DNA of 49,477 nt from Candidatus Paceibacter sp. (GTDB taxonomy: Bacteria > Patescibacteriota > Minisyncoccia > UBA6257 > JAGOQP01), in contig DYGB01000002.1 of the NCBI GenBank assembly GCA_020724905.1, positions 93,425 through 142,901 of the forward strand, in the 5' to 3' direction. Made by a program: the position numbers and the translations under genes. Below are positions 1 to 49,477 of this stretch, one piece after another (positions within the stretch are counted from its first letter, which is position 1; every line of letters begins with the position of its first letter). The notes under the pieces are model-generated. The model ran no database searches and had not been told where the DNA came from. It worked only from the letters and a program-made list of their open reading frames with translations.

Positions 1-87
1 TATTATGATGTTATCGAACTTGGTCTGTTTAAAAAGGATTGGCTCCCTATCTGGAGAGCATATCAAAAGACGGGACGAGTGAAGTAA
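1..87 (+). CDS. C-terminal end of a truncated plus-strand gene, unknown product
   Basis: An open frame enters the window at base 1 and reads 28 codons to a TAA stop. The visible tail is YYDVIELGLFKK followed by DWLPIWRAYQKTGRVK. A strong intrinsic terminator follows after two bases, which supports this being the true end of a gene. Too little of the protein is visible to name a family. It is one of very few plus-strand genes here. Confidence 0.6.
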   Translation, partial: YYDVIELGLFKKDWLPIWRAYQKTGRVK

Positions 88-118
88 CAAAAAGCAGGAG
101 GAATACTCCTGCTTTTAT
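88..118 (+). terminator. Intrinsic terminator of the left-edge gene
   Basis: A perfect 11-bp stem, AAAAGCAGGAG (90-100) and CTCCTGCTTTT (106-116), closes a GAATA loop. The T-run lies at the end of the 3' arm. It begins directly after the TAA stop at 85-87. Confidence 0.85.
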
Positions 119-127
119 TGTATAAAA

Positions 128-136
128 TTATCCACT
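128..136 (+). promoter_or_regulatory. TTATCCACT box upstream of a promoter
   Basis: The 9-mer TTATCCACT lies 8 bp before a TTGACA -35 element. The same 9-mer precedes the promoter at 39365 and touches the lexA -35 at 40192. It resembles a DnaA box (TTATCCACA), but its function here is inferred only from position. Confidence 0.4.
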
Positions 137-144
137 GAGTAATT

Positions 145-173
145 TTGACAAAGCTTTTTGATATAGGTACTAT
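145..173 (+). promoter_or_regulatory. Sigma70-type promoter for a very short transcript
   Basis: A perfect -35 TTGACA (145-150), a 17-bp spacer and TACTAT as -10 (168-173) face a hairpin ending in a T-run. No plus-strand gene follows: the next gene (231-974) is convergent. The promoter therefore seems to drive only a short RNA of about 45 nt. Confidence 0.6.
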
Positions 174-180
174 GTATATA

Positions 181-224
181 TAAGAAGTCGGTATATGTGC
201 GGATAGCCATGACCGGCTTTTTTA
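181..224 (+). ncRNA. Candidate short RNA or terminator hairpin
   Basis: AAGTCGGT (185-192) pairs with ACCGGCTT (212-219), including one G-U pair, and the inner ATG/CAT can extend the stem. A run of T (218-223) follows at once, as in an intrinsic terminator. With the consensus promoter at 145-173, a transcript would be little more than this hairpin. It could instead simply stop antisense transcription into the DUF3800 gene. Confidence 0.4.
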
Positions 225-230
225 TATCTA

Positions 231-974
231 TTACACGAGGATTTCAAAAATACCAGGGTTTGTCTTGCTATTTATTTTACTATCAATAAGTTGCTTAAAC
301 ATTTTTTCAACTTGTGTAAGTTTTACTTTTTTATTCATTTTGAATTTATAAAACATACTTCCCATAATAGCAAAACTATCAGCTATTTGAATGTGTGAAT
401 CAAGATTGAGTTTATTTACCAAGCTTATTGATGTTATTTTATTTCTATATTCACTTCCCGTCATCCCTTCTGATGGAATTCCTATCTTTTGAAGTTTATT
501 GTGTGCCTGTAAGAGATATTTATCTTGGTAGGGGTCTGACTCAACGAGTAACTTTCCTTTTTTATCTTCTTTCAAGTATTTTTTACTAAACTCTTCAAGC
601 ATTTTCAAATATACCCTTTTTAGTATAGCAATATCATTCCATCCAAGTTTTTTTGCTTTTTCTTTATCAACTACGATTAACGCCATTGAAACATCAGGTA
701 TATTTATACTGTTAATATATTCACTCCAAAACTTTTCAAAGACATTGGTATCCCGAAGAATAGAGAAGGGTCCTTTTTTTCGGAGCATGTCTCTGGAATG
801 GAAAATAATATCTTCGTTATTGAAAAATTTTGATTTTATTCTCTTAATACGTTTTTCAAATTTAGGTAAGAAGTTTCCAGAAATAATGAGCCCAGACAAA
901 ATAAAAGTAGATGAGCTGTGTTTAAAGCTAGCCTTTCCGGTCTCATCTAGTGCAAGAATTTTATATTGGTCCAT
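231..974 (-). CDS. DUF3800 family protein (RNase H-like fold)
   Basis: The 247-aa protein has the DUF3800 layout. An N-terminal acidic motif (LALDETG, residues 7-13) starts the first strand, and a late conserved helix (HIQIADSFAIMG, around residues 193-204) carries the second acidic site. DUF3800 proteins are thought to be RNase H-fold nucleases and often sit near mobile or defence genes; no activity is shown here. It follows the FtsQ-like gene after 33 bp, so it may end the long ribosomal/aminoacyl-tRNA synthetase transcript or have its own weak promoter. The family call is fairly sure, the function is not. Confidence 0.7.
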   Translation of the reverse strand: MDQYKILALDETGKASFKHSSSTFILSGLIISGNFLPKFEKRIKRIKSKFFNNEDIIFHSRDMLRKKGPFSILRDTNVFEKFWSEYINSINIPDVSMALIVVDKEKAKKLGWNDIAILKRVYLKMLEEFSKKYLKEDKKGKLLVESDPYQDKYLLQAHNKLQKIGIPSEGMTGSEYRNKITSISLVNKLNLDSHIQIADSFAIMGSMFYKFKMNKKVKLTQVEKMFKQLIDSKINSKTNPGIFEILV

Positions 975-1007
975 ATATATTATTGTAAACCAATAAACAA
1001 CTATTCC

Positions 1008-1802
1008 CTACCTATAAAACACTCTATTTTTTATACGAAGATCTATATATTCAAGATTTTTTTTATCTAATTCCTCTATTACCTTTTTTGCAAATGTAGG
1101 AGCATGACGAAGACTAATATGTAGTGCTGGAGATGTTTTTGTTTGAGGAACATACCCTTCTTCAAATATACTCTCTTCTATTATAATCGTTCTACTTGAC
1201 CAAGAAAGATCCTCAAGAAAAGAAAATGTTTCTTGTAGTACGGTAAACTGTTTTTCTGAAAGAAAGGTATCAAGAATAGAAGGTGTTATATTATTCATTC
1301 GTACCGTTCGTACTAACTGTCCTTCTGAATACACACCATCAAGAAATATAACTCCTGTGCTATCAAACCACCAACATGATTTCTCTTCCCCTTGAGAAGG
1401 GCAAAGAAGACCATAGGTATCTCTTTCAGATACTGTTACCTTAAGTGTTTTGTCTGTTATATTTTTTTCTATCGTTACTGTAGAAATATAAGGAAGTGTT
1501 GTAAGGATATGATCTGAAAGTCTTTCTGATGAGAAAAAGAACAGATGGGTATCTTTGGTAATTAAAACAAATGGTGAGGTGTTTGCTTCAAGAAATGACT
1601 CTATAGTATCGGTAATACGAGGTGTCCCTATCTGTTTGTTTCCCTCAATAGTAATGGTATGAAATGAAAATACTCCTTTATACACAAGAAATAGAAATGC
1701 TCCAATAATAAGAATCAGTATTATGAAAAAAAGGACGAATTGTATTTTTCGTCTTTTCTTTTTTTTCTCCCCTTCTCGTTTATCTTGAAGATAATCACGC
1801 AT
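1008..1802 (-). CDS. FtsQ/DivIB-like cell division protein
   Basis: The 264-aa protein has a lysine-rich cytoplasmic N-terminus, one membrane segment (about residues 21-41) and then a POTRA-like beginning (FHTITIEGNKQIG, 48-60). This is the FtsQ/DivIB plan: a bitopic protein whose extracellular POTRA and beta domains link early and late divisome proteins. The C-terminal half is divergent and includes a cysteine pair near residues 134-142. It overlaps the end of serS by 8 bp, so translation is probably coupled. The call rests on topology and the POTRA segment, not on strong sequence identity. Confidence 0.6.
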   Translation of the reverse strand: MRDYLQDKREGEKKKKRRKIQFVLFFIILILIIGAFLFLVYKGVFSFHTITIEGNKQIGTPRITDTIESFLEANTSPFVLITKDTHLFFFSSERLSDHILTTLPYISTVTIEKNITDKTLKVTVSERDTYGLLCPSQGEEKSCWWFDSTGVIFLDGVYSEGQLVRTVRMNNITPSILDTFLSEKQFTVLQETFSFLEDLSWSSRTIIIEESIFEEGYVPQTKTSPALHISLRHAPTFAKKVIEELDKKNLEYIDLRIKNRVFYR

Positions 1803-3039
1803 TTTTTTTCTGTATCACATCACTATTCATGTAGGGCACTAGGACTTTTGGAATACGAATAGATCCATCTTCCTGTTGATTGTTTTCTATGATAGCAAGG
1901 AGCGTTCTTCCAACTGCAATACCGGTTGCATTGAGAGCATGTGCATAGACTGTCTGATTATCTTTCATACGTATTTTTGTACGAGTTCCTCGCATTTGAT
2001 AGTCTGTAGTATTTGAACATGATGCTACCTCTCGGTATGTATTCTGAGAGGGAATCCATGCTTCAATATCAAATTGTCGAGCATCGGTAGGGCCCATATC
2101 TCCAGTACATATTTCAACAACACGAAATGGAAGTTCTAAGGCCTTGTAGAGTTCTTTTTGTGTTTCAAGAAGATGCATATGTTCTTGCTCTGAGTCAGTA
2201 GGGTTCGTAAAACTATATAATTCTACTTTATCAAATTGATGTACACGTAAAATACCCTTCGTATCTTTTCCATAACTTCCTGCTTCTCTTCGAAAACAGG
2301 TAGAAAACCCTACATATCGTTTTGGAAGGTCTTTTTCTGAAAATGTTTCATCCATGTGAAGTGGTGCAAGGGTATGTTCTGCACTTCCAATCAAGTAAAG
2401 ATCATCGGAAGGAAGGTAGTAGCGTTCTTCTTTTTGATCCTCAGTTAAGCGTCCAATTGCTTCATACACATCTGGTCGAATCATAACCGGAGGAATAACA
2501 GGTTGAAATCCTCTTTTAAGTATTTGAGAAAAGGCAAACTGTATCAATGCAAATTCAAGAAGTGCTCCTTCATTTTTAAGGTAATAGAATCGAGCACCAC
2601 TTACCTTAGCTGCTTGTTGTAGGTCAATAATATCAAGAGCTTCTCCAAGGGTAACATGATCCTGAGGGATAAAGGAAAACAAAGGAGGTGTTCCTACTTT
2701 CTCTACCTCAACATTTTCACTCTCATCTTTTCCCACAGGTGTGTGGGATGAAGGAATGTTAGGAAATGAAACGAGTAATTGGTATCGTTTTTCTTCTAGT
2801 TCTGAGAGCTGTGTTGTTTTTTCTTTTATACGTTCTTTGTTTTCCTTTGCTTGTTCTCGTTTCTGTTCTTTAGTGAGGTCTTTTTGAAGTTTCCGTAATT
2901 CCTCTACCTCTGTTATAAGATTTTTCCACTGGGTATCAATCTCTAAGAATGCATCAACAACTGCACTATCTTTCCCTCTGTGTTGCAATGCAGTTTTCAC
3001 CTCATCACTATGTTCTCGTATACGAGTGATATCAATCAT
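1795..3039 (-). CDS. serS: Seryl-tRNA synthetase
   Basis: The 414-aa protein charges tRNA-Ser. An N-terminal coiled coil (about residues 30-92) that grips the long variable arm of tRNA-Ser is followed by a class II catalytic core. Motif 2 is visible as CFRREAGSYGKDTKGI (248-263) and motif 3 as GIAVGRTLLAIIE (373-385). The protein ends with the expected IPKVLVPYM. Length is normal for bacterial SerRS. It lies 7 bp after lysS and overlaps the FtsQ-like gene by 8 bp, within the packed operon that begins at rplC. Confidence 0.97.
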   Translation of the reverse strand: MIDITRIREHSDEVKTALQHRGKDSAVVDAFLEIDTQWKNLITEVEELRKLQKDLTKEQKREQAKENKERIKEKTTQLSELEEKRYQLLVSFPNIPSSHTPVGKDESENVEVEKVGTPPLFSFIPQDHVTLGEALDIIDLQQAAKVSGARFYYLKNEGALLEFALIQFAFSQILKRGFQPVIPPVMIRPDVYEAIGRLTEDQKEERYYLPSDDLYLIGSAEHTLAPLHMDETFSEKDLPKRYVGFSTCFRREAGSYGKDTKGILRVHQFDKVELYSFTNPTDSEQEHMHLLETQKELYKALELPFRVVEICTGDMGPTDARQFDIEAWIPSQNTYREVASCSNTTDYQMRGTRTKIRMKDNQTVYAHALNATGIAVGRTLLAIIENNQQEDGSIRIPKVLVPYMNSDVIQKKNA

Positions 3040-3046
3040 ATGAGTA

Positions 3047-4498
3047 TTATACGCTTTTTCTCATTGGAGGGAAAAAGACAGTTTCGCGTATTGGTTTTTG
3101 TATAAGAACAGAAAAGAGTCTTTCTGAAAATCCAAATCCTGCAGCAGGAGGCATTCCATACTCAAGTGCTTCAAGGAAGTCTTCATCAAGCATCTGTGCT
3201 TCACTGTCCCCTTTTTCTCGAAGACGCATCTGTTCTTCAAAGCGCTTTCTCTGGTCTTGAGGATCATTTGCTTCAGAAAATCCTTTCCCCAGTTCAGTGC
3301 CATAGGCAACAATTTGAAATCGTTCAACGACACGAGGATCTTTTTCTGAACGCTTTGCAAGTGGTTCTATCTCAACAGGAGGATCGATAAGGAATGATGG
3401 TTGAATCAGTTTTGGTCGTACTGTTTTTTTGTAGATAAGATCAATAAGTCTTCCCTTCCCAAGAGATGGGGCTACCTGTTCAATGTGTAGTTCACGTGCT
3501 TTGGTGAGTAATTCTTTGTGAGTTGCCTCTCGAGGATCAAGACCAGTTTCTTTTTTAAATGCATCACAGTATGAAACAGTCTTCCATGGTTTCTTCCAAT
3601 CAATCTTTTTTCCTTCAAAGGGAAGAATGTAGGTACCAAATGTTTCTTTAATAATATGAAGATACATCTTACGAGCAAAGGTCATAAGCTCATTGTAATC
3701 GGCATATGCCCAATAGAATTCAAGTTGTGTGTAATCTTGAAGGTGTTCTGCATCAATCCCTTCATTTCGAAAGATTCTTCCAATTTCAAATATTTTTTCA
3801 AATCCTCCTACCAGCATTTTCTTAAGAGAAATCTCAAGAGAGATGCGGAGATAAAAATCTGTATCAAGAGCATTGTGATGTGTCACAAATGGTTCAGCCT
3901 CAGCTCCTCCAGGAATATGCTCAAGGATAGGAGTGTCAACTTCAAGAAATCCTGCGTCTTTAAGAAATGATCGTCCTGCATTCCAGAATTTATCTTTCTT
4001 CTCAAAGATATATCGTACTTCAGGATTCATAAGAGCATCAAGGTATCTTTTTCGTAGACGTGTTTCTGTGTCTTCAAGACCGTAGTACTGTGAAGGAAGT
4101 GGTCGGAGAGCTTTAGTTAACATCTGAAGTGTTACTCCTTGAATACTTTTTTGTTTACTCTTTGTAGTAAAGAGTGTTCCTCTAAGTGCAATAATATCTC
4201 CTCCATCAAGTGTCTTTTTGTGGAGTGCGTAGTTACGCGTTGTTCCTTCTAGGAGAATTCCTTGAATAGAGCCTGTTGCATCTTCAATATCAAGAAAGAT
4301 AATTTTTCCTTGTTTTCTGAGGGAACGAATTCTTCCTACAATTGCTACCTTCTTGTTACCCTTTTGAAGGGTAGAAAATGAAGAAAGCACCTCCCCTATT
4401 GTATGTGTTCGTTTTGTTCGTGCAGGATATGCAGAAACACCCTCATCCTCTAGATGAGTCTTTTTCTCTTTTCGTTCTCGTATAAGATCTTCTCTCAT
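3047..4498 (-). CDS. lysS: Lysyl-tRNA synthetase, class II
   Basis: The 483-aa protein has an N-terminal OB-fold anticodon-binding domain (about residues 45-140) and a class II core. Typical LysRS sequence includes FVTHHNALDTDFYLRISLE and the motif 2 region IGRIFRNEGID. Motif 3 reads GFGFSERLFSVL, where most bacterial LysRS have GLGIGIDR; it is one residue shorter and the catalytic arginine is kept. GreA is encoded 7 bp upstream and SerRS 7 bp downstream. The start at 4498 gives a normal N-terminus. Confidence 0.95.
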   Translation of the reverse strand: MREDLIRERKEKKTHLEDEGVSAYPARTKRTHTIGEVLSSFSTLQKGNKKVAIVGRIRSLRKQGKIIFLDIEDATGSIQGILLEGTTRNYALHKKTLDGGDIIALRGTLFTTKSKQKSIQGVTLQMLTKALRPLPSQYYGLEDTETRLRKRYLDALMNPEVRYIFEKKDKFWNAGRSFLKDAGFLEVDTPILEHIPGGAEAEPFVTHHNALDTDFYLRISLEISLKKMLVGGFEKIFEIGRIFRNEGIDAEHLQDYTQLEFYWAYADYNELMTFARKMYLHIIKETFGTYILPFEGKKIDWKKPWKTVSYCDAFKKETGLDPREATHKELLTKARELHIEQVAPSLGKGRLIDLIYKKTVRPKLIQPSFLIDPPVEIEPLAKRSEKDPRVVERFQIVAYGTELGKGFSEANDPQDQRKRFEEQMRLREKGDSEAQMLDEDFLEALEYGMPPAAGFGFSERLFSVLIQKPIRETVFFPPMRKSV

Positions 4499-4505
4499 GA
4501 GATAG

Positions 4506-4970
4506 TTATGATATCTTGAGAATAGTATAGGTCACCTCTTTTTTCTTTGGGGTAAGGATGGTTGCTTTCTCTCCTACTTTTTTCCCGATAAGAGCTTTTC
4601 CTAGGGGAGATATATTTGATATTTTATTCTCAGAAGGATCTGCATCTTGTGATCCCACAATAGTAAATTCTATTTTGTCTCCTCCTTCTTTTTTCAAAAT
4701 AACTGAAAGTCCCACACTCACGACATCTTTGTTTCGTGATTTTGTAATAATGTGAGCATCTTTGAGTGTTGCTTCAAGACGAGCAATATCTCGTTCAAGT
4801 TGTTCTTGGTCTTCCTTTGCTTGTGAATATTCGAAGTTTTCTGAAAGATCACCGAATTCTTTTGCTTTCTTTAGTCGTTCAGCAATTTCAATTCGTTGCA
4901 CTGTTTTTAATTCGTGCAATTGTTCTTGTAATTCGGCCTCTTTTTCTTTTGTAATATAAATATCTGACAT
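4506..4970 (-). CDS. greA: Transcription elongation factor GreA
   Basis: GreA rescues backtracked RNA polymerase by stimulating transcript cleavage through the secondary channel. The 154-aa protein has the N-terminal coiled coil with the acidic tip (AKEFGDLSENFEYSQAKEDQ, about 36-55), where the D and E residues coordinate the cleavage metal. The C-terminal FKBP-like domain contains ISPLGKALIGKKVGE. The ATG at 4970 gives the family-typical N-terminus MSDIYITKE; a longer reading to 5015 would add an atypical 15-residue leader. It lies in the rplC-serS operon. Confidence 0.95.
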   Translation of the reverse strand: MSDIYITKEKEAELQEQLHELKTVQRIEIAERLKKAKEFGDLSENFEYSQAKEDQEQLERDIARLEATLKDAHIITKSRNKDVVSVGLSVILKKEGGDKIEFTIVGSQDADPSENKISNISPLGKALIGKKVGEKATILTPKKKEVTYTILKIS

Positions 4971-5015
4971 AATTTTAGTATAGGATATGGTAGTTTTTTT
5001 CAGCCCAAAAGTCAA

Positions 5016-5762
5016 TTATTCTTGAGGGACACCACCATACTCCTTTTTCACCTTGCGCTTTATACGAAAGAGTTCTGCGAGTGTTTTAGGGTATGAGCTC
5101 AATGTTACCGATGTTCTTTCATCATTAACCCAGGTGATGGGGATTTCTCGTATTTTAAGGTTATGTTTCTTTGCTCGAGCAAGAATCTCTATATCAAATC
5201 CCCATCCTTCAGTACTCATATCTTCAAAGAGTTTTTCAGCAGCCCTGTGCGTAAATGCTTTAAACCCACACTGCGTATCTCTAATTCCATCAAGGAGTAC
5301 TTTTTGGATAAGGAGGTTTCCTGCTTTCCCCAGCAGCTGTTTGTGAAATGGTTGAGGAGGAGAAAGGCGTGAGTCGGGATGTTGTCGTGATGCGATCACT
5401 ACATCATGTCCTCCATGAAGGTGTTCTTGCATGGTAAAGAAATGATCAAATGTAGTTGAATTATCAGCATCCATAAAGATACGAATATTACCACGCGCAT
5501 GTTGCATTCCTTTCTTTACCGCAGCTCCTTTCCCCTGCACACTACATTGAATAACAAACAGATTGTTAATCAATGATTGGAATCGTCGAACAATTTCAAG
5601 CGTTGCATCCTGAGAATTATTGTCAACAACAATGATTTCATAGGAAGGAACTTCACGAGCATGTTGTGAAAGATGAAAATCAACATCAAGAAGCGTCTTT
5701 GGAAGACGCTCCGCTTCATTATATGCAGGGATGATTATTGAAAGGTAGGGAGATTTTGTCAT
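5016..5762 (-). CDS. GT2 glycosyltransferase, dolichyl-phosphate glucosyltransferase-like
   Basis: The 248-aa GT-A-fold enzyme opens with the family 2 signature LSIIIPAYNEAERLPKTL (residues 7-24). It has the nucleotide and metal site at IFMDADNSTTF, a DxD-type motif, and the conserved DTQCGFKAF. This set resembles ALG5/DPM1-type polyprenyl-phosphate sugar transferases, which load a lipid carrier on the cytoplasmic face. There is no C-terminal membrane domain. It overlaps map by 4 bp in an ATGA junction, so the two are translationally coupled. The acceptor and sugar are not known. Confidence 0.8.
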   Translation of the reverse strand: MTKSPYLSIIIPAYNEAERLPKTLLDVDFHLSQHAREVPSYEIIVVDNNSQDATLEIVRRFQSLINNLFVIQCSVQGKGAAVKKGMQHARGNIRIFMDADNSTTFDHFFTMQEHLHGGHDVVIASRQHPDSRLSPPQPFHKQLLGKAGNLLIQKVLLDGIRDTQCGFKAFTHRAAEKLFEDMSTEGWGFDIEILARAKKHNLKIREIPITWVNDERTSVTLSSYPKTLAELFRIKRKVKKEYGGVPQE

Positions 5763-6520
5763 ATACGTGTCAATATACGAGGACCTTTTTTCGTTATTGC
5801 TATTGTATCTTCACTGTGAGCACTGATACTTCCATCAGCAGTTGCATAGCTTTCATCATCATATTGTATCACGTCTTCACTTCCGATACTAAACATCGGT
5901 TCAATCGCAAGTACCATCCCCTCTTTGAGAACAACTCCCTCTCCTTTCTTTCCAAAGTTATAAATAGGAGGATCTTCATGGAGTTCAAATCCTACCCCAT
6001 GCCCGGTAAGGGTTTTTATCACTTTCACATTATGTTTTCGTGCTTGATTCCCTATAGCCCATCCAATATCTCCAGTTCTGTTTCCTACCTGTGCCATAGC
6101 AATACCATCTTCAAGTGCTTGTTGGGTTGCAGTGATAAGGTTTCGTACGACTAAGGAAGGCTTTCCAATAGGGATAGTACGAGCAGCATCACTATACATT
6201 CCTTGATAGACAATCCCCATATCAATGGTGACAACGTCTCCTTTTCGTAATACATACTCTGAAGGGATGCCATGTACTACAATCTCATTTAATGAGGTAC
6301 AGATGGCCGCTGGGAAGGGTTTTTGGGCTCCTTCGGGTTGATACCCTAGAAAGGCGGCAAGAGCGCCATAATGCCCCACAAGCTCCTGTGCGTGTATATC
6401 AATACTTTTAAGTGTTTTCCCCTCTTTAGTAAAGGAGACAAGCTCATCCAAAATCTTGCCTAAGATCTGTCCTGAGGCATGTATGTTTTCAATATCACTC
6501 TTGTTTTTGAAGAGAATCAT
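5759..6520 (-). CDS. map: Methionine aminopeptidase, type I
   Basis: The 253-aa enzyme removes the initiator methionine from new proteins. The pita-bread metal site is complete: D100 (VTIDMG), D111 (YSDAAR), H174 (GHGVG), E207 (AIEPM) and E237 (HSEDTI). The substrate-contact histidines H83 (VHGIPS) and H181 are also present. There is no N-terminal zinc extension, so it is the short type Ia form. It overlaps adk by 26 bp and the glycosyltransferase by 4 bp. The secY-adk-map order is the usual bacterial one. Confidence 0.96.
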   Translation of the reverse strand: MILFKNKSDIENIHASGQILGKILDELVSFTKEGKTLKSIDIHAQELVGHYGALAAFLGYQPEGAQKPFPAAICTSLNEIVVHGIPSEYVLRKGDVVTIDMGIVYQGMYSDAARTIPIGKPSLVVRNLITATQQALEDGIAMAQVGNRTGDIGWAIGNQARKHNVKVIKTLTGHGVGFELHEDPPIYNFGKKGEGVVLKEGMVLAIEPMFSIGSEDVIQYDDESYATADGSISAHSEDTIAITKKGPRILTRI

Positions 6521-7232
6521 GTACGAATGAATAGATGTCGTTAAATACCTGAAAGGGAAGTGTGTCCCCGTCTATCTTTTTGTATGGATACCCTTGAGTT
6601 TTTAATGCTTCGATAATAGGGAGGGTGTGTTCTTTATATGCATCGAGACGAACCTGAATTATCGATGGATCATCAAGTGTTCGTGTCTCTAGTTCCCCTC
6701 CACAGAGGGTACACTGGAAAAGTTCATCGATTCCCTTAAGAAGTTGTGGATCAATAACAGGAGTCTGGCATGATGAACATACTTTTCGATGTGTGTTTCG
6801 TTGTATTGAAATTTCTGGAGATACCGCTATCTCTGCGACAAGAATTGCTTCTTTAGGGAATACGGCACTAAGGATATCAAGGAGACCATCCTGATCTTCT
6901 GTTCCAAAGGCCTCTTGTATTTTGCGAGGATTTGATCCAAAAACAAGTCCTTCTCCTTGTTGTGCATGCGCTCTAATGCGCTCCCCTATCACTCCAAGAA
7001 CAAAGGATGGATCCATGAGTCTTCCCTCGTCAAAGTCTTTTCGTGCTTGCACTACCGCAGGATCACCTTGTTGTTCTGGATCATGAACAATTCTTTCAAG
7101 AATACCTCCTGTGTTAAAACTGATAAAACCAGTCTTCTTTTCAAGAAGGAGTGCCTGTGTTGTTTTCCCTGCTCCAGGAGGACCAAAGATAATAACAGCA
7201 CCAGGGTTAAGAGATTTATTCGAATCCTTCAT
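6495..7232 (-). CDS. adk: Adenylate kinase, divergent, zinc-lid type
   Basis: The 245-aa enzyme interconverts ATP, AMP and ADP. The P-loop GPPGAGKT is at residues 17-24. The lid carries four cysteines, C152, C155, C174 and C177, the zinc-binding set seen in Gram-positive-type kinases. The late DDPSIIQVRLDAY matches the family. Two usually strict AMP-site motifs are changed: TGD reads TGG (41-43), and DGFPR reads FGSNPR (98-103). The start overlaps secY by 17 bp; no better start is visible. The position between secY and map supports adk. Confidence 0.88.
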   Translation of the reverse strand: MKDSNKSLNPGAVIIFGPPGAGKTTQALLLEKKTGFISFNTGGILERIVHDPEQQGDPAVVQARKDFDEGRLMDPSFVLGVIGERIRAHAQQGEGLVFGSNPRKIQEAFGTEDQDGLLDILSAVFPKEAILVAEIAVSPEISIQRNTHRKVCSSCQTPVIDPQLLKGIDELFQCTLCGGELETRTLDDPSIIQVRLDAYKEHTLPIIEALKTQGYPYKKIDGDTLPFQVFNDIYSFVHDSLQKQE

Positions 7233-8487
7233 ACTCTCTCATGATAAGCTGTGCGTTGACTTGACGCAAGATTTCAAGAGCAACGGAAACAACAATGAGG
7301 AGTGCTGTTCCTCCGATGGTGAGGATTTCAATACCGGTTGCAATACGAGTTACGTTTGGAAGAACTGCAATCACCCCAAGGAAGATAGCTCCCCAGAGGG
7401 TAATACGACTGGTGATACTTCCGATAAATTGAGCAGTTGGTTGTCCTGGGCGAATTCCCAAAATTACCCCTCCTGATCGTTGCAAGTTCTTTGATATTTC
7501 TTTTGGATCGAACGTAATAGCGGTATAGAAATAGGTAAACATCACAACCAATACAAAGTAGATAGCTGCATAAATATACTGATTGTTAAAGACGTTTGTG
7601 ACAAATTCATTTAACTGCACTGAAAGACTCTCAGAGAAAATAGCTGTTGCTTGAGCAATAAACTGAGGGAAGAGTAATACTGAGATAGCAAAAATGATAG
7701 GAATAACTCCTGCTTGGTTTACCTTAAGAGGAAGATAACTTGATACTCCTCCATATACTTTGTTTCCTCGAACTCGCTTTGCATAGGTAAGAGGTATTTT
7801 TCTTTCTGCTTCGTTCACAAATACAATTCCAGCGATAACAACAAGGGCAACAACAATAAATGCAAGGTAGGTAGTTAAGGTTGTAGTATCAAAGGATACA
7901 ATCAACTGTTGTACTGTTGAGGGCACACTTGCCACAATACCAGCAAAAATCAATACAGAGACACCATTTCCAAGGTTTTGTTCGGTAATTAAATCCCCTA
8001 TCCAGACAAGAAGCATTGATCCTGCGGTAATGATAAGTGCATCTTTTAGAAGTCCTACTGTTCCCATCTGTGGTAATACTCCCTGAGAGATAAGGAGATT
8101 CAAAAATCCATATCCTTGTAAGAATGCCAATGGAACTGTGAGGTATTTTGAAAATCTATTAAACTTTGCTCGTCCTGCACTTCCTTCTTCATAGTAGAGT
8201 TCCTTAAGACGAGGAAAGATCATCGTTAAGAGCTGCATGATAATTGTTGCAGTAATATAAGGCCCTACTCCAAGCATCACAATAGAGAGGTTTGAAAGTC
8301 CTCCTCCTGAAAAGATGTTTAGAAATCCAAATAACTGATTTCCGTCAAAGAAGTCTTGGAGACGAGAAATATCAACATCAGGAATAGGAATTGCAGCGAG
8401 TAAACGAAAAAGTAAGAGCCACAAGAGAATGGTCATTATCTTCTTTCTGAGATCTGGAATGGTAAAGACTCTTAAAAATGCTGTCAT
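7216..8487 (-). CDS. secY: Protein translocase subunit SecY
   Basis: The 423-aa, ten-helix protein forms the central Sec channel for export and membrane insertion. The N-terminal MTAFLRVFTIPDLRKKI, the plug region after the first helix (FGFLNIFSGGGLSNLSI) and GVGPYITATIIMQLLT are typical. The cytoplasmic loop NEAERKIPLTYAKR for ribosome/SecA contact is present. Length is normal. It follows rplO, as in the standard spc operon, and overlaps adk by 17 bp. Confidence 0.97.
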   Translation of the reverse strand: MTAFLRVFTIPDLRKKIMTILLWLLLFRLLAAIPIPDVDISRLQDFFDGNQLFGFLNIFSGGGLSNLSIVMLGVGPYITATIIMQLLTMIFPRLKELYYEEGSAGRAKFNRFSKYLTVPLAFLQGYGFLNLLISQGVLPQMGTVGLLKDALIITAGSMLLVWIGDLITEQNLGNGVSVLIFAGIVASVPSTVQQLIVSFDTTTLTTYLAFIVVALVVIAGIVFVNEAERKIPLTYAKRVRGNKVYGGVSSYLPLKVNQAGVIPIIFAISVLLFPQFIAQATAIFSESLSVQLNEFVTNVFNNQYIYAAIYFVLVVMFTYFYTAITFDPKEISKNLQRSGGVILGIRPGQPTAQFIGSITSRITLWGAIFLGVIAVLPNVTRIATGIEILTIGGTALLIVVSVALEILRQVNAQLIMREYEGFE

Positions 8488-8498
8488 GATAAATACGA

Positions 8499-8903
8499 TT
8501 ATTCAAATAGTTTTGCTGCTCCTGCAGAGAGTGAAACACCTTCAAATGTTTTCTTCACTGGTGTTACTTCTTTTGATGAGGCAACAACACGAACTTTCAG
8601 GTAAGGATCTTTTAATTGCTTTTTAGTAATGAGTTTCTTTCCATACAATACTGCTGGAGTAATTGTTTCTTCTGGAAGTTGCGCAATAATGTGTGCCTGT
8701 AATGGAAGTGTAACACTCTTTGGTTTGTTCTTGTATCCTTTCTTTTTTGGGATACGAATAATAAGGTCTCGAAGACCTGGTCTCATATTTCGTCCTGCAC
8801 GAGATTTCTGTCCTTTCTGTCCCTTTCCTGAATAGGTACCTCGCTTTCCACCTCGTCCTACTCGTTTCTTATTTTTTGTTTGTGATGAAAATGTATGGAT
8901 CAT
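8499..8903 (-). CDS. rplO: Large ribosomal subunit protein uL15
   Basis: The 134-aa protein has the L15 start, with KKRVGRGGKRGTYSGKGQKG (12-31) and GQKSRAG forming the glycine/arginine-rich tail that threads into 23S rRNA. Its globular C-terminus is normal. It follows rpsE after only 4 bp; the rpmD (L30) gene that usually separates them is absent. The start context is TACTATG with no Shine-Dalgarno. Confidence 0.96.
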   Translation of the reverse strand: MIHTFSSQTKNKKRVGRGGKRGTYSGKGQKGQKSRAGRNMRPGLRDLIIRIPKKKGYKNKPKSVTLPLQAHIIAQLPEETITPAVLYGKKLITKKQLKDPYLKVRVVASSKEVTPVKKTFEGVSLSAGAAKLFE

Positions 8904-8907
8904 AGTA

Positions 8908-9375
8908 TTATGCTTGTAACTTCTTTAATGCTTTGATTGTTGCAAGCGCATTAGTCAATTTGTTCTTTGTTCGTCCAATTGATTTTGCTGTTGCATCCTG
9001 AACTCCTGCAAGAGAAAGAATACTTCGTACCGCTCCTCCTGCTTTAAGACCAGATCCTTTCTTTGCTGGTTTAATGAGAACATCAGCAGCACTGAACTTT
9101 GCAGACACTTCATGCGTTATTGTGGTACCTGAGAGTTTTACCTTAAAGAGATCTTTCTTTGCCTTTGTACGAGCTTTATCAATTGACTGAACAACATCAA
9201 GTCCTTTTGCGATTCCTACTCCAACTGATCCTTTTCCATCTCCAATAACTAACGTACAACGGAATGAAAAACGCTTTCCTCCTTTTACCACACGAGTAAC
9301 ACGACGAAGGTCAATCGTTTTTTCATTAAATTCGCTTTTCTCTCTTTTTTGTTTTCGTGGTTTTTTAAACGGCAT
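8908..9375 (-). CDS. rpsE: Small ribosomal subunit protein uS5
   Basis: The 155-aa protein has the S5 double-stranded-RNA-binding N-domain (DLRRVTRVVKGGKRFSFR, 22-39) and the C-terminal fold including VLIKPAKKGSGLKAGGAVR. S5 lies at the mRNA entry and decoding region of the 30S subunit. It sits between rplR and rplO in spc order with 4-bp gaps on both sides, which suggests coupled translation. Confidence 0.96.
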   Translation of the reverse strand: MPFKKPRKQKREKSEFNEKTIDLRRVTRVVKGGKRFSFRCTLVIGDGKGSVGVGIAKGLDVVQSIDKARTKAKKDLFKVKLSGTTITHEVSAKFSAADVLIKPAKKGSGLKAGGAVRSILSLAGVQDATAKSIGRTKNKLTNALATIKALKKLQA

Positions 9376-9379
9376 AGTA

Positions 9380-9712
9380 TTAAACGTGAATTCCTTTAGT
9401 ACGTAGTTCTTCGACGACTTCTTTTACAATACCATGATATCGATACTGTCCTCTATCACATACTCCTCGTTCGATTTTCTTTTCTGTTAATACCTTTGCA
9501 AATGCGTCAGCTACTTTCTTTGCAGCATCTTTTCCTTTCTTTTCTTTTGCTGCAGCAAGGGTAACGCCGCTCACATCATCAATGGCTTGAAGCGCAATAT
9601 GGGTATTACTTTTATGTATTGAAAAACGAGGACACTGGGGTGTTCCTTGAATATAGGTACGTACCCGTTTTTTCCGCTGCTGTATTCTATTGTTATGTGT
9701 TTTTCTATCCAT
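9380..9712 (-). CDS. rplR: Large ribosomal subunit protein uL18
   Basis: The 110-aa protein is an L18, which binds 5S rRNA with L5 in the central protuberance. It shows the arginine-rich start (RIQQRKKRVRTYIQG), FSIHKSNTHIALQAIDD and the C-terminal DRGQYRYHGIVKEVVEELR. Length and spc position (rplF-rplR-rpsE) are normal. The start is in the TACTATG context with a 9-bp gap from rplF. Confidence 0.95.
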   Translation of the reverse strand: MDRKTHNNRIQQRKKRVRTYIQGTPQCPRFSIHKSNTHIALQAIDDVSGVTLAAAKEKKGKDAAKKVADAFAKVLTEKKIERGVCDRGQYRYHGIVKEVVEELRTKGIHV

Positions 9713-9721
9713 AGTATATGT

Positions 9722-10264
9722 TTATCCTGCTGCTTTTTTACCTTCTTTTCGTCGAATGATTTCATCACTGTATCGAATTCCTTTTCCAAGATATGGTTCT
9801 GGTTTTTTAATCTTTCGTATTCGTGATGCAACGTGTCCTACCAGATGCTTATCAATACCAGTAATGGTAATGGTGTTTTTCTCAACAGCAATATCAATCC
9901 CCTCTGGGATAGGATAGATGACAGGGTGAGAAAATCCTACCTTAAGGTTAAGGTTGCTTCCTTCAACAGCGACACGGAATCCAACACCTTCAACGATCAA
10001 TGATTTAGAAAATCCTTCAACAACACCAACCAATGCATTATTGAGCAGTGACCACTGTGTTCCCCAGTTCATATGAGCTTGAGGAGATTTCTTTGCTGGT
10101 GTAACGGTAATGGTGCGTTCTTCTTGTGCAATAGCAACTGATACGAAATCAAGCTTCATAACAGATAACGAACCCTTTGGGCCTTCTACAAAAAATGAAT
10201 CTTCCTTTTCTGTTACCGTTACTCCATCAGGAATATGAAGTGGTTTTTTTGCAATCTTTGACAT
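9722..10264 (-). CDS. rplF: Large ribosomal subunit protein uL6
   Basis: The 180-aa protein has two L6 repeats: the N-terminal MSKIAKKPLHIPDGVTV and the C-terminal rRNA-binding GIDKHLVGHVASRIRKIKKP followed by the signature PYLGKGIRY. L6 lies near the factor-binding site and sarcin-ricin loop. The ATG at 10264 matches family N-termini; an in-frame extension to 10321 would run into rpsH and is rejected. It follows rpsH after 1 bp. Confidence 0.96.
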   Translation of the reverse strand: MSKIAKKPLHIPDGVTVTEKEDSFFVEGPKGSLSVMKLDFVSVAIAQEERTITVTPAKKSPQAHMNWGTQWSLLNNALVGVVEGFSKSLIVEGVGFRVAVEGSNLNLKVGFSHPVIYPIPEGIDIAVEKNTITITGIDKHLVGHVASRIRKIKKPEPYLGKGIRYSDEIIRRKEGKKAAG

Positions 10265-10265
10265 G

Positions 10266-10646
10266 TTACCAAATTTCAAATAATACTTGTCCGCCGACTT
10301 TCTCTTTTCGTGCTTCTTCATGTGTCATAATTCCTTTTGACGTTGAGAGTACTGAGAGACCATACTTGTTTCGTACTGGATAGAGTTCGGTGTACTTCTT
10401 ATACATACGTCGTGATGGTTTGCTGATAAACTTGAATCCTTGAATTTTTCCTTCGCCATGTTCATAGGCAAGCGCAATCTCTAAGATACGTCGTGGTGCT
10501 CGTCCTTTCTTTTCTGCATCGATAATAAACTTCTTTTTCTTTAAAAGATCCAACACTGCTTCATCCATTGTGGTATAAGGAACTTTTAATGAAGGCTTTT
10601 TAAGCTGTTGTGCGTTCTTTATCTGTGTCAATAATGAAATATACAT
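10266..10646 (-). CDS. rpsH: Small ribosomal subunit protein uS8
   Basis: The 126-aa protein starts MYISLLTQIKNAQ, equivalent to the DPIADMLTRIRNA of other S8 proteins. It ends with the rRNA-binding segment LSVLSTSKGIMTHEEARKEK. S8 binds helix 21 of 16S rRNA and represses the spc operon in E. coli; whether it does so here cannot be told. The start at 10646 is chosen because the longer frame lies inside rpsN. Confidence 0.95.
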   Translation of the reverse strand: MYISLLTQIKNAQQLKKPSLKVPYTTMDEAVLDLLKKKKFIIDAEKKGRAPRRILEIALAYEHGEGKIQGFKFISKPSRRMYKKYTELYPVRNKYGLSVLSTSKGIMTHEEARKEKVGGQVLFEIW

Positions 10647-10650
10647 AAAT

Positions 10651-10836
10651 TTACCAAGATGATTTTTTAACTCCAGGAATTTCACCCTTTGAAGCCATTT
10701 CTCTAAAACAAATACGACACAAATCAAAGTCTCTCATATATCCTCGTTTTCTTCCACATTTAAAGCACCGTCGTACCGTACGGGTGCTAAACTTTGGTTC
10801 CTTTGCTGCTCGTGCAATGACTGACTTTTTTGCCAT
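10651..10836 (-). CDS. rpsN: Small ribosomal subunit protein uS14, zinc type
   Basis: The 61-aa short S14 has a complete zinc ribbon: C24 and C27 (CFKC), C40 and C43 (CRIC). This is the zinc-dependent form, as opposed to the longer cysteine-free paralog used under zinc limitation. The C-terminal [11 protein letters not shown] is standard. It lies between rplE and rpsH in normal spc order. Confidence 0.96.
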
Positions 10837-10837
10837 A

Positions 10838-11389
10838 TTATTTCTTAAATACGAATCCTAATGCTTTGTACAACGCAAGTGCTTCTTCTTTATTCTTTAC
10901 GTTTTTTGCGACCAAGGTAACCTGAAGTCCAAACTGAACTTTTGATGTTTCAGGATTGATCTCGGGAAACACAACGTGTTCACGAAAGCCGAGGTTCAGA
11001 TTACCGCTTTCATCAATATTTTTCAAGTCTATTCCTTTAAAATCTCGTACACGAGGAAATACAATGGTGATAACCTTCTGAACGAAATCATACATACGAC
11101 TTCCTCGAAGTGTTGCTTTTACTCCAATAACATCTCCTTCACGAACTTTAAATCCTGCGATAGATTTTCGTGCAGGTCGTGTTGCTGGTTTTTGACCACA
11201 GATAAGAGCGAGTTCATCAAGAATAGCAGGAAGTAGTTTATCTTTAAATGATGCTTGATCAGCCATTCGTCCCAGTCCAACATTAACAACCACACGCTCA
11301 ATTCCAGGAACAGCGTGGACATTTTTCACTTCAAACTCTTTTTGAAGTTTTGGCACTATTGTTTTTTGATATGTTTCTTTAAACGACAT
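10838..11389 (-). CDS. rplE: Large ribosomal subunit protein uL5
   Basis: The 183-aa protein is an L5, which anchors 5S rRNA in the central protuberance and contacts P-site tRNA. Typical segments are [12 protein letters not shown], the loop [18 protein letters not shown] (64-81) and [13 protein letters not shown]. Length is normal. It follows rplX after 2 bp and precedes rpsN after 1 bp. Confidence 0.97.
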
Positions 11390-11391
11390 AA

Positions 11392-11634
11392 TTATTTTTT
11401 ATCGGTACTAGTAAGGGATGTTACGTTTGATACATGGATAGAACGAGGAATCTGAACAATCTGTCCCTTCTCCCCTTCTTTTTTAGGCTTTACATGCTTT
11501 GTATACACGTTAACACCATCAACGAGAATTCGTTCTCGTGCAGGAAATACACGGAGTACCTCTCCTGTCTTTCCTTTATCTTTTCCGGTGATGACACGTA
11601 CCGTATCACCTTTTTTTACATGTAGTTTATTCAT
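11392..11634 (-). CDS. rplX: Large ribosomal subunit protein uL24
   Basis: The 80-aa protein has the KOW motif typical of L24 (KKGDTVRVITGKDKGKTGEV, residues 7-26), an early 23S rRNA assembly initiator. The ATG at 11634 is preferred over an in-frame TTG at 11646, which would overlap rplN by 8 bp. It is slightly shorter than average L24 and lacks the C-terminal zinc-like tail of some lineages. Confidence 0.95.
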   Translation of the reverse strand: MNKLHVKKGDTVRVITGKDKGKTGEVLRVFPARERILVDGVNVYTKHVKPKKEGEKGQIVQIPRSIHVSNVTSLTSTDKK

Positions 11635-11638
11635 ATGC

Positions 11639-12007
11639 TTAGACAATATCTTTTGCCATAGTTACAATTTTTTCAAATCCTCTCTCTTTCAATTCTCGTG
11701 GGATCGGACCGAATATACGAGTTCCCTGAGGTTCTTTCTTTGCATCGATAATAACAGCTGCATTTTCATCAAATGAGATGTATGAACCATCTCTTCGCTT
11801 CATTTTGTTCTTCTGACGGACAACAACCGCTTTAACAATATCCTTTTTCTTTACCGTTTTTCGTGGTTCAGCTGTCTGTACTGAGGCAACAATAACATCG
11901 CCGACTTGTGCGTATCGTCGTTTTGTTCCTCCAAGCACTCGAAAACATCGAATCATTCGAGCTCCTGAATTATCTGCAACAGTTAATAGTGATCGTTCCT
12001 GTATCAT
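11639..12007 (-). CDS. rplN: Large ribosomal subunit protein uL14
   Basis: The 122-aa protein is a very conserved L14: [19 protein letters not shown] at the start and [11 protein letters not shown] at the end. It lies at the subunit interface and forms bridges with 16S rRNA. Length is exactly that of the family. It follows rpsQ by 2 bp. The start context is AACTATG. Confidence 0.98.
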
Positions 12008-12009
12008 AG

Positions 12010-12276
12010 TTATGCGTTATTAGTCTCTGTATTAGTTGAAAGAATTCTCCATCGTTTTTCTTTAGAATATGGTCGTGCATGGACAATCGTTACCTGATCC
12101 CCTTTCTTTGTCTGATTCTTCTCATCATGAGCTTTATATCGTTGGGTTACAGTGAAGTAGCGATGATAACGAGGATGTTTCTTTACTCGATCAACAGCGA
12201 CTACACGTGTCTTATCCATCGCATCTGATACGACCACTCCTTTCAATTTTCGTTGTGTTATAGATTTCTTTTCCAT
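12010..12276 (-). CDS. rpsQ: Small ribosomal subunit protein uS17
   Basis: The 88-aa OB-fold protein has the S17 sequence [20 protein letters not shown] and the conserved [10 protein letters not shown], followed by [19 protein letters not shown]17 is a primary 16S rRNA binder in the 30S body. It lies between rpmC and rplN as usual. Confidence 0.96.
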
Positions 12277-12281
12277 GGTAC

Positions 12282-12476
12282 TTATTCTAATTCACCAATA
12301 ATAGTATTTATCACTGCAATTTCTTTTTTAAGGGTATAAAAATCTTTCAGGTGAGCATTTTTTCCGATACGGATATCTCTTCGAAGTGCTTCCTTTTTTG
12401 CATTCTTCTCAGAAAGAAGCTTTGTCAGCTCATCTCTACCTTTATTTTTCAGTTGTTCTTTTTCCATCTTTTTCAT
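12282..12476 (-). CDS. rpmC: Large ribosomal subunit protein uL29
   Basis: The 64-aa two-helix protein matches L29: an acidic/basic first helix, then LSEKNAKKEALRRDIRIGKN and a final VINTIIGELE. L29 sits near the peptide exit tunnel where nascent-chain factors dock. It lies between rplP and rpsQ in standard order. The start could be the ATG at 12476 or that at 12467. Confidence 0.92.
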   Translation of the reverse strand: MKKMEKEQLKNKGRDELTKLLSEKNAKKEALRRDIRIGKNAHLKDFYTLKKEIAVINTIIGELE

Positions 12477-12477
12477 A

Positions 12478-12888
12478 CTATTTTTCGATAACTCGTGTTT
12501 TTACTGGAAGTTTGTGACCTGCTTTTCGAAGTGCTTCCTTTGCCATTGCTGGTTCAATTCCATCAATCTCAAAGATAATTCTTCCTGGTTTTACGGGAAA
12601 TACATAGTGATCAAGACTTCCTTTTCCTCCACCCATCGTCATTTCAGGAGGACGTTGGGTAATTGGCTTATCTGGAAATATACGGATCCATACTTTTCCT
12701 CCACGCTTGGTAAAACGACTAATCACTTTACGAGCTGCTTCAATCTGACGACCATCAACATATGCTGCGGTTAACGCCTGAAGACCAATTGTTCCAAATT
12801 CAATGGTAATACCACGTGTTTCAACCGTTCTTTTTCGAGAACGTCCTTTATGGCCTTTTCTATATTTTGTCTTCTTTGGTGCTAACAT
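12478..12888 (-). CDS. rplP: Large ribosomal subunit protein uL16
   Basis: The 136-aa L16 begins MLAPKKTKYRKGHKGRSR and contains RGGKVWIRIFPDKPITQRP and GGGKGSLDHYVFPVKPGRI. L16 helps place tRNA at the peptidyl-transferase centre. Length is that of the family. It sits 3 bp after rpsC and 1 bp before rpmC. Confidence 0.98.
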   Translation of the reverse strand: MLAPKKTKYRKGHKGRSRKRTVETRGITIEFGTIGLQALTAAYVDGRQIEAARKVISRFTKRGGKVWIRIFPDKPITQRPPEMTMGGGKGSLDHYVFPVKPGRIIFEIDGIEPAMAKEALRKAGHKLPVKTRVIEK

Positions 12889-12891
12889 ATC

Positions 12892-13581
12892 TTATTTTTC
12901 TGATGTAAATATATCTCCTTCAAATACTTCACCTTTATATATCCATACTTTAATTCCAATCGTTCCGTAGGTGGTAAAGGCAGTATCTTCTGCGTAATCG
13001 ATATTAGCACGGAGTGTCTGTAATGGAAGACTTCCATATGCTAACTGTTCGCTTCGTGCGATTTCAGCTCCATTTAGTCGTCCACTTAATCGTATCTTTG
13101 CTCCTTGTGCTTCTCTGTTTTGCTTTATTCTCTCAAGGTATTTCTTTAAGGTTCGTCGATATGGCATACGCTTTTGAAGATCTTGAGCAATGTTTTGAGC
13201 AATAACTCCTGCTGATACTTCAAATCGTTTAATTTCTTCAACTGAAATATTAAGGTGGATTGGTTCTTCAAGCTTCTGTTTTTTCTTCAACTGCTTTAAT
13301 TTTTTTTCAAGTTCTTTAGTGAGGTCTTCAATTCCTTTTCCTCCTCGTCCAATGATAAGACCTGGCTTTGCTGTTTTAATGGTTACGTTGTAACTCTGAT
13401 GTGTCTTTTCGATAAGGATTGAATCAATGCCTGCATGACCAATCTTCTCTTTAATATAGGAACGCATCAAAACATCCTCTTGGAGAGATGAACCAAGACG
13501 TTTTTGTTTTGGAAACCATCGAGAGGTCCACTCTTTAATGATTCCTGTTCGTAATGCTGTTGGTTTAATCTTCTGTCCCAT
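12892..13581 (-). CDS. rpsC: Small ribosomal subunit protein uS3
   Basis: The 229-aa protein has the S3 N-terminus (MGQKIKPTALRTGI), a KH domain with the GLIIGRGGKGIEDL loop (74-87) and the C-terminal domain with IRLSGRLNGAEIARSE. S3 lines the mRNA entry channel with S4 and S5 and contributes to unwinding mRNA. Length is normal. It lies between rplV and rplP. Confidence 0.97.
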   Translation of the reverse strand: MGQKIKPTALRTGIIKEWTSRWFPKQKRLGSSLQEDVLMRSYIKEKIGHAGIDSILIEKTHQSYNVTIKTAKPGLIIGRGGKGIEDLTKELEKKLKQLKKKQKLEEPIHLNISVEEIKRFEVSAGVIAQNIAQDLQKRMPYRRTLKKYLERIKQNREAQGAKIRLSGRLNGAEIARSEQLAYGSLPLQTLRANIDYAEDTAFTTYGTIGIKVWIYKGEVFEGDIFTSEK

Positions 13582-13589
13582 AGTAATAG

Positions 13590-14129
13590 TTATACTGATT
13601 TACGTCGAAACATTCCTTGTTTATGTCCCTGGGTGTCGACTGGTCGTTCCTTTTTAGCTGTTGTTTCTTTCTCTGGCTTCTTTGTGTCTTTATCCTTCTT
13701 TACTTGAACATCTTTCTTCTCATTCTTCTTTTCTTTCTTGGTGTCGGTAACGAATGCACTTTCGTATTCTTTTGTTCCTTCAGAAAGAATAACAGAGATG
13801 TGAGAGGTCATTTTATGTATAGGGGTTGCACGTCCTTGTGCTCGGGGCATCCATCGTTTTAATATTGGTCCTTTGTTAACCGTAATAGATTCTACAACAA
13901 GTTTCTTTTCATTCAACCCTGCTTCTTTTGCATTTGCCTGAGCTGACTGTACAAGCTTTGCTATGGGGTGTGATGATCGTTTCGTAAGGATATGAAGCTG
14001 TGCAAGTGCTTGGGCTACAGGAAGTCCTTTGATAAGGTTTGCTACCAATCTCACCTTACGAGGAGCGATTCGTAGATGATTGAGATGGGCTGTTGCCTGC
14101 TTTTTCTGTTGTGTCGTATCTGTTGTCAT
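13590..14129 (-). CDS. rplV: Large ribosomal subunit protein uL22 with charged C-terminal extension
   Basis: The first ~120 residues are a normal L22, with HLNHLRIAPRKVRLVANLIK (16-35) and the tunnel-lining hairpin RWMPRAQGRATPIHK. L22 normally ends near residue 110-115; here a further ~55 residues follow, made of K/E/D-rich low-complexity sequence and a basic end (GHKQGMFRRKSV). The tail is in frame with no sign of error and could reach rRNA near the tunnel exit. The gene lies between rpsS and rpsC. Confidence 0.95.
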   Translation of the reverse strand: MTTDTTQQKKQATAHLNHLRIAPRKVRLVANLIKGLPVAQALAQLHILTKRSSHPIAKLVQSAQANAKEAGLNEKKLVVESITVNKGPILKRWMPRAQGRATPIHKMTSHISVILSEGTKEYESAFVTDTKKEKKNEKKDVQVKKDKDTKKPEKETTAKKERPVDTQGHKQGMFRRKSV

Positions 14130-14132
14130 ATA

Positions 14133-14414
14133 TTATACTTTTTTCTCTATTTCACGTTGCATCTTTCCTCCATGACGGACAAATTTACGCGTAGGAGAAA
14201 ATTCTCCTAATTTATGTCCTACCATTTCTTCTTGTATTCTTACTTCGATAAAATCTTTTCCGTTGTGTACTAAAAAGGTATACCCTGTCATATCTGGAGA
14301 AATGTCACAGTTCCGTGCCCATGTCTTAATAGGGCCATCAGTTGGTTTCTGTTTTTCCATCTTTTTGGTTATTCGTGGGTCAATATAGGGACCCTTTTTT
14401 GAACTTCGTGCCAT
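14133..14414 (-). CDS. rpsS: Small ribosomal subunit protein uS19
   Basis: The 93-aa protein has the S19 start [18 protein letters not shown] and the later [19 protein letters not shown]19 lies in the 30S head and bridges to the 50S central protuberance. Length is normal. It lies between rplB and rplV; the start is in the CTACTATG context. Confidence 0.97.
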
Positions 14415-14423
14415 AGTAGTTTT

Positions 14424-15263
14424 TTATCTTCGTTTAGATGATCGTCGTTTAATAATACGGTCTGATGAATACTTCTTCTTGTCTCGAGTCTTCTTTCCAC
14501 CAGTAACCTTCCCCCACTTGGTCTTTGGTCGCTTTGTTCCTCGAGGTTGTTTTCCTTCTCCTCCTCCGTATGGGTGGTCAACGGGGTTCATTGCTGTTCC
14601 TCGTACGGTAGGACGAATTCCTAACCATCGTGAACGTCCTGCTTTTCCGATTGTTGTTAATGAATGATCAGCGTTTGAAACCTGCCCAACAGTGGCAAAA
14701 CAATCCCAAGAAATCTTTCGTGTTTCCCCTGAAGGCATCTTCAGTGTACTCATTCCTTCGTCATGTGCAAGTATTTGTATTGATGATCCTGCTGATTTTG
14801 CAATCTGTCCTCCTTTTCCTGGTTGTAATTCAACATTATACACAGTTGTCCCTACAGGAATATAGCGTACTGGCATACGATTTCCAAATTCAAGTTCTCC
14901 TCTTTCTCGTGTAGTTGTAAGTATCCGCCCTTCCTTTACTCCTTCTGGAGCAAGAATGTAGGCTCTCTTTCCATTAGTATAGACGATCTGAGAGATGAAT
15001 GCTGTTCGATATGGATCGTATTCAACTGATTCAACCTTTGCAGGAAGAAATTCCATTCGTTTAAAATCAATGATTCGATATGTTCTCTTGTTTCCTCCTC
15101 CTTGATGTCGAACAGTGATACGGCCAGTATTGTTTCGTCCTCCATGAGACTTCAGTTTTGTTGTCAATTTCTTAAGAGGTTTCTTTCCTGCAGTTAATGA
15201 CCGTTTATATTCAACGGATGTCATATGTCTTCGTGATGGAGTTGTTGGATTATGTTTCTTCAT
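14424..15263 (-). CDS. rplB: Large ribosomal subunit protein uL2
   Basis: The 279-aa L2 has both RNA-binding domains. Clear family segments are GRNNTGRITVRHQGGGNKR, the SH3-like core GKGGQIAKSAGSSIQILA and the C-terminal AMNPVDHPYGGGEGKQPRGT, whose conserved histidine lies by the peptidyl-transferase centre. Length is normal. It sits 1 bp upstream of nothing else but rpsS (9 bp) and follows rplW by 1 bp. Confidence 0.98.
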   Translation of the reverse strand: MKKHNPTTPSRRHMTSVEYKRSLTAGKKPLKKLTTKLKSHGGRNNTGRITVRHQGGGNKRTYRIIDFKRMEFLPAKVESVEYDPYRTAFISQIVYTNGKRAYILAPEGVKEGRILTTTRERGELEFGNRMPVRYIPVGTTVYNVELQPGKGGQIAKSAGSSIQILAHDEGMSTLKMPSGETRKISWDCFATVGQVSNADHSLTTIGKAGRSRWLGIRPTVRGTAMNPVDHPYGGGEGKQPRGTKRPKTKWGKVTGGKKTRDKKKYSSDRIIKRRSSKRR

Positions 15264-15264
15264 A

Positions 15265-15633
15265 TTATTGCTGCATTACATCAATACTTTGTCCCTTCTC
15301 AAGGGTAATGATTGCTTTTTTAAATCGTGGGCGAGATCCTTTTTTTCCTCTCCAAAAGATTGTCTTTGTTGGCTGTGCTGTGGTACGAACATTCTTTATC
15401 TGCACACCATATATCTTTTCCAATTCTTTTTTGATTTCTGGTTTTGATGCTTTTTGGTCAACAAGAAATACATACTGATTGTATTGACCAATACGAAGTG
15501 CTCGTTCTGTGATATGAGGGTTTTTCACAATACCGCTACTCTGTGGAATATCGGTATGTGTGCCTAGCCCCTTCTCCTCTACTGGCTGAGCTACATTCTT
15601 TTCTTCTTCTTTTTTCTTAAATAATGCAGTCAT
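15265..15633 (-). CDS. rplW: Large ribosomal subunit protein uL23 with N-terminal extension
   Basis: The 122-aa protein contains the L23 core (VKNPHITERALRIGQYNQYV, EIKKELEKIYGVQIKNVRT and WRGKKGSRPRFKKAIITL). L23 is the tunnel-exit docking site for trigger factor and SRP. About 35 charged, lysine/glutamate-rich residues precede the core. The ATG at 15633 follows the rplD stop by 1 bp; a longer frame to 15717 lies inside rplD and is rejected. Confidence 0.94.
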   Translation of the reverse strand: MTALFKKKEEEKNVAQPVEEKGLGTHTDIPQSSGIVKNPHITERALRIGQYNQYVFLVDQKASKPEIKKELEKIYGVQIKNVRTTAQPTKTIFWRGKKGSRPRFKKAIITLEKGQSIDVMQQ

Positions 15634-15634
15634 A

Positions 15635-16264
15635 TTAGGCAGTATACATAGTGATAAATGATTCAAGGGCTGCTTTTTCAAAAATGATTCGTGAAGGAAT
15701 TGCTGCATCATAGACATTCAATGATCGAGGTCCACAGTATGCTATCTTTTCAAGATTTCTCATTCCTTTGTGAAGATCTTTATGCTCATCAGAAAGCACA
15801 ATCAAAGTACGTCCTTTTTCTGGAAGGAATGATTGTAATATCTGAGCCATACGCTTTGTTTTTATAGCATCCTCTGGGAATGTATCGATAATAAAAATAT
15901 TTCCTTCTTTTGCTTGTCGTGACAATACTGAGAACAATGCTTTTTGTCGCATCTTCTTGTTTATCTTTTTCTCATAATTCTTTTCATTTCGTGGACCAAA
16001 GGTAGCACCTCCCCCAGACCAGAGTGGAGATCTGATTGACCCGTGACGTGCTCGTCCCGTTCCTTTCTGTCTCCATGGTTTCTTTCCTCCTCCACGAACT
16101 TCACTTCTATCTTTTGCGTGAGCAACGCTGTTTCGAGCATTTGCCTGTTGTGTCACGATAGCTTGATGAACGAGTGATTCATTCCATGCGACATCAAACA
16201 ATGCCTCAGGGAGAGTCATATCTTCTACTTTTGTATTCTCTATGGTATGAATGCTTGTTGTCAT
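15635..16264 (-). CDS. rplD: Large ribosomal subunit protein uL4
   Basis: The 209-aa L4 shows the extended tunnel loop region RGGGKKPWRQKGTGRARHG and SPLWSGGGATFGPR. The C-terminal globular part follows. In E. coli L4 represses the S10 operon; any such control here would act on the rplC transcript, not on rpsJ, since rpsJ is in a separate unit. It lies between rplC and rplW. Confidence 0.96.
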   Translation of the reverse strand: MTTSIHTIENTKVEDMTLPEALFDVAWNESLVHQAIVTQQANARNSVAHAKDRSEVRGGGKKPWRQKGTGRARHGSIRSPLWSGGGATFGPRNEKNYEKKINKKMRQKALFSVLSRQAKEGNIFIIDTFPEDAIKTKRMAQILQSFLPEKGRTLIVLSDEHKDLHKGMRNLEKIAYCGPRSLNVYDAAIPSRIIFEKAALESFITMYTA

Positions 16265-16267
16265 AAA

Positions 16268-16879
16268 TTACATTGTCTCAATATACAGGATAGATTTGTT
16301 ATTACCAGGGAGAGATCCTTTTACATACAGTATGTTTTTTTCAGTATCAATATCGATGATAGGGAGTTTTTTTAGGGTAACAGTATCCTGTCCCATACGC
16401 CCTGCCATCTTTCTTCCTTTAATAACACGCTGATGCCCTCCTGCTCCAATAGAACCTGGAGCTCGAAGACGATCCTTTTGTCCATGAGACTTTGGGCCTC
16501 CATGGAATCCATGTCGTTTCACGACACCCTGAAATCCTCGTCCTTTCTCTGTTCCGGTGACACGAACCTTTTGTCCTTTTTCAAATGCAGAGACATCGAT
16601 AACATCTCCTCGATTCAATGCTTGATCACCTTTCTTTTTAAACTCCTTAAGATGCTTAAAGGGTCCAAGATCCTTGAAGTGTCCTTTCAGTGCCTTTGAA
16701 ACATTCTTTTCCTTAGCTGCTTCAAATCCAACCTGATATGCCTCATAGCCATCCTTCTCCTGTGTGCGCACCTGCGTCACTGTTACCGGGCCTGCTTGAA
16801 CAACGGTTACAGGGATTACCGTACCGTTTTCATTCCATATCTGATCCATTTTTATTTTTCTTCCAATGAGAAATGCCAT
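16268..16879 (-). CDS. rplC: Large ribosomal subunit protein uL3
   Basis: The 203-aa L3 has the N-terminal MAFLIGRKIKMDQIW and the loop reaching the peptidyl-transferase centre (GFHGGPKSHGQKDRLRAPGS, residues 124-143). It is the first gene of the long transcript running down to serS and the FtsQ-like gene, with a strong promoter (16960-16988) and a leader hairpin (16897-16924) just upstream. It would normally follow rpsJ directly; here an orphan gene separates them. Confidence 0.96.
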   Translation of the reverse strand: MAFLIGRKIKMDQIWNENGTVIPVTVVQAGPVTVTQVRTQEKDGYEAYQVGFEAAKEKNVSKALKGHFKDLGPFKHLKEFKKKGDQALNRGDVIDVSAFEKGQKVRVTGTEKGRGFQGVVKRHGFHGGPKSHGQKDRLRAPGSIGAGGHQRVIKGRKMAGRMGQDTVTLKKLPIIDIDTEKNILYVKGSLPGNNKSILYIETM

Positions 16880-16896
16880 ATGAGTATTTCAATATA

Positions 16897-16924
16897 AAAC
16901 AGCTTGTGATATACACAGCTGTTT
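16897..16924 (-). promoter_or_regulatory. Leader hairpin upstream of rplC
   Basis: AAACAGCT and AGCTGTTT form an 8-bp inverted repeat around GTG/CAC, with one unpaired base, in the ~75-nt leader between the rplC promoter and its start codon. No T-run follows, so it is not a terminator. It is a candidate ribosomal-protein or translational control element, by position only. Confidence 0.45.
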
Positions 16925-16959
16925 GTTAAACGTATGCTGTTGTAAAAGCGTACTGGTAC

Positions 16960-16988
16960 ACTTTAGCAAAAAGAAAAATCTCTGTCAA
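16960..16988 (-). promoter_or_regulatory. Strong promoter for the rplC-serS transcript
   Basis: On the minus strand a perfect -35 TTGACA (16983-16988), a 17-bp spacer and TAAAGT as -10 (16960-16965) stand about 80 bp before rplC. The promoter starts just after the terminator of the orphan gene, so S10/spc transcription restarts here. Confidence 0.8.
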
Positions 16989-17000
16989 TGATTTTTGTGT

Positions 17001-17028
17001 ATAAAAAAGCGGTAGTTTCCTACCGCTT
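17001..17028 (-). terminator. Intrinsic terminator of the orphan gene at 17033
   Basis: On the minus strand AAGCGGTAG, loop GAAA, CTACCGCTT forms a perfect 9-bp stem followed by a T-run. It begins 5 bp after the stop of the upstream gene. It cleanly separates that gene from the rplC promoter. Confidence 0.85.
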
Positions 17029-17032
17029 GAAC

Positions 17033-17572
17033 TTATCCATCTAAATTATTTGTAATTTCTTTTTCGTAGGGAACAAACATCGAGTATTCTTTCTTTTTTC
17101 CTTCCTGGGTAAAATATGTTCTTCCTTCAAGAACTACTGTTTTAGGGAAATCAATAGAACGAAAATCAATATTCCAAAAAGATCCATCATTCACTTTAAT
17201 CGCAAAATCACTGAGCCCTCCGGGGATTTTTGCAATAACAATATATTCTCTTTCGGAGTTCTCTTTTCGAGGTTTAATTTCCATAATATTTTTTATCTCA
17301 TAAATACCTGGAGTTAAATCCTCAATACACAGAATACGTGGAGCCGATATCCTTTTTAAGAAATCTTTACTATCAAAAAAATCTACATAGAACTTACTTA
17401 TGATGATTAGTATAAATATTAATATCATCGGTCCACCTAATATTTCCACTATTTCGCCTATGAAGTATCCTAGAAGAAAAATTGCTGTGGCAATAGCAAA
17501 AGAAAATAAAACAAGAGTTGTTTTTCCAACTACATTATAAATAGTTGGAACATTCTTTAATGGGCTTTTCAT
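17033..17572 (-). CDS. Orphan membrane protein between rpsJ and rplC
   Basis: I do not recognise this 179-aa protein. It has two hydrophobic segments near the N-terminus (about residues 18-40 and 46-66) and a soluble C-terminal part of about 110 residues that is probably beta-rich and includes two glycine/proline turns (DLTPGIYEI, KIPGGLSDF). It carries a textbook promoter 5' and a terminator 3', and has a Shine-Dalgarno-like AGAGAGGGG before the ATG, unlike most neighbours. It breaks the otherwise conserved rpsJ-rplC junction, which suggests a late insertion. Its function is unknown. Confidence 0.8.
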   Translation of the reverse strand: MKSPLKNVPTIYNVVGKTTLVLFSFAIATAIFLLGYFIGEIVEILGGPMILIFILIIISKFYVDFFDSKDFLKRISAPRILCIEDLTPGIYEIKNIMEIKPRKENSEREYIVIAKIPGGLSDFAIKVNDGSFWNIDFRSIDFPKTVVLEGRTYFTQEGKKKEYSMFVPYEKEITNNLDG

Positions 17573-17618
17573 TATCCCCTCTCTTTTTGTGAAAAATTAT
17601 GTTAATGCTACTGATGCT

Positions 17619-17647
17619 ATTATATAAATATATTGAGCATGTGTCAA
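17619..17647 (-). promoter_or_regulatory. Perfect consensus promoter of the orphan gene
   Basis: The minus strand reads TTGACA (17642-17647), a 17-bp spacer and TATAAT (17619-17624), an exact match to the sigma70 consensus. It is the best promoter in the window and serves only the 179-aa orphan. Confidence 0.85.
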
Positions 17648-17658
17648 TCTTAAGATAT

Positions 17659-17688
17659 CAAAAAACCCACTTCTCAGTGGGCTTTTTG
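17659..17688 (-). terminator. Terminator after rpsJ
   Basis: The minus-strand stem CCCACT-GAGA-AGTGGG, with flanking A and T tracts, ends in TTTTTT. It lies about 18 bp after the rpsJ stop and ends the infA-tuf-rpsJ transcript. Confidence 0.8.
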
Positions 17689-17705
17689 TGTGATATTAAA
17701 TGTTA

Positions 17706-18032
17706 TTATACCAATTTAATCTCAATATCAATTCCTGAAGGAAGATTAAGATTACTTAATGCTTCTACTATCTTCTGGCTTGGGTTGGTTATCTCAACAA
17801 GACGCTTGTGTGTCTTCATCTCAAACTGTTCTCTGCTGTCTTTGTGGACAAAGGTAGATCGGTTAACCGTATACTTCCGTACTTCTGTAGGGAGTGGAAT
17901 AGGGCCAACAACTTCTGCTCCTTGCCTGATAGCTGTCTCGATAATCTGTTTTGTTGATGAATCAATCAAACGATGATCGTATGATTTAATCTTCAAGCGT
18001 ATTTTATTACTGTCAAGGTCCTTTTTAGCCAT
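17706..18032 (-). CDS. rpsJ: Small ribosomal subunit protein uS10 (NusE)
   Basis: The 108-aa S10 shows [20 protein letters not shown] and [18 protein letters not shown]10 belongs to the 30S head and, as NusE, also joins antitermination complexes. It follows tuf by 18 bp, as in many genomes, but is then cut off from rplC by a terminator and an orphan gene. The start is in the CTACTATG context. Confidence 0.96.
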
Positions 18033-18050
18033 AGTAGCGCGTTATTGCAG

Positions 18051-19250
18051 TTATTTAATAATCTTTGTGATGATTCCAGCACCAACAGTGTGTCCTCCTT
18101 CTCGGATAGCGAACTTCTGTTGTTCTTCAAGAGCAACTGGAGCAATCAAGTGTACATTTACGTTCACCGTATCTCCAGGCATAACCATTTCAGTTCCTTC
18201 TGGAAGTACCATTTCTCCTGTTACGTCAGTTGTTCTGAGATAGAACTGTGGTTTATATCCTTTAAAGAATGGTGTGTGTCGTCCTCCTTCTTCTTTGCTG
18301 AGAATATAGACTTCAGCTTCAAATTCTGTGTGTGGCGTTACACTTCCAGGAGCTGCAATAACCTGTCCTCGTTCGATGTCTTCCTTTTTAAGACCTCGGA
18401 GCAAGATACCAACGTTATCTCCAGCTTCTGCTGAATCGAGCAACTTGCTAAACATTTCAACTCCAGTAACTGCTGTTTTCTGTGTATCGCGGAGTCCTAC
18501 GATTTCAACTTCATCGTTGATTTTAAGGGATCCTCTTTCAACACGTCCTGTTGCAACTGTTCCACGACCTTCAATTGAGAAGATGTCTTCGATAGGCATC
18601 AAGAATGGCTTATCCTTGTCTCGTTGTGGTTCTGGGATATAGTTGTCAACTGCATCCATCAATTCATACATTGGCTTAAGCGCTTCATCATCTGGTGATG
18701 TTGCTTCTGAAGCTTTCAATGCTGATCCACGAATAACAGGAACTTCATCTCCAGGAAATTCATATTTACTAAGAAGTTCTCGAACTTCTGATTCAACTAA
18801 GTCGATAAGTTCTGGATCAGATACTTGGTCAACTTTGTTCAAAAATACTACGATTTTAGGAACACCAACCTGATTTGCAAGCAAGATGTGTTCTCGTGTC
18901 TGAGGCATAGGTCCGTCTGTTGCGGCTACAACCAAGATAGCTCCATCCATCTGAGCTGCTCCGGTAATCATGTTTTTAATGTAGTCAGCGTGACCTGGTG
19001 CATCCACGTGAGCATAGTGACGTTTTTCTGTCTCATACTCTGAGTGGTGAAGTGCAATAGTGATACCACGTTGCTTTTCCTCAGGGGCGTTGTCGATTTG
19101 ATCAACTTTTTCAGCTTTTGAAATAAGTCCCTTGTGGAAGAGAGCGTTCATGATAGCTGCGGTCAATGTCGTCTTTCCATGGTCAACGTGACCAATTGTT
19201 CCGATATTGACATGAGGTTTCCCTCGTTCAAATTTTGATTTCTCTGCCAT
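18051..19250 (-). CDS. tuf: Elongation factor Tu
   Basis: The 399-aa GTPase brings aminoacyl-tRNA to the ribosome. G1 is GHVDHGKT, the switch I threonine lies in RGITI, G3 is DAPGHADY (the usual DCPGH cysteine is alanine), G4 is NKVD and G5 is GSALKA. The C-terminal domains 2 and 3 are complete. Length is normal. It lies after a Phd-like small gene, and before rpsJ; fusA and the rest of the str operon are not adjacent. No clear promoter is seen in the 47-bp AT-rich gap upstream. Confidence 0.98.
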
Positions 19251-19302
19251 AGTTATTTTTTATATTACTTTTTTATTTTTTATAATTGGTGACTGTTACA
19301 GT

Positions 19303-19503
19303 TTAGATGGGAATAGTATTGATGTCAATATCGTATTCTCCATCTCGTTGTTGTTCATTTTCTTCTTCTGCTTCTTTTAATCGTCCATGTAATCGTTGAT
19401 ACGCATCCCAGGTCAGTGTGACATACAATGGGGTCTCCCCTTTCGATATCACACACGCATCCTCTGTCTCAAGAGTCTTTTTTATTTTTTCAAATACACT
19501 CAT
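19303..19503 (-). CDS. Small Phd/YefM antitoxin-like protein
   Basis: The 66-aa protein (ATG at 19503; a longer TTG reading overlaps rplQ) has MSVFEKIKKTLETEDACVIS and KGETPLYVTLTWDAYQRL, which resembles the Phd/YefM pattern of a short helix, two strands and a hydrophobic helix (as in GKPVAVLLSPEEYERL). An acidic tail follows. No toxin gene lies beside it. It sits 4 bp after rplQ and 52 bp before tuf, so it is probably expressed at high level with ribosomal proteins. The family link is a pattern match only. Confidence 0.6.
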   Translation of the reverse strand: MSVFEKIKKTLETEDACVISKGETPLYVTLTWDAYQRLHGRLKEAEEENEQQRDGEYDIDINTIPI

Positions 19504-19507
19504 AGGT

Positions 19508-19861
19508 TTATACAAACTCTATCTGTGAGAGTGCTGCATCATCGCCCTTTCGTATTTTTGATATCTTGATAATACGAGTATATCCACCGTTACGTTCTTT
19601 GTATTGTGGAGCAATATCATAAAACAGTTTTGTTGCTGCATCTTTTGATCCTAATCGAGAGATAAGGAGTCGTAATGCTGCTGTCGTATTCTTTTTTGCC
19701 AACGTTACCAATTTTTCAATTTCAGGTCGAAGTGCTTTTGCACGGGTATCAGTTGTTTCTATTTTCCCATGCGTAACAAGACTTACCATAAGTCCTTTCA
19801 TGAAGGCTTTTCTCTGCCCTCGTTTTCGTCCAAATTTTACTCCTTTTTTCTGATGGTTCAT
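19508..19861 (-). CDS. rplQ: Large ribosomal subunit protein bL17
   Basis: The 117-aa protein begins MNHQKKGVKFGRKRGQRKAF, contains LVTHGKIETTDTRAKALRP and ends with the family GGYTRIIKISKIRKGDDA. L17 lies by the tunnel exit. It follows rpoA by 3 bp in standard alpha-operon order. Confidence 0.96.
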   Translation of the reverse strand: MNHQKKGVKFGRKRGQRKAFMKGLMVSLVTHGKIETTDTRAKALRPEIEKLVTLAKKNTTAALRLLISRLGSKDAATKLFYDIAPQYKERNGGYTRIIKISKIRKGDDAALSQIEFV

Positions 19862-19864
19862 ACG

Positions 19865-20623
19865 TTATTTTTTCTTCTTTGTTTCTTTTTCTTCTTTCTT
19901 TTTATCGCTATGTACGATACCAAAGTCATTAATATCTACCTCTGAAACGATACCAAGGTGATCAGCAAGAACATTAGCTGCTTTATGCAATACTCGTGAT
20001 GGAGAAATTGTTCCATCAGTTTTTATGGTCATAGTGAGTTTGTTGTAGTCTGTTCTATCTCCTACACGCATATTCTCAACAACAAAGTTTACATTCTTCA
20101 CAGGGGTAAAGATTGCATCAAGTGCAATTGACCCTACAGGAAGCTTGTCAGTCTTTCTATTTTCAGCTGATGCATATCCCAGTCCTTTCTCAATCGTTAG
20201 CTCCATTTCAAATTCTCCTGTCTTTGTTGTAATTGTTGCAATGTGTTGATCAGTGTTAACAACCTCTACATCTGGGTTCTTTTGAATATCAGCTCCTGTA
20301 ACTGGCCCCTCTCCCTTCTTTTTAATAGTAAGGGTTTGGGCGTCTTGAGCAAAGAAACGAAAACGAAGTTTTTTGATATTCATCATAATATCAACAATGT
20401 CTTCTAATACGTTTGGTGCTGTTGAAAACTCATGCTTTACTCCCTTGATTTTAATCTGTGTTACCGCAGCTCCTGGAAGTGAAGAAAGTAATACACGACG
20501 AAGAGCATTCCCTAGGGTAATACCATATCCTGTGTAGAGATTTACAATCTCAAACGTCCCTTCTGTTTCAGTTTCAGAGACCTTTTTTACCTCAACGTTT
20601 TTACTTAAAAATGTGTATTCCAT
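19865..20623 (-). CDS. rpoA: RNA polymerase alpha subunit lacking the C-terminal domain
   Basis: The 252-aa protein covers the alpha N-terminal dimerisation and assembly domain. Visible are GYGITLGNALRRVLLSSLPG (33-52), KGVKHEFSTAPNVLEDI and DAIFTPVKNVNFVVENMRVG. E. coli alpha is 329 aa: after residue ~235 it has a linker and the alphaCTD that binds UP elements and activators. Here the protein ends in a lysine/glutamate tail (KKKEEKETKKKK) with no alphaCTD. The tail is clean and followed at once by rplQ, so this is not a frameshift within the window. Confidence 0.96.
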   Translation of the reverse strand: MEYTFLSKNVEVKKVSETETEGTFEIVNLYTGYGITLGNALRRVLLSSLPGAAVTQIKIKGVKHEFSTAPNVLEDIVDIMMNIKKLRFRFFAQDAQTLTIKKKGEGPVTGADIQKNPDVEVVNTDQHIATITTKTGEFEMELTIEKGLGYASAENRKTDKLPVGSIALDAIFTPVKNVNFVVENMRVGDRTDYNKLTMTIKTDGTISPSRVLHKAANVLADHLGIVSEVDINDFGIVHSDKKKEEKETKKKK

Positions 20624-20646
20624 ACAAAGTAGATACTAGTGTGTGA

Positions 20647-21270
20647 CTATCGAGAATAATAGTCGATAACCAAATTAATGTTAAATGGGAACTCAATGTC
20701 TTGAGGGTTGTGTTTCATAGTAATCTCAACCTTTTGAGGGTCGATAGCGAGCCATGCTGCATCATCAGTATTTTTTAAAATATTAGGAAGTTCTCTAAAA
20801 ATATCAAGATTCTTCTTGCTTTCTCGGATACTCACGATATCTCCTTCTCTTACCACATATGATGGAACAGTTACCTTTCTTCCATTTACCATGATGTGTC
20901 CATGAGAGACGAACTGACGTGCCATAATACGAGATGGAGCGAGTCTTCCTCGGTATACAACGTTATCAAGTCGTGTTTCAAGTTGTGTGATAATAGTAGG
21001 GATAATATCACTCTTTGCAGAGAGTGCATTCATAAAGACCTTACGGAGTTGTTTTTCACTGAGTCCATATGACACTTTGATTTTCTGCTTTTCCATTAAC
21101 TGCAGCTTGTATTCAGATACACCTCCTCGTCCACGTTTCTTTCCATGTTCTCCAGGCTTATATGGACGTCGTGTCATTGCAGACTTAGGAGATGAGGAAC
21201 GAAACGGCTTAAGGTCAAGTCGTGTTCCAAGGGATCGTTCTTTTTTTTCTTTTGCTTTGAGAATTCTCAT
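20647..21270 (-). CDS. rpsD: Small ribosomal subunit protein uS4
   Basis: The 207-aa S4 has the S4 RNA-binding domain (TRLDNVVYRGRLAPSRIMAR and FVSHGHIMVNGRKVTVPSYV) that nucleates 30S body assembly. The N-terminus has no cysteines, so it is the zinc-free form. In many bacteria S4 represses the alpha operon. It lies between rpsK and rpoA as usual. Confidence 0.96.
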   Translation of the reverse strand: MRILKAKEKKERSLGTRLDLKPFRSSSPKSAMTRRPYKPGEHGKKRGRGGVSEYKLQLMEKQKIKVSYGLSEKQLRKVFMNALSAKSDIIPTIITQLETRLDNVVYRGRLAPSRIMARQFVSHGHIMVNGRKVTVPSYVVREGDIVSIRESKKNLDIFRELPNILKNTDDAAWLAIDPQKVEITMKHNPQDIEFPFNINLVIDYYSR

Positions 21271-21282
21271 AATAGATAGTGA

Positions 21283-21732
21283 TTATACACGTCGTGTTTT
21301 CTTTGGTCGAGGTCCGTTATGTGGAATTGGTGTTGCATCTTTAATAGCGCTGATCTGAAATCCTTGTGCTCCTGAGAGTGTTCTGATAGCTGAATCTCTT
21401 CCGCTTCCTACACCTTTTACAATAACCTGCAGGTTAAAAGGACCATTCTTCTTTACTTTTTCCAAGATAGCTTCCATAACTTTTGAAGCAGCAAATGGTG
21501 TTGCTTTCTTTGGTCCAGAAAATCCAAGTGATCCTGCTGAAGACCATGCAACAAGGTTCCCCGCAGCATCAGTTACTGATACGAGTGTATTGTTGTAGGT
21601 GGCATTAATATACACCCTCCCCTTTTCAATCTTTCGAGATGATCGCTTTGAAGCTGAGGCAGCAATTTTTTGACTTTGCGCTTCAGCTGAACTCGCAGAC
21701 TCTCCTTTTTGTGCAACTTTTTTCTTTCCCAT
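21283..21732 (-). CDS. rpsK: Small ribosomal subunit protein uS11
   Basis: The 149-aa S11 core starts near residue 38 (GRVYINATYNNTLVSVTD) and ends with the conserved GVGSGRDSAIRTLSGAQGF and PHNGPRPKKTRRV. S11 lines the mRNA exit channel on the 30S platform. The first ~35 residues are an alanine/serine/lysine-rich extension longer than usual. It follows rpsM by 3 bp. Confidence 0.96.
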   Translation of the reverse strand: MGKKKVAQKGESASSAEAQSQKIAASASKRSSRKIEKGRVYINATYNNTLVSVTDAAGNLVAWSSAGSLGFSGPKKATPFAASKVMEAILEKVKKNGPFNLQVIVKGVGSGRDSAIRTLSGAQGFQISAIKDATPIPHNGPRPKKTRRV

Positions 21733-21735
21733 ATA

Positions 21736-22119
21736 TTATTTCAATTCAACTTTTCGTTTTCCACTTCCTGCTGTCTTTCGAACATTTCCTCGCACTGTAC
21801 GTGAGTTTGTCTTTGTTCTTTGACCATGTACAGGGAGTTTTCGAGAATGTCTCATACCACGGTATGATTCAGTCTCTTTAAGACGAGCAATGTTACTTCT
21901 AATAATCTGTCGTAATTCTCCTTCAATCTTAAAAGTCTTTTCTATATAGTCTTTTATATTATTTACCTCTTCTGGGGTTAAATCTTTTGCTTTCTTTGCA
22001 GGATCAATTTTTATATCAGCAACAAGTTTTTGTGCACGTGTTCTTCCTACACCGTAAAGGTAGGTAAGAGATACATCTATTCTTTTTTCATCAGGAATAC
22101 TGATACCAAATAATCGCAT
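21736..22119 (-). CDS. rpsM: Small ribosomal subunit protein uS13
   Basis: The 127-aa S13 shows the helix-two-turn-helix N-terminus (LTYLYGVGRTRAQKLVADIK), then SYRGMRHSRKLPVHGQRTKT, the basic tail that reaches the P-site tRNA. S13 forms 30S-50S bridges. It lies between rpmJ and rpsK. Confidence 0.96.
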   Translation of the reverse strand: MRLFGISIPDEKRIDVSLTYLYGVGRTRAQKLVADIKIDPAKKAKDLTPEEVNNIKDYIEKTFKIEGELRQIIRSNIARLKETESYRGMRHSRKLPVHGQRTKTNSRTVRGNVRKTAGSGKRKVELK

Positions 22120-22122
22120 ATA

Positions 22123-22236
22123 TTATCCTTGTCGTTGTTTATGTTTAACGTTTTTACAAATAACATAGACGCGTCCTCCTCGACGGACCGTCTTACAGTT
22201 TTTACAAATCTTTTTTACCGATGATCGTACTTTCAT
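22123..22236 (-). CDS. rpmJ: Large ribosomal subunit protein bL36
   Basis: This 37-aa gene reads [20 protein letters not shown] and ends NVKHKQRQG. The zinc ligands C11, C14, C27 and H32 are all present, so it is the zinc-binding form. It sits 3 bp after infA and 3 bp before rpsM, the standard alpha-operon order. It is too short for most ORF filters but certain. Confidence 0.96.
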
Positions 22237-22239
22237 AAG

Positions 22240-22452
22240 TTATGCTCTTCGAACAATAATACCTCTTTTTTTATCAGGGCTCATTTGCATTTGAACTGTA
22301 TCACCTGGCATCACTTTAATATAGTGTATGCGCATTTTTCCAGAAAGATGTGCAAGCACTTCTTTTCCTTCCACATTAACACGAAACATCGTTGAGGGTA
22401 ATGCCTCAGTAACAGTTCCGGTGGTGAGTTGATCTAATGATTGTTTTGCCAT
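22240..22452 (-). CDS. infA: Translation initiation factor IF-1
   Basis: The 70-aa OB-fold factor blocks the ribosomal A site during initiation. It has [37 protein letters not shown] and ends GIIVRRA. The ATG at 22452 gives MAKQSLDQL; an in-frame TTG 12 bp upstream is less likely. It is the first gene of the block down to rpsJ. The promoter lies about 21 bp upstream, so the leader is only about 14 nt with no Shine-Dalgarno. Confidence 0.96.
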
Positions 22453-22472
22453 GAATAAAAACAACAGGGGTA

Positions 22473-22501
22473 ATGATATGAAATAGTCTAGAAAAAGTCA
22501 A
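22473..22501 (-). promoter_or_regulatory. Promoter of the infA-rpsJ transcript
   Basis: The minus strand has TTGACT (22496-22501), a 17-bp spacer and TATCAT (22473-22478) in the 54-bp gap between the upstream membrane protein gene and infA. The predicted start of transcription is only about 14 nt from the infA ATG. Confidence 0.75.
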
Positions 22502-22506
22502 GGATT

Positions 22507-23859
22507 TTATTCCACCTCAATATAGATACGAGGATCTCGAGGAGGAGTCTTGGTGACCCAGAATGGCCATAACTGTATATCAACCCTCTGCACTCCCTCA
22601 ATCATTACCAGTGTTTCTTGCATCTGTTCTTTGGCAAGTCCTTCTATCTCTTGCTTTAAGGTGTCAGCATCAAGCTCGTGCCAATAGGTAGTTGTATATA
22701 CCAGTGGAATAGTCATCTTCCCCTCTCCCCATGAAATTGTTGGTGATCCAAAGGTATATTCTGTATCTCTTCGAGTATAGCTCTGAGGAATTTCTTTTTC
22801 TCCTCGTGAGATTAATACAGTATGGACATCTTCTTCTTTAAGGGCAAATGTTCGAATTGTTCCTTCAAGCGCTATTGAAAACTTTCCTCCTTCGTCAACT
22901 GATGTGTGAATCTCTTCATCAATAACTTCAAATTCAAGTGCTTCTTTTGGAATCACAAATTCATTTGGGACACTAATACGAAGTAATGTCTCAGCTTCTT
23001 CTTTGAGCATGGCATGAGCTTTGTCTCGTGCACCTGTCATGTCTTCATCGGTAGGATAGGGAGCAACTCCCTCATACCCTCCTTCCATAGGAGTATATGA
23101 TACACCATAAAATCCTTCAAACTTGTCACTTCCTTTAAATCCTGGAATGGTAAATTTCTCTATAGGGCCAATGTTATACTCCTCCCCTGCTTCATCAGCA
23201 ATAACAGGAACCTGTATACTTGATGGTTCTATTGAACCTCCAGAAATAGATGCTCCAGGAACGGTTACTCGTTCACGTGTTCTAAATATTTTTCCATCAG
23301 GAGTTTCAAATCGTGTTGTCTCTACCAATATTTGTGGAGATGAGCTATACGCATTAACAATTTGTATTGTTCCTTCTGCTTTTCTTTCTACATTTCTCTC
23401 TCCTGTTGCTTGAAATTCAAATGTCTTTACTACATCTTTTGAAAATACCTGTCCTGGGATTTCTGTCTGCGCACGAGCTACTTGAGAGGTATGCGTATTA
23501 ACCGTTATCTCTCCTTCAAATGTGATAGGAATTTTTTCAGTTACTACAGTAATATCAGCACGAGGAAGTGCATAAAAGATTCCTCCTACAACAAGTACGA
23601 TAATGAGTGCCGAAAGAGCTCCAAGAATAATTTTCTTTGTTGAGGTTGTTTGTTTCTCTACTTCATCTTCATGTGCTGCATATTTTTCTCCAAATTCTTC
23701 AAGCACTTCTTTTTCTGTGTCATACACATCATCACCTTCAGAAATATCAAGACGTTCCTGCACATCTTCTAACTCCTCCATCTTGTGTATGAGTGGTTTT
23801 TTCTTTTCTTTGTTTGCGCGAACAATATCAACAACTTTTATTTTTTTCTTCTTAGGCAT
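22507..23859 (-). CDS. Membrane-anchored protein with a baseplate J-like region
   Basis: The 450-aa protein has a basic, then acidic cytoplasmic N-terminus (1-75), one membrane segment (about 76-97) and a large extracellular part. Residues ~150-270 resemble baseplate J/gp47 proteins: ATGERNVERKAEGTIQIVNA, then TTRFETPDGKIFRTRERV and VIADEAGEEYNIGPIEKFTI. The resemblance is a pattern match and could reflect a generic beta-sandwich. It lies 39 bp after a putative PilM/FtsA-fold gene, which may indicate an envelope or pilus complex. The ATG at 23859 is chosen; an upstream TTG-type start is less likely. Function is unknown. Confidence 0.6.
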   Translation of the reverse strand: MPKKKKIKVVDIVRANKEKKKPLIHKMEELEDVQERLDISEGDDVYDTEKEVLEEFGEKYAAHEDEVEKQTTSTKKIILGALSALIIVLVVGGIFYALPRADITVVTEKIPITFEGEITVNTHTSQVARAQTEIPGQVFSKDVVKTFEFQATGERNVERKAEGTIQIVNAYSSSPQILVETTRFETPDGKIFRTRERVTVPGASISGGSIEPSSIQVPVIADEAGEEYNIGPIEKFTIPGFKGSDKFEGFYGVSYTPMEGGYEGVAPYPTDEDMTGARDKAHAMLKEEAETLLRISVPNEFVIPKEALEFEVIDEEIHTSVDEGGKFSIALEGTIRTFALKEEDVHTVLISRGEKEIPQSYTRRDTEYTFGSPTISWGEGKMTIPLVYTTTYWHELDADTLKQEIEGLAKEQMQETLVMIEGVQRVDIQLWPFWVTKTPPRDPRIYIEVE

Positions 23860-23898
23860 AGATATATATAGTATACGGTGCAAGCGCTAAAAGCTCAA

Positions 23899-25056
23899 CT
23901 AAAACTTTAACGAGTGAGGAAGAAGCCACCGTAAAAACTTCAACATAAGAGCGCTAATACTATTTGTGTAGTGAACACTTCTCTGTATATATGCTTCACG
24001 AAGAAACTCATCTTGATATATCTCTGCTCGTCCCTTCCAAAGTGGTTTATGGTATGAAAGAAGAGATGTTCTAAAGGCTCTCTTTGAAGAGAAATGGGTA
24101 TCAAGTGGACCTGGATCGATATACACCTTCTTTATCTTTGTTGTCTTTTGAAAATTCTTTATCCCCAAATCAAATTCTTCAACTTCTTTTTTGAGGATCT
24201 GTTCTATGTGTCGTTGTGATTTTGAAGAAAGCTCTTTCTTTCCAAGTCGCTCAAGAATGGTACGGAAGGTATCTATATTAATATCAAGATGTGCATGCAA
24301 TACATCGTAGAGATTCTTGTATCCCATATGAATACAATCAAGATGGGTAATACCATCTTTATCTGATTGATACACATCTGTCATGCGTGCTCCAATACGA
24401 ATGTAAAGGAATGGGTCTTTTTCCTTAAGGGAAATATCATGTGCACTTAAAAGTCCCTGTTGCATAAATCCACCAATTGATCCTCGTTTTGGAAGTATAC
24501 GAGATATTTTTGAAAACACAGGTCGAAACAAAAACGTATGAAGAAATGATAAGTGTGTTGGAACCTGAATAGTCTCTTTTGTTAGTGGAAGATTTTTTCC
24601 TCCTTGAGATGCAGCGATAACATGACTCTGTACAAGGAGTGCTTCTAGTTCATTACATCCTTTTGCCTCAACAAATAATTTCTTTTGTTTTTCAATTGAT
24701 GGCCATACATACTGTGAAACAAATGATGACACGTCTTCTTGTTCATTCTTCTGGGTTGGGGTAAAGGGAAGTACTGTTATCTGCGATTGTATATAGGGAA
24801 ATGGGAAAAAGACAATACACTCAAATGGAAATGGGAAAAAAACAGAAGAAAAGAATAGTTTTATTCGTTTTAATGTATCAAATGAGAGTTCATGTACATC
24901 AGGAATATACAGTGATCGTTTAATATGTAAGTGTCCATCTCCTTTAATATGAGCCGTTTTTAAAGAGATTCCCTCATCTCCAAACCATATAAAACAGAGC
25001 CTTTTTTGAGGAATATAGTTCTGTAACTGTTTTTGGAGAAGAGTGCGTATATTCAT
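23899..25056 (-). CDS. Putative PilM/FtsA-type actin-fold protein
   Basis: I cannot assign this 385-aa protein firmly. Its middle (about residues 210-250) reads PFLYIRIGARMTDVYQSDKD and IHMGYKNLYDVL, which looks like the PilM/FtsA second phosphate motif (IDIGARTT...G) followed by the GG-helix where the substrate loop begins. The N-terminal half is rich in phenylalanine. The family would place it at the cytoplasmic membrane as an ATPase scaffold of type IV pili or division. It lies 3 bp after alaS and 39 bp before the anchored baseplate-like protein. Typical PilM nucleotide motifs are not clearly complete. Confidence 0.45.
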   Translation of the reverse strand: MNIRTLLQKQLQNYIPQKRLCFIWFGDEGISLKTAHIKGDGHLHIKRSLYIPDVHELSFDTLKRIKLFFSSVFFPFPFECIVFFPFPYIQSQITVLPFTPTQKNEQEDVSSFVSQYVWPSIEKQKKLFVEAKGCNELEALLVQSHVIAASQGGKNLPLTKETIQVPTHLSFLHTFLFRPVFSKISRILPKRGSIGGFMQQGLLSAHDISLKEKDPFLYIRIGARMTDVYQSDKDGITHLDCIHMGYKNLYDVLHAHLDINIDTFRTILERLGKKELSSKSQRHIEQILKKEVEEFDLGIKNFQKTTKIKKVYIDPGPLDTHFSSKRAFRTSLLSYHKPLWKGRAEIYQDEFLREAYIQRSVHYTNSISALMLKFLRWLLPHSLKF

Positions 25057-25059
25057 AAG

Positions 25060-26856
25060 TTATGTAAGTATAGCTCGAATGCGCTTTATTCCTCGACCTA
25101 CTGATTCATGTTTTGTGATATGAAATGAACCAATCTCAGATGTTCTTTCTACATGAGGGCCTCCACAGAATTCTTTACTCACAACAGTATCTCCCTGCCC
25201 AATAGTATAGACTGTTACCTCATCGGGATATTGTTCTTTAAAGAAATGGAGTGCTCCGCTTGTAAGGGCATCTTCTTTCTTCATCACCTCTTTTGTCACC
25301 GGAAGATCTTTTTGGATATAGTCCTGTACGAGTGCCTCTACACGTTGAAGTTCTTCTTGGGTAAGTTTCTCTTCTGCACTGAAATCAAATCGAAGTCTTT
25401 TTGCGGTAATATCAGATCCCATTTGTGTGATACTTTCTCCTCGTACTTCTCGAAGCGCTGCTTGAAGAAGATGTGTTGCGGTATGAAATCGAATTACTTT
25501 TGCAAGTTCTTGTTCGTCTTCTGCTTTTAATTCCCCCGTATCAAGAAGTAACCCATGTCCTCCAAATTTCTTTTCTGATCCAGCTCGTGAAATTTCTTGA
25601 TGTTCTTTTTGTGCTTTTTCAAAGTCTTTATATGAAAACTCTTTTTGTTTTTCCTGAGGAACTACACTCTGTATCACATCAAAAGGAACACCAAAGGTTT
25701 CATAGATGTAAAATGCATCATGTGCGGTAATGACATCTTTCTTTTCTATATGTTTTTCAAGTTCTTTTAATCCTTTTGTAATACTTTCTTTAAATCGATC
25801 ATATTCCTCATCCCATATTTGTTGTGTTTGGACAAGAGAAAGTTCTGGATATAAAGGACTATACTGATCGATAATCTGTTGTTGAAGCGTTGTGAAAAGT
25901 TCTTTTTCTAATCCTTCTTGGATAGCAAGTGTAATGAGTTTTCTGAGTAATCGTCTCAATACATATCCTGCCTCTTTATTTGAAGGTAATACACCATCCC
26001 CAATAAGGAAGATGCTTCCTCTCATATGATCAACAAGCATTCGTGTTTGTGTAACAGAAAGATGAGGAGCATCTTTTTGTATCTGTTGTATAGAGGGAAG
26101 AAATGCTGATGTTTCAAAGAATGTAGACTTCCCTTCTACTACAGAGAGGAGTCGCTCAAATCCCATTCCCGTATCAATTCCTGGTGTTTCACTTTTTTCG
26201 AATTCAAGCTGCTCTCCACTCATACGAGCATAGTATTCGTTGAAAACAATATTCCATACTTCAACTCCATCAACATATATCTCTGCTGTTGGTCCACAGG
26301 GTCCCTCTACTCCTGTTGGTCCCCAGAAATTGTCTTCTCTTCCTCCTTCACGAATACGTGATGGATCTATTCCAACAACATCTTTCCATATACGGTATGC
26401 TTCATCATCTCGAGGAATCACATTATCTCCAGAAAATATCGTAACATGTATTCGTGACGGATCTATTCCAAGTTCTTTTGTAATGTATTCATATCCCCAC
26501 ACAATAGCTGATGTTTTGAAATACCCTTCTGTTCCATATGAGGTGGGATCATCACTCCCGAGAGGAGCAAATGAAAAATTCCCCATCATTTCAAAAAAGG
26601 TGAGGTGTGTATCATCTCCTACTTCATCAAAGTCTGTGGTACGGAAACATTTCTGTATTGAAACAACTCGCTGAGAAGAAAAGTCCTTTTTCGCATCACG
26701 AATTTGAGTATAGTATGGTTTAAATTGCTGCATTCCTGCAGTGGTAAGGAGAACACTTTGATCATCTGGGATGAGAGAAGACGAAGGTACGGGTACGTGC
26801 CCTCGTTTTTCAAAAAAAGAAAAAAACTGTTCTCGTAAGGAATAGAAATTATCCAT
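25060..26856 (-). CDS. alaS: Alanyl-tRNA synthetase, short form without C-Ala
   Basis: The 598-aa enzyme has the class II core (SLIPDDQSVLLTTAGMQQFK, FFEMMGNFSFAPLG) and the editing domain with HTATHLLQAALREV and the second metal site FCGGPHVE. It ends right after ESVGRGIKRIRAILT, the end of the editing domain. Typical bacterial AlaRS is about 875 aa: here the C-terminal C-Ala dimerisation/tRNA domain is missing and the gene is clean up to its stop. It lies 5 bp after rpoD. Confidence 0.95.
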   Translation of the reverse strand: MDNFYSLREQFFSFFEKRGHVPVPSSSLIPDDQSVLLTTAGMQQFKPYYTQIRDAKKDFSSQRVVSIQKCFRTTDFDEVGDDTHLTFFEMMGNFSFAPLGSDDPTSYGTEGYFKTSAIVWGYEYITKELGIDPSRIHVTIFSGDNVIPRDDEAYRIWKDVVGIDPSRIREGGREDNFWGPTGVEGPCGPTAEIYVDGVEVWNIVFNEYYARMSGEQLEFEKSETPGIDTGMGFERLLSVVEGKSTFFETSAFLPSIQQIQKDAPHLSVTQTRMLVDHMRGSIFLIGDGVLPSNKEAGYVLRRLLRKLITLAIQEGLEKELFTTLQQQIIDQYSPLYPELSLVQTQQIWDEEYDRFKESITKGLKELEKHIEKKDVITAHDAFYIYETFGVPFDVIQSVVPQEKQKEFSYKDFEKAQKEHQEISRAGSEKKFGGHGLLLDTGELKAEDEQELAKVIRFHTATHLLQAALREVRGESITQMGSDITAKRLRFDFSAEEKLTQEELQRVEALVQDYIQKDLPVTKEVMKKEDALTSGALHFFKEQYPDEVTVYTIGQGDTVVSKEFCGGPHVERTSEIGSFHITKHESVGRGIKRIRAILT

Positions 26857-26861
26857 AAGTA

Positions 26862-28211
26862 TTAGTATTCTTCAAGCGCTTTTGATTTTTCATTCTCTCT
26901 CATTTTTTCAAGTGCTTTTGCTTCAATCTGTCTGATACGCTCTCGTGTCACTCCAAACTTCTGACCCACCTCTTCAAGGGTATGAGTGACTCCATCATGG
27001 AGACCAAAACGAAGTGAGATAATTTCTCTTTCTCGAGGTGTCAGCTCATCCATAATTTCAATAATCTTTTCTCGAAGAAGTGTATGTGATGTTGTTTGAT
27101 CTGGCGTTAACCCTTTATCGTCTTTAATAAACTCTGAGAGCGTTGATTTATCTTCATCATCCCCTACGGGAAGTTCAAGTGAAAGTACTTCTTGGGATAT
27201 CTCTTGAATGTGTCTAACTTTATCAACAGGAATACTCATCTCAATAGCAATTTCTTCAGCAAGAGGATCTCTTCCTAGTTCTTGAGCTAATCGTCTCTTT
27301 ATCTGAGTAAACTTTGAAATGGTCTCAACCATGTGTACAGGAATACGAATAGTACGTGATTGATCAGCAAGAGCACGAGCAATTGCTTGACGAATCCACC
27401 AGGTAGCATAGGTTGAAAACTTAAACCCTCTTCGATAATCAAATTTATCAACAGCACGAGAAAGTCCAATATTCCCCTCTTGGATAAGATCAAGGATACT
27501 CATGTTGTTTGTTCTATTCACATAATGTTTTGCGATAGAGACAACTAAACGAAGGTTTGCTTGAATAAGTCTTTGGCGAGCTTCTTCGTCTCCACTTTCA
27601 GATCGTTTTGCAAGATCTTTTTCTTCTTGTCCTGTTAAAAGAGCTGTTCTTCCTATCGCTTTAAGGTACAGTTGTACCGCATCAGGAAGATCAGAGGTGT
27701 CCATGTGTTTTTCATCTTTCTTTGTGTCTGGTCCTACATCCATTAACTGATCAACTTCAATAACACGAATATTGTGATCTTCAAGTTTCTTATAAATGTC
27801 TTCAAGAAAATCTATATTTTCTTCGATGTGAGGAAACACAGCAAGTACTTCAGTATCGGTAACAAATCCTCTCCCCTTCCCTCTTTTGACTAACTGCATA
27901 ATTCTCTCTTCACCCAGCTCTTCTTTCATCTTCTTTCGAGATGTCTTTACTGTCTTTTTGGTTGCTTTCTTTTTAGGAGTTGTTTTTTTCTGTAAAGATA
28001 CCTTCTTCTTAGGAGCTGGTTTCTTTTTTAGAGTCTTTTTCTTTGTAGACTTTTTTATCACCTTCTTTTTGGAAGGTGATGTTTTCTTTGTTATTTTTTT
28101 TACTCCTACTTTCTTTTTAGAAGAGCGTTTCTGTACGACCTTCTTTTTAGGAATTGTCTTCTTTTTAGGAGTGACTTTCTTTTTTGAAGTCTTTTTCTTT
28201 TGTGTAGCCAT
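26862..28211 (-). CDS. rpoD: Primary sigma factor RpoD with a lysine-rich N-terminal tail
   Basis: The 449-aa sigma70 has region 1.1 (about 95-155), 1.2 ([20 protein letters not shown]), region 2 ([35 protein letters not shown] and [17 protein letters not shown]), region 3 and the region 4 helix-turn-helix ([20 protein letters not shown]). The first ~92 residues are almost only K, T, S, P and V, in a histone-H1-like arrangement of KKK-P/T repeats. It lies 2 bp after dnaG, preserving the dnaG-rpoD pair of the macromolecular synthesis operon. Confidence 0.96.
27930..28205 (-). repeat. Low-complexity repeat coding for the RpoD lysine tail
   Basis: The segment is made of imperfect repeats of about 12-18 bp (for example TTCTTTTTAGGAGT on the plus strand) that encode KKK blocks separated by P, T, S or V. 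Such tracts can change length by slippage. Confidence 0.7.
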
Positions 28212-28213
28212 AG

Positions 28214-29953
28214 TTATCGCTCATTATCTGTTACTTTTATTATTTCGTCAAACTCTTTAAGGAGGTCTTGTAATTTTTCTTTCTCAGTTCCTTTTTTTTC
28301 TAGCACCTGTATCTTTTTTCTGAGAACGTCTTTCTGTTCTGAGAGATATGCTTTATGAAGTTCTTTTTTAAGGAATACTATTTCAGATTCAGCTGACTCA
28401 ACTGCTCCATCAGTATATGAGAGTGATGCTTTCATATCCATATACGCAGCAATATTCTCTACCAGTGCTTTATGATTTTTGTATGTATCAGGGAGTTCTT
28501 TTTTAAATAATACAAAATCAAACAAAGGAACGAGTCTTTGAGGAATATCAATAGAAATGTCTTGAAAATGTTTCTGAAGAGATGGGTAGGCAAGTGCAAG
28601 GAGTGCTATCCTGAATGCAATTCGTTCTCGTTTTGTTTTTAAAAGACGATCCTCTATCCCTCCCTCTCCCTTTTCTTCTTTTACTTGAGTCTTTTTTGCT
28701 GTTCCTCGTAACATATCACTTTCTTCAAAGAGAAGATGTTCTGGCATACGTAACTGCTGTGCCAGTTTTTGAATCCATTGTCCCCTCATGACGGGGCTTT
28801 TGATGGCATTAGCTTTTTGTAAAAATAAGCGTACTGTTTTTTTCTCAGAGAGCTTGCCCTCGTATTGTTCTAAAAGATACTCAAAGGCAGTTTGTGTATG
28901 TTTTTCAAGAACTGCTTTTAAGGTTTTAGGGTGTTTTTGAACATGCTCAGCAATATCTTTTCCTTCTTTTGGAATACATACATATACTGAAAAATCATGC
29001 ATGTGAGCCATATCAATTGTTTTTTCTGTTGCCTCTGCTCCTGCCTGGTCAGCATCAAAAGAAAGAACAATATCATCAGCGAGCCCATGAAGAATATCTA
29101 ATTGATCATCTGTTACCGCAGTTCCTGACGTTCCCACAGCCCACAAAACTCCATCTTGATGAGCAAGGAGTACATCCATCTGCCCCTCAAGGAGAAGTGC
29201 TTTATTCTGTTCTTTGATAGATTTTTTTGCATGATCAATACCAAATAATACTTTCGATTTATTAAACAGTGGTGTTTGAGGACTGTTCACATATTTCCCG
29301 GTACGATCACTTTCATGAGAAGGAAGAATTCTTCCTGAAAATCCAACAATCTTTCCAATGGTATTGGAGAGAGGAAACATAATACGATTTCGAAACCTAT
29401 CAACATAGGTACCTCGTTCTGTTTTAAGAATAAGTCCAGCTCGCTCTATATCCTTTGCATCAAATCCTTTATTTGCAAGATAAACAAAGAGTCCATCTGA
29501 TGCTCCTGGAGCAAGTCCTACTTGAAATGTTTCAAGTGTGTCGGTATGAAGTGATCGAGAAGAAAGATACTCTTTGGCTTCAGCATTGTTTTGAAATTGT
29601 TCAACAAAAAATGTTGTTGCTGCAGCATGAATATCATAGAGTATGCTGTACTGTTTTTGCCCACCTGAGCTCTTTTGAATATCAACTCCTGCTTTTTGTG
29701 CAAGAGAAAGGAGTGCTTCATAAAACTCAATATTTTCATATTTCATCACAAAGCTAATGAGATCTCCTCCCTCATTACATGAACCAAAACACCTCCACGT
29801 TTGTCTTTCTGGAGAAATAACAAATGAAGGTGTTTTTTCTTTGTGAAATGGGCAGAGCGCTTTAAAGTTTTTTCCTGCCTTGTGTACAGGGATATACTCC
29901 CTGATACCATCAACAATATCAAGTTTTTCTTTTATTTCTTGTACTGGATCCAT
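28214..29953 (-). CDS. dnaG: DNA primase
   Basis: The 579-aa enzyme makes RNA primers for replication. The CHC2 zinc finger is C34, H37, C55 and C59 ([25 protein letters not shown]); the last pair is spaced by three residues instead of the usual two. The TOPRIM domain has [10 protein letters not shown] and the DxD site [11 protein letters not shown]-terminal helical part for DnaB contact follows. It lies 6 bp after a GerMN-type gene and 2 bp before rpoD; rpsU is not next to it. Confidence 0.95.
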
Positions 29954-29959
29954 GGGTAT

Positions 29960-31006
29960 TTATGGTTGTAGTGTTTCTCCTTCACTCTTCCCTTCTGTAC
30001 GAATACGTACTGTATCAATAGATGGGAACTGTGTAAGGGTACGTTCTATTTGTACTCGTATGGAAGAAACCATGCATGATCCACCCACACCTCTCTCAAG
30101 ATCATCAGAGAGCACAACATCTGCAACACCATTTTCGATAGAAAGTGAAATAATCTCTACTCCTGAAGGAATTGAAGATATAAACCCATCATTCCTTTCC
30201 CTATCAGTAACTCCGGCAAATAGTTCTTCTAGTGCTGCTCGTGCTACTCCCTCTGTATAGGGGATAACTCGTTCTCGTGCAACAACATCCGTACAATTCC
30301 CCTGATTTTCAGGCCCTAACAGAAATACACGAATTGTTGTTGTTTGTGTATTTGCAAGTGTTACAGGAATCTCAACAAGATGTGTTTCAGATCCATCTCG
30401 TGCACTTGCTTCAAAGAATCGAAAGATAAGATTTTTTGATGGTATTGATTCTGTTGGAAGTACGATACTTTGTTTAAATGTACCAAACATTCCTACTTCT
30501 CGGGCATCCGTCATAATTGGTTGGGACAAAATAGACATTCCTTCTTCTGTTTCTATTTCAAACATGAACGTGTTTTCAAACACACGTGCACTTCCAGATA
30601 TTTGTATCGTATCTGCAATAATACTATCTCCTGGACGAGGAGATGTAACTACAATTGCAGGAGCATCTTCTACTGTAATGCGGCTTGCTTTAATAGATGA
30701 TGATGTCCCTACAGTCATTCCTGTTACCTGTACCTTAAATCCTGGATAGAGATCTGACCCTAAAACCATATCTCCTGTATCTGAATATATTGTTGTTTGA
30801 TTATCAAACGCAACGTCAAAGGTTTGATCACCACTCTCAAGTGTGAATGCATTAGCATTTTGAGCTACGGTAAGGATCATTCCTGACACTGTTACTGATG
30901 ATTCCATCCCTTCATCATCAAAAGAATTGATAAGAAGGACAAGAGCAAATGCAAGGAGGATAACCCCCAGGATAATGCTCGCTATTTGTAATCGTTGTTT
31001 TCTCAT
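29960..31006 (-). CDS. Anchored envelope protein with Gmad2 and GerMN domains
   Basis: The 348-aa protein has one N-terminal membrane segment (about 6-26). A region of about 115-215 (VVTSPRPGDSIIADTIQISG, then SARVFENTFMFEI) matches the Gmad2 immunoglobulin-like domain. About 225-340 (TTTIRVFLLGPENQG, PYTEGVARAALEELFAG, GVADVVLSDDLERGVGG) matches GerMN. This pair occurs in spore germination GerM and in lipoproteins of non-sporulating bacteria, where it is an envelope protein of unclear role. There is no lipobox cysteine. It lies 7 bp after the pterin dehydratase and 6 bp before dnaG. Confidence 0.75.
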   Translation of the reverse strand: MRKQRLQIASIILGVILLAFALVLLINSFDDEGMESSVTVSGMILTVAQNANAFTLESGDQTFDVAFDNQTTIYSDTGDMVLGSDLYPGFKVQVTGMTVGTSSSIKASRITVEDAPAIVVTSPRPGDSIIADTIQISGSARVFENTFMFEIETEEGMSILSQPIMTDAREVGMFGTFKQSIVLPTESIPSKNLIFRFFEASARDGSETHLVEIPVTLANTQTTTIRVFLLGPENQGNCTDVVARERVIPYTEGVARAALEELFAGVTDRERNDGFISSIPSGVEIISLSIENGVADVVLSDDLERGVGGSCMVSSIRVQIERTLTQFPSIDTVRIRTEGKSEGETLQP

Positions 31007-31013
31007 AGTTATA

Positions 31014-31280
31014 TTAGGACTTATTTTTCCACAATACCTCTATTGCATGGGCAAGGTCAATATCCTTTTGACTCACTCCTCCTGTATCATGCGTCGTTAA
31101 AGACACTGTTACCTTGTTATACGAGTGAAGAGAGAGTGAGGGATGATGATCCATATCCTCAGCAATTTTCGCGATATCTTGTATATATGCCGCTCCATGT
31201 ATAAAATCTTTACAAACGAAGGTGTAGACAAGACACTTGTCTTCTTCCTTCCAGGGAAGAGTAAGATTTTCTTTCTTCAT
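31014..31280 (-). CDS. Pterin-4a-carbinolamine dehydratase
   Basis: The 88-aa protein matches the family motif exactly: [EDKH]x3H[HN][PCS] is EDMDHHP, then Y after six residues, H after nine more and a final D after eight. The enzyme dehydrates 4a-hydroxytetrahydrobiopterin, which aromatic amino acid hydroxylases make; none is in the window, and such pathways are unexpected in a reduced genome. Other roles known for the family include pterin or molybdopterin-related functions and DCoH-like binding. The start overlaps the sod stop by 4 bp, so the two are coupled. Confidence 0.85.
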   Translation of the reverse strand: MKKENLTLPWKEEDKCLVYTFVCKDFIHGAAYIQDIAKIAEDMDHHPSLSLHSYNKVTVSLTTHDTGGVSQKDIDLAHAIEVLWKNKS

Positions 31281-31891
31281 GACGTACTGTTGTTATATCG
31301 TTTCTCGACAATATTCCAATCAACAAGGTGCCACCATGCAGCAATATAGTCAGCTCGTTTATTTTGATATGAAAGGTAGTATGCATGTTCCCATACATCA
31401 ATTCCGAGTAGTTCAATTCCTCCTTCCATAAGAGGACTATCTTGGTTTGGTGTTGAAGAAATAGAAAGATTTCCCTGAGCATCAGTCCATAACCATCCCC
31501 ATCCACTTCCAAATCGGCTCAATGCAGCTTGGGTAAGGGTGTCTTGTGCTTCTTCTAGACTCCCAAAGGTTTCTTCTATTTTTTTAAGAAGGTTTCCCTG
31601 AGGACTCTTTTGTGGAGAGGGAGAAAGTGTTTCCCAAAACAGCGTATGGTTATAATGTCCTCCTCCATTATTTCGTATTGCTTCCCGTACATCTTCTGGG
31701 ATTTCTGCAAGATGAGAAAGTAGAAAAGAAAGACTTTTTTCTTGAAGTACAGGATATTGTTCTAGTGCTGTATTTAACTTATCAACATACCCTTGATGAT
31801 GTTTGGTGTGATGAATCTCCATTGTTTTTGCATCAATGTATGGTTCAAGAGCATTATATTCATACGATAGAGGTGGAAGTGTATACTTCAT
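31277..31891 (-). CDS. Superoxide dismutase, Fe/Mn family
   Basis: The 204-aa enzyme turns superoxide into hydrogen peroxide and oxygen. The metal ligands are H27 (MEIHHTKHH), H82 (GGGHYNHTLFW), D165 and H169 (GIDVWEHAYY). The Q in PNQDSPLM (about Q150) and GGGH point to the manganese form. No signal peptide is seen, so it is cytoplasmic. It lies 18 bp after the alkyltransferase gene and overlaps the pterin dehydratase by 4 bp. Confidence 0.95.
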   Translation of the reverse strand: MKYTLPPLSYEYNALEPYIDAKTMEIHHTKHHQGYVDKLNTALEQYPVLQEKSLSFLLSHLAEIPEDVREAIRNNGGGHYNHTLFWETLSPSPQKSPQGNLLKKIEETFGSLEEAQDTLTQAALSRFGSGWGWLWTDAQGNLSISSTPNQDSPLMEGGIELLGIDVWEHAYYLSYQNKRADYIAAWWHLVDWNIVEKRYNNSTS

Positions 31892-31909
31892 AACGTTACA
31901 AAAAAAAGA

Positions 31910-32203
31910 TTACTTATTCCCCCTAGTATACCACATAATCTTTCCTGTTTCATCTATTGCTCCCTCAGCCCTCAATAAAGCCCTCTTTTTCTTTTCTCCA
32001 TACACATATCCCCCAAGCGTTCCATCTGAAGCAATGACACGATGACAGGGAACCGTAGAAGACCTATTTTTATTCAATACATTTCCCACCGCTCGATATG
32101 CCCTTGGATACCCAATTGCTTCTGCGACCTGCTTGTATGAAACAACCTTCCCTTTAGGAATTGTTGCAACATATGCATATACCTGTTCTTTAAAGAGTGT
32201 CAT
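31910..32203 (-). CDS. Methylated-DNA-protein cysteine methyltransferase, short MGMT domain
   Basis: The 97-aa protein is a bare MGMT (Ogt/Ada C-terminal) domain. The acceptor cysteine is present in VPCHRVIA (C53), which separates it from alkyltransferase-like proteins in which it is tryptophan. The HTH (SYKQVAEAIGYPRAYRAVG) flips the O6-alkylguanine. It lacks the N-terminal domain of Ogt. It overlaps the Smr gene by 4 bp; a repair group (smr, MGMT, sod) is therefore co-transcribed. Confidence 0.9.
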   Translation of the reverse strand: MTLFKEQVYAYVATIPKGKVVSYKQVAEAIGYPRAYRAVGNVLNKNRSSTVPCHRVIASDGTLGGYVYGEKKKRALLRAEGAIDETGKIMWYTRGNK

Positions 32204-32535
32204 TTAAATACAACGATAAGAGCACCCCGATTCACTTCTCCTGATTTTGTTCTTTCATGAAAAACAGATTTTATTTCTCCTTGTGCTTTTAATTTTTGTA
32301 GGTATGCATACACTGTTGGAGGAATAAGTGGTTCTCCTTGTGAATGAAGTCCTTTTCCAATAATGAATCGTGCTCGTTTAATACCTCTCCTTTGAAATCG
32401 TTCAACACGATCGTGTGTAAATGATTCTATATCTTCTTTTGTTACCCCTCCCCAAAATCCATGAAAATCAACCTCATCTTCAGGTTCATACAGAAATGCA
32501 AACTGCTTTCTTTTTTTCTTTGGAATATCATTCAT
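32200..32535 (-). CDS. Smr-domain protein
   Basis: The 111-aa protein has a basic N-terminus and then a complete stand-alone Smr domain: EVDFHGFWGGVTKED (21-35), FIIGKGLHSQGEP and the closing helix VYAYLQKL. Smr domains are nickases or endonucleases, known from MutS2 and from ribosome rescue factors acting on mRNA. The ATG at 32535 is chosen because a longer frame lies inside the upstream permease. It overlaps that permease by 8 bp and the MGMT gene by 4 bp. Confidence 0.85.
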   Translation of the reverse strand: MNDIPKKKRKQFAFLYEPEDEVDFHGFWGGVTKEDIESFTHDRVERFQRRGIKRARFIIGKGLHSQGEPLIPPTVYAYLQKLKAQGEIKSVFHERTKSGEVNRGALIVVFK

Positions 32536-33775
32536 ATCGTAATGCTTCAATAGGGCTCTTTTGTGCTGCTTTACGAGCAGGAAAAATACCAAAGGTAAGT
32601 CCAATGATTGTGGAGATAATGACTCCAAGTAAAATTCCCATAATAGAAATGGTAAATGGAAATGATATTCCTGCAAAGACTGATGCTCCAAGCACAACGA
32701 GGTAGGTAAAAAGAAGTCCCCCAATAATACCCCCAAGTCCTCCCAGAATGGTAAGCATTAATGCTTCAAGTAAGAACTGAAGAAGGATAGTATTTCGTGT
32801 TGCCCCAAGAGCTTTTCTCAGACCAATTTCCCGTGTTCGTTCAGTAACAGAGATAAGCATAATATTCATAATCCCCACTCCCCCTACTAACAGTGAAATG
32901 GCAGCGACAAGCCCCAAGAATGCAGTTAGGATACCAACAACACTTCCCACTGTTGCAACCATATCCTCTGAGGTATTTACCATAAAATCATCTTTTTCAG
33001 GGTCATCAATATTGTGATTATCACGAAGTGTCTCTTTTATATCTTCTACCATACTATCAATCTGCTCTGTATCTTTGGCTTCAATCGCAATTTCCTGAAA
33101 ATGTCGTATTCCCAGTATATACTGCTGCGCTGTGCTGTATGGCATTGCAACCATACGATCAAGACCAAATAAACTTCCTCCCCCTGATTCAAATACTCCC
33201 ACCACACGAAATGGTTTTCCTTTTATCTTTATTCGTTCTCCAATAGGGTTTTGAAATCCAAATAATTCTTCAGCGATTTCTTTTCCAAGAACAACTACCT
33301 TTGTTTTTCCTGCAACATCGCTTGCACTGAATCCTGATCCTTGTGCAATGGTAAGTTTGTATACATCAAACACTTCCTCTCCACTCCCTAGAAACTGTCC
33401 ATACATGATTTCAGATCCATAGGTAATGGAAGCAGACCCACTTACACTTGGAACAACACGTGCTACGTTGGGAACATTAAATGCATTACGCAGTGAGGTA
33501 ACATCTTTTTCTGTAAGAGACTCTGAAAGTAATGAAGAAGAAAATCCACCAATTCCCTCAGAGGGACTTCCTGGATTGATAACAACAATATTTGAACCAA
33601 ACGCTTCTATTTCACGAACGATTAATTCTTCAGCACTGTCCCCTACTGACATAACAATCATAATAGAAGCAATACCAATAATAATCCCTAGCATCGTCAA
33701 AAATGATCTTCCTTTATGGACGCTAAGACCACTTGATGCCATTGAGAGTATGTCTTTAAAAAATATCTTATTCAT
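32528..33775 (-). CDS. ABC transporter permease, MacB/FtsX type (second of a tandem pair)
   Basis: The 415-aa protein has the MacB-like plan: one N-terminal helix (SFLTMLGIIIGIASIMIVMS), a large periplasmic domain with the RPRV-like GFQNPIGERIKIKG, and three C-terminal helices (VGGVGIMNIMLISVTERTRE is the coupling region). It ends IEALRYE. It is a close paralog of the upstream permease, sharing exact DNA stretches of 24-29 bp in register. The ATG at 33775 is preferred. There is no fused ATPase: the ATPase gene lies two genes upstream. Confidence 0.92.
   Translation of the reverse strand: MNKIFFKDILSMASSGLSVHKGRSFLTMLGIIIGIASIMIVMSVGDSAEELIVREIEAFGSNIVVINPGSPSEGIGGFSSSLLSESLTEKDVTSLRNAFNVPNVARVVPSVSGSASITYGSEIMYGQFLGSGEEVFDVYKLTIAQGSGFSASDVAGKTKVVVLGKEIAEELFGFQNPIGERIKIKGKPFRVVGVFESGGGSLFGLDRMVAMPYSTAQQYILGIRHFQEIAIEAKDTEQIDSMVEDIKETLRDNHNIDDPEKDDFMVNTSEDMVATVGSVVGILTAFLGLVAAISLLVGGVGIMNIMLISVTERTREIGLRKALGATRNTILLQFLLEALMLTILGGLGGIIGGLLFTYLVVLGASVFAGISFPFTISIMGILLGVIISTIIGLTFGIFPARKAAQKSPIEALRYE
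32543..32571. repeat. 29-bp exact repeat, copy 1, in the permease pair
   Basis: TGCTTCAATAGGGCTCTTTT and the following TGTGCTGCTT match exactly at 33783-33811, 1240 bp away. Another 24-bp exact match lies at 32864-32887 and 34104-34127, at the same spacing. They code the conserved C-terminus and the GVGIMN loop of the paralogs. Confidence 0.85.
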
Positions 33776-35000
33776 ACTTAATTGCTTCAATAGGGCTCTT
33801 TTGTGCTGCTTGTCGAGCAGGAAATACTCCAAAGAATAACCCAATACTAATAGAAATAACTACTCCAAGTACTGCACCTGATATAGAAAAGATAAATGGA
33901 AATGAAATATCAGCAAATGCTTTAAGAGCAAGTGAGGCAAGAAAGCTTAGTGCTGCTCCCATGATAACTCCCACAATTCCTCCCCCTCCGGTAAGAAGAA
34001 GTGCTTCGTAGAGAAACTGGTATAAAATATCATCTCGTGTTGCCCCAAGAGCTTTTCGTAAACCAATTTCTTTTGTTCTTTCTGTTACTGATACAAACAT
34101 AACATTCATAATCCCCACTCCCCCTACCAACAGTGAAATAGCGGCAACAAGAAAGAGAAGTGCGGTAACAATATCAGTAATCATGGTAACACTTGCAACA
34201 AGGTCATCTTGTGTCTGTATGAAAAAGTCATCTTTCTCAGGATCATCAATATTGTGATTGTCTCGCATCAGTGTTTCTATATCCTGCACAAGTCCGGGAA
34301 CCGCAGAGACGCTGTCAGACTCTATGGTCATACGATGAAAATATCGAATTCCCATAATTGATTGTTGTACAACTGTATAGGGAGACAGTATTGCTGAATC
34401 AAAACTAACAAAAGATCCTTGTCCTTTCTTCTCGATAACCCCAATAACAGTAAGGGGAATATTTTTTACCTTTATCTTTTCCCCTAAAGGGTTTTCAAAT
34501 CCAAATAATTCTTCTTTTACCTCTTGACCAATTACCGCAACAGCTGCTTGAGATGATACATCTATATCATCAAAGGCTCTCCCTTCTGAAACCGAAAGAG
34601 CAAATACATCAAAGAGTCCAGCAGTTGAACCCATGATAAGGCCTCCATATGTTTCTGATTCAAATGATGAAGTAACGTTGGTAAAAACATAGGGAACAAC
34701 TGATGCTACATGAGGAAGGTTTTGAAGATCTTCATAATCTCTGAGGGTAAGTGAATCATTTGAGAGAGTTCCCCCTGCATCAATAGGACCAGATGGTTGT
34801 TGTCCTGGGAGTAAGAAAACATTTCGTGGACCGAATGATTGAATCTCCCCTACGATAAGTTGCTCAGCTCCACTCCCTACCGAAAGAACCACCATAATTG
34901 CGGTGATACCAATAACAACGCCCAACACGGTAAGTGCTGAGCGACTCTTGTGGACTGAAACGCCCTCAATAGCTGATGTAAGACGATCTCTAAACGTCAT
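33768..35000 (-). CDS. ABC transporter permease, MacB/FtsX type (first of a tandem pair)
   Basis: The 410-aa protein has the same MacB-type plan: an N-terminal helix (SALTVLGVVIGITAIMVVLS), a ~230-residue extracellular domain, the coupling region VGGVGIMNVMFVSVTERTKE and three C-terminal helices, ending AQKSPIEAIKYE. It follows the ATPase gene by 3 bp and overlaps the second permease by 8 bp. With the paralog it could form a heterodimer rather than the MacB homodimer. Confidence 0.93.
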   Translation of the reverse strand: MTFRDRLTSAIEGVSVHKSRSALTVLGVVIGITAIMVVLSVGSGAEQLIVGEIQSFGPRNVFLLPGQQPSGPIDAGGTLSNDSLTLRDYEDLQNLPHVASVVPYVFTNVTSSFESETYGGLIMGSTAGLFDVFALSVSEGRAFDDIDVSSQAAVAVIGQEVKEELFGFENPLGEKIKVKNIPLTVIGVIEKKGQGSFVSFDSAILSPYTVVQQSIMGIRYFHRMTIESDSVSAVPGLVQDIETLMRDNHNIDDPEKDDFFIQTQDDLVASVTMITDIVTALLFLVAAISLLVGGVGIMNVMFVSVTERTKEIGLRKALGATRDDILYQFLYEALLLTGGGGIVGVIMGAALSFLASLALKAFADISFPFIFSISGAVLGVVISISIGLFFGVFPARQAAQKSPIEAIKYE

Positions 35001-35003
35001 AGA

Positions 35004-35723
35004 TTATTTTTGAAATGCTTCTTCTCCTACCATTCTCCTCTTTGTAACTTTCTCATCAGAGGTAATCATTCCATCCATAATGTGAATTTTACGTTCTGCT
35101 GCATCAGCAACAAATGATTCATGCGTTACGATAACAATCGTATTTCCTTTTTTATGAAGTTCTTGTAGTATCCCCAGAATAATTTCTCCTGATTTTGAAT
35201 CAAGGTTTCCTGTAGGCTCATCAGCAAAAATAATGGATGGACTATTGACCAGTGCTCGTGCGATAGCAACACGTTGCTTTTGACCTCCTGAAAGTTTTCC
35301 TGCTTCATAGGTGCTTCTATCAGTTAATCCAACATCATCAATTGTTTTTTGAGCTTGCTGTGTTCTTTGTGGCTCCCCTATTCCTGCATAGATAAGTGGG
35401 AGGGTAACATTTTTAAGTACGGTTAGACGAGGAAGAAGATTAAATGTTTGAAAGATAAACCCTACCTTTTTATTTCTAATATGTGCGAGTTCTTCGTCAG
35501 AAAATCCATTCACATCTTTTCCTTCAAAGAGATATTCTCCCCCAGAAGGCCTATCAAGAAATCCAAGAAGTTGCATCAATGTTGATTTTCCTGATCCTGA
35601 AGGACCAACAATAGAAACAAATTCTCCTTTATTAATGGTTAAGGTTGCACCACGAAGTGCATGTGTTTCAACACCATTGGTGGTATATACCTTTGAAAGA
35701 TTGTTTACGGTAATAAGACTCAT
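35004..35723 (-). CDS. ABC transporter ATPase, MacB/LolD type
   Basis: The 239-aa ATPase has Walker A GPSGSGKS (40-47), Q-loop FQTFNLLPRL (91-100), signature LSGGQKQR (144-151), Walker B FADEP (166-170) and the H-loop VTHE. It belongs to the LolD/MacB family, which powers mechanotransmission-type export of peptides, antibiotics or lipoproteins. It is a separate protein from the permeases. It lies 5 bp after the adaptor gene. Confidence 0.95.
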   Translation of the reverse strand: MSLITVNNLSKVYTTNGVETHALRGATLTINKGEFVSIVGPSGSGKSTLMQLLGFLDRPSGGEYLFEGKDVNGFSDEELAHIRNKKVGFIFQTFNLLPRLTVLKNVTLPLIYAGIGEPQRTQQAQKTIDDVGLTDRSTYEAGKLSGGQKQRVAIARALVNSPSIIFADEPTGNLDSKSGEIILGILQELHKKGNTIVIVTHESFVADAAERKIHIMDGMITSDEKVTKRRMVGEEAFQK

Positions 35724-35728
35724 AGTTA

Positions 35729-37336
35729 TTATTGTGTTGCAATACGATCTCCTTCAGAAAGACCTTCAATAATTTCAGTTCTTCCATCTGATCCTCTCAG
35801 ACCAGTGGTAACTTCCCAATCAACTACTTCTTCTCCCTCAATCTTCTTTACAAACTGTTTTCCATTTTCTGAAAAGACACTTCTGGTGGGGACAAAGAGT
35901 ACGTCTTCTTTTTTGTCATGGAGAATATCTATATTTGCAGTGAGTCCTGATTTAACTCTCTGGTCATTATCATTAAATGCCAATGTTGTCTTGTATGTAG
36001 CAACACCATCAATAATAGTTTCGGAAAGATCTATATGAGACACCGTTGCTTGGAATATTTCATTCTTTCCATACGCATCAAGCGTCACGGTTGCTGGAGA
36101 GTTAATCTGTACTCGTGCAATATCAGACTCTGTGACACGAGCTTCAATCTGATAGGTTCCTGATCCAATAATAGAGATAACGACAGCATTTGGAGATACA
36201 ATCTCTCCTTCTTCATAAGCAATCTTTGTAATAGTACCTTCAAATGGTGCACGAAGAATTGTCTTTTCTATCTGTGCGGTATAGTAACTCACCGATGCAT
36301 ATGCTTGATCTACCTGTGCTTTTTGTAATGAAAGGTTAATCCCTCCTGCTTGTGTTTCTCTCAGGGCAAGTTCTGTTTCTGCTTGCCTCAAAGCATTTTG
36401 CGCAGTATCAATTGTTGATTGATTTGTTGATTTTTGAGCATCAATACTTTGTTGCTGTGTGGTGATAGCAGAAAGTGCAGCAACAATATTAGTACGTCCT
36501 GTTGAAAGGTATGTCTTGTATGTTGTGTAGGTGGTTTCGGTAAGACCATTAGCTCCGTTAAGAGCTCTTTCAAGATTGTTATAAAAAGAAAGAATACTGG
36601 TGAGATTATTTCGTGAGAGTACCAAAAGTTCATCTACTCGTTCTGTATTGTCTGCACTACTGACTTCTATTTCAGAGAGCCAGGTATCAAGAATAATGCT
36701 CGCCTCTCTTCTTCCTGATCCTGCATCAATTGCTGCTGATGAATCTGATGAAGTAAAGGTAAGTTGTGGAGTGATACTTTCATCATTGGTAAACATATCA
36801 TTCGTCTTGTTTCGAACAGCATCTTCTGCTTTTGCATGAGCACTGCGAATTGTATCAAGTGCGCTGACATAATCAGTGTGTAAATCAAGTTCAGCTTTTT
36901 GTCGTGCATTTTCAAGACCACTTTGAGCTGTTTCTACTCGTGACTGATAGACTGCAATGTCTTCAGTTTGTGATCCACTCTGAAGATCCTGGAGTTTTGC
37001 AAGAGCAGAATCGTATTGTGCTTGTGCCTGTGCTCGTTGTGCATAGAGATCATTATTATCAAGGCTCACCAATACTGTTCCTTGGGTTACCACATCTCCA
37101 ACTTCAACAAAAACCCTATCAATTCTTCCTGAGCGTTCAAAGGCCATATTGAGATTTTGGGATGGTTTTACCGTTCCTGTTACACTCACTTCTGAGACCA
37201 CATCACCTTTCTCTACAGCAATAGATTCAAATGGAGCTGCTCCTCCTGAGAGAAGCACGACAAGAAGGATAATGATGATAATACCTCCTGGGATAAATAC
37301 CGACTTTTTCTTTATACTACGTAATATCGATTTCAT
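35729..37336 (-). CDS. MacA/HlyD-type membrane fusion protein
   Basis: The 535-aa protein has an N-terminal membrane segment (about 13-31), a barrel-sandwich hybrid (VSEVSVTGTVKPSQNLNMAF, VVTQGTVLVSLDNND), a long alpha-hairpin of about 250 residues rich in Q, A and S, a second lipoyl half (APFEGTITKIAYEEGEIVSP) and a beta-barrel. It is longer than MacA (about 370 aa) because of the coiled-coil part. CPR cells have one membrane, so it would span the wall or S-layer rather than a periplasm. It lies 2 bp after mscS. Confidence 0.88.
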   Translation of the reverse strand: MKSILRSIKKKSVFIPGGIIIIILLVVLLSGGAAPFESIAVEKGDVVSEVSVTGTVKPSQNLNMAFERSGRIDRVFVEVGDVVTQGTVLVSLDNNDLYAQRAQAQAQYDSALAKLQDLQSGSQTEDIAVYQSRVETAQSGLENARQKAELDLHTDYVSALDTIRSAHAKAEDAVRNKTNDMFTNDESITPQLTFTSSDSSAAIDAGSGRREASIILDTWLSEIEVSSADNTERVDELLVLSRNNLTSILSFYNNLERALNGANGLTETTYTTYKTYLSTGRTNIVAALSAITTQQQSIDAQKSTNQSTIDTAQNALRQAETELALRETQAGGINLSLQKAQVDQAYASVSYYTAQIEKTILRAPFEGTITKIAYEEGEIVSPNAVVISIIGSGTYQIEARVTESDIARVQINSPATVTLDAYGKNEIFQATVSHIDLSETIIDGVATYKTTLAFNDNDQRVKSGLTANIDILHDKKEDVLFVPTRSVFSENGKQFVKKIEGEEVVDWEVTTGLRGSDGRTEIIEGLSEGDRIATQ

Positions 37337-37338
37337 AC

Positions 37339-38397
37339 TTATTTTTCTATGTGAATTGTTCGTGTAGGAAATGCCATATCAATTCCTTCCACTTCAAAGG
37401 CTTTTTTAACTGAAAGGTTTATACGTTCTTGTATATCCATATACTCGTTATAGTCACCCGAGAGTATATAATACACGCTTTCAAAATTAAGTGAAGAGTC
37501 TCCAAAGTTTTTAAAATGACTTCTTTCAAATCGTGCATGCTCTTCGCTCTCTACTGCTTGTTTTACAATGTCTGAGATCTTTTCCATCTTCTCATTTGGA
37601 GTTCCATAGGTAACACCAAAGAGAAATACCACTCTTCGTTCCTGCATTTTCTTGAAGTTCTGAATTCGTGTAGAGGTGAGTTCTTTATTTGAGATAACAA
37701 TCTCTTCTCCTTGAAGAGCCCTGATACGAGTTGTTTTAATACCAATCTTTTCAACAATTCCCATATGTTCTCCGACGATGATAAAGTCTCCTATTTCAAA
37801 TGGCTTATCAAGATAGATAGCAAATGAGCTAAAGAGGTCTCCTAAGATATTTTGAAGCGCAAGGGCAACCGCAATACCTCCAATACCAAGTCCTGCGATA
37901 AGGGAGGTTATCTCAATACCAAGGTTTGAAAGGATAAAGAGTATTCCTAGTGACCATACAACAATACGAACCATCATTTGTATCATTCCCATAGGGACAT
38001 GAGCACCATCTCGTTTATGAATTGCTTTGAGAATCACATACTCAATGATGATCTGAATTGCCTGTACACCGTAATATGAGAGAAAGAGGATAAATACTAC
38101 CAATGCAACGTTATCTACCACCTGTGGGAAGGTGAGATAGCTTACTGCAAGATAGAGAGCGAGCACGTAATAGAAGGGAGCTTTAAAACTCTCTACGACA
38201 TGGACGATGAGATCATCAATGTCAGTATTTGTTTTCTTACTTACTTTCCGTAACCAAGAAATAAGTATTTTTTGAATAATTTTAAACAGAATAATGGCTC
38301 CTACCAGTATTCCAAGAGCTTCGACGTATTCTGCAACACTATTGCCCCCCACCATATAGTATGCGTGGATTGTTGGGAAAAAAGATATAAAATTCAT
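37339..38397 (-). CDS. Small-conductance mechanosensitive channel, MscS family
   Basis: The 352-aa protein has five or so membrane helices; the pore helix and beta domain are clear: SLIAGLGIGGIAVALALQNI, LGDLFSSFAIYLDKPFEIGD and FIIVGEHMGIVEKIGIKTTR. The C-terminal domain is cytoplasmic. MscS channels release solutes under osmotic stress. It starts a long, closely spaced operon running to 22.5 kb. The divergent gap to the DUF1761 gene (71 bp) must hold its promoter, which is not clearly readable. Confidence 0.92.
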   Translation of the reverse strand: MNFISFFPTIHAYYMVGGNSVAEYVEALGILVGAIILFKIIQKILISWLRKVSKKTNTDIDDLIVHVVESFKAPFYYVLALYLAVSYLTFPQVVDNVALVVFILFLSYYGVQAIQIIIEYVILKAIHKRDGAHVPMGMIQMMVRIVVWSLGILFILSNLGIEITSLIAGLGIGGIAVALALQNILGDLFSSFAIYLDKPFEIGDFIIVGEHMGIVEKIGIKTTRIRALQGEEIVISNKELTSTRIQNFKKMQERRVVFLFGVTYGTPNEKMEKISDIVKQAVESEEHARFERSHFKNFGDSSLNFESVYYILSGDYNEYMDIQERINLSVKKAFEVEGIDMAFPTRTIHIEK

Positions 38398-38468
38398 AGA
38401 TACACAATCTTGTTATTGAATAATAGTCGCTACAATAGTATCATATTTCTACTACTTAGACTAACTAT

Positions 38469-38858
38469 ATGACTATCAATTTTGTATCACTTCTCATCGC
38501 AACAGTATTTCATATCGGACTTGCCACACTCTGGTATTCACGATTTCTTTTTGGAAAGAAATGGGCATCACTTTCTGGAGCTTCTCTTGAAGAAAAACCA
38601 GCATGGTATGTCTTTCCCCTCATGTTTGTATTAACTCTTATCTTTGTATCGTTCTTCTCCTTTCTCCTCTTCTTCTTTGCTCCCCTCTATCTCTTCGCCT
38701 TTCTTCTTTCCCTTGTTCTGTGGCTGGCCTTCATTGTTCCTGTTACGATATACCCTGTGCTCTGGGAGAAGAAACCATGGACACTCTTTTTCATTAATGG
38801 AGGATTCTATCTTGTCTCATTCCTCTGTATCGGAACACTCCTGTATTTGTTTCAATAA
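38469..38858 (+). CDS. DUF1761 family membrane protein
   Basis: The 129-aa protein has four membrane segments and the DUF1761 N-terminus, with a first helix ending IGLATLWYSRFLFGKKWASL (17-36). The role of the family is unknown. It is the only complete plus-strand gene in the window, divergent from mscS across 71 bp, and is followed at once by a strong terminator. Confidence 0.75.
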   Translation: MTINFVSLLIATVFHIGLATLWYSRFLFGKKWASLSGASLEEKPAWYVFPLMFVLTLIFVSFFSFLLFFFAPLYLFAFLLSLVLWLAFIVPVTIYPVLWEKKPWTLFFINGGFYLVSFLCIGTLLYLFQ

Positions 38859-38886
38859 AAAAACTAGCTCACATGAGCTAGTTTTT
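38859..38886. terminator. Bidirectional terminator
   Basis: A perfect 12-bp stem AAAAACTAGCTC / GAGCTAGTTTTT around ACAT begins at the DUF1761 stop and has T-runs in both directions. It can stop both the plus-strand DUF1761 transcript and the converging minus-strand cupin transcript. Confidence 0.88.
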
Positions 38887-38906
38887 CTTACTTTACCAGA
38901 AGTATC

Positions 38907-39302
38907 TTATTCTGTTGTCTTTCCATCAAAGTGCTCTTCATCATTGAGCGCATCTTCTTTTGTTGCGTGCTCAACCCCATCTCTATGCTCTGGAGGAGAA
39001 TAGATGGTATATATTTTAAGAGCTGTATCTTCTGAAGTATTAATGATATTGTGTTTTACTCCAGCGGGAACAACAACGGCCGTTCCATCTTCAACTGGGT
39101 ATTCGGTATCATTAAGTACTGCTTTTCCTGTTCCTTCTTCAATACGAAGAAACTGATCAAGTTCGTGAACCTCTTCACCAATGTCTTCTCCTGGTTTAAG
39201 GCTCATCACGACTAATTGGCTATGTGGTCCTGTATACAGAACCTTTCTAAAGAGTGTATTCTCTTCAGTTAATTTTTCGATATTTTGTACATATCCTTTC
39301 AT
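38907..39302 (-). CDS. Cupin-domain protein
   Basis: The 131-aa protein has the double-stranded beta-helix motifs: motif 1 GEEVHELDQFLRIEEGTGKA (42-61) with H46, D49 in place of the second histidine, and E54; motif 2 VVVPAGVKHNIINT with its histidine. The metal site thus reads H-D-E-H. Such small cupins are often annotated as mannose-6-phosphate isomerase-like, but substrate cannot be told. A TATAAT lies about 10 bp upstream of the ATG. It converges with the DUF1761 gene. Confidence 0.8.
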   Translation of the reverse strand: MKGYVQNIEKLTEENTLFRKVLYTGPHSQLVVMSLKPGEDIGEEVHELDQFLRIEEGTGKAVLNDTEYPVEDGTAVVVPAGVKHNIINTSEDTALKIYTIYSPPEHRDGVEHATKEDALNDEEHFDGKTTE

Positions 39303-39346
39303 AGCATTATAACGGGTTACTTATACTGTTTGAGAGTATACCATAG

Positions 39347-39355
39347 TTATCCACT
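39347..39355 (+). promoter_or_regulatory. TTATCCACT box upstream of the candidate RNA promoter
   Basis: TTATCCACT lies 9 bp before the TTGACA at 39365. It shares AGTTATCCACTT (12 bp) with the box at 40192-40200 near lexA, and the 9-mer with 128-136. Confidence 0.45.
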
Positions 39356-39364
39356 TCTTTGTAC

Positions 39365-39392
39365 TTGACATTATTTTAGCGTCTGGTAAGAT
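39365..39392 (+). promoter_or_regulatory. Promoter of the candidate small RNA
   Basis: A perfect -35 TTGACA (39365-39370), a 16-bp spacer and TAAGAT (39387-39392) direct transcription towards the lexA 3' end. No plus-strand protein gene follows. Confidence 0.65.
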
Positions 39393-39395
39393 ACG

Positions 39396-39464
39396 TGTAG
39401 TGCTCGTGAGGACTCCGGTTCTCATGGGCACTATGAAAACCACCATCGAAAGAGGGTGGTTTTC
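39396..39464 (+). ncRNA. Candidate small RNA with two hairpins
   Basis: Predicted to start near 39398. AGTGCTCGTGAG (39399-39410) pairs with CTCATGGGCACT (39421-39432) in a 12-bp stem with two G-U pairs and a GACTCCGGTT loop. GAAAACCACC (39435-39444) pairs perfectly with GGTGGTTTTC (39455-39464) as a terminator that also faces lexA. A 16-codon frame (ATGGGCACTATG at 39424-39474) overlaps the second hairpin but lacks support. The RNA is about 70 nt. It matches no family I know. Confidence 0.5.
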
Positions 39465-39475
39465 ATTTATATAGT

Positions 39476-40132
39476 TTATCTAAAATTCTTTAATACCCCT
39501 ACCACCTTTCCTTTTACAATAAAATCATCTTCTGGAGTGAGGTAGATAGGTGTGTGTTCTTTGTTCTTTGAGCGTGGGAATAGTCCAATCTGATTTGAAT
39601 TAATTCGTTTAAATACCTTTGCTGTTGCAACACCATCGATAATGACAGCGACAACATCTCCATTACGATATTCAGCGATATCTGGATCGATAAGGATGTA
39701 GTCACCATCTTCGATAGTTGATCCTTTTATTTCACAAGCATTCATAGAATCTCCTGCAATATGGAGTCCAAAGATATTATCACTACTTAAAAGACGTGAA
39801 GACACCTTCAAGTATCCTTCTATATTTTCTTCTGCAAAATAAGTTGGTGTTCCAGCATTAATCGTTCCCAGTATTGGAATAGAAACAAAGGCATGCTTTC
39901 TTTCTCCTACTAATGAAATATTTCTTTTCTTTTTTTCTTCATCTCGTTGTATATATCCTTTTTCTTCTAAGTTATTAAGATACATAAAGATTGTTCCAAG
40001 GCTGTTTGCTTTCATGCCTTGTTTTTGTGCCTCATCACGAATTTCTCGTACTGTTGGCATAACATATCGTACAGAGAATAGTTTCTGTATGATTTTCAAT
40101 ATTTTCTCTTCGTTTTTTGTGAGTATATCCAT
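39476..40132 (-). CDS. lexA: LexA-type SOS repressor
   Basis: The 218-aa protein has an N-terminal winged HTH (about 1-70; MPTVREIRDEAQKQGMKANS) and a C-terminal S24 peptidase domain. The self-cleavage site is A93-G94 (GTINAGTPTYF), with S129 (AGDSM) and K172 (VATAKVF) as catalytic dyad. RecA-stimulated cleavage would derepress DNA repair genes. The ATG at 40132 is chosen; 14 more codons upstream read from a TTG-type start are unlikely. The promoter at 40164-40192 carries a TTATCCACT box at its -35. The DNA operator cannot be named. Confidence 0.9.
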   Translation of the reverse strand: MDILTKNEEKILKIIQKLFSVRYVMPTVREIRDEAQKQGMKANSLGTIFMYLNNLEEKGYIQRDEEKKKRNISLVGERKHAFVSIPILGTINAGTPTYFAEENIEGYLKVSSRLLSSDNIFGLHIAGDSMNACEIKGSTIEDGDYILIDPDIAEYRNGDVVAVIIDGVATAKVFKRINSNQIGLFPRSKNKEHTPIYLTPEDDFIVKGKVVGVLKNFR

Positions 40133-40163
40133 ACTATAATGGTTGTTCAATAAACCTGATAGT

Positions 40164-40192
40164 AGTATAAACAAACTCTCCTATTTCTACAA
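40164..40192 (-). promoter_or_regulatory. lexA promoter
   Basis: On the minus strand TTGTAG (40187-40192), a 17-bp spacer and TATACT (40164-40169) lie about 32 bp before the lexA ATG. The -35 overlaps the TTATCCACT box at 40192-40200 by one base. Confidence 0.6.
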
Positions 40193-40200
40193 GTGGATAA
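40192..40200 (-). promoter_or_regulatory. TTATCCACT box at the lexA -35
   Basis: The third copy of the 9-mer, reading TTATCCACT on the minus strand and ending on the first base of the -35. It overlaps the end region of the upstream 110-aa gene. Confidence 0.45.
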
Positions 40201-40201
40201 C

Positions 40202-40534
40202 TTATTCAGTTGCCATCATAATATCTCCACATCTTTCACTGGCTGCAACTGCTCGATCTATAATGGCATCGATATAGGGTTCAGTTCCAGATAGTCTTGT
40301 CCCATCTTTGAGAACTACACTCACATCCTTGCTATGAGCTTGAAATACACTTTCTACCTCACACTGAGCTATTGCATTTTCTATACGCTCCCATGCAACT
40401 CCATCTTCATGTGTAGCATCTTCATATCCCCTGTTGTCAGAGAAAAAGATCATATACCCAGCTCCAATACAAAGAATGAGTAGTGCGATAACAAAAAGAA
40501 TATATTTATTTTTTGATGTGTATTCAAATGTCAT
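40202..40534 (-). CDS. Anchored orphan protein upstream of lexA
   Basis: I do not recognise this 110-aa protein. It has one N-terminal membrane segment (about 11-31) and a short extracellular part with two cysteines (AIAQCEVESVF, SERCGDIM) that could form a disulfide. It ends 69 bp before the lexA start. Codon use and clean reading frame support it as real; no function can be given. Confidence 0.6.
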   Translation of the reverse strand: MTFEYTSKNKYILFVIALLILCIGAGYMIFFSDNRGYEDATHEDGVAWERIENAIAQCEVESVFQAHSKDVSVVLKDGTRLSGTEPYIDAIIDRAVAASERCGDIMMATE

Positions 40535-40634
40535 ATGTTTATAGTTTTATTATGTATTTATAGATCTTTTGGTCCATATTTTCACACCTTAATTTCATCA
40601 TACATCGAAAAGACAGTCAATCCAAGTGTGGCTC

Positions 40635-40945
40635 TTAAGTTTTTTTATCTAATTCTTGTTCGATCCTCTTTTGACTGTCTTTATATTTACCGACTTTTCC
40701 GTAAAATCTTACCATTCCACCAATACTTGGCACATAAAAAAAACACCATCATACTTTTCTTTATCTACTCTTATTTCTTTATCAGTAATCATCCATGCAC
40801 CATCTTCCAGTAATTGTTCATAAACAAAGGCAGGATCTTTTGAGACTTTTTTCTAAAATAATAGATTTCCATTTCTAGATATTACAAAATAATAAAGAAT
40901 AATGACAAGAATTACCATGAAGATTATTGTATATATATCATTTAG
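40635..40945 (-). pseudogene. Broken paralog of the 99-aa anchored protein at 49150
   Basis: The minus strand codes a protein clearly related to the intact gene at 49150-49449 but disrupted. An in-frame TAG replaces the TGG of FWKKVSK (here F*KKVSKDPAFVYEQLLEDG), and a frameshift in a run of eight T (near 40732) separates RVDKEKYDGVFF from YVPSIGGMVRFYGKVG and KYKDSQKRIEQELDKKT. The start codon is also unclear. The rest of the region 40535-40634 shows no gene. Confidence 0.8.
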
Positions 40946-40957
40946 GATTCTGAAAAT

Positions 40958-41395
40958 TTAGTCTTTTGTTTTGTATACTATAAAAAATGGCAGTTTGTCC
41001 ATGTCCTTATAGTGAAACATTTTGTAGTTTGCACGACGTGCAGTGGATGATAGCTGATATTTACGTAAGTTGACTTTTGGCACGAACGGATAAAAGCGAA
41101 TCTCTTGTTTAGAACAACCCTTTTCCCTCCATTTGAAGTTTGCAAAAAGTGGAGGGATCATAAAACCAGATTTTAAAACTTTTTCCATAATATCCCAACC
41201 AGCTCCAAAAAAAAGCTTCTTCGGTTTTGAACTAATCGTTTTTATCTGCGCACGAAACGAGCAACCGGTACACTGCACGTCATATAAAGGATAATTTGCT
41301 GGTAATAACATCAAGTCCTTTTTACAGTTGGGACAAGCTACCGTTTTTACTACCTCAATCTCCCCTTCATTTCCCCTTTGTCTATTGTTTGTCAT
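40958..41395 (-). CDS. DpnI-family PD-(D/E)XK nuclease
   Basis: The 145-aa protein matches the catalytic domain of DpnI/Dam-replacing proteins. It has a zinc ribbon C21, C24, C42 and C45 (ACPNCKK, VQCTGC), and a catalytic set D39...Q50-I-K52 placed as D53, E64 and K66 in DpnI, with E replaced by Q. The late TARRANY (119-125) matches the TARRAGW of DpnI. The C-terminal winged-helix methyl-sensing domain of DpnI is absent. DpnI cuts GATC only when adenine-methylated. It follows a 93-aa membrane protein after 64 bp, in the same direction as the type III system. Confidence 0.75.
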   Translation of the reverse strand: MTNNRQRGNEGEIEVVKTVACPNCKKDLMLLPANYPLYDVQCTGCSFRAQIKTISSKPKKLFFGAGWDIMEKVLKSGFMIPPLFANFKWREKGCSKQEIRFYPFVPKVNLRKYQLSSTARRANYKMFHYKDMDKLPFFIVYKTKD

Positions 41396-41459
41396 AAGCT
41401 TAGAATGAAAGTTTTTAAACTCGGATAATATATTACATTAAATCGTTTGAAAAATAATT

Positions 41460-41741
41460 TCAATAAATCAGTAGCAAAGCCATGATCCACAGTGCTGCAC
41501 ATAAAATGTTTGCTGTGTGCGTAATCCAGTAATACTTATTTCCAGTACCCTCTTCACGAAAAAGCCACTCAAAAAATTTATATATAACATGAGACAATAC
41601 TCCAAATGCAAATGTAATTAGGCCATAATAGATGTACTTTTCATTGTAAATTAAGCTGAAAACAGCAAACACTCCTCCGATAATTGCGATGTTTAACTGC
41701 CACGTGAAATTGTTAAGATTTACAATATTTAAATTACTCAT
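41460..41741 (-). CDS. Small membrane protein coupled to the gene at 41738
   Basis: I do not recognise this 93-aa protein. It has three hydrophobic segments (about 14-31, 36-56 and 75-92) with a charged loop (EWLFREEGTGNKYY) between the second and third. The start overlaps the stop of the upstream 180-aa gene in ATGA, so both are made together. A soluble protein coupled to a small membrane protein next to a restriction system recalls abortive-infection pairs, but no family supports that. Confidence 0.65.
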   Translation of the reverse strand: MSNLNIVNLNNFTWQLNIAIIGGVFAVFSLIYNEKYIYYGLITFAFGVLSHVIYKFFEWLFREEGTGNKYYWITHTANILCAALWIMALLLIY

Positions 41742-42280
41742 ATAGTTTTGGTTAAAATATTATTATGTTGATTTTCCAAGATTCTTTTTAATACTTCTCC
41801 CCGAGAACCACTGATTACATCTTTATCAGAAAGCATTGCCATCCTAACAGCATCCCATGTTGCTTCTTTAAACTTATTTTCTTTGAAAAAACTTTTTATA
41901 TCATCAACAAAAAACTCCAAGAATTGCTTAAGAGTATTTAAATCTATGGTACTATGGGTAACTGTCCAAGGATTAACGTTGATATTAGTGATTCCATATT
42001 CTATTTTAGGATATAAAGTCATCTGTTGAAATTTTTGATAGTCGTTCTTGAAGTATGTATACACAACTTGATCGATAAGGATAGTACAAGCCAGAGCACA
42101 ATGAAAAAGCACATAATCTTCACGTGGAATATGTGACAGATTTTCCTTATTAAGATCCTGTATAGAGATAAAAGTACCTTTACCAGGATGCTTGTGTGCA
42201 TCTGATTTTCTCAGAAACTCCGTAAATTGATCACGAAATTTTTTGTAATAATATTCCTTTACTTCAAAATCTCTATTCAT
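41738..42280 (-). CDS. Unknown soluble protein after the type III res gene
   Basis: I do not recognise this 180-aa protein. It is mostly helical, with one cysteine-containing hydrophobic helix (YVLFHCALACTILIDQVVYT, about 56-75) and conserved-looking NINVNPWTVTHSTIDL. It starts 10 bp after res and overlaps the small membrane protein gene by 4 bp. It is probably an accessory part of the island. Confidence 0.65.
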   Translation of the reverse strand: MNRDFEVKEYYYKKFRDQFTEFLRKSDAHKHPGKGTFISIQDLNKENLSHIPREDYVLFHCALACTILIDQVVYTYFKNDYQKFQQMTLYPKIEYGITNINVNPWTVTHSTIDLNTLKQFLEFFVDDIKSFFKENKFKEATWDAVRMAMLSDKDVISGSRGEVLKRILENQHNNILTKTI

Positions 42281-42290
42281 ATTTTATGAT

Positions 42291-44978
42291 CTACGTTTTA
42301 CTAAAACCTTTTATTAATTCCTTGAAACTCCTTGGTGTGTACCTTTCAAAATCCTCTTGTTTTACATACAAAGCCATAAATTTTATTTTGTTTTGTACAA
42401 GATTGATATCATTACACCACTGATATAGACGTTTAATTTTCTCCATATCATCCAAATCTTCGCGTCCTTTGGTTTCTACAATGAATATTTCTTTATCCGA
42501 TGTTTTTACAAAAAAATCTGGATAATAATCGCTGATATTACCGTCTGCGTCTTTGTAGTCAATTTTAAAGTGCACTGCAAAATAGTTTTTGGCATACGAA
42601 ATAACATCCTCGCAACCCTCTAAAAAGTTAGCAAACTGCAGTTCAAAATGACTATCGCCAACGATTTTATTGAAGACACTTTTTTTCGGCACAATGAAGC
42701 CCTGATCCTTGATTACAAACGGTCGTGATTGACTAATTTTGATGTAGTCACGAATTTCCGCTTCACCCCTATCCACTATAGTCAATTCATTAATCTCTTT
42801 CTTGAATGTTTCAATTATAGTTTTTGTCACCTCAAGTTCTGACAAATTGCGCAAAATATTGAGGTCTTCTAGGTCTACTTTTCGCTCAAAAAGATGATTG
42901 ACAACAAAATCCTTTACTCTTTCGTACAAAACATCGTGTCCGCCCACAAGACGCAACTCCTTTCGAATGATCTGTGCGAAGTAGCCGATGACGCTTTGAT
43001 AGTTCGGTATGAAATTGCTATCAAGTTCAGTCGTATGAGTTGTTTCTCCGGTAGTTATGTCGCGAAAAACAATTTGTTTTTTCTCTTCCTCACTAAACTC
43101 TTTAACCTTGATTTTTGAGTGCGTAAATGAGCCAATGTTCAAGTCAGAGATATTTTTGTACTCGCGATAAATGCGCGGTGACAGGATGGGAATTTCAATA
43201 TCAAGATTCTCGATATCTTTTTTAGTTTTTTTATCATCAACCTCAACAACGAGTGGGGTTTTCGGTTCTGCACCTTCTCCCATTTTCTTTTTCTCAAGCT
43301 CAACACCTTCGTTTTTAATTGATTCCACGAAGTCCATAAAAGCATCAGTTCCAACAACGCTTACATATTCGGTTACATTGCTCTCACGATACATACGTCG
43401 CAAACCACGTCCAAGTGTTTGTTCGGGTAGAATATTGCTTTGAGCAACGTATGCACGTAGACCAACAATTGTTGTCACATTTTTTACGTCCCAACCTTCT
43501 TTAAGCATCAAAACTGAAACAATAGCTTTGTGTGTGCTCCCCCAATTATCAATCTCATTCGATGCTTTTCGTAATTCTTTTAATTCTTCTTCTTTTTTGC
43601 CTTTTACATTCTCCGAAATCTCTCCATTATTCTTTGTGTGGATTACGAGTACGTCCTTCTCTGATTGAAATTCTGGGTAGGCAGGATTATCCATTAAATA
43701 TTTCGCTACATCGTCGCAGTTCTTTGTGTCATCCGTCATGACGAAAAACACGGATTTCTTTTGCATTTTTTCGTGCTGTTCGTACGCCTTTTTCCATTCC
43801 AAATATCCAAGATGAATATAGTCCTTGTACTTTTCTGTAAACTTGGAGCTTTTGTGTTCTTGTAATTTGGCTCGGCTTGCAGGATCGGGAAGAACAGGGT
43901 GCTTCACTACATCCTGATAGATTGCCTCGACAAGCGGATAGTCCGAAACGGTTTGCACAAAAATTGATCCATTGTTGTGTTTTGGCGTAGCGGTAACATC
44001 AATCTGTAAAGACAAAAATTTATCCTTCATCTTCATACGGTTACTGATATCTTCAATGGATTTGAACCATGCCAATCGCTCATCGTGAATATGGTGCGCT
44101 TCATCGTTGAGCACCATAAGCTCATCAACATCGCGGACAATCTCACCAAGATTTACTTTTGAATCACCTGTATTGGCGACTGGTCGGTCGCCAAGGAAAT
44201 AGTCCATCGTATCCACATCATCAGCAGTTGGAATATTATCTTTGCTGTTATAAACTCGGTGAATATTCGTCAAAAATATATTGCCTGTTTTCGGAACATG
44301 CCCGATGTTATCCTGCATATGGATCGTCATCTGAAAATCGTCTTTCCAGTTTTGTCCCTCAAATCCGTTGTCGGGCAAAATCGGATCGTCCCAGAAAATT
44401 TTTAAGCCAGTGAAATCATCTTTGATACGATCAAGCACGATGATGTTTGGTGTAACAAGCAGAAAATTACGCGCAAGCCGAGAATTTTCCTCATATAGCT
44501 TGTGAAAATAGCTCCATGCTATAAGCAAGCTCATCACTTTTGTTTTTCCCGACCCTGTTGCCATTTTGATAACCAAGCGCAACCAATCTTCGGGGAACAT
44601 ACTTGAAGAAACCGCGCCGGAGCTGTCGTAACGGATAAGATCGTATTTATCTTTAACTCCTGCTACTTCGTAGCAGTAAATAATAGTTTCCACCGCTTCG
44701 CGTTGTGCAAAGTAATATTGAAAATAAGCCGTTCCTTCTTCTGTCTCAACAGGGTGCTCGGTTTGAAACCACCATTTCAGAAGCGCACGACTTGTCTCGC
44801 TCACTCCCTCATAGTTTTTTGCTCTCCACTCGGCCACTTCTTGGCGCAATTTGTAGACAAGCGGTGGGAGAAGTTTTTCATACCCCTTTTCGCGTAATGC
44901 CTCATCAGCAGGAAACCACCTGATTTTCGGATCAAGTATCGCGTGCGGTGATTTTGGAAAGTCTTTGTGTAGTGCCAT
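42291..44978 (-). CDS. Type III restriction enzyme, Res subunit
   Basis: The 895-aa protein has SF2 helicase motifs: Walker A MATGSGKTKV (139-148), motif II LNDEAHHIHDE (290-300) and motif VI QTLGRGLRRMYRE. The C-terminal PD-(D/E)XK nuclease is SDYYPDFFVKTSDKEIF followed by IVETKGRED. Type III Res needs Mod and cuts near two unmodified, inversely oriented sites after ATP-driven movement. All catalytic motifs are intact. It follows the OLD-family gene by 1 bp. The sequence looks richer in GCG/CGC than the ribosomal region, hinting at transfer. Confidence 0.93.
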   Translation of the reverse strand: MALHKDFPKSPHAILDPKIRWFPADEALREKGYEKLLPPLVYKLRQEVAEWRAKNYEGVSETSRALLKWWFQTEHPVETEEGTAYFQYYFAQREAVETIIYCYEVAGVKDKYDLIRYDSSGAVSSSMFPEDWLRLVIKMATGSGKTKVMSLLIAWSYFHKLYEENSRLARNFLLVTPNIIVLDRIKDDFTGLKIFWDDPILPDNGFEGQNWKDDFQMTIHMQDNIGHVPKTGNIFLTNIHRVYNSKDNIPTADDVDTMDYFLGDRPVANTGDSKVNLGEIVRDVDELMVLNDEAHHIHDERLAWFKSIEDISNRMKMKDKFLSLQIDVTATPKHNNGSIFVQTVSDYPLVEAIYQDVVKHPVLPDPASRAKLQEHKSSKFTEKYKDYIHLGYLEWKKAYEQHEKMQKKSVFFVMTDDTKNCDDVAKYLMDNPAYPEFQSEKDVLVIHTKNNGEISENVKGKKEEELKELRKASNEIDNWGSTHKAIVSVLMLKEGWDVKNVTTIVGLRAYVAQSNILPEQTLGRGLRRMYRESNVTEYVSVVGTDAFMDFVESIKNEGVELEKKKMGEGAEPKTPLVVEVDDKKTKKDIENLDIEIPILSPRIYREYKNISDLNIGSFTHSKIKVKEFSEEEKKQIVFRDITTGETTHTTELDSNFIPNYQSVIGYFAQIIRKELRLVGGHDVLYERVKDFVVNHLFERKVDLEDLNILRNLSELEVTKTIIETFKKEINELTIVDRGEAEIRDYIKISQSRPFVIKDQGFIVPKKSVFNKIVGDSHFELQFANFLEGCEDVISYAKNYFAVHFKIDYKDADGNISDYYPDFFVKTSDKEIFIVETKGREDLDDMEKIKRLYQWCNDINLVQNKIKFMALYVKQEDFERYTPRSFKELIKGFSKT

Positions 44979-44979
44979 A

Positions 44980-46647
44980 TTAATATGCTTTTTCCCAACA
45001 CTTTTTTAATGCCTCAAATACGACTGACATATCGTTTTCGAACTGCTCCTTTTCTATTTTTGCACTTACCGCTCGTGCCAACTTCACTTTCTGCTGACTA
45101 TCCATAGAATCAGCTTCAGTTTTGGTTCTTTTCCACTTTGGCACATCATTGTGTCCGCCAGCCTGATTTTGTTTTGCCACCGGATAGTACTCTTCTAGAC
45201 TACCGACTGGTAGCTTAAAGATCTGTTCGTCTTCATCTACGTCAGGAAATTTTCTCAAGAATTCACTATATGCACCTTCCGAAATTTTCTGTTCACTCAA
45301 TTCATCAAGTAAAATTATCACCTGTTTTTGATAGATGCTCTCATTGATTGGTGTAAATATTTTTTCAATAGCACCGATTGTTCTTGAAGCTTGGTCTACA
45401 TCTCCATGAGCATTAAGAATTTTAACCTTCTTTTCGCTAGAATAGTGTATACGTACAACCTCTCGCAAGAACTCAAACTCACTTTCTCCTTCTACTATTA
45501 AAAAGTTGTTGGGTAGAAGTAAGTCTTTCGGGCTCCCACCCAATAAATCAAAGACAACGTCTTGTCGGCCAAATTCACTAACCTCGTCTATGTTAGATCT
45601 ATGATCTATCTTTTCGACTTTGAATATTTTTTGATTTGCATGTTCATCTACCACTAGCACAGAGGAATGAGTATTTATAAACACCTGATCTAAGCCATTT
45701 GATATTTCTAATAGTGCATCTTTAAGAGCCCGTTGAGCGGTAGGGTGTAGGTGTAACTCCGCCTCATCTATTAAGAATAAGAAATTATTTGATTCACCAT
45801 CGTCTCTTTGGAAATTTTGATAAGCTTGAATGATCGCAAGCATCAGAGCTCTTTGCATCCCGTCACCCTTTTCTGAAGCATCGTTTTCTATACCGTCATT
45901 AACTGTCGTTCTAAATTTCTTAAATAAGTCTTCTATCTCTGGGTTTTCGACTTTGAATTTGACCTCTGCACAATCTGGAAATTGTTTTTGGAGAAAAACA
46001 GCCACACGATTTCCTATCTCATCTATACTTTCTCTTATTTGTGTCCTTTGTTCTGGGTCAGCGGGGTCACCAAACAATTCATTAAATTTCTGCTTGAATT
46101 CATCATAGACAGGATCTTTTTCAAGCATTTTTTCTAAAACAGCCGATAACATTCTGCTTATTGGGGTCGTCTTACCATATTTTGCTACATCTTCTAAAAA
46201 TTTTTTGGTACTCACATATTCAAGTATTGGTAAAAATTGACGCCAAGTACTGTCTCTACCCATGGGATTTTCCCATTTTCCAGTCTTCGGGTTCCACAAT
46301 TGCCTATCATTTCCATCTTTATGGACACTACTTCTTCTAATACTTATAGAATCTACATCACCAAAGATATCAGAAAGTGCTTTCTTCTGTTTATCATTAC
46401 TGATTAAATTCAGTGCGTTTTGAAGCCCTGAAAATTCAATTTCCACACTAACCTCCTTATTTGGATCGCGCATGAAACGAATATCATCTAGACTCCCTGA
46501 TCCGATGAAAAACCACTCGACCGCCTCAAACAAATTTGTTTTTCCGTGATTATTTTGGCCAACAAATACATTAAAGGCCCCAATCTCGAGATCTTCAAGG
46601 ATTTCAATAGACCTAAAATTTTTAACTGAAATTTTTGTTATTTTCAT
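44980..46647 (-). CDS. OLD-family ATPase/TOPRIM protein inserted between mod and res
   Basis: The 555-aa protein has an N-terminal ABC-type ATPase: Walker A GQNNHGKT (30-37), a signature-like GDGMQRAL (261-268), Walker [13 protein letters not shown] (291-302) and NTHSS as H-switch. The C-terminal TOPRIM part has IVEGESE (E386, E390), ILLDELSE (D448) and GSLEEYYP. The DxD of canonical TOPRIM reads D-E-L. OLD proteins are nucleases in phage defence (P2 OLD, Gabija GajA). It overlaps mod by 4 bp (ATGA) and is followed 1 bp later by res, so it is part of the same operon. Its base composition looks more AT-rich than both neighbours. Confidence 0.85.
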
Positions 46648-48773
46648 ATATTCACTTCAATTACTTTCATCGTGTCATTGCCAAAAATATCAACGACTTT
46701 CACTGCAATCTTGCGCCGACCGACTTCACACTCGTGCGCGACGCTTTTGAGCTCAATGGAGCGATCTTTTTTAGTGCGAAAACTTTGCCATTCATTCTCA
46801 AAAACATAGTCGCCCGTCCATCGCTCCTCAAACTCGCCATCATCGTTTTGCACACGTACAATTTCTCGTTTACTCTCAAAATTAAAGTCCACTGCCCAAT
46901 AATCAATCCAGTCCGTCCACTTTTTCGTCAACACTTCGCGTGTTACAACGCCATCCTTATCTTTGGCGATCTTGATGATATTGCCATTTTCAACCAATAC
47001 CTTGTCCGCGCCTTTTCTTAAACTCTCGACAACATTATCTACAATGTCCTGATTGTAAAAAACGCTAAAGTCAGTCAGCTCAACGGCAACGGTTCCGGGA
47101 GTGCGCTTGCCGGCAGACTTTACATGAGGTTTTACTTCAATATATGAGACATCGTGAAATTGAATTTGATTTTTCTCAATGGCTCGCTTGTCAAACACCT
47201 CGCGCGGGATGTGCTTGAGCGCAAGATCAATGCCTTTCGCTTTTGCTTCTTCCTGAATTTTTGGGAATAATCCCATTTCAAATTCAAAAGAAAGGATGTC
47301 CACCTTGGTAATTTGTTTCTCAATACATTCATTGATAACTTCTTCAACAAACAGGCGCGATGTCGGCAAATTAATCGGTCCAATCGCGACCAAACGCCCC
47401 GCTTTTTTGGCAACAAAAGTTTTGAAGTTTTCTATCGGCTCTGCTTTGTATGCGCGCGTAATGAGCTTTACAAAATCGGCTTCTTTTTGGGCAAGTTGTT
47501 TTTGCTTTTGCTCCTCGCGTAAGTCGGGATTAACACCGATATAGTGCTGGCGCTCGTATTTACCGAGGTTCAAAATTTCAAACGCGCGAAAATCCTTGCC
47601 GGATTTTTTCATCTCACGTTGGACACCAATCATGCGCTTGCGTGTGGTATGAATGGAAAATTTACCCAGGTCAGAACCAATCCACTTTCTTCCTAGTTTT
47701 TCCGCTACTGCTAAAGTTGTGCCCGAACCGCAGAAAAGGTCAGCGACAAGATCGCCTTCGTTAGAGGATGCTTTAATTATATTTTCAATAAGTTTATTCG
47801 GCTTTTGTGTAGGATAATTGGTAAAATCTTTATCATTTTTCATCAAAATTGGAATATCCCATACATCCTCCAACCGCTTCCCCTCCTTCATGTATGTTTT
47901 ATATTCTTTTCCGTCACGATATGTAATTTTAAAACGGCCCTTTTCATCCTCTTTATCGAACCTTGCAATTGCACCCTCTGCATATGGTGTGTATAAAGGA
48001 TTAAAAATAACATCTTTGGATTTTGAGTATCTAAAAATTGTGTCATGCTTCCTTGAAAAATCGAAGTTCGGTGCAAGACTTCCTGTATATTTCCAAATAA
48101 TTTCATTTCTAAAATTATCCTTTCCAAATAACTCATCTAAAACCAACCGAACATATCCGTTTACTCTTCCATCACAATGCACATAAATACTTCCATTATC
48201 CGCCAATAAATCGCGCATCAATGATAACCGCTCGTAGATCATCGCTATAAAACTATCCGCGCCCTTTCCCCACGTGTCGCGATAGGCAAGCTCCTCCAAC
48301 ACATTCGGCTTTTTGGTAAGTTCATCATCGCCAATTTCCACTTTCATTGAAAAATCCGCGCCCACATCAAACGGCGGGTCAATATAGATAAGTTTTAATC
48401 CGCCAGCTTTCTCAATTTCTTCGCGCAAGGGTCCACTCTTTAAACTTGAGAGAATAAGCTTGTTGTCTCCCCAAATAAGTTTATTTGTCCAGCCGGCAAT
48501 CTGCCTTCCACGATCATCAAAATCAAAGAGAGTTTGTTGTGTTTTTTCTTTTGCATCTTTTGTATCTTCGGCGCGAGGTTCATCAACAACTTCGATAGTT
48601 TGAAATGGTAATACTGTTTTTATCGTTTCAGTTGTCTTCCCTTGCCACACTAACTCGACTTGTTTCCTATCTTCAAATAAAATCCATCGATACTTTTCCG
48701 GTAGTGGTTTATTATTCTCAATGTACTTGAGAATATCACGCTTTTCATTTTCAGTAAGTTGTATCTTTGGCAT
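46644..48773 (-). CDS. Type III DNA methyltransferase, Mod subunit
   Basis: The 709-aa protein is a beta-class adenine methyltransferase, with motif IV DPPF (132-135; DPPY in most) before motif [10 protein letters not shown] (344-352) and TQKP between. The target recognition part lies between the motifs and a long C-terminal part contacts Res. It would methylate a short asymmetric site on one strand. It begins 8 bp after a 110-121-aa small gene and overlaps the OLD-family gene. Many GCG/CGC codons set it apart from the backbone genes. Confidence 0.93.
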
Positions 48774-48781
48774 ATATTATA

Positions 48782-49111
48782 TTAGCTAGTCCAATAGGTT
48801 ATCACCGGTAATATAGCTTGTTTATAATCATCTGCATCTTCAGCAACATCAATAGAAATATTCCACAGAGGATCTTTATCATTAGACATTCTCGTGATGA
48901 GATTATTTTTTGAAAGTCCACTCAAAATACCCCCTATCACTCTACGATACCCATCTTCATCATCAAGAATTAAGTACTTCTTCATCTCTCTTTGAAAATC
49001 AGAAGATTTGAAAAGCAATTCTTTGTTAATGAAATTATCCAAAATTACATATAGTCCAACCTGTTGTTTTACTGGCATCTCTTTTATTTCTTTTTTTAAT
49101 TTCGTATCCAT
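48782..49111 (-). CDS. Small protein, possibly winged-helix, at the head of mod
   Basis: The protein is 109 aa from the ATG at 49111 (starts at 49123 or 49147 are also possible). It reads MDTKLKKEIKEMPVKQQVGL, then a segment YRRVIGGILSGLSKNNLITR that resembles the recognition part of a winged helix. It lies 8 bp before mod. A controller role, as for C proteins of restriction systems, is only a guess from position and size. Confidence 0.55.
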   Translation of the reverse strand: MDTKLKKEIKEMPVKQQVGLYVILDNFINKELLFKSSDFQREMKKYLILDDEDGYRRVIGGILSGLSKNNLITRMSNDKDPLWNISIDVAEDADDYKQAILPVITYWTS

Positions 49112-49149
49112 ATTAATTAGCATAGAATAGTACACCATAGAATACAATA

Positions 49150-49449
49150 CTACCTGATTTTTTCTTCTTTGATTCTTTTTTGACTATCTTCGTATTCTCC
49201 TATCTTTCCATAAAACCTAATCACCTTTCCTAAGCTTGGCACATGTAACATAAAGGGACCAGTGTATTTATTTTTATCTATATTGATTGATCCATCATCA
49301 ATAACCCAAGCCTCATCTTTTTTTAACTGTTCATAAAAAAATTCTGGATTTTTACTTACTTTCTTCCAAAATGCTACATCACCATGTTTTACTACCACAA
49401 AGTAGTAATAGAGAATACCCAAAATGATTATTGCAATTGCGATATACAT
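49150..49449 (-). CDS. Anchored orphan protein, intact paralog of the pseudogene at 40635
   Basis: The 99-aa protein has one N-terminal membrane segment (about 2-19) and a soluble part with FWKKVSKNPEFFYEQLKKDE and VPSLGKVIRFYGKIGEYEDS. It is related along its length to the broken copy at 40635-40945, at the far end of the restriction island. No known family is recognised. It stops 2 bp before the longest reading of the 48782 gene. The last 28 bases of the window show no gene. Confidence 0.7.
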   Translation of the reverse strand: MYIAIAIIILGILYYYFVVVKHGDVAFWKKVSKNPEFFYEQLKKDEAWVIDDGSINIDKNKYTGPFMLHVPSLGKVIRFYGKIGEYEDSQKRIKEEKIR

Positions 49450-49477
49450 TTTTATTGGTAGTTTATAAAATTGGCGG

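Follow-up and report, generated by a model that had tools for sequence, protein, structure and literature searches.

The gap of 173 bp between a cupin-domain protein gene and lexA raises the question of whether it holds an RNA gene of its own and, if so, whether such an RNA would be linked to SOS control. A sequence-only reading had placed a compact RNA here, on the strand opposite to its neighbours and unexplained by a gene. This arrangement is confirmed: both flanking genes lie on the minus strand, the candidate RNA lies on the plus strand, and no plus-strand gene is found 3′ of it, the next plus-strand sequence being antisense lexA. A leader or riboswitch reading was rejected, since a same-strand downstream gene is absent. 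In the following, "the window" denotes the whole stretch of DNA that was analysed (49,477 nucleotides), on which the hairpin statistics were computed. The features of the locus are as follows.

38907..39302, minus strand: cupin-domain protein gene (Pfam Cupin_2), divergent neighbour of the RNA
39345..39356, plus strand: AGTTATCCACTT, DnaA-box-like upstream element, 10 bp before the -35 hexamer
39365..39392, plus strand: sigma-70-type promoter match TTGACA-16-TAAGAT with a TG-extended -10; transcription start expected near 39399
39397..39434, plus strand: hairpin 1, 17 bp with four G-U pairs and a UCCG tetraloop
39399..39472, plus strand: predicted RNA of ~70 nt, its ends deduced from promoter and terminator
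39435..39464, plus strand: intrinsic terminator hairpin of 10 bp and a further 2 inner bp, closed by a GAAA loop and followed by the U-rich tail ATTTATATAG
39476..40132, minus strand: lexA (Pfam Peptidase_S24 and LexA DNA-binding domain), convergent neighbour of the RNA

Fold, strand and promoter of the candidate RNA

The arms of hairpin 1 (39397-39413 paired with 39418-39434) match with zero mismatches and close on a UNCG-type loop, cUCCGg. The stem is thus longer than the 12 bp with two G-U pairs read previously, and it is the longest perfect hairpin within the window; among 20 whole-window shuffles, the longest perfect hairpin was of 17 bp as well, a length reached once. The terminator hairpin, whose 10-bp stem had been read correctly, abuts hairpin 1 directly and has its U-rich tail on the plus side, so that the candidate ends in an intrinsic terminator of its own, as looked for in a stand-alone small RNA gene. 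The minimum free energy of the fold is -45.7 kcal/mol (z = -9.95); when 9,880 segments of 81 nt from the two strands of the window are compared, the candidate RNA is the most stable.

The stability is specific to one strand. Hairpin 1 has an energy of -25.4 kcal/mol on the plus strand versus -12.7 kcal/mol on the minus strand, where the four G-U pairs turn into A-C mismatches and the stem is no longer continuous; read antisense, the complete gap yields z = -2.9. A decaying DNA palindrome would seldom acquire four changes that all spare pairing on the plus strand, which argues for an RNA read on this strand. The G-U pairs, taken earlier as a sign of RNA-level selection, do preserve the stem on the plus strand only and suggest such selection, by an argument that dispenses with homologues and that only homologues could turn into proof. 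Transcription of the candidate RNA from the plus strand is considered likely.

As a sequence match, the candidate also has a promoter of its own, with the -35 hexamer at 39365-39370 and the -10 hexamer at 39387-39392, the latter preceded by TGG. The hexamers described previously as a perfect pair are present as stated; however, TAAGAT matches TATAAT at only 4 of 6 positions, and the window holds 6 TTGACA promoters of equal quality, compared with 4.2 ± 2.0 in shuffles. Since this frequency is at chance level, the hexamers prove nothing by themselves. They are accompanied by an upstream box typical of the order: TTATCCAC, the core of the DnaA box TTATCCACA, sits 10 bp upstream of the -35 hexamer, and the distance from box to -10 is 32 nt.

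The inverted repeats might instead be a terminator region only, which ends the lexA mRNA on the minus strand or protects its 3′ end, the plus-strand promoter being a chance match as its hexamers would allow. The terminator hairpin is found 11 bp beyond the stop codon of lexA, its stability differs little between the minus and the plus strand (-15.2 versus -16.1 kcal/mol), and it therefore probably terminates lexA too. However, hairpin 1 loses half of its stability on the minus strand, the U-rich tail lies on the plus side, and the promoter is preceded, at the typical spacing, by an upstream element that recurs across the order. We regard a terminator region devoid of an RNA gene as unlikely.

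It is improbable, likewise, that transcription from 39365 matters in itself, disturbing the divergent cupin promoter or, where termination fails, reading antisense into lexA, with the RNA as a by-product. The box is located between the divergent promoters, and antisense lexA is what a read-through transcript would enter. Against this stand the strong terminator, the mismatch-free 17-bp stem, for which a by-product has no need, and the observation that orthologous loci do not share the arrangement.

Relatives of the candidate RNA

Conservation of the stems in relatives and a match in Rfam had been proposed as checks, and neither turned out in favour of the RNA. A homologue of hairpin 1 was found neither in 244 genomes of the order and 384 genomes of the class nor in phages, plasmids, viral contigs or Rfam. 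DNA similarity searches of the genome itself, 61 relatives, 384 genomes sampled from the class, phages, plasmids and viral contigs gave matches confined to the generic terminator part; a multi-copy mobile element was rejected, the candidate RNA being single-copy in its own genome. At the gathering threshold, Rfam yields zero families over the whole window, and at permissive thresholds the best match (RNAI, RF00106) stays far below the cut-off, with 19.1 bits versus a gathering score of 47. A single-sequence covariance model retrieved only generic hairpins from the 244 genomes, the best other score being 31 bits versus 109 for the candidate itself; this top match (in genome G023) was rejected as a homologue, because it proved to be the terminator that separates a gene from tRNAs.

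The neighbouring genes lead to the same result. Orthologues of lexA (56-63% identity) are followed by other sequence and by no such RNA; cupin orthologues occur in 112 of the 244 genomes of the order, and the upstream gap of 29 of them holds no such RNA. Hence there is no homologue to compare and no covariation evidence. Because none of the 244 order and 384 class genomes belongs to the genus of the host, the missing stem homologues are neutral to mildly negative for the RNA.

Taken together, the proposal of a small RNA of ~70 nt is supported by strand-specific stability, the terminator and an order-enriched composite promoter, and it is not supported by homologous stems. We lean towards a stand-alone small RNA gene that is specific to this lineage of its order of Patescibacteria (CPR). 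The small genome, together with a LexA match of 47% identity in a Moraniibacteriota record, points to the Patescibacteria. RNA polymerase would start near 39399 from the TTGACA promoter with its order-typical TTATCCAC element, transcription would halt ~70 nt later at the intrinsic terminator, and the RNA would fold almost wholly into two abutting hairpins, while the terminator would probably also end the convergent lexA mRNA. As hardly any bases would be left unpaired, classical seed pairing appears unlikely, and such a structured RNA would most likely bind a protein or pair via its loop rather than act as a seed-pairing antisense RNA. Protein binding as such may be its mode of action, although we would put this forward only tentatively.

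The box-promoter composite, lexA and a second orphan RNA

The composite TTATCCAC-N7-12-TTGACA has 119 matches in 79 of the 244 genomes of the order, compared with 5 for the backwards control, an enrichment of about 24-fold. A -10 hexamer follows at 15-19 bp in 20 of 30 composites sampled, and TTATCCAC is commoner than its backwards control in 13 of 13 genomes of the family. In a set of 89 TTATCCAC sites drawn from five genomes, -10 hexamers are most frequent at 28-33 nt downstream of the box (19 of the 89 sites; shuffle mean 4.2, maximum 14), and the spacing at the candidate RNA falls inside this range. A -10 in this position accompanies 18 of 52 TTATCCACA boxes versus 1 of 37 boxes that lack the final A. 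The box at the candidate RNA is TTATCCACT, with a final T and not the A of the consensus TTATCCACA (PMC8203912 for the DnaA box), which, like the poor -10 hexamer, counts against the RNA gene; it is a DnaA-box-like element at the fixed distance from the promoter, with the ninth base off consensus. The genes that follow the composites, named from their translations and not by family search, include tuf, mraZ, a LexA-like gene, pilins and CsoR-like regulators, besides apparent cobalamin-riboswitch leaders. A fixed box-promoter spacing across an order was not found described in the literature searched.

In the whole genome the composite has exactly 2 copies, both of them in the window and each before an RNA without a gene. 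The second copy belongs to the following pair.

128..226, plus strand: second orphan RNA, preceded by TTATCCACT and TTGACA-17-TACTAT; convergent with the DUF3800 gene
234-974, minus strand: DUF3800 gene, partner of this RNA

The RNA at 128-226 is a short hairpin RNA (GTCGGTATATGTGCGGATAGCCATGACCGGC). It recurs with the DUF3800 gene in identical arrangement in genomes of two other families (G030, locus L197, and G236, locus L200), so that the pair is present in 3 of the 244 genomes. By this recurrence it is a real conserved RNA; it matches no Rfam family and is likely to be a new DUF3800-associated RNA.

Two further sites may encode orphan RNAs. A TTATCCACA promoter in the same genome (L127:1543-1770; G000 C7, ~106042) has no gene after it and a strong terminator ~180 nt on, and is a possible third orphan RNA. 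In a relative (L242; G083 C2:8657), a composite promoter is followed by two short hairpins that end in a terminator, again with no gene, which makes it an orphan RNA candidate.

Regarding lexA, two sites upstream of the gene are relevant.

40143-40156, minus strand: GGTTTAWTGAACAA, candidate LexA operator in the lexA leader, just before the start
40191..40202, minus strand: second exact AGTTATCCACTT, upstream of lexA

The proposed SOS link, i.e. control of the candidate RNA by LexA, derives some appeal from the adjoining lexA and from the 12-mer AGTTATCCACTT, which has only 2 exact copies in the 576-kb genome, one upstream of the RNA and one upstream of lexA. TTATCCAC moreover lies upstream of lexA in 5 of 5 genomes read, and before LexA-like genes in other genomes. 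However, this box is not specific to LexA, because it also precedes tuf, mraZ, pilin genes and riboswitch-like leaders, and the shared 12-mer is thus a general element of the DnaA-box type. The likely LexA operator of the lexA leader is missing at the RNA: GGTTTAWTGAACAA, the candidate operator, is conserved in the lexA leader of two relatives (L063 and L064), with partial conservation in a third (L065), and it occurs with ≤3 mismatches only at lexA in the region and nowhere at the RNA promoter. An RNA under LexA control is hence very improbable, and a shared, possibly replication-linked control of the RNA and lexA is a fair hypothesis. In the same genome, a LexA/S24 domain fused to a C-5 cytosine methyltransferase-like protein is encoded at L133:1616-3184 (G000 C9, ~75615), with a TTATCCACA box upstream; LexA-like open frames of similar length were found in many relatives.

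The 16-codon peptide suggested earlier (MGTMKTTIERGWFSFI, or a 24-codon form started at GTG) has an open frame in its favour, yet it would start inside the 17-bp stem and use the terminator as its coding part, it has neither a well-spaced Shine-Dalgarno sequence nor a homologue for a test of codon bias, and we consider it extremely improbable.

As for the box itself, DnaA or another protein may act there, which we suggest with reserve. It would be bolder, and appears doubtful at present, to regard a DnaA box 7-12 bp before the -35 hexamer as a replication-linked promoter class in this order that drives at least 2 orphan structured RNAs here, including the lineage-specific double-hairpin RNA convergent with lexA. 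As a search pattern, the composite could help to find promoters and orphan RNAs throughout the order, and with it a DnaA-linked transcription programme can be put to the test. Both this composite and the DUF3800 RNA are of broader interest than the candidate RNA.

Comparison with known systems

The candidate RNA is of a common type, though it occurs in an unusual organism. In the literature searched, the coverage of which is incomplete, no study of small RNAs or of promoter architecture was found for this group of bacteria, which are reduced and for the most part uncultured; as a well-formed candidate gene whose promoter belongs to a recognisable class, the RNA constitutes a concrete target in them. 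With RNAI-type antisense RNAs (RF00106) there is a weak overlap in the layout of hairpin plus terminator; however, the candidate has neither a plasmid nor an antisense partner. Like other intergenic small RNA genes of bacteria, it is short and structured, encodes no protein, and has its own sigma-70 promoter match and its own terminator. It differs from them in being nearly without an unpaired region, and so without an obvious seed, in having no conserved relatives, and in being a prediction from sequence.

The DUF3800-associated RNA motifs form a series in Rfam, of which DUF3800-IX is a named member (PMC7657543). The RNA at 128-226 resembles them in being a short, conserved hairpin beside a DUF3800 gene, and it has the same composite promoter type as the candidate; in contrast, the candidate RNA near lexA is not flanked by a DUF3800 gene, and its sequence shows no similarity with that of the RNA at 128-226. 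Compared with DnaA-regulated promoters, the box upstream of the candidate is a putative site that ends in T instead of A; its sequence and its position upstream of the promoter are those of such promoters, and in E. coli repair genes are co-regulated by DnaA and LexA.
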